From Roseovarius sp. (GTDB taxonomy: Bacteria > Pseudomonadota > Alphaproteobacteria > Rhodobacterales > Rhodobacteraceae), in contig SLDH01000159.1 of NCBI GenBank assembly GCA_007125415.1, positions 1-17,107 on the forward strand: a stretch of 17,107 nt of DNA. The letters are read 5' to 3'. This document shows, one piece after another, positions 1-17,107 of the stretch. Numbering within the stretch: the stretch's first letter is position 1; every line of letters begins with the position of its first letter. The notes under the pieces were generated by a model. That model was not told the DNA's origin. It saw nothing but the letters and a program-made list of their open reading frames with translations, and ran no database searches. The translations under genes were made by a program, and so were the position numbers.

Positions 1-812
1 CGGGCAGCTCTGTCTACCTGCGCATGTCGGGGGGCTGTCAGGGCTGCGCGGCCTCGAGCGCCACTCTCCGCGACGGGGTAGAGCGAATGCTGCGCGCGGC
101 ATTGCCCGAGATATCCGAAATTATCGATGTCACGGACCATGCTTCGGGCCAAAAACCCTTTTATGCCAAGGCGGATGGCCCCTCGCCGATGCTGCACCGG
201 TCGATTCCACCCGATGTAATCGGTTGGCAAGACGGGCAGGTCATCGTCGACCCGACTTACCTTGCCCCGAAGCTTGGCCTGACCCCCGAGGCTTTGCGCG
301 CAGGCCTGCGCAGCGGCGATGTGGTCGGTGTGACCGAGCAGGGCCAGGGCGAGGAGACGGGCAAGACCCGGATTATCCTGCGCAGCCCGACCCGGTCCTG
401 GGCCGCCGAAATCGATGCGCACGGGGCCGCGCGCGAAGTCCCGCCCCCGCGCAGCGTGCAGGGTGTGAACGAAAAAGAGTCCGAGCTTGCGGCCAGGATT
501 CGCGTCCATCTGGAAAAGCTGCCGCCAGATGCATTGCCTGTCACCTATGGCGCGCTTGCCCGCGCGCTGGGGCTCTGGGCACCTGGCTCAATCCGCAAGG
601 TCACGCGTGCGCTGGAAGTCACCATGCGCGAGGATGCGCGCGCAGGACGCCCGTTCATCGCGGCTTGTGCCGTCAGCCGCGGCCGCGACGGTTTGCCAGG
701 AGAAGGTTTTTTCACCCTCGCCCGCGCCCTGTCACGCGGGCCGCAGTCGGGCGAGAGCGATGCTGCGTTTCACGCCCGCGAAATCGCACAGCTTGCGCAC
801 AAAGCCGCCTGA
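1..812 (+). CDS. NfuA/NifU-like Fe-S scaffold domain fused to extra C-terminal domains (5' end outside window)
   Basis: The reading frame is open from base 3, so the gene begins upstream of the window; the in-frame ATG at 24 lies inside the conserved domain and is not the start. Seen: the region around that Met holds the C-x-x-C pair (GGCQGC) followed by a segment ending TDHASGQKPFY, which is the C-terminal half of the NifU/NfuA domain that binds and transfers an Fe-S cluster. About 200 further residues follow. The first part (about residues 60-140 from the ATG at 24) resembles the small DUF6522 domain of Rhodobacteraceae. The last part contains TYGALARALG and a conserved RPFIAACAVSRGRDGLPG stretch, loosely reminiscent of MGMT-like winged-helix proteins. 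Ordinary NfuA ends shortly after the CxxC motif, so this is an unusual fusion. The Fe-S domain call is secure; the role of the C-terminal domains is unknown. It runs convergently into ilvD with only 7 bp between the stops. Confidence 0.75.
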   Translation, partial: GSSVYLRMSGGCQGCAASSATLRDGVERMLRAALPEISEIIDVTDHASGQKPFYAKADGPSPMLHRSIPPDVIGWQDGQVIVDPTYLAPKLGLTPEALRAGLRSGDVVGVTEQGQGEETGKTRIILRSPTRSWAAEIDAHGAAREVPPPRSVQGVNEKESELAARIRVHLEKLPPDALPVTYGALARALGLWAPGSIRKVTRALEVTMREDARAGRPFIAACAVSRGRDGLPGEGFFTLARALSRGPQSGESDAAFHAREIAQLAHKAA

Positions 813-819
813 GGCGTGC

Positions 820-2550
820 TCACTGGTCCATGTAGACATGCCGCTCTTCGCGCGCGCCCGGATGTGTGACTGCGCCCCAGCGCGCGCCCCCGGCGAGCTT
901 GGCAAATTTCCAGATTGCGCCCGAGGCATATTGCGTGGGCTTCGGTCCCGGCCAGTCAGCCTTGCGCGCTGCAAGGTCTTCATCAGAAAGCGACACGGAC
1001 AATTCGCCCTTCACAGCGTCAATGGTGATCAAATCGCCATCGCGCAACAGTGCAATCGGCCCACCATGCGCGGCTTCCGGCCCGACATGGCCCACGCAGA
1101 AGCCTCGCGTTGCCCCGGAGAAGCGACCATCCGTGATCAGCGCGACCTTCTTGCCCATGCCCTGCCCCGAAATCGCTGCTGTCGTGGCCAGCATCTCTCG
1201 CATGCCCGGCCCACCGGCGGGGCCTTCATTTCGGATCACGATCACATCGCCCGCCGCATAGGCACGGCGGCGGACCGCATCATAGGCCTCTTCCTCGGAC
1301 TCGAAAACACGCGCGGGCCCCCTGAAGACCTGTTCTTCCGCGCTCATGCCCGCGACTTTCACGATGGCGCCGTCAGGGGCCAGATTGCCTTGCAAACCTA
1401 CCACCCCGCCTGTGGATGTAAGCGGGCTGGCACCGGGATAGATCACGCGCCCATCCGCATCGCCCGTGATTTGGTCCAGTTCTTCGCCGAGAGTGCGTCC
1501 CGAGGCCGTGATGCAGTCTTCATGCAAGAGCCCCAGTTTGCGCAACTCTTTCAGCACCACAGGCACACCGCCAGCCTCATAGAGATCCTTCGCCACATAT
1601 TTTCCGCCCGGTCGCAGGTCGCAGAACCAAGGCGTGTCGCGCATGATATCGGCGACATCGAACAGGTCGAAATCAATGCCCGCTTCATGCGCAATCGCAG
1701 GCAGATGCAGCGCCGCATTGGTGCTACCACCAGTGCAACCCACGACCCGCGCAGCATTCTCCAGGCTCTTGCGGGTGACGATATCGCGCGCGCGGATGTT
1801 CTTCTCGATCAGGTCCAGCACCGCGGCCCCACTCGCGCGACCATACTCATCGCGGCTTTCATACGGAGCGGGCGCCCCCGTGGAGTTCATCAGCGCAAGC
1901 CCCATAGCTTCCGACACGCAGGCCATGGTATTGGCCGTATATTGCGCCCCGCAAGCCCCCGCACTGGGACAGGCCACACGCTCGATGATCGCGAGTTCCG
2001 CATCGCTCATCTCGCCAGCCTGATGCTTGCCGACGGCCTCGAACACATCCTGCACGGTCACATCCTTGTCATTCAGCCGCCCCGGCAAGATCGAACCGCC
2101 GTAGATGAAGACCGACGGCACATTCAGCCGCACCATCGCCATCATCATCCCCGGCAGGCTTTTGTCACAGCCCGCAAGCCCCACCAGCGCATCATAGCAA
2201 TGCCCGCGCATGGTCAGTTCGACCGTATCGGCAATCGCATCGCGCGAAGCGAGTGACGAGCGCATGCCCTCATGCCCCATCGCGATCCCGTCCGTGACCG
2301 TGATCGTGGTGAATTCGCGTGCCGTGCCGCCTGCCTGATCCACGCCCGCCTTTACCGCCTGCGCCTGCCGGTTGAGCGTGATGTTGCAGGGCGCGGCCTC
2401 ATTCCAGCAGGTCGCGACACCTACCCATGGGCGGTGGATCTGCGCATCGCTCAGCCCCATCGCATAAAAATAGCTGCGCTGAGGAGCCTTGGATGCACCT
2501 TCGGTGACATGGCGGCTGGGAAGGCGGGATTTGTCAAAACGTTCGCTCAT
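820..2550 (-). CDS. ilvD: Dihydroxy-acid dehydratase
   Basis: This is a cytoplasmic Fe-S enzyme that dehydrates 2,3-dihydroxy-isovalerate and 2,3-dihydroxy-3-methylvalerate to the 2-keto acids of valine and isoleucine synthesis. The 576-residue product is full length for the family. The cluster ligands are visible: C55 in NEAAPCN, C128 in GCDKSLPG, and C200 in [31 protein letters not shown] and the C-terminal [12 protein letters not shown] motif are also intact. The PSAGACGA signature and the length resemble the shorter ~560-residue group, some members of which carry a [2Fe-2S] cluster, more than E. coli IlvD with its CPTCGSC motif; the cluster type is inference. No strong Shine-Dalgarno sequence is seen before the ATG, but the N-terminus fits the family. 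The gene stands alone and faces away from the repeat region. The sugar-acid dehydratase branch of the same family cannot be wholly excluded. Confidence 0.95.
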
Positions 2551-3228
2551 TTACGTTTGCCTGTTTTTGCGGAAGTGTATTCCGACAGATAATCAACGAT
2601 GGGCGCAAGGGAACGCTAAGAAGCCTTGCATTGACATGCGGAATTCTTTTGAGGCAACAAGTTTCGACCCGATCTCTCCTTGAACCATGACTTACAGTTC
2701 GGCCTTGCGGAGCAGAGATTACTATAACCTACTGTCATTTGACAAAGACGTCGCGACCGTCCGCTATCGAACGATGCTGCGGATGCAATGCTGCAGCGTC
2801 ACAGTCTGCAAACCGCCCTCTACGTCGGCCATGCTGCGACAGCGAAAGCTCATCGGTGGATAGCGTGAACGGCAGAAAGGTCCCGCATAGCGGCCGCGCC
2901 GGGTGCTCGCTAGACGAGACTCAAGGCACGTCATGCATTGCGACTGCATCGAGCTAACCGGCTTTCATGATGCCCGAACGAGCGCCAAGCCCATTGCGCG
3001 TGTCGCTCAGCGGCATCATCACCAGCGGGCCGGTAAGTGGCCGCCAAAAGCAGAGATGCCCCCTCAGCGACTCTCTGAGCGCGTTTTGAAGGTGGTCACA
3101 GCAGAGGTGGCCGATGCATGTTCGAAAGACGCAGCTTCGCCACCCGCACCGAAGCGTCAATTGTCATTGGCTACCGTTCCAAGCTGCGATAACGTCCACA
3201 GGCAGGCATAAACCCCGAGGAGACAGCC
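2551..3228. other. Gene-poor interval with degenerate repeat
   Basis: No coding sequence with family resemblance or a good ribosome binding site was found before the WGR gene. The first ~150 bp should hold the ilvD promoter on the minus strand. The rest contains repeat copy R1, listed separately. Small open frames here do not look like genes. Confidence 0.6.
2860..3180 (+). repeat. Degenerate repeat copy R1 (partner at about 15015-15325)
   Basis: Bases 3061-3083 are identical over 23 bp to 15215-15237. Similarity extends on both sides: cagagatgc at 3051-3059 matches 15205-15213; gtgtcgctcagcggc near 3000 matches gtgtcgctgagtggc near 15155; and ccgaagcgtca near 3149 matches 15302. A weaker match (aaggtcccgcatagcggcc near 2878 against aaggtccgcatagcagcc near 15029) is collinear, with nearly the same spacing to the core in both copies. 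The copies have the same orientation. Neither copy carries an intact reading frame, although both minus strands can encode a related MTLR...ALRESLR.HLC peptide, so they may be decayed remnants of one element. Outer limits are estimates from alignment by eye. Confidence 0.75.
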
Positions 3229-3489
3229 ATGTTGTCACTACTCTGTCATCGCGTGACAGATGATGCGACCGCAACGCCGACGCATTTCTACCGTGTCGAT
3301 GTCACCTACAACCTGTTCGGCGAATATACCGTGATGCGCGCATGGGGTCAGGTCGGATCGCGCGGTCGTAACGTCAATGCTTGGTTCGGAAACCTTCGTG
3401 ATGCGGTCTTTGTCGCCGATCAGTCATATCGCCGCGCGACAGGCCGAGGTTATCGCTTGACCGAAAAGGTGTTCATGTCTGCTGCGTGA
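3229..3489 (+). CDS. WGR domain-containing small protein
   Basis: The 86-residue product consists almost entirely of a WGR domain. Seen: FYRVDVTYNLFGEYTVMRAWGQVGSRGR (about residues 20-47 when read through, with W39-G40-Q41 replacing W-G-R/K), then an aromatic/basic helix ending RRATGRGYR. WGR domains occur in PARP-type proteins and as short stand-alone proteins in alphaproteobacteria; a nucleic-acid-binding role is assumed from the family and is not shown here. The ATG is preceded by a purine-rich site (cgaggaga, about 3215-3222) at good spacing. It is isolated, with repeat R1 upstream and a convergent SRAP remnant downstream, which suggests an accessory setting. Confidence 0.8.
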   Translation: MLSLLCHRVTDDATATPTHFYRVDVTYNLFGEYTVMRAWGQVGSRGRNVNAWFGNLRDAVFVADQSYRRATGRGYRLTEKVFMSAA

Positions 3490-3530
3490 AAGCCGAATGC
3501 AATGTTCTGGAACCGCGAAAGATGGTGCTG

Positions 3531-3790
3531 TTAATCGGATTGCGTCATTCTCAGCAGCTCGTCGGCCAGGGGCCGCTGCATCTCCTTGGCCACTGACCAC
3601 GGCGCGTTGAGCCAGACGTCCAACTCGTCAGTCTCGGTCAGCATCACTGGCATCGCCTTCGGATGGATCGGCTCCGCGACAGCATTCGGTTTGCAGGTCA
3701 GGAACGCGAACAGATCATCCGTGGTCTCGCCATCCTTCAGCTTGCGAATGCTGGTCCACTCAGCCACCCAGATACCTGCGAAAAGGGGGC
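3531..3790 (-). pseudogene. SRAP (YedK/HMCES-like) protein, C-terminal remnant
   Basis: SRAP proteins form a thiazolidine crosslink through an N-terminal Cys2 to shield abasic sites in single-stranded DNA. Only the C-terminal third is left. Reading leftward from about 3790, the frame gives FAGIWVAEWTS, then DDLFAFLTCKPNA, then IHPKAMPVML containing the conserved active-site-region His, and VWLNAPW near the end. Homology stops at FAGIW, and the MCGR start with its catalytic Cys and the middle of the protein are not found upstream. The first in-frame ATG (3767) is within the domain and has no convincing ribosome site. I infer a truncated gene. The break near 3790 marks a rearrangement junction. 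Confidence 0.75.
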
Positions 3791-4468
3791 ATCAAAGGTG
3801 GACGGATCCTTTGTCATCTCGCGACACAAGGGTAGGCTCGCTCGCTGCAGCTTTCCTGCGGCCATGCCGCACGCTGATTGAGTCCATCAATTTTCCAAGA
3901 TTTTCTGGCCGCAGGACAATGGGTTTCCCAAAATGGGTGCCAATCTGCCCCACGATTCTGGAGATCAGCTCAGAGCAGCGCGCCTGCAGCGTTGCCTTCG
4001 AAGATTTCCGTCTCACGGATATTGCGGACGCGCATGACATCGTTTGATTGTCTGCCTGCGCACTGATCGTCGGCGTCGGAACCCCGAACTGTGCAAGCGG
4101 GAAGCAGAAGGCCGTTCAGGGCCGGGAACGTCGATCCTATCGTAACCATCGCAAGGGGCGGATTGCAGACGAATGCAGTCGCGGCGTTGCGCTCGCAGAA
4201 ATCGGTTAAAGCGGGCATTCGTAGCGCAGAAGCAGATTTTCTGGTCGGCAACAAGGCTCATGTCCATTGATCGGACTATGGTCCTTGGCACAGGCGCGCC
4301 TATTCAGCCTTGTCTACCAGTCCATGGTGTCGGTCATCAGATCCCATCTTTTTGTTGGCGTGAACGCCTGTCGAACTTGATAAGAACCTGCGGAGCCGGA
4401 AATGACAACCTTGTCGGGCTTCGGGCGGAAACCGCCGCTCACCTGGTGAACTTCACAGAAGTCCTGCG
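3791..4468. other. Gene-poor interval after the SRAP break
   Basis: About 680 bp without a recognisable gene. Several short overlapping minus-strand frames (between 3792 and 4291) appear to hand over from one to another, which could be a frameshifted remnant, but no family signature was recognised. There is no rRNA, tRNA or clear terminator. Confidence 0.5.
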
Positions 4469-4720
4469 TCAATTGGGAAGGCCGGCGGCGATCCGTTCGG
4501 CGAGGGAATGCAGCGCCCGTTGCGATCCCTGGCCCAATCCGCGGCCGGATACATACTCCCGGTGCTCGCGGTCGAGGCCGATGTCATTGCGGATTGTGCT
4601 TTCGGACATCCCGACGCGGGGCCGCGCGCCTCCGGGCCCCCGCACCAGCAGGGCGGCGAGTGAAAGGAATAGTCGCGCAATATAGGGACGCTGGCGGAAA
4701 AGTGAAACGTTGATCAGCAT
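4469..4720 (-). CDS. DUF1127-like small basic protein
   Basis: The product is 83 residues if started at the ATG complementary to 4718-4720. That start is chosen because the complement of 4721-4732 reads gcggaggaaagg, a strong Shine-Dalgarno sequence immediately upstream. Seen: a hydrophobic N-terminal helix (ARLFLSLAALLV) and then SESTIRNDIGLDREHREYV, which resembles the L-x-D-x-x-L-R-D-I-G-L core of DUF1127 proteins, small Arg-rich proteins that in some alphaproteobacteria affect phosphate or RNA metabolism. It is transcribed divergently from the LysR gene across about 105 bp, so a regulatory link is plausible. In-frame ATGs at 4774 and 4762 are possible but have no such ribosome site. The family assignment is moderate. 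Confidence 0.55.
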   Translation of the reverse strand: MLINVSLFRQRPYIARLFLSLAALLVRGPGGARPRVGMSESTIRNDIGLDREHREYVSGRGLGQGSQRALHSLAERIAAGLPN

Positions 4721-4780
4721 CCTTTCCTCCGCTGAAGTTCCGATGTGCAGAGCTTGCCTCATCTCGTAAGTCATGATAAT

Positions 4781-4820
4781 ATATCGATTTCGGGACTTAT
4801 AATCCCATTTTTCGGGATAT
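4781..4820. promoter_or_regulatory. Candidate LysR operator/promoter in divergent intergenic region
   Basis: This AT-rich stretch lies between the DUF1127-like gene and the LysR gene. It begins with ATATC and ends with GATAT, contains ttcggga twice (4789-4795 and 4811-4817), and has GGGA/TCCC arms around cttataa (4792-4806). Such interrupted dyads are typical of LysR-type binding sites next to their own gene. The role is inferred from position and symmetry. Confidence 0.4.
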
Positions 4821-4826
4821 TCGTGG

Positions 4827-5747
4827 ATGCGCGATCTGCAATCCATTACCACCTTCGTCGCTGTCGCCCGGGGTGGAAGCTTTGCCGAGGCGGCCCGCCG
4901 GCTGCGGATCTCCACCACTGCTGCCAGTCGCCACGTGGCCGATCTCGAACAGGCGCTCGGCGTGCAATTGCTGCAGCGAACAACGCGCAGCGTCAGCGTC
5001 ACCGAAGCCGGTGCCCGCTACCTACCCAGGGCCGAGGCGATCCTTGCCGACCTGGACGCCCTTCACGCCGAGACCGCGGCCGCCGACCAGACGCCCAGAG
5101 GCACGCTGCGCATCGCCGCGCCGCCCGGGATCGGGCATGACTGGATCGTGCCGCTGGTGACCGATTTCCTTGCCGACAACCCCGGCATCAGCCTGGACCT
5201 TGACCTCAGCGAACGCCTGGTCGACCTTGTCGGCGAGGGCTACGATGCGGCGATCCGGTCCGGCACCCTCGCCAGTTCCAGTCTGATCGCGCATCGGATC
5301 ATCGAGATTCGCTACCGGCTCTGCGCGAGCCCCGCCTATCTCGATCGCTGCGGGACACCCGAGGCTCCGTCGCAGCTGGTCGATTACGACTGCCTGTTCT
5401 GGTGTAGCAGCGGAACCGGGTCTGCCGCCGAATGGACCTTCATGCAAAACGGCCATCCGGAAACGGTTCCGGTCAAATGCCGGCTCCGCATCGGCAGCCT
5501 GCCAGCCCTGCGACACGCTGCACTTCTCGGGCTTGGCCTCACCATCCTACCGGAGCGCGATGTCGCGCAGGATTTGGAGGAGGGACGGCTCGTGCATGTC
5601 CTGCCCGGATGGGAGATTTCCGCCGAAAGCCTCAGCCTCGTGCGTCCCGCCGGCGCGTTCGAGCCAGCGCGGCTGCGGCTTTTCATCGACTTCATAACAG
5701 CTGCGCTGCGTCGAAGCGGATCACGATCGGCTCGGGAAGATCCGTGA
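4827..5747 (+). CDS. LysR-family transcriptional regulator
   Basis: The 306-residue product has the standard LysR layout and length. A winged helix-turn-helix spans residues 1-60 (SFAEAARRLRISTTAASRH, then LEQALGVQLLQRTTRSVSVTEAG), followed by a linker helix and a type-2 periplasmic-binding-fold effector domain starting at about residue 90 (GTLRIAAPPGIGHDWIVPLV). The layout resembles the DsdA/AaeR-type subgroup in which SLPALRHAALLGLGLTILP is conserved near residue 230. The effector is unknown. The gene faces away from the DUF1127-like gene, its most likely target besides itself, and converges on the cupin gene 117 bp downstream. The ATG has only a weak ribosome site, but it fits the family N-terminus. 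No catalytic gene sits directly with it. Confidence 0.92.
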   Translation: MRDLQSITTFVAVARGGSFAEAARRLRISTTAASRHVADLEQALGVQLLQRTTRSVSVTEAGARYLPRAEAILADLDALHAETAAADQTPRGTLRIAAPPGIGHDWIVPLVTDFLADNPGISLDLDLSERLVDLVGEGYDAAIRSGTLASSSLIAHRIIEIRYRLCASPAYLDRCGTPEAPSQLVDYDCLFWCSSGTGSAAEWTFMQNGHPETVPVKCRLRIGSLPALRHAALLGLGLTILPERDVAQDLEEGRLVHVLPGWEISAESLSLVRPAGAFEPARLRLFIDFITAALRRSGSRSAREDP

Positions 5748-5864
5748 ATGCCCTACGCTGCTCTCTGCAATTGCCTGCGCGATTGCCGCTCACCCGCAAC
5801 TTGCGCGTTGCTCGGCTGCGAGGAAAATCAAGCGATTGATCGGGAACCCGAGTAGCCGTTCCTA

Positions 5865-6092
5865 CTAGCCCAGGCTCTCTGCCAGGATGTCGATGCCGAC
5901 CACGGTTTCGTCGCCGACGACCCAGGTCTCGTGTCCCGGAGGGGTTGAGCCAATGTCGCCGGGCCCGAACTCCTCGGTGCTGCCGTCCTCCGTGTGCACG
6001 GCGGAGCGACCCGAGGTGACCACCCAGATTGCATAGTGGAACTGCGCGACGTCTTCCGCATTCTCGAAGCTCTTCTTGATGATTCCGTTCAT
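5865..6092 (-). CDS. Shortened cupin-domain protein
   Basis: The 75-residue product starts at the ATG complementary to 6090-6092. This start is chosen because the complement upstream reads aaggaggtcgtca, a near-perfect Shine-Dalgarno at good spacing; a longer frame to 6176 has no such site. The second cupin motif is clear: EEFGPGDIGSTPPGHETWVVGDE (about residues 44-66, read in parts). The first motif (the HxH...E metal site) is absent. In related single-domain cupins of about 110 residues, some 35-40 residues with that motif lie between a start like MNGIIKKSF and the HYAIWVVTSG strand. Here these are nearly adjacent, so an in-frame internal deletion is likely. Whether the product is functional is unclear. 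It lies downstream of the TetR gene on the same strand. Confidence 0.65.
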   Translation of the reverse strand: MNGIIKKSFENAEDVAQFHYAIWVVTSGRSAVHTEDGSTEEFGPGDIGSTPPGHETWVVGDETVVGIDILAESLG

Positions 6093-6276
6093 TGACGACC
6101 TCCTTGCTGGCATTGAGGATCTCGCGTCGGCGATGCCGAACAGCACGCGCTGCTGATGGAGTTCGACTTGGTCCATGGCCGATGGGGCACCCTCGTTTCC
6201 GCAGAGGATCGCGCACCGTCTGCTTCGATTGCAGGCACGGGTTGCCGGAAATTACTTTGCATCAACGCATTTGCAG

Positions 6277-6957
6277 TTAGCGGCTATCCTTCAAATGCAA
6301 CGCAGCCATTGCCTTGGCATGACGCGCATATTCTGGATTCCCGCTGATCTGTGCAGCGACGATCGCGCCATCCATCAGCAAAGTGAAATACTCAACTGTC
6401 AAGCGCGGGTCTTTCACCCCCAGGATTTCGGCTTGGGCGGCGACCCAACCATTGAGATGTGATTTATGCGCCCGGATGATCGTGCGCAGCCGGGAATTGT
6501 CGATGTCGAATTCACCCGCTGCGTTGATGAACGGGCAGCCGAAGAAATGCGGGTCAGAAAACCAGCATTCCAGAATGTCGAACATCGCCAGAAGCCTGCC
6601 CTCTGCCGTGGCGTTTGTCTTACCCATTTCAGTGAAGAACCAGGATCGCCACGCCGCCCCTTCTCGTTCCAGCACTGCCTCGATCAGCCCGTCCTTGTTG
6701 CCGAAATGCTTGTAGAGCGATGTCTTTGCCGTGCCTGCCCGCCGCGCGATGGCATCGACGCCTGTGGCCTGGAATCCTGCATGGCAAAAAAGCCAGGACG
6801 CTGCAGCCAGCAGCCTCTCGGATGTCGTGTCTGCATAGCGCGCAGAACAGACCGTCCCTGCGCCAAGGCATAGCGTCTCCACAGGCATGGGCGCTGCATC
6901 ATCGCGCGCCTCGCCCACGCCAAGTTGAGGGGCTTCGATACCTGTCACGGAGTCCAT
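6277..6957 (-). CDS. TetR/AcrR-family transcriptional repressor
   Basis: The product is 226 residues from the ATG complementary to 6955-6957. An alternative TTG start at 7020 would place the 16-bp palindrome at 6997-7012 inside the coding region, so the inner start is preferred; it has AGGAG (complement of 6969-6973) 11 nt upstream. Seen: TSERLLAAASWLFCHAGFQATGVDAIARRAGTAKTSLYKHFGNKDGLIEAVL when read through, a classical TetR helix-turn-helix with LYKHFGNKD as the recognition/helix-4 signature. The remainder is the ligand-binding helical domain, with FGCPFINAAGEF typical of a YxaF/LmrA-like subgroup. It is divergent from the ABC transporter/cyanase operon and separated by about 340 bp, so it is the prime candidate regulator of that operon. 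The ligand is unknown. Confidence 0.9.
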   Translation of the reverse strand: MDSVTGIEAPQLGVGEARDDAAPMPVETLCLGAGTVCSARYADTTSERLLAAASWLFCHAGFQATGVDAIARRAGTAKTSLYKHFGNKDGLIEAVLEREGAAWRSWFFTEMGKTNATAEGRLLAMFDILECWFSDPHFFGCPFINAAGEFDIDNSRLRTIIRAHKSHLNGWVAAQAEILGVKDPRLTVEYFTLLMDGAIVAAQISGNPEYARHAKAMAALHLKDSR

Positions 6958-6996
6958 CGTTGCCGTCACTCCTGAAATACTGTCCCGTGATGTTGT

Positions 6997-7012
6997 GATA
7001 CAGAACTGTATC
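6997..7012. promoter_or_regulatory. Perfect 16-bp palindrome, candidate TetR operator
   Basis: GATACAG-aa-CTGTATC is a perfect inverted repeat with 7-bp arms, sited 40 bp upstream of the preferred TetR start. Size, symmetry and location are typical of TetR autoregulatory operators. Another TACAG lies at 7021-7025. Binding is inferred. Confidence 0.65.
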
Positions 7013-7293
7013 AAGGCCAATACAGAAAAGAAAAGAAAATCTGAAGTGATGCCGAATCATGCAACAAGATAAGACACCGACCGGTATCTATTTTTGGGGC
7101 ATTCCCACACCTATCATGCGCTGCTCTGATTCAGGAATGCACGAATGAAAGGCAGATATTCCGCATATTACGCATATTTTTCTGATATCTTCCAAAATCA
7201 AGGTTCGAAAACGTCTTGGACCGATTTCAGCTAGACAACACAGATCGGTATCTTCACCTTTGATGTAGATAAAGACATGAAGGAATGCCGATC
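7013..7293. promoter_or_regulatory. Divergent control region between TetR gene and importer operon
   Basis: This is an AT-richer region without genes. It contains three head-to-tail 9-bp units starting ATATT at 7156, 7165 and 7174, and a near-repeat gaccggtatct (7079-7089) / gatcggtatct (7243-7253). The GTATC ends of the latter resemble the half-site of the palindrome at 6997-7012. The operon promoter must lie here, but no convincing -35/-10 pair can be assigned by eye. Confidence 0.45.
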
Positions 7294-8157
7294 ATGACAG
7301 CGCAAAGCACGTTCCGGGCCTCCGCCGCGCTGGATGCGCAGGACCAAAATGTTCTACCGTTGCCGCATGCCACAGCGGAAGCTGTGCCGGACACCATGGT
7401 GAAACCCGGTCGACTCGGGGCGCATGTGCAGGTTGACGCTCTCACGCACCGCTATAAGGGCATGTCACATAATTGCCTTGAGGAGCTAAATTTTCAGGTC
7501 GAAGCGGGGCAGATCGTGGCGCTGGTGGGGCGCTCGGGATGTGGCAAGTCCACCTTGCTGCATCTTATCGCGGGCTTGATGCAGCCTGGCGCGGGTGGGG
7601 TCTATATCAATGGCAACCGCGTGCGCAGCACATGTCCGCGCTGGGTGGTCATGTTCCAGGCTCCGTCCCTCTTTCCCTGGATGACCGTGGCGCAGAATGC
7701 AGCCCTCGGCCTGCGTTTTGCCGGACGCACACAGGAGATCCCCAAACGCATCCCGTCCCTTTTGGCGATGGTGGGGCTGACGGCTTATGCAGACCGCAAT
7801 GTGCAGGATCTGTCAGGCGGTCAACAGCAGCGCGTGGCACTTGCGCGCTCGCTTGCCACCGAACCCGATCTGTTGTTGCTCGATGAACCCTTCTCGGCGC
7901 TTGATGCTTTTACCCGCCGCGCTCTGCAGCAGGATGTGCGCCGCATCGCCAAGGAATTGGGTCTGACTGTTGTGCTCGTTACTCATGACATTACCGAAGC
8001 CGCAATCATGGCTGATCGCGCGCTGATCATGGCCCCTGATCCCGGTCGCATCGTGACCGATACAGTGCTGGACCCTGGCGCAGACCGCCATCGCGACAGC
8101 CCCGCTTTTGAAGCCGAACGCGCGCGCCTCGCAGCCTTGTTCGAAACAACGGCCTGA
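7294..8157 (+). CDS. ABC transporter ATP-binding protein (nitrate/sulfonate/taurine class)
   Basis: This is the ATPase of the importer, 287 residues from the ATG at 7294. That ATG is preferred over the in-frame ATG at 7285 because aagga (about 7280-7284) is then spaced 8-9 nt from the start. All nucleotide-binding motifs are intact: Walker A GRSGCGKST (79-87), Q-loop Q122 in MFQAPSLFPWMTV, signature LSGGQQQR (173-180), Walker B LLLLDEP (193-199), and switch H231 in VTHD. The LFPWMTV segment and overall form match the SsuB/TauB/NrtD group. It carries about 40 extra N-terminal residues before the first strand. It is the first gene of the operon, with the binding protein 29 bp downstream. Substrate specificity cannot be read from the ATPase. 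Confidence 0.93.
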   Translation: MTAQSTFRASAALDAQDQNVLPLPHATAEAVPDTMVKPGRLGAHVQVDALTHRYKGMSHNCLEELNFQVEAGQIVALVGRSGCGKSTLLHLIAGLMQPGAGGVYINGNRVRSTCPRWVVMFQAPSLFPWMTVAQNAALGLRFAGRTQEIPKRIPSLLAMVGLTAYADRNVQDLSGGQQQRVALARSLATEPDLLLLDEPFSALDAFTRRALQQDVRRIAKELGLTVVLVTHDITEAAIMADRALIMAPDPGRIVTDTVLDPGADRHRDSPAFEAERARLAALFETTA

Positions 8158-8186
8158 ATGCTCTTACCCTGTCAAGGAGAACCGAC

Positions 8187-9437
8187 ATGAATCAGGATGA
8201 TCTACGCCGCGCTGAAATCAAATGGGCGATGGAGGCTTACAGTGGCGACTATTCCCGCCGCGGTGCGCTCAATCTCTTTGCCAAGGGCGGGCTGTTCGCG
8301 GGTCTGTCCGGGCTTCTGTCGAGCTTGCCGCAGATGTCCTATGCGCAGGAAGACGAAGTTGTGCGCATCGGCTATCTGCCGATCACGGATGCCACAGCGC
8401 TGCTGGTGGCCCATGCCAATGGCTACTTCGCGGATGAAGGGCTGGATGCTGCCGACCCGACCCTGATCCGGGGTTGGGCCCCGCTGATCGAAGGGTTTGT
8501 CGCCAATCGCTTCAATCTGGCCCACTTTCTGAACCCGATCCCGATTTGGATGCGTTACAACAACAATTTCCCGGTCAAAGTTCTGGCCTGGGCGCATACC
8601 AACGGCTCTGGCGTGGTTGTGGGCGAGCATACGGATGTCACGGATTTCCGCGGCCTTGGCGGCAAACAGGTTGCGATCCCGTTCTGGTATTCGATGCATA
8701 ACATCGTGCTGCAATTCGCCTTGCGCGAGTCAGGCATCACGCCCGTCATCCGGGACCAGTCTGCGCCTCTGGCCGACAATGAATGCAACCTCATGGTGAT
8801 GCAGCCGCCCGAGATGCCACCCGCCTTGGCTGCGCGCTCGATCGACGCCTACATCGTGGCAGAACCCTTCAACGCCATGGGCGAGGTTCTAGCGGGCGCA
8901 CGGATGCTGCGCTTCACCGGCGATATCTGGAAGAATCACCCGTGCTGTGTTGTGGCCACACATGAAGAAGCCGTCACTGCGCGGCCCGAATGGGTGCAGG
9001 CTGTGACCAATGCGGTCGTGCGCGGTGCGATCTATGCCTCGCAGAACAAGGCGGAAGTCGCCCATATGATCAGCCGTGACGGGCGCGGCTACCTGCCTGC
9101 CCCGTCCGAAGTGGTGCTGCGCGCCATGACCCATATCGACAGCGAAGAATATATCGCCTCTGGCGCACTCACCCATACCGATTGGGGCAGCGGGCGGATC
9201 GATTTCCAGCCCTGGCCCTATCCGAGCGCCGATGCGCTGACCGTCACATATCTGCGCGACACTGTCGTGTCCGGCGATGCGGCTTTCCTGGCCGATCTGG
9301 ACCCGGCTTTCGTGTCCGAGGATCTGGTCGACCGCCGTTTCGTGCGCAACGCGGTCGAGAATTTCCCTGAATGGCTGAATGACCCGTCCGTGAATCCCGG
9401 CGATCCGTTCAACCGCCAAGAGGTTCTGTCGCTGTGA
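8187..9437 (+). CDS. ABC transporter substrate-binding protein, NrtA/SsuA/TauA (NMT1-like) family, Tat-exported
   Basis: The 416-residue periplasmic receptor is preceded by caaggaga. A twin-arginine signal is visible (SRRGALNLF, residues 23-31), followed by a hydrophobic stretch (GGLFAGLSGLLSSL) and a probable cleavage site near SYAQE (52-55); the 22-residue N-region before the RR is long. The mature part begins VVRIGYLPITDATALLVAHANGYF, the family hallmark, and includes VAEPFNAMGE and a Cys pair in NHPCCVV. The Tat export and form resemble nitrate/cyanate/bicarbonate receptors (NrtA, CynA, CmpA) about as much as sulfonate receptors. With cyanase in the same operon, a small N- and/or S-containing anion is a reasonable ligand, but this is inference. 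Its last base pairs overlap the permease start. Confidence 0.9.
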   Translation: MNQDDLRRAEIKWAMEAYSGDYSRRGALNLFAKGGLFAGLSGLLSSLPQMSYAQEDEVVRIGYLPITDATALLVAHANGYFADEGLDAADPTLIRGWAPLIEGFVANRFNLAHFLNPIPIWMRYNNNFPVKVLAWAHTNGSGVVVGEHTDVTDFRGLGGKQVAIPFWYSMHNIVLQFALRESGITPVIRDQSAPLADNECNLMVMQPPEMPPALAARSIDAYIVAEPFNAMGEVLAGARMLRFTGDIWKNHPCCVVATHEEAVTARPEWVQAVTNAVVRGAIYASQNKAEVAHMISRDGRGYLPAPSEVVLRAMTHIDSEEYIASGALTHTDWGSGRIDFQPWPYPSADALTVTYLRDTVVSGDAAFLADLDPAFVSEDLVDRRFVRNAVENFPEWLNDPSVNPGDPFNRQEVLSL

Positions 9438-10276
9438 CCGATGCTGCCTATTCCCAAGCTGAACAATCATCTGCAAGCGAGACAGGGGCGCGTGTCGCCG
9501 CGCTGAAACTCTGGCTGCGCAGCGTGACCATCGCAGCACTGGGTCTGGGTGCACTCGGTGCGCTCTGGGCGCTTGGGGGCTGGTATATTTCCCAGACCCC
9601 CGGCATGCGCGCCTTCGCACAATTGGCCCCTGTCCCGACTTTCGAGCGGCTCTGGGTCATGCTCCAGCGTGGCGAGGTCTGGGCCATGTCGGCACCAAGC
9701 CTCTACCGCGTTGGCTGGGGTCTGGGGATCGCGATTATGGTGGGCGTGCCGATGGGCATTCTCATCGGTCGGCTGGCATGGCTGCGTGACCTGTCCAATG
9801 CGCCCTTCCAGTTGCTGCGCATGATCTCGCCGCTCAGTTGGATGCCGATTGCGGTAATGGCCTTTGCGACCTGGGACGGCGCGATCATCTTTTTGATCTT
9901 CGTCGCAGCCGTTTGGCCGATCATGTTCGCTACAGCCGCAGGCGTGAAGCGCATCGATCCGGCCTGGCTGAAGGTATCCCGCAATCTGGGTGCGAACCCG
10001 CTGCATCAGCTGATCTACGTCATTCTGCCCGCGATTGCGCAAGACATCATGACGGGCATCCGTCTGGCCCTCGGGATTGCTTGGGTGGTGCTGGTTCCGG
10101 CTGAATATCTGGGCGTATCCTCGGGCCTTGGCTTTGCCATCAACGATGCGCGCGACTCTCTCGATTACGCACGTCTGGGCGCAACGGTGCTGGTTATCGG
10201 CATCATTGGCTACGTGCTCGATTCTCTGTGTCTGCTGGCGATCAAACGCTTCAGCTGGCTGCGCAGTGATACCTGA
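9434..10276 (+). CDS. ABC transporter permease (SsuC/TauC/NrtB class)
   Basis: This 280-residue inner-membrane protein is the transmembrane partner of the two preceding products. It starts with GTG at 9434, overlapping the binding-protein stop by 4 bp (GTGA), indicating translational coupling; aagagg lies upstream at suitable distance. About six hydrophobic helices are visible, starting at residues 31-50. The cytoplasmic EAA loop that contacts the ATPase is at about 184-204 (NLGANPLHQLIYVILPA). Length and layout are normal for single-permease importers of this class. It is followed by a 26-bp gap to the OsmC-family gene. Confidence 0.92.
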   Translation: MTDAAYSQAEQSSASETGARVAALKLWLRSVTIAALGLGALGALWALGGWYISQTPGMRAFAQLAPVPTFERLWVMLQRGEVWAMSAPSLYRVGWGLGIAIMVGVPMGILIGRLAWLRDLSNAPFQLLRMISPLSWMPIAVMAFATWDGAIIFLIFVAAVWPIMFATAAGVKRIDPAWLKVSRNLGANPLHQLIYVILPAIAQDIMTGIRLALGIAWVVLVPAEYLGVSSGLGFAINDARDSLDYARLGATVLVIGIIGYVLDSLCLLAIKRFSWLRSDT

Positions 10277-10302
10277 ACCCAATCTTGAAAAGGAGGACTA
10301 CC

Positions 10303-10839
10303 ATGGGTGAACCCGCAACCGTTCTGACAGGATGTCTGGCCCCGATCGACAAGACCGGGCTGGACGGACTGATCGAGAAAGGCAAGGCAGATCCGAAAGC
10401 AGTGAAAACGCTCAGCTGCAAGACGGTCGCCGAGGGCCGCTTCCGTCACGCGAATTACATTCGCGACCTGCCGCCCTATATCGTGGACGAACCGCCCGGT
10501 CTCTTGGGCGATGACACGGCACCGAACCCGTCCGAGGCTTCGCTGGCCGCGCTTGGTTCCTGCGTCTGCGTGGGGCTGCATGCCAACGCCGTGCATCGCG
10601 GCATCACGGTCCAGAAGCTGGAAATCGAGATGGAGGCAGACCTGAACATCACGTCGGTCTGGGGCACTGGCGACACGTCAGAGAAGCCGGTCGGTTTCAC
10701 CGACGTGCGCATGAAAGTCATCATGGAAGCCGATGCGCCCCAGGAGGTGATCGACGAGCTGATCGCGCATGTCGCGAAGTGGTCGCCGGTGTTCAACACC
10801 TTCTCGCGCCCGGTGAACATGGAAATCACTGCTGCGTGA
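10303..10839 (+). CDS. OsmC-family protein
   Basis: The product is 178 residues from the ATG at 10303, chosen because aaggagg (10290-10296) sits 6 nt upstream. The OsmC core is clear: NPSEASLAALGSCVCVGLHANAVHRGI (about 75-101 when read through) with the peroxidatic-position Cys (C87; C89 also present), E78, and a closing SPVFNTFSRPV (161-171). Classical OsmC/Ohr peroxidases have a second Cys at the start of that last motif; here it is S161. So it is probably not a standard Ohr-type dithiol peroxidase. Family members act on hydroperoxides or on sulfane-sulfur species; placement beside a sulfurtransferase makes a sulfur-relay or persulfide role attractive but unproven. It sits between importer and flavoprotein in the operon. 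Confidence 0.85.
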   Translation: MGEPATVLTGCLAPIDKTGLDGLIEKGKADPKAVKTLSCKTVAEGRFRHANYIRDLPPYIVDEPPGLLGDDTAPNPSEASLAALGSCVCVGLHANAVHRGITVQKLEIEMEADLNITSVWGTGDTSEKPVGFTDVRMKVIMEADAPQEVIDELIAHVAKWSPVFNTFSRPVNMEITAA

Positions 10840-10847
10840 TCCTTTCG

Positions 10848-10879
10848 TCGAGGCCATGGCCATGCGGCCGTGGCCTCGA
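10848..10879 (+). other. Intra-operon hairpin
   Basis: A 14-bp inverted repeat (tcgaggccatggcc / ggccgtggcctcga, one wobble position) encloses a 4-nt loop, starting 9 bp after the OsmC stop. The downstream run (ccaaccattttctt) is only a weak T-tract. It may be a partial terminator or an mRNA processing/stability element that sets lower expression of the genes after it. Confidence 0.65.
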
Positions 10880-10944
10880 TCCAACCATTTTCTTCGATGT
10901 CTGAGCACGACAGGCCATCGCACAAACCCTGACAGGAGTTGCTC

Positions 10945-12090
10945 ATGTCCCTAGACCTTGCCGCTGAAACACTTGTGCCGCCACTGGATTTGCCGGATGC
11001 GGATCTTGTGCTGTCTGAAGCCGACCGCATCTCGGCAAGTGAACTTCTGCCACTGGTCCGCGCAATCGACACCGACGGGCTTTATCCCGAAGCCGTAATG
11101 CGCAGCTTTGGTGCTGCAGGGGCGTATCAGCGGCATCTGCCCGCCCCCGGTGGCGTGCTAGATCTGGACACTACCATCGCTGCCATGACGCGCGCGGGTC
11201 GTGAATGCCTGTCGACTGCGTTCTGCATGTGGTGTCAGTCGGCGCTGGGATGGTATATCTTCAACTCCGAGAATACAGCGCTGCATGCGAGCCTCGGCGT
11301 AGATGTGGCCACAGGGCGCGTCCTCGGCGGCACTGGCCTGTCCAACCCTATGAAAACCCTGTTCGGAATCGAGCAGATGAAACTGAAGGCCACCCCGGTC
11401 GAGGGCGGCTACACGCTGCGCGGCACGCTGCCCTGGGTCAGCAATATTGGTGAAGATTGCTGGTTTGCGGTGATCAGCGAAATCCCGGCAGGTCCGCGCG
11501 CCGGCGAGCGCGTGATGATGGTGCTGCATGGAAGCGGCGATGGGGTCAAACTGGTCTCGAACGACCATTTCGTGGCACTCGAAGGCACTCGCACCTATGG
11601 CGTGCAATGCCGCGATTCCTTTGTCCCCGATGCGCATGTCATCGCCGATCCGATCAATGCCTATGTGCCGAAGATCCGGGCCGGGTTCATCCTGCTGCAG
11701 TCGGGCATGGCATTCGGTATGATCGAAGGCTGCATTGCCCTGATGGAGCAAGTGCGTGGCCCACTAGGTCATGTGAACCAGCACCTGCCGGACCAGCCGG
11801 AAGATTTCCGCGCCAAGCTGGACGTGCTGAAGACCGAAGTCTCTGAGCTTTGCAAGACACCCTATGACACATCGGACGCGTATTTCATCCGCGTGATCAA
11901 GGCACGACTGGCGGCTGGGGATCTGTCGGTTGCTGCGGCGCATAACGCGATGCTGCATCAGGGCGCGCGCGGGTATGTCACGCATGGCGCAGCGCAACGG
12001 CGTCTGCGCGAGAGTTATTTCTGCGCGATCGTGACCCCGGCGACGAAGCAATTGCGCAAGATGCTCGCCGATATGGGGGCAGAGGCCTGA
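10945..12090 (+). CDS. Acyl-CoA dehydrogenase-fold flavoprotein, probable non-dehydrogenase
   Basis: The product is 381 residues from the ATG at 10945, preceded by caggag (10933-10938); a TTG at 10939 overlaps that site and is rejected. The ACAD layout is recognisable: an N-terminal helical domain, a middle beta domain with GGTGLSNPMKTLFGIE (128-143) and RGTLPWVSNIGED (159-171), and a C-terminal helical bundle with HQGARGYVTHGAAQRRLRES (338-357). At the position where many acyl-CoA dehydrogenases have the catalytic Glu (IYEGT), this protein has IVTPAT (362-367), with Thr/Pro instead. ACAD-fold enzymes lacking that base include flavin-dependent monooxygenases and related oxidases. I infer an oxidation or oxygenation step on the imported compound; the actual reaction is unknown. 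An ACAD using a base elsewhere remains possible. Confidence 0.8.
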   Translation: MSLDLAAETLVPPLDLPDADLVLSEADRISASELLPLVRAIDTDGLYPEAVMRSFGAAGAYQRHLPAPGGVLDLDTTIAAMTRAGRECLSTAFCMWCQSALGWYIFNSENTALHASLGVDVATGRVLGGTGLSNPMKTLFGIEQMKLKATPVEGGYTLRGTLPWVSNIGEDCWFAVISEIPAGPRAGERVMMVLHGSGDGVKLVSNDHFVALEGTRTYGVQCRDSFVPDAHVIADPINAYVPKIRAGFILLQSGMAFGMIEGCIALMEQVRGPLGHVNQHLPDQPEDFRAKLDVLKTEVSELCKTPYDTSDAYFIRVIKARLAAGDLSVAAAHNAMLHQGARGYVTHGAAQRRLRESYFCAIVTPATKQLRKMLADMGAEA

Positions 12091-12127
12091 CCACTCCGGA
12101 GCACACTCAGATCAGAAAGGAAAGCAA

Positions 12128-12976
12128 ATGACGGATGCACTGATTACTGCAGACCAGTTGAACGCCATGGACAATGTCGTGATCATCGACACGCGCGCGC
12201 CGGAAGCCTATGCGGCAGGCCATATTCCCGGTGCTGTCAACCTGCATGAGATCTTCACATTTCTTGCAACGTCGGATGCAAAGGGCATTGCGGAAATGAC
12301 CGAAACCTTCGCTTCGGCATTCGGAGCCGCGGGTTTGTCAGGCGCTGAAACTGCCGTGATCTATGAGGGGTCGATGAATACTGGCTTCGGCCAGTCCTGC
12401 CGGGGGTTTTTCCTGCTCGATTTCCTTGGCTACCCGAAGAAGGCCGTGCTTGATGGCGGTTTTGAGGCTTGGCAAGTCGCCGGATTGCCGGTAGATACGG
12501 CGCCGGTCTCGCCAGAGCCCACAACATTCCCGATCGATCCGTCCGGGGCCTCGGTCCTGCTGACGCGTGATGAAATGCTGGCGGCGCTGGAAAGCGGCGA
12601 TGCTGCGATCCTTGATGTGCGCGATGTTGATGAGTGGATCGGCGAAAGCTCGTCGCCCTATGGCAAGGATTTCTGCCCCCGCAAGGGGCGCATTCCCGGC
12701 GCTCGCTGGATTGAATGGTATCGCCTGATGAAGCCCACGGCAGAAGGGCCGCGCTTGAAATCCGCCGACGAGGTGCTTGCCGAATTGGCCACTGTCGGCA
12801 TCAGCCCAAGCATGCCGGTCTACCTTTACTGCTTCAAGGGTGCGCGCGCCTCGAACAGCTATCTGGCCCTGAAACAGGCCGGGGTATCGGACGTGCGCAT
12901 TTATTTCGGCAGTTGGAACGAGTGGTCGCGTGACCCGTCCCTGCCGATCGAAGAGGGGCGCCCTTACGCGTCCTGA
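12128..12976 (+). CDS. Two-domain rhodanese-type sulfurtransferase
   Basis: The 282-residue product has two rhodanese domains, as in thiosulfate:cyanide or 3-mercaptopyruvate sulfurtransferases. The N-terminal domain (about 1-120; VVIIDTRAPEAYAAGHIPGAVNL) lacks a canonical active-site loop. The C-terminal domain (about 140-282) carries ILDVRDVDEW, RIPGARWIEW and the active-site loop C235-FKGARAS, then YFGSWNEWSRD, a hallmark of this family. The basic CxKGxx loop is closer to thiosulfate sulfurtransferase (CRKGV) than to the CG(S)GV loop of mercaptopyruvate enzymes. No signal peptide is seen, so it is probably cytoplasmic. A gaaagga site precedes the ATG. Its place next to cyanase suggests it accepts or moves sulfur released while the cyanate moiety is formed (inference). 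Confidence 0.88.
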   Translation: MTDALITADQLNAMDNVVIIDTRAPEAYAAGHIPGAVNLHEIFTFLATSDAKGIAEMTETFASAFGAAGLSGAETAVIYEGSMNTGFGQSCRGFFLLDFLGYPKKAVLDGGFEAWQVAGLPVDTAPVSPEPTTFPIDPSGASVLLTRDEMLAALESGDAAILDVRDVDEWIGESSSPYGKDFCPRKGRIPGARWIEWYRLMKPTAEGPRLKSADEVLAELATVGISPSMPVYLYCFKGARASNSYLALKQAGVSDVRIYFGSWNEWSRDPSLPIEEGRPYAS

Positions 12977-13014
12977 CCTCTCTAATCTTCCTCAGCAGAC
13001 AAGGAACGAGACAC

Positions 13015-13485
13015 ATGAAAGACTCCCCCTTCACAGAGCCGATGATGACCAAGGACGATGTCGCTGCCATGGTTCTGGTGGCGAAAAAGAAGCTTGGAAT
13101 GACATGGGCCGAGATCGCCGAGAAGACTGGAAAATCACCCGTCTTCACGCATTCTGCGGCCATGGGCCTGAATTCCATGCCGGAAGACGCCGCGCGTAAT
13201 CTCGTCACGGCGTTGGACCTGCCCGAAGAAGCGGTCGGGGTCCTGATGGAATATCCAACCAAGATCTGGGAACAGGCGGTGCCGACGGATCCCTGTATCT
13301 ATCGCCTGTATGAGATTGTTGGTGTCTATGGCCCGACCATGAAAGCCATTATTCAGGAAGAATTCGGTGACGGCATCATGTCCGCGATCGATTTCGATAT
13401 GATTATCAGCCGTGTAGAGCACCCGAAGGGCGATCGCGTGAAGGTCGAGATGACGGGCAAGTTCCTGAAATACAACGACTGGTGA
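13015..13485 (+). CDS. cynS: Cyanate hydratase (cyanase)
   Basis: Cyanase converts cyanate and bicarbonate to ammonia and two CO2 (through carbamate) and works as a decamer of dimers. The 156-residue product is exactly family length, with an N-terminal helix-turn-helix-like domain (MTWAEIAEKTGKSPVFTHSAAMG) and the C-terminal catalytic domain. The catalytic residues are present as R97 and E100 in YRLYEIVGVYGPTMK and S123 in GIMSAIDF, matching R96/E99/S122 of E. coli CynS. The C-terminal KFLKYNDW ending is typical. An aaggaa site precedes the ATG. No carbonic anhydrase gene (cynT) or CynR adjoins it; instead it is in an operon with an importer and sulfur genes, which sets it apart from the E. 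coli cyn operon. Confidence 0.97.
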   Translation: MKDSPFTEPMMTKDDVAAMVLVAKKKLGMTWAEIAEKTGKSPVFTHSAAMGLNSMPEDAARNLVTALDLPEEAVGVLMEYPTKIWEQAVPTDPCIYRLYEIVGVYGPTMKAIIQEEFGDGIMSAIDFDMIISRVEHPKGDRVKVEMTGKFLKYNDW

Positions 13486-13493
13486 AACCGACT

Positions 13494-13520
13494 GCTGCGC
13501 AAGGCCAGACCTTGCGCAGC
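13494..13520 (+). other. Perfect hairpin between cynS and reductase gene
   Basis: GCTGCGCAAGG and its exact complement CCTTGCGCAGC (11 bp) enclose the loop ccaga, 8 bp after the cynS stop. No T-tract follows. It favours a reductase start downstream of it and may tune expression of the last gene. Confidence 0.7.
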
Positions 13521-13550
13521 ATCATGGCAGGCGGACGCAGAACAAAGACA

Positions 13551-14789
13551 ATGACGCAGGAAAAAGTAGAATTGCTTGTGATCGGGGCAGGTCAAGCCGC
13601 AGTCACACTTGTCGAGACACTCCGGCGTGCAGGCGACATGCGGCGGATCACGATCTTGGGCGAGGAACCCTATCCCCCTTATCAGCGCCCGCCGCTTTCC
13701 AAGGCCTATCTGTCTGGTAAGCTGGAGAAGGAGCGCCTTTGGCTAAAGCCGCGCGCTTGGTATCTTGAGAATGATATCACGCTTCTGACCGGACGCAGGG
13801 CGCGTGCCATTGATGCGAAAGCGCGCACGGTCCTTTGCGAAGATGGACGCCGCTTCGGCTACGAAGCGCTGGTCATGGCGACGGGCAGTCGCCCCCGCCG
13901 TTTCCCGAGTGAGTTGGGCGGGGACTTGCGCGGTGTTCACACAATTCGTGGGCTGGATGACATTGAGCGTCTGTCCACCGATCTGGCGCATGCACGCTGC
14001 CTTTTGGTAATCGGCGGCGGTTATATTGGTCTTGAAGCGGCCGCGATCGCGCGGGCTTACGGGATAGAGGTTACGCTCGTCGAAGCAGGCCCGCGTATCC
14101 TGGCGCGAGTTGCCTGTGAAACGACGGCAACAATGGTGCGGGATCTGCACTGCGCCAAAGGTGTCACCATACGCGAGGGCGTGGGTGTGGATCAAATTGG
14201 CGGCGACAACTTCGGAACAGTGGCTGAGGTCCGTCTCAGCGATGGGACGTCATGCCCTGCTGATCTTGTGATTGTCGGGATCGGTGCAGTGGCAAACGAC
14301 ACACTTGCACGCGATGCCGGGCTGGATTGTCTGGAGTCCCCTGGGGGCGGCATCCTTGTGGATACTCAATGCGTCACCTCCGACCCTGCAATTCATGCGA
14401 TCGGAGATGTCGCGGCTTTCCCCTTTTCGGGGCGCAGAATACGACTGGAAAGCGTGCAGAATGCCTGTGATCAAGCGCGCGCGTTGGCCGGTCGATTTCT
14501 AGGGGCCGGGGCTTGCTATGTGCCGACACCATGGTTCTGGTCTGATCAATACGACATGAAATTGCAGATCGCAGGCCTGAGCGTCGGGGCGGACCGCACA
14601 GTCTTCCGACCTGGACCAAAACCCGGAGCGGGCTCAGTCTGGTATTTCTGCGGCACACGGCTCGTCGCGATTGACGCTCTGTCTGATCCACGCGCTTACA
14701 TGACTGGCAAACGCTGGTTGGAACAGGGCGTATCGCCTTGTGCAGATCAGATTAGCAACCCGCAGGCAGACTTGAAGGCTGCGGTTTGA
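13551..14789 (+). CDS. FAD/NAD(P)-dependent ferredoxin-type reductase (rhodocoxin/putidaredoxin reductase family)
   Basis: The product is 412 residues from the ATG at 13551, where family homology starts (VELLVIGAGQAA). A GTG at 13482 overlapping the cynS stop would add 23 residues and would read through the hairpin at 13494-13520, so it is disfavoured, though no strong ribosome site marks either start. Seen: FAD-binding GAGQAA (12-17), PPYQRPPLSKAYL (42-54) typical of oxygenase-coupled reductases, an NAD(P)-binding VIGGGYIGLEAA (153-164), and the second FAD motif AIGDVAAF (283-290). Such enzymes pass electrons from NAD(P)H to a small ferredoxin serving a P450 or oxygenase. No ferredoxin or P450 gene is in the window, so the partner must be encoded elsewhere or be the operon's flavoprotein. 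It is the last gene of the operon. Confidence 0.88.
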   Translation: MTQEKVELLVIGAGQAAVTLVETLRRAGDMRRITILGEEPYPPYQRPPLSKAYLSGKLEKERLWLKPRAWYLENDITLLTGRRARAIDAKARTVLCEDGRRFGYEALVMATGSRPRRFPSELGGDLRGVHTIRGLDDIERLSTDLAHARCLLVIGGGYIGLEAAAIARAYGIEVTLVEAGPRILARVACETTATMVRDLHCAKGVTIREGVGVDQIGGDNFGTVAEVRLSDGTSCPADLVIVGIGAVANDTLARDAGLDCLESPGGGILVDTQCVTSDPAIHAIGDVAAFPFSGRRIRLESVQNACDQARALAGRFLGAGACYVPTPWFWSDQYDMKLQIAGLSVGADRTVFRPGPKPGAGSVWYFCGTRLVAIDALSDPRAYMTGKRWLEQGVSPCADQISNPQADLKAAV

Positions 14790-15014
14790 ATTGGTTTAGC
14801 GCCTCTTACGCTCTGCGTGGTCGACATAGGGCAGGTCTTCTCTAAATAGCTGTGTGTCGATGCGCTGAATAAACCTGAGATCGAATTGCCTTTGGACCTT
14901 GACCAGTTGCGTGGCAGCTTTGCCGGTTAGCAAGCTTGCATTGCCGCAACGACAACGTCAACTTTCCGCCCTGCGGGTCGCTCATGATGCAAGGGCGAAG
15001 GGTGATCTTGGGAT

Positions 15015-15325
15015 GGTGTGAATGTCCGCAAGGTCCGCATAGCAGCCCCACGAGATGGAACAGCCTGACATGACGTATGGCATGTCAGGCATGTGTGATT
15101 TCACATGGCGGACCGATTGCCGTGATATTTGAGCAAGCCTCAATCTCGCCGAGCGTGTCGCTGAGTGGCTTCATCGCCGCCAAGCTGGTTGGGGGCGCAA
15201 AATGCAGAGATGCACCCTCAGCGACTCTCTGAGCGCGATTGCGGGCATGTCACCAAGGGTGTTGCTGATGCTTGTTCGAGAGGCAAAGCTTAGTGACCCG
15301 CGCCGAAGCGTCATTTGCCATCGTC
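15015..15325 (+). repeat. Degenerate repeat copy R2 (partner at about 2860-3180)
   Basis: This is the same-orientation counterpart of R1. The identical 23-bp core is at 15215-15237. Interrupted similarity covers roughly 15140-15320, with a weaker collinear match near 15029. Boundaries are by-eye estimates. The two copies bracket all genes from the WGR gene to the end of the cyanase operon, about 12 kb. Confidence 0.75.
15063..15090. other. 10-bp inverted repeat
   Basis: GCCTGACATG and CATGTCAGGC are perfect complements around an 8-nt centre (acgtatgg). It lies about 270 bp beyond the operon's last stop and lacks a T-tract. It could be a protein-binding dyad or a weak hairpin. Confidence 0.5.
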
Positions 15326-15471
15326 CTTGCTCCTTACAGAAAGCATGGACCAGACCACCAATACACAGAAGGTTTGATGCTCGCTGTGCGCGTCGTCCGT
15401 CGTTCCGCCGATCGACCCCACAATTGAGCCTTTTCCGTTCCGGGGGAGGTTGGGGGCTGCGGTGAAGAATC

Positions 15472-15510
15472 CCGACGCGCCGTGAAAGCACATTCACGCG
15501 GTCGCGTCGG
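15472..15510. other. Nested imperfect hairpin near recombinase gene
   Basis: The outer arms CCGACGCG (15472-15479) and CGCGTCGG (15503-15510) are exact complements. The inner arms cgtgaa (15481-15486) and ttcacg (15493-15498) are also complementary. A small asymmetry separates the two stems. It sits 120 bp beyond the recombinase stop and could serve as its terminator or as a recombination or binding site; neither is shown. Confidence 0.5.
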
Positions 15511-15630
15511 TGATGGCCCGGGCGCCCGGACTTGCCAAAACATGCCGGACGCGCGGAGATTGCGCCGAGACCTTCACGAAGCCGAAGAGAACCACTGACC
15601 CGGAATAGTTCCCGTCACACGGGCCAGAAT

Positions 15631-16563
15631 TCAGAACATGCCGAACGTGGGCAGCTTCTCTAGTGCGGCGCGCTCTTCCTCCTCCTCGGTAAGTGGCCTG
15701 TCTACCGGCTCGGCTTGCGGCTGGACCGGATCAGGGACGGGGACGGGGACGGGGACGGGGACTGGTGTAGAAACAGGCGGCTCGGCTTCGAGGACCACGT
15801 TCCCGTTCTGGTCCAGCCGTTCCCCGACGGTATTGTCATTGGCGATTTCCTCGCGCTCCCGGAGAATAGCCTCGGCTGCTGCCCGCGGCCTGCGAACACC
15901 GTCCCGGGTCCAGCGCCTTCTCTGGCCGGTGAGGATGCCGTGCAGGTTGAGAAGATCCGCGAGTTTCTGGTGCGAAAGACTGTGTCGAAAGGGAACGGTT
16001 TCCATGATCCGCACGATGTCCAGCACGCGACGGTCAGCCTCCTCTTTGCGTGCCTTCACAGAGGCTGCGGCTGCCTTGACGCGACCGGAATGGTCACTGA
16101 AGACTATGCCCTCGGCCTGCTTCTGGGCAAGTGCGTCCGAAGTTCCCTGGCGGATGTTCTGGACAGTCTCAGCGCCCTTGGCAACCGCTTTGAGGATAGC
16201 ACGCTTACTTAGAACACTCCCCTTGTGAGCCGAGAAGATCGGTATGTCATAAATCTTGAGAAACTCGCGCGCGGCCTCGACGTTCCTGAACAGACGGGTT
16301 GGTTCCGGGATGACGAGAACTGCGTTCTTTGACTGCGCTTCGTCTGCTGCTACCTTGAGTTCTTCCCGGCGAACCAGACCCTGAGGATCGGCCCCTGAGG
16401 CGACGTCTCGATAGATTCCGAGAAGGGTCATCCCGCGCTGCGCGCAGGCTTTTCTGATGCTCTCTGCCTGTCTTTCGAGATTCTTGTCGTCTACTGCCTG
16501 CTTCTCTGTTGAGACTCTGATGTAACCTATTGCAGATATGGGGTTATCTCGTGTGATCTTCAT
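15631..16563 (-). CDS. Serine recombinase (resolvase/invertase family)
   Basis: The product is 310 residues if started at the ATG complementary to 16561-16563, where homology begins (ISAIGYIRVSTEKQ). The frame is open to 16734, but the extra residues look unrelated and no good ribosome site was found for any start. The catalytic Ser is S18 in YIRVSTEKQ. The Arg-bearing segment is VIPEPTRLFRNVEAAREFL, where PTRLFRN replaces the usual LDRLSRN. The C-terminal part has LADLLNLHGILTGQRRRWTRDGVRR, a trace of the recombinase domain, but the zinc-ribbon and long coiled region of large serine integrases are missing. The tail has alternating Pro-Val residues and an acidic LTEEEEERAALEKL stretch. The family breaks and rejoins DNA at paired sites. 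Its target is unknown; the neighbouring inverted repeats and R1/R2 are candidates only by position. Confidence 0.82.
   Translation of the reverse strand: MKITRDNPISAIGYIRVSTEKQAVDDKNLERQAESIRKACAQRGMTLLGIYRDVASGADPQGLVRREELKVAADEAQSKNAVLVIPEPTRLFRNVEAAREFLKIYDIPIFSAHKGSVLSKRAILKAVAKGAETVQNIRQGTSDALAQKQAEGIVFSDHSGRVKAAAASVKARKEEADRRVLDIVRIMETVPFRHSLSHQKLADLLNLHGILTGQRRRWTRDGVRRPRAAAEAILREREEIANDNTVGERLDQNGNVVLEAEPPVSTPVPVPVPVPVPDPVQPQAEPVDRPLTEEEEERAALEKLPTFGMF
15734..15762. repeat. Tandem hexanucleotide repeat (GGGGAC)n inside recombinase gene
   Basis: Five near-perfect GGGGAC units on the plus strand encode the alternating Pro-Val run of the recombinase tail. As 6-bp units they change protein length without changing frame. 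Five successive G runs also give the plus strand G-quadruplex potential. Confidence 0.9.
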
Positions 16564-16964
16564 GATGTGGGGGCTCTGTGAGGGGGTGAGCAACAACGGG
16601 CGATCTCGCATCGGGAAATGGGCGGAATCCACGCCATCCATACGCTGCCGGAGCATCAACACAAGCGGTATTTCGGAGGTGCGGATCAGCAAATAGTGAT
16701 GGCCCGACAGACACGAGTGGCGGAACATCAGCAAAACCGACGCGTGCGTTTCGGCGCGATGCCGGTGACAGTGGCGAGTATCAGAAAACGAGCTTGTCCC
16801 AACATCGCGTCTCCACCATGGCGATGCTTCGACAATGGCTTAAGAACGTGTCCCGAGTGCATTAGCTGCCTTAGCTTGATAGCCGTAGCCTTGCCTTGAT
16901 AGCCTCGCACGAAAGTCGGGCGCTCCCCGTCGACGCGTCCGGAAGGCGCAACAAGGAGAGACCA
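16564..16964. other. Divergent interval between recombinase and mgtE-like gene
   Basis: No convincing gene. It contains a direct repeat CTTGATAGCC at 16875-16884 and 16895-16904, spaced 20 bp start to start (about two helical turns), some 60-90 bp before the MgtE-like start. The 16728-17072 minus-strand frame and the 16618-16899 plus-strand frame show no family resemblance. Confidence 0.5.
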
Positions 16965-17107
16965 ATGAGCTATGACCAGTTGAGCGTTGCCCTCAAGGAG
17001 CGCGATGCTGCCCCCCATCCCGAGGAGCTGCGCGACTTCATAGAGAACGAACACCCGGTCGATCTTGCTCATTTCGTGGGTGACTGGCCGCCGCAGGATG
17101 CCTGGAG
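16965..17107 (+). CDS. Probable magnesium transporter MgtE, N-terminal fragment (3' end outside window)
   Basis: The ATG at 16965 follows caaggagag at good spacing. The 47 codons visible read as an acidic helical start and then NEHPVDLAHFVGDWPPQDAW, which resembles the HPADLADLLEDLPPEE repeat of the MgtE intracellular N domain, the cytoplasmic Mg2+-sensing part of this inner-membrane Mg2+ channel. The membrane domain and CBS domains would lie beyond the window, so the call rests on one short motif. Upstream is the divergent recombinase. The fit is reasonable but not certain. Confidence 0.55.
   Translation, partial: MSYDQLSVALKERDAAPHPEELRDFIENEHPVDLAHFVGDWPPQDAW

What the first reader, a model, noticed from the sequence alone, without database searches (positions are those of the whole stretch)
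7294..14789. Candidate new importer-linked sulfur/cyanate catabolic operon
Eight tightly spaced genes on one strand encode a nitrate/sulfonate-class ABC importer, an OsmC-family protein, an ACAD-fold flavoprotein, a rhodanese-type sulfurtransferase, cyanase and a ferredoxin-type reductase. Each family is known; the combination is not that of a cynTSX or cynABDS locus, nor of thiocyanate hydrolase (scnABC) or copper thiocyanate dehydrogenase loci that I know. A coherent reading is uptake of a compound carrying both sulfur and a C-N unit (thiocyanate or an organic/iso-thiocyanate), oxidative attack by the flavoprotein with electrons from the reductase, sulfur capture by OsmC/rhodanese, and cyanate cleavage to NH3 and CO2. 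The substrate and reaction order are inference.
Basis: partly seen in the sequence, partly recalled or inferred. Interest (0 to 1): 0.85.

Follow-up and report, generated by a model that had tools for sequence, protein, structure and literature searches.

The report
Operon likely splitting thiocyanate to cyanate
A soda-lake type bacterium carries a recurrent gene set that probably imports thiocyanate, strips off its sulfur with an unusual flavin enzyme, and turns the leftover cyanate into ammonia; the substrate has still to be proved at the bench.

Summary
The eight genes are real and in the order reported. The fixed core is the pair OsmC–ACAD-type flavoprotein, often with an NrtA-class importer, in Rhodobacteraceae, Methylorubrum, Marinobacter and Aliarcobacter among others. 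Cyanase is linked to it far above chance: 10 of 10 other same-family genomes with the flavoprotein have a cyanase, against 29 of 284 without it, and cyanases of separate lineages sit beside it. The sulfur side is served by a two-domain rhodanese or, in another clade, a Blh-like persulfide dioxygenase; the electron side by two different kinds of NAD(P)H reductase. A distant paralogous operon type in Staphylococcus aureus is sulfide-repressed (PMC5480029). Best reading: reductase-fed oxidative cleavage of thiocyanate, sulfane sulfur to OsmC and rhodanese, cyanate to cyanase. The substrate is inferred, not shown. Against it: Methylorubrum thiocyanatum, the one reported thiocyanate user noted among the loci, also has thiocyanate hydrolase, and the nearest relative with a species name (L012) has no rhodanese or cyanase in its cluster. 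If true, this is a new flavin-based entry into the cyanate pathway.

The parts
6277..6957 (-). TetR-family regulator, divergent (ORF can extend to 7020)
   Evidence: TetR_N over Pfam cut-off; same cluster in 28 of 49 loci
6996..7013 (.). perfect palindrome TGATACAG-AA-CTGTATCA, probable TetR operator
   Evidence: motif ACAGR(0-6)YCTGT, chosen, in 15 of 28 TetR/operon intergenic regions against a shuffled mean of 0.1; the only site in the genome with up to 2 mismatches, while the reversed control pattern gave 2 per strand
7285..8157 (+). ABC importer ATPase
   Evidence: ABC_tran
8187..9437 (+). substrate-binding protein of the nitrate/bicarbonate (NrtA/CmpA) class; start region holds SRRGALNLF, twin-arginine-like by eye
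   Evidence: NMT1_2; model (mean pLDDT 80) best matched by NrtA 2g29, third by S. aureus 3un6
9434..10276 (+). ABC importer permease
   Evidence: BPD_transp_1
10303..10839 (+). OsmC-family protein; one invariant Cys (C87), usual second Cys replaced by invariant Ser (S161)
   Evidence: PF02566; alignment of 26; alignment to a solved OsmC protein (9wo1)
10840..10944 (+). spacer with strong stem-loop (mRNA processing or stabiliser, inferred)
   Evidence: fold z -3.7, 0 of 200 shuffles as good (bases 10830-10950); stem-loops of different sequence in many relatives
10945..12090 (+). ACAD-fold flavoprotein, Thr (T366) where acyl-CoA dehydrogenases have the catalytic Glu; proposed C-S cleaving oxygenase
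   Evidence: Acyl-CoA_dh_N; model pLDDT 92; nearest solved folds are ACADs, 14-20% identity in the 50 listed; T366 invariant
12128..12976 (+). two-domain rhodanese-type sulfurtransferase, C91, C183 and C235 invariant
   Evidence: PF00581, two stretches; alignment of 27; nearest solved: thiosulfate sulfurtransferases
13015..13485 (+). cyanase (cynS)
   Evidence: TIGR00673 158.1 bits, cut-off 113.3; R97, E100 and S123 invariant in 22
13551..14789 (+). BphA4-type ferredoxin--NAD(P)+ reductase
   Evidence: Pyr_redox_2 + Reductase_C

Best explanation
A thiocyanate-assimilation operon. (1) The NrtA-class ABC importer takes up SCN-, a small monovalent anion (inferred). (2) The ACAD-fold flavoprotein, re-reduced by the NAD(P)H-linked ferredoxin-type reductase, oxidises the sulfur of SCN- with O2, so that the C-S bond is cleaved and cyanate is released (inferred). 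(3) The sulfur leaves at the sulfane/sulfenate level, is caught on the invariant Cys of OsmC as a persulfide, and is passed to the rhodanese for cysteine synthesis or further oxidation (inferred). (4) Cyanase turns cyanate plus bicarbonate into NH3 and CO2 (known chemistry of the family). The cell gains N and S and avoids cyanate toxicity. A local TetR protein probably represses the operon. Shown here: gene content, conservation, linkage to cyanase and to sulfane-sulfur enzymes, a Thr in place of the ACAD catalytic Glu, a Ser in place of the second OsmC Cys. Not shown: any activity or substrate.
For: Cyanate as product. Family sample: flavoprotein in 11 of 295 genomes, all 11 with cyanase (10 of 10 without the own genome) against 29 of 284 without it, Fisher p 6e-10. 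Phylum sample: 12 of 15 against 57 of 382, p 1e-7; genomes are treated as independent in both tests. Cyanase lies in the same 17-19 kb stretch in 8 of 10 family genomes and within 10.5 kb in 9 of the 12 phylum genomes that have both. Of the 27 of 48 loci with no cyanase in the stretch, 20 genomes were checked and 16 have one elsewhere. Linked cyanases fall in separate lineages: 13 label changes on a 57-row tree, at least 4 forced by starred branches. Sulfur: rhodanese in 27 of 49 loci; Blh-type persulfide dioxygenase after the reductase in L111 and L112, a shorter relative after cynS in L058; in Aliarcobacter L045 a PALP-family, cysteine-synthase-like gene two genes after the core. Reductants: BphA4-type reductase in 12 of 49, or a rubredoxin-fused NAD oxidoreductase in L058, L110, L111, L112. 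Family role: S. aureus SA0165-SA0169, of the type of L063, are listed as CymR-regulated and sulfide-repressed (PMC5480029; L063); a further paralogue lies near cysK on plasmid pANL. Precedent for OsmC in sulfane metabolism: an OsmC-like gene clusters with SQR, a lactamase-rhodanese fusion and a rhodanese in Rhodococcus MI2, induced on a disulfide substrate (PMC5157978, passages).
Against: M. thiocyanatum (L046), titled in a reference list as growing on thiocyanate or cyanate as sole N source, has the core but also a thiocyanate hydrolase gamma subunit over its NCBIfam cut-off, so its growth does not need this system. Roseinatronobacter thiooxidans (L012), the nearest relative with a species name, has no rhodanese or cyanase in the cluster, though a cyanase elsewhere. 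4 of 20 genomes checked (L024, L037, L043, Aliarcobacter L045) have no cyanase. No flavin reductase or ferredoxin is among the eight genes. The flavoprotein is nearest to ordinary short-chain ACADs; the oxygenase XiaF (function recalled) matches only weakly. Cyanate also arises from urea and carbamoyl phosphate (PMC5596200, passage), so cyanase has other uses. Nothing here binds or measures thiocyanate.
Confidence: 0.55

Rival explanations
1. Same chemistry, other substrate: an organic compound with an N-C-S unit (isothiocyanate, organic thiocyanate, thiocarbamate, thiourea derivative) is imported and cleaved, and cyanate is one of its products.
For: A DsbA-like/kappa-GST type protein (annotated 2-hydroxychromene-2-carboxylate isomerase in L052) follows the rhodanese in 9 of 49 loci, fitting an electrophile; the importer superfamily includes sulfonate and taurine binders.
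Against: An organic compound would leave an organic residue, and I recognised no shared gene for one (not every neighbour was annotated). The binding protein is nearest to nitrate and bicarbonate binders, with SsuA/TauA lower.
Confidence: 0.2
2. General organosulfur or sulfonate scavenging: the core supplies sulfur only, and cyanase sits there to detoxify cyanate or because both are starvation genes.
For: Core-only versions with neither rhodanese nor cyanase nearby (L013, L037-L039, L041-L047, L049, L050); the paralogous family (CMD- or SCO4226-like protein plus ACAD plus ABC) is sulfur-regulated in S. aureus and has no cyanase hit in the 9 loci scanned.
Against: Genomes with the paralogue alone show no linkage: cyanase in 4 of 8, none within 99 kb, whereas cyanases of several lineages stand beside the OsmC type. 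A bystander would hardly be recruited again and again.
Confidence: 0.13
3. Cyanide handling: the flavoprotein oxidises HCN to cyanate (a cyanide monooxygenase), cyanase finishes, and rhodanese turns part of it to thiocyanate.
For: Rhodanese and cyanase are classical cyanide genes (established knowledge); reductase-fed flavoprotein.
Against: HCN diffuses and needs no importer (established knowledge). Persulfide dioxygenase and cysteine-synthase-like neighbours fit a sulfur source better. Linked cyanide-resistance genes were not searched for.
Confidence: 0.06
4. Cyanate-uptake operon: the ABC importer carries cyanate to cyanase and the other genes are unrelated passengers.
For: In other loci a second importer of the same class precedes cynS directly (its binding-protein cluster SBP_8 is in 15 of 49).
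Against: Where both importers exist the window-type one keeps to OsmC–flavoprotein (L017-L019, L021, L022, L034, L048), and it stays there where no cyanase is near (L037-L039, L041-L047, L049, L050).
Confidence: 0.06

Closest known systems
Cyanate pathway of thiocyanate oxidation (copper thiocyanate dehydrogenase, Thioalkalivibrio)
   Same: Net logic: SCN- to cyanate plus sulfane-level sulfur
   Different: TcDH is an enzyme of autotrophic sulfur oxidisers (PMC5328954 and PMC6382920, passages read; copper recalled; periplasm from a listed abstract, PMC9456337). Here an ACAD-fold protein with importer, reductase and OsmC.
Carbonyl sulfide pathway (thiocyanate hydrolase scnABC)
   Same: Thiocyanate as N source
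   Different: Nitrile-hydratase-like cobalt enzyme giving COS + NH3, not cyanate; absent from the window operon. The one NHase-alpha gene found in the 87% complete window genome is nitrile hydratase by cut-offs.
Heterotrophic thiocyanate use giving ammonia and tetrathionate (Stratford et al. 1994; title and summary passage seen in PMC6172326)
   Same: Thiocyanate as N source of a heterotroph by a proposed cyanate route
   Different: The passage seen names cyanase for the second step and no gene for the first; whether that strain has the present genes is unknown.
cynTSX / cynABDS cyanate loci
   Same: cynS with a small-anion ABC importer
   Different: No OsmC, flavoprotein, rhodanese or reductase in those loci (recalled); in relatives such an importer is an additional module beside this one.
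S. aureus SA0165-SA0169 type / Synechococcus pANL operon type
   Same: ABC of the same class plus ACAD-like flavoprotein plus a small helper protein; sulfur-regulated in S. aureus
   Different: Helper is SCO4226-like or CMD instead of OsmC; flavoprotein 26-29% identical; no cyanase or reductase hit in the 9 loci scanned, and one weak rhodanese hit (31%, 4.8 kb away, L121).
DszC / SfnB flavin monooxygenases of ACAD fold
   Same: ACAD-related proteins applied to sulfur acquisition (recalled; SfnB passages in PMC11852219)
   Different: No DszC is named among the 60 of 64 PDB matches shown; no flavin reductase among the eight genes.

Membership tests
Acyl-CoA dehydrogenase (as an enzyme) | ACAD fold | tested here: met
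   model pLDDT 92; top 50 matches are ACADs with TMq 0.71-0.83
Acyl-CoA dehydrogenase (as an enzyme) | catalytic Glu at the short-chain ACAD position (position recalled) | tested here: not met
   invariant T366, by extending the SCAD alignment by hand past its printed end
Acyl-CoA dehydrogenase (as an enzyme) | ETF or acyl-CoA pathway genes nearby | tested here: inconclusive
   none recognised among shared clusters; one-off acyl-CoA genes in L036 and L052; most one-off neighbours not annotated
OsmC/Ohr peroxidase | two redox cysteines | tested here: not met
   C87 invariant, second position is invariant S161 in 26 sequences
Cyanase | family score and catalytic Arg/Glu/Ser (recalled) | tested here: met
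Thiocyanate hydrolase scnABC | cobalt NHase-like gamma subunit | tested here: not met
   no such Pfam match among the eight genes; the genome's NHase-alpha is below the TIGR03887 cut-off and above that of nitrile hydratase
Thiocyanate dehydrogenase (TcDH) | copper enzyme homologue | tested here: inconclusive
   none of the eight genes has such a Pfam match; the rest of the genome was not searched for TcDH
Ssu/Tau sulfonate utilisation | SsuD or TauD oxygenase beside the importer | tested here: not met
   no such match among the eight genes
Ssu/Tau sulfonate utilisation | binding protein over the SsuA-family cut-off | tested here: not met
   TIGR01728 90.8 bits, cut-off 163.5
Cyanate pathway of thiocyanate use | SCN- converted to cyanate | not testable with these tools
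   needs enzyme assay

The most novel reading that the evidence does not exclude
A third, flavin-dependent enzyme type for primary thiocyanate degradation: an ACAD-fold oxygenase working with an OsmC sulfur acceptor that uses a single conserved cysteine, spread by modular recruitment of different cyanases, sulfur enzymes and reductases. It may be the so far unassigned gene set behind thiocyanate use as N/S source by some heterotrophs.
Probability: 0.5. Interest if true: 0.85.

Novelty: new variant of a known kind. Interest (0 to 1): 0.72.

Why it matters
[quoted passage not shown] In a thiocyanate-fed microbial fuel cell, cyanase transcripts were found but no thiocyanate dehydrogenase transcripts (PMC6172326, passage), so room for another first enzyme exists. 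A widespread flavoprotein route would give a marker gene for thiocyanate turnover in soda lakes, roseobacters and polluted water, and a new sulfur chemistry for the ACAD fold and for OsmC proteins. It can be tested with a few purified proteins.

Tried and rejected
Considered and rejected: chance neighbourhood (refuted); ordinary fatty-acid ACAD (Thr in place of the catalytic Glu; no shared acyl-CoA genes recognised); M. thiocyanatum as physiological proof (withdrawn after finding thiocyanate hydrolase). Led nowhere: NCBIfam for the flavoprotein (0 families). Ten paper searches showed no paper describing this gene set, judged from listings and from passages of 11 papers; most listed papers were not opened and the library is open-access only, so absence from print is not shown. 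The recalled role of Synechococcus CysR in thiocyanate use could not be checked (papers not held).

Limits: the genome scan is seeded and finds close relatives only. The first ORF caller picked antisense ORFs and was replaced. A labelling slip inflates the c5 and c10 counts (36, 12); the counts used are those (28, 9). Trees are 'quick' trees with long branches flagged. On the cyanase tree the linked label is only mildly clustered (13 changes, shuffled mean 16.7, 16 of 500 as low). On the flavoprotein tree the cyanase label changes 13 times, but loci cut by contig ends were scored as without, so that count is inflated. Five of the ten other family-sample regions (L122, L123, L124, L128, L129) match contig lengths and layouts of loci, so the two sets overlap. 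PMC5480029 itself labels SA0169 as a formate dehydrogenase; in L063 the gene after the permease is the ACAD and the next one looks like a formate dehydrogenase.
Full report
OBSERVATION. The window is a contig of a 3.09 Mb, 87% complete genome; its closest flavoprotein relatives are Natronohydrobacter MAGs, Roseinatronobacter and Roseibaca. The + strand carries ATPase, binding protein, permease, OsmC, ACAD-type flavoprotein, two-domain rhodanese, cyanase and BphA4-type reductase at 7285-14789, with small gaps. A TetR-family gene is divergent.

CONSERVATION. A seeded scan of the species-genome collection with the flavoprotein gave 48 loci. By tblastn OsmC stands just before the flavoprotein in 47 of 48; the contig of the exception, L027, begins at the flavoprotein gene. 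With the window added, gene clustering gave, of 49 loci: flavoprotein 49, OsmC 46, rhodanese 27, cyanase 22, TetR 28, reductase 12 (several loci are cut by contig ends and not all rows are independent). The full eight in order were called in L006, L008 and the window, and by tblastn appear in L106, L127 and L131 at 50-54% flavoprotein identity. So the cluster is neither a single-strain oddity nor always complete: L012 has importer-OsmC-flavoprotein-reductase only, L004 and L010 have cyanase but no rhodanese, and L007 keeps only a short remnant resembling the rhodanese start.

CLADES. Several arrangements recur: the window type; importer-OsmC-flavoprotein alone (Methylorubrum group, Methylocystis, Aliarcobacter); OsmC-flavoprotein-rhodanese, with or without the window-type importer, near a second importer of the same class that precedes cyanase (called CynABD-like here from its place); and OsmC-flavoprotein-rubredoxin::NAD oxidoreductase (rubredoxin by Pfam in L058, L110, L111, L112; by annotation in L055), with varying sets of a GAF/sigma-54 regulator (L058, L112 by Pfam), second importer, cyanase and persulfide-dioxygenase-like protein. 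Marinobacter L054 has the window-type importer, a sigma-54 regulator, OsmC, flavoprotein, a FAD oxidoreductase and cyanase (annotation). In Moraxella L056 an annotated CMD-family protein stands in the OsmC place.

CYANASE LINK. Phylum sample, 398 genomes: orthologous flavoprotein (E below 1e-100) in 16, cyanase in 70, both in 13; without the own genome 12 of 15 against 57 of 382. Of the three without cyanase, G338 has a CMD protein instead of OsmC (L116), G106 (L115) has one resembling the CMD protein of L059, and G187 is a core-only cluster. In 9 of the 12 the two genes lie within 10.5 kb; in 3 they are on different contigs. Family sample, 295 genomes: flavoprotein in 11, cyanase in 40, all 11 shared; 10 of 10 against 29 of 284 without the own genome; 8 of the 10 are linked. 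Control: the paralogous flavoprotein alone (E 1e-57 to 1e-50) occurs in 8 phylum genomes; 4 have cyanase, none within 99 kb. On a tree of 57 cyanases, 37 in the stretch of a flavoprotein and 20 background, linked ones fall in several lineages (13 changes, at least 4 forced): the window's and those of L106, L127 and L131, in the same operon slot, lie on opposite sides of a split with 100% SH-aLRT. On the 84-row flavoprotein tree the cyanase label also changes 13 times, an inflated count because cut loci were scored as without.

SULFUR LINK. The rhodanese carries three invariant cysteines in 27 sequences (C91, C183, C235) and is nearest to thiosulfate sulfurtransferases. In L111 and L112 the gene after the reductase is a Blh-like persulfide dioxygenase domain (383 and 389 bits to NF040641, below that model's 625-bit cut-off, matching its part from about position 140 on; nearest solved proteins for L111 are 9g8t and 4ysk). 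Aliarcobacter L045 has after the core a solute-binding protein and a PALP-family protein that looks like cysteine synthase. The gene content of L063 (SCO4226-like, ABC, ACAD) fits S. aureus SA0165-SA0169, which PMC5480029 lists as CymR-regulated and 11.5- to 34-fold repressed by sulfide (passages read). The identity is inferred from order and type; that paper labels SA0169 a formate dehydrogenase.

MECHANISM. The flavoprotein model is confident and ACAD-like. Extending the SCAD alignment by hand puts invariant T366 where the catalytic Glu stands in SCAD (position recalled). OsmC keeps one invariant Cys; the second is Ser. Two different kinds of NAD(P)H reductase beside the same flavoprotein argue that it is fed electrons, as an oxygenase would be; running in reverse as a dehydrogenase is not excluded. 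The binding protein is of the NrtA/CmpA class, which suits a small anion. Together these favour SCN- to cyanate plus sulfane sulfur. This step is inference.

AGAINST. M. thiocyanatum has thiocyanate hydrolase as well as the core. 4 of 20 core-bearing genomes checked have no cyanase. PMC5328954 states that inferring the cyanate pathway from cyanase activity is not valid, since cyanase also lies beside a thiocyanate hydrolase (passage); this applies here too. Cyanate has other intracellular sources (PMC5596200, passage). NHase-alpha genes occur in 9 of 21 genomes checked; only two were classified: nitrile hydratase in the window genome, thiocyanate hydrolase in M. thiocyanatum. TcDH was not searched for in these genomes.

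REGULATION. A palindrome ACAGR-N(0-6)-YCTGT, chosen after looking at the regions, lies between TetR and the operon in 15 of 28 loci against a mean of 0.1 in shuffles; the window copy is at 6996-7013 and is the only one in the genome with up to 2 mismatches.

LITERATURE. Ten full-text searches (listed under tried and rejected) showed no paper describing this gene set, judged from listings and passages; only open-access papers are held. Verdict: a real, recurrent, modular system; thiocyanate is the most likely but unproven substrate.

Noticed in passing
window 10840-10944: Strong stem-loop between OsmC and the flavoprotein gene; many relatives carry stem-loops of quite different sequence at the same place, which may mean conserved differential expression of upstream and downstream genes.
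   Followed up: partly
window 6996-7013: Probable TetR operator, motif shared by many relatives.
   Followed up: partly
window 15631-16734 (-): Resolvase-type recombinase gene downstream of the operon; the region may be mobile. Relatives of the operon lie on plasmids of Pseudosulfitobacter, Methylocystis and Marinobacter.
   Followed up: no
L154 93-509 and L022/L034/L048 (cluster c18): A HupE/UreJ-like membrane protein lies near the thiocyanate hydrolase genes of M. thiocyanatum and, with a CobW-like GTPase, near cynS in three Rhodobacteraceae loci; names given from sequence, not from a family search.
   Followed up: no
L063: A record deposited as a Staphylococcus phage holds chromosome-like sulfur-transport and formate-dehydrogenase-like genes; probably host DNA.
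   Followed up: no
L059 (N. gonorrhoeae) and L115: Flavoprotein relative beside a CMD-family protein (Pfam for L059) with no importer, rhodanese or cyanase hit in the stretch; the two gonococcal 'plasmid' records are chromosome-sized.
   Followed up: partly
L024 5199-5804 (cluster c10): DsbA/kappa-GST-like protein follows the rhodanese in 9 of 49 loci; role unknown.
   Followed up: partly
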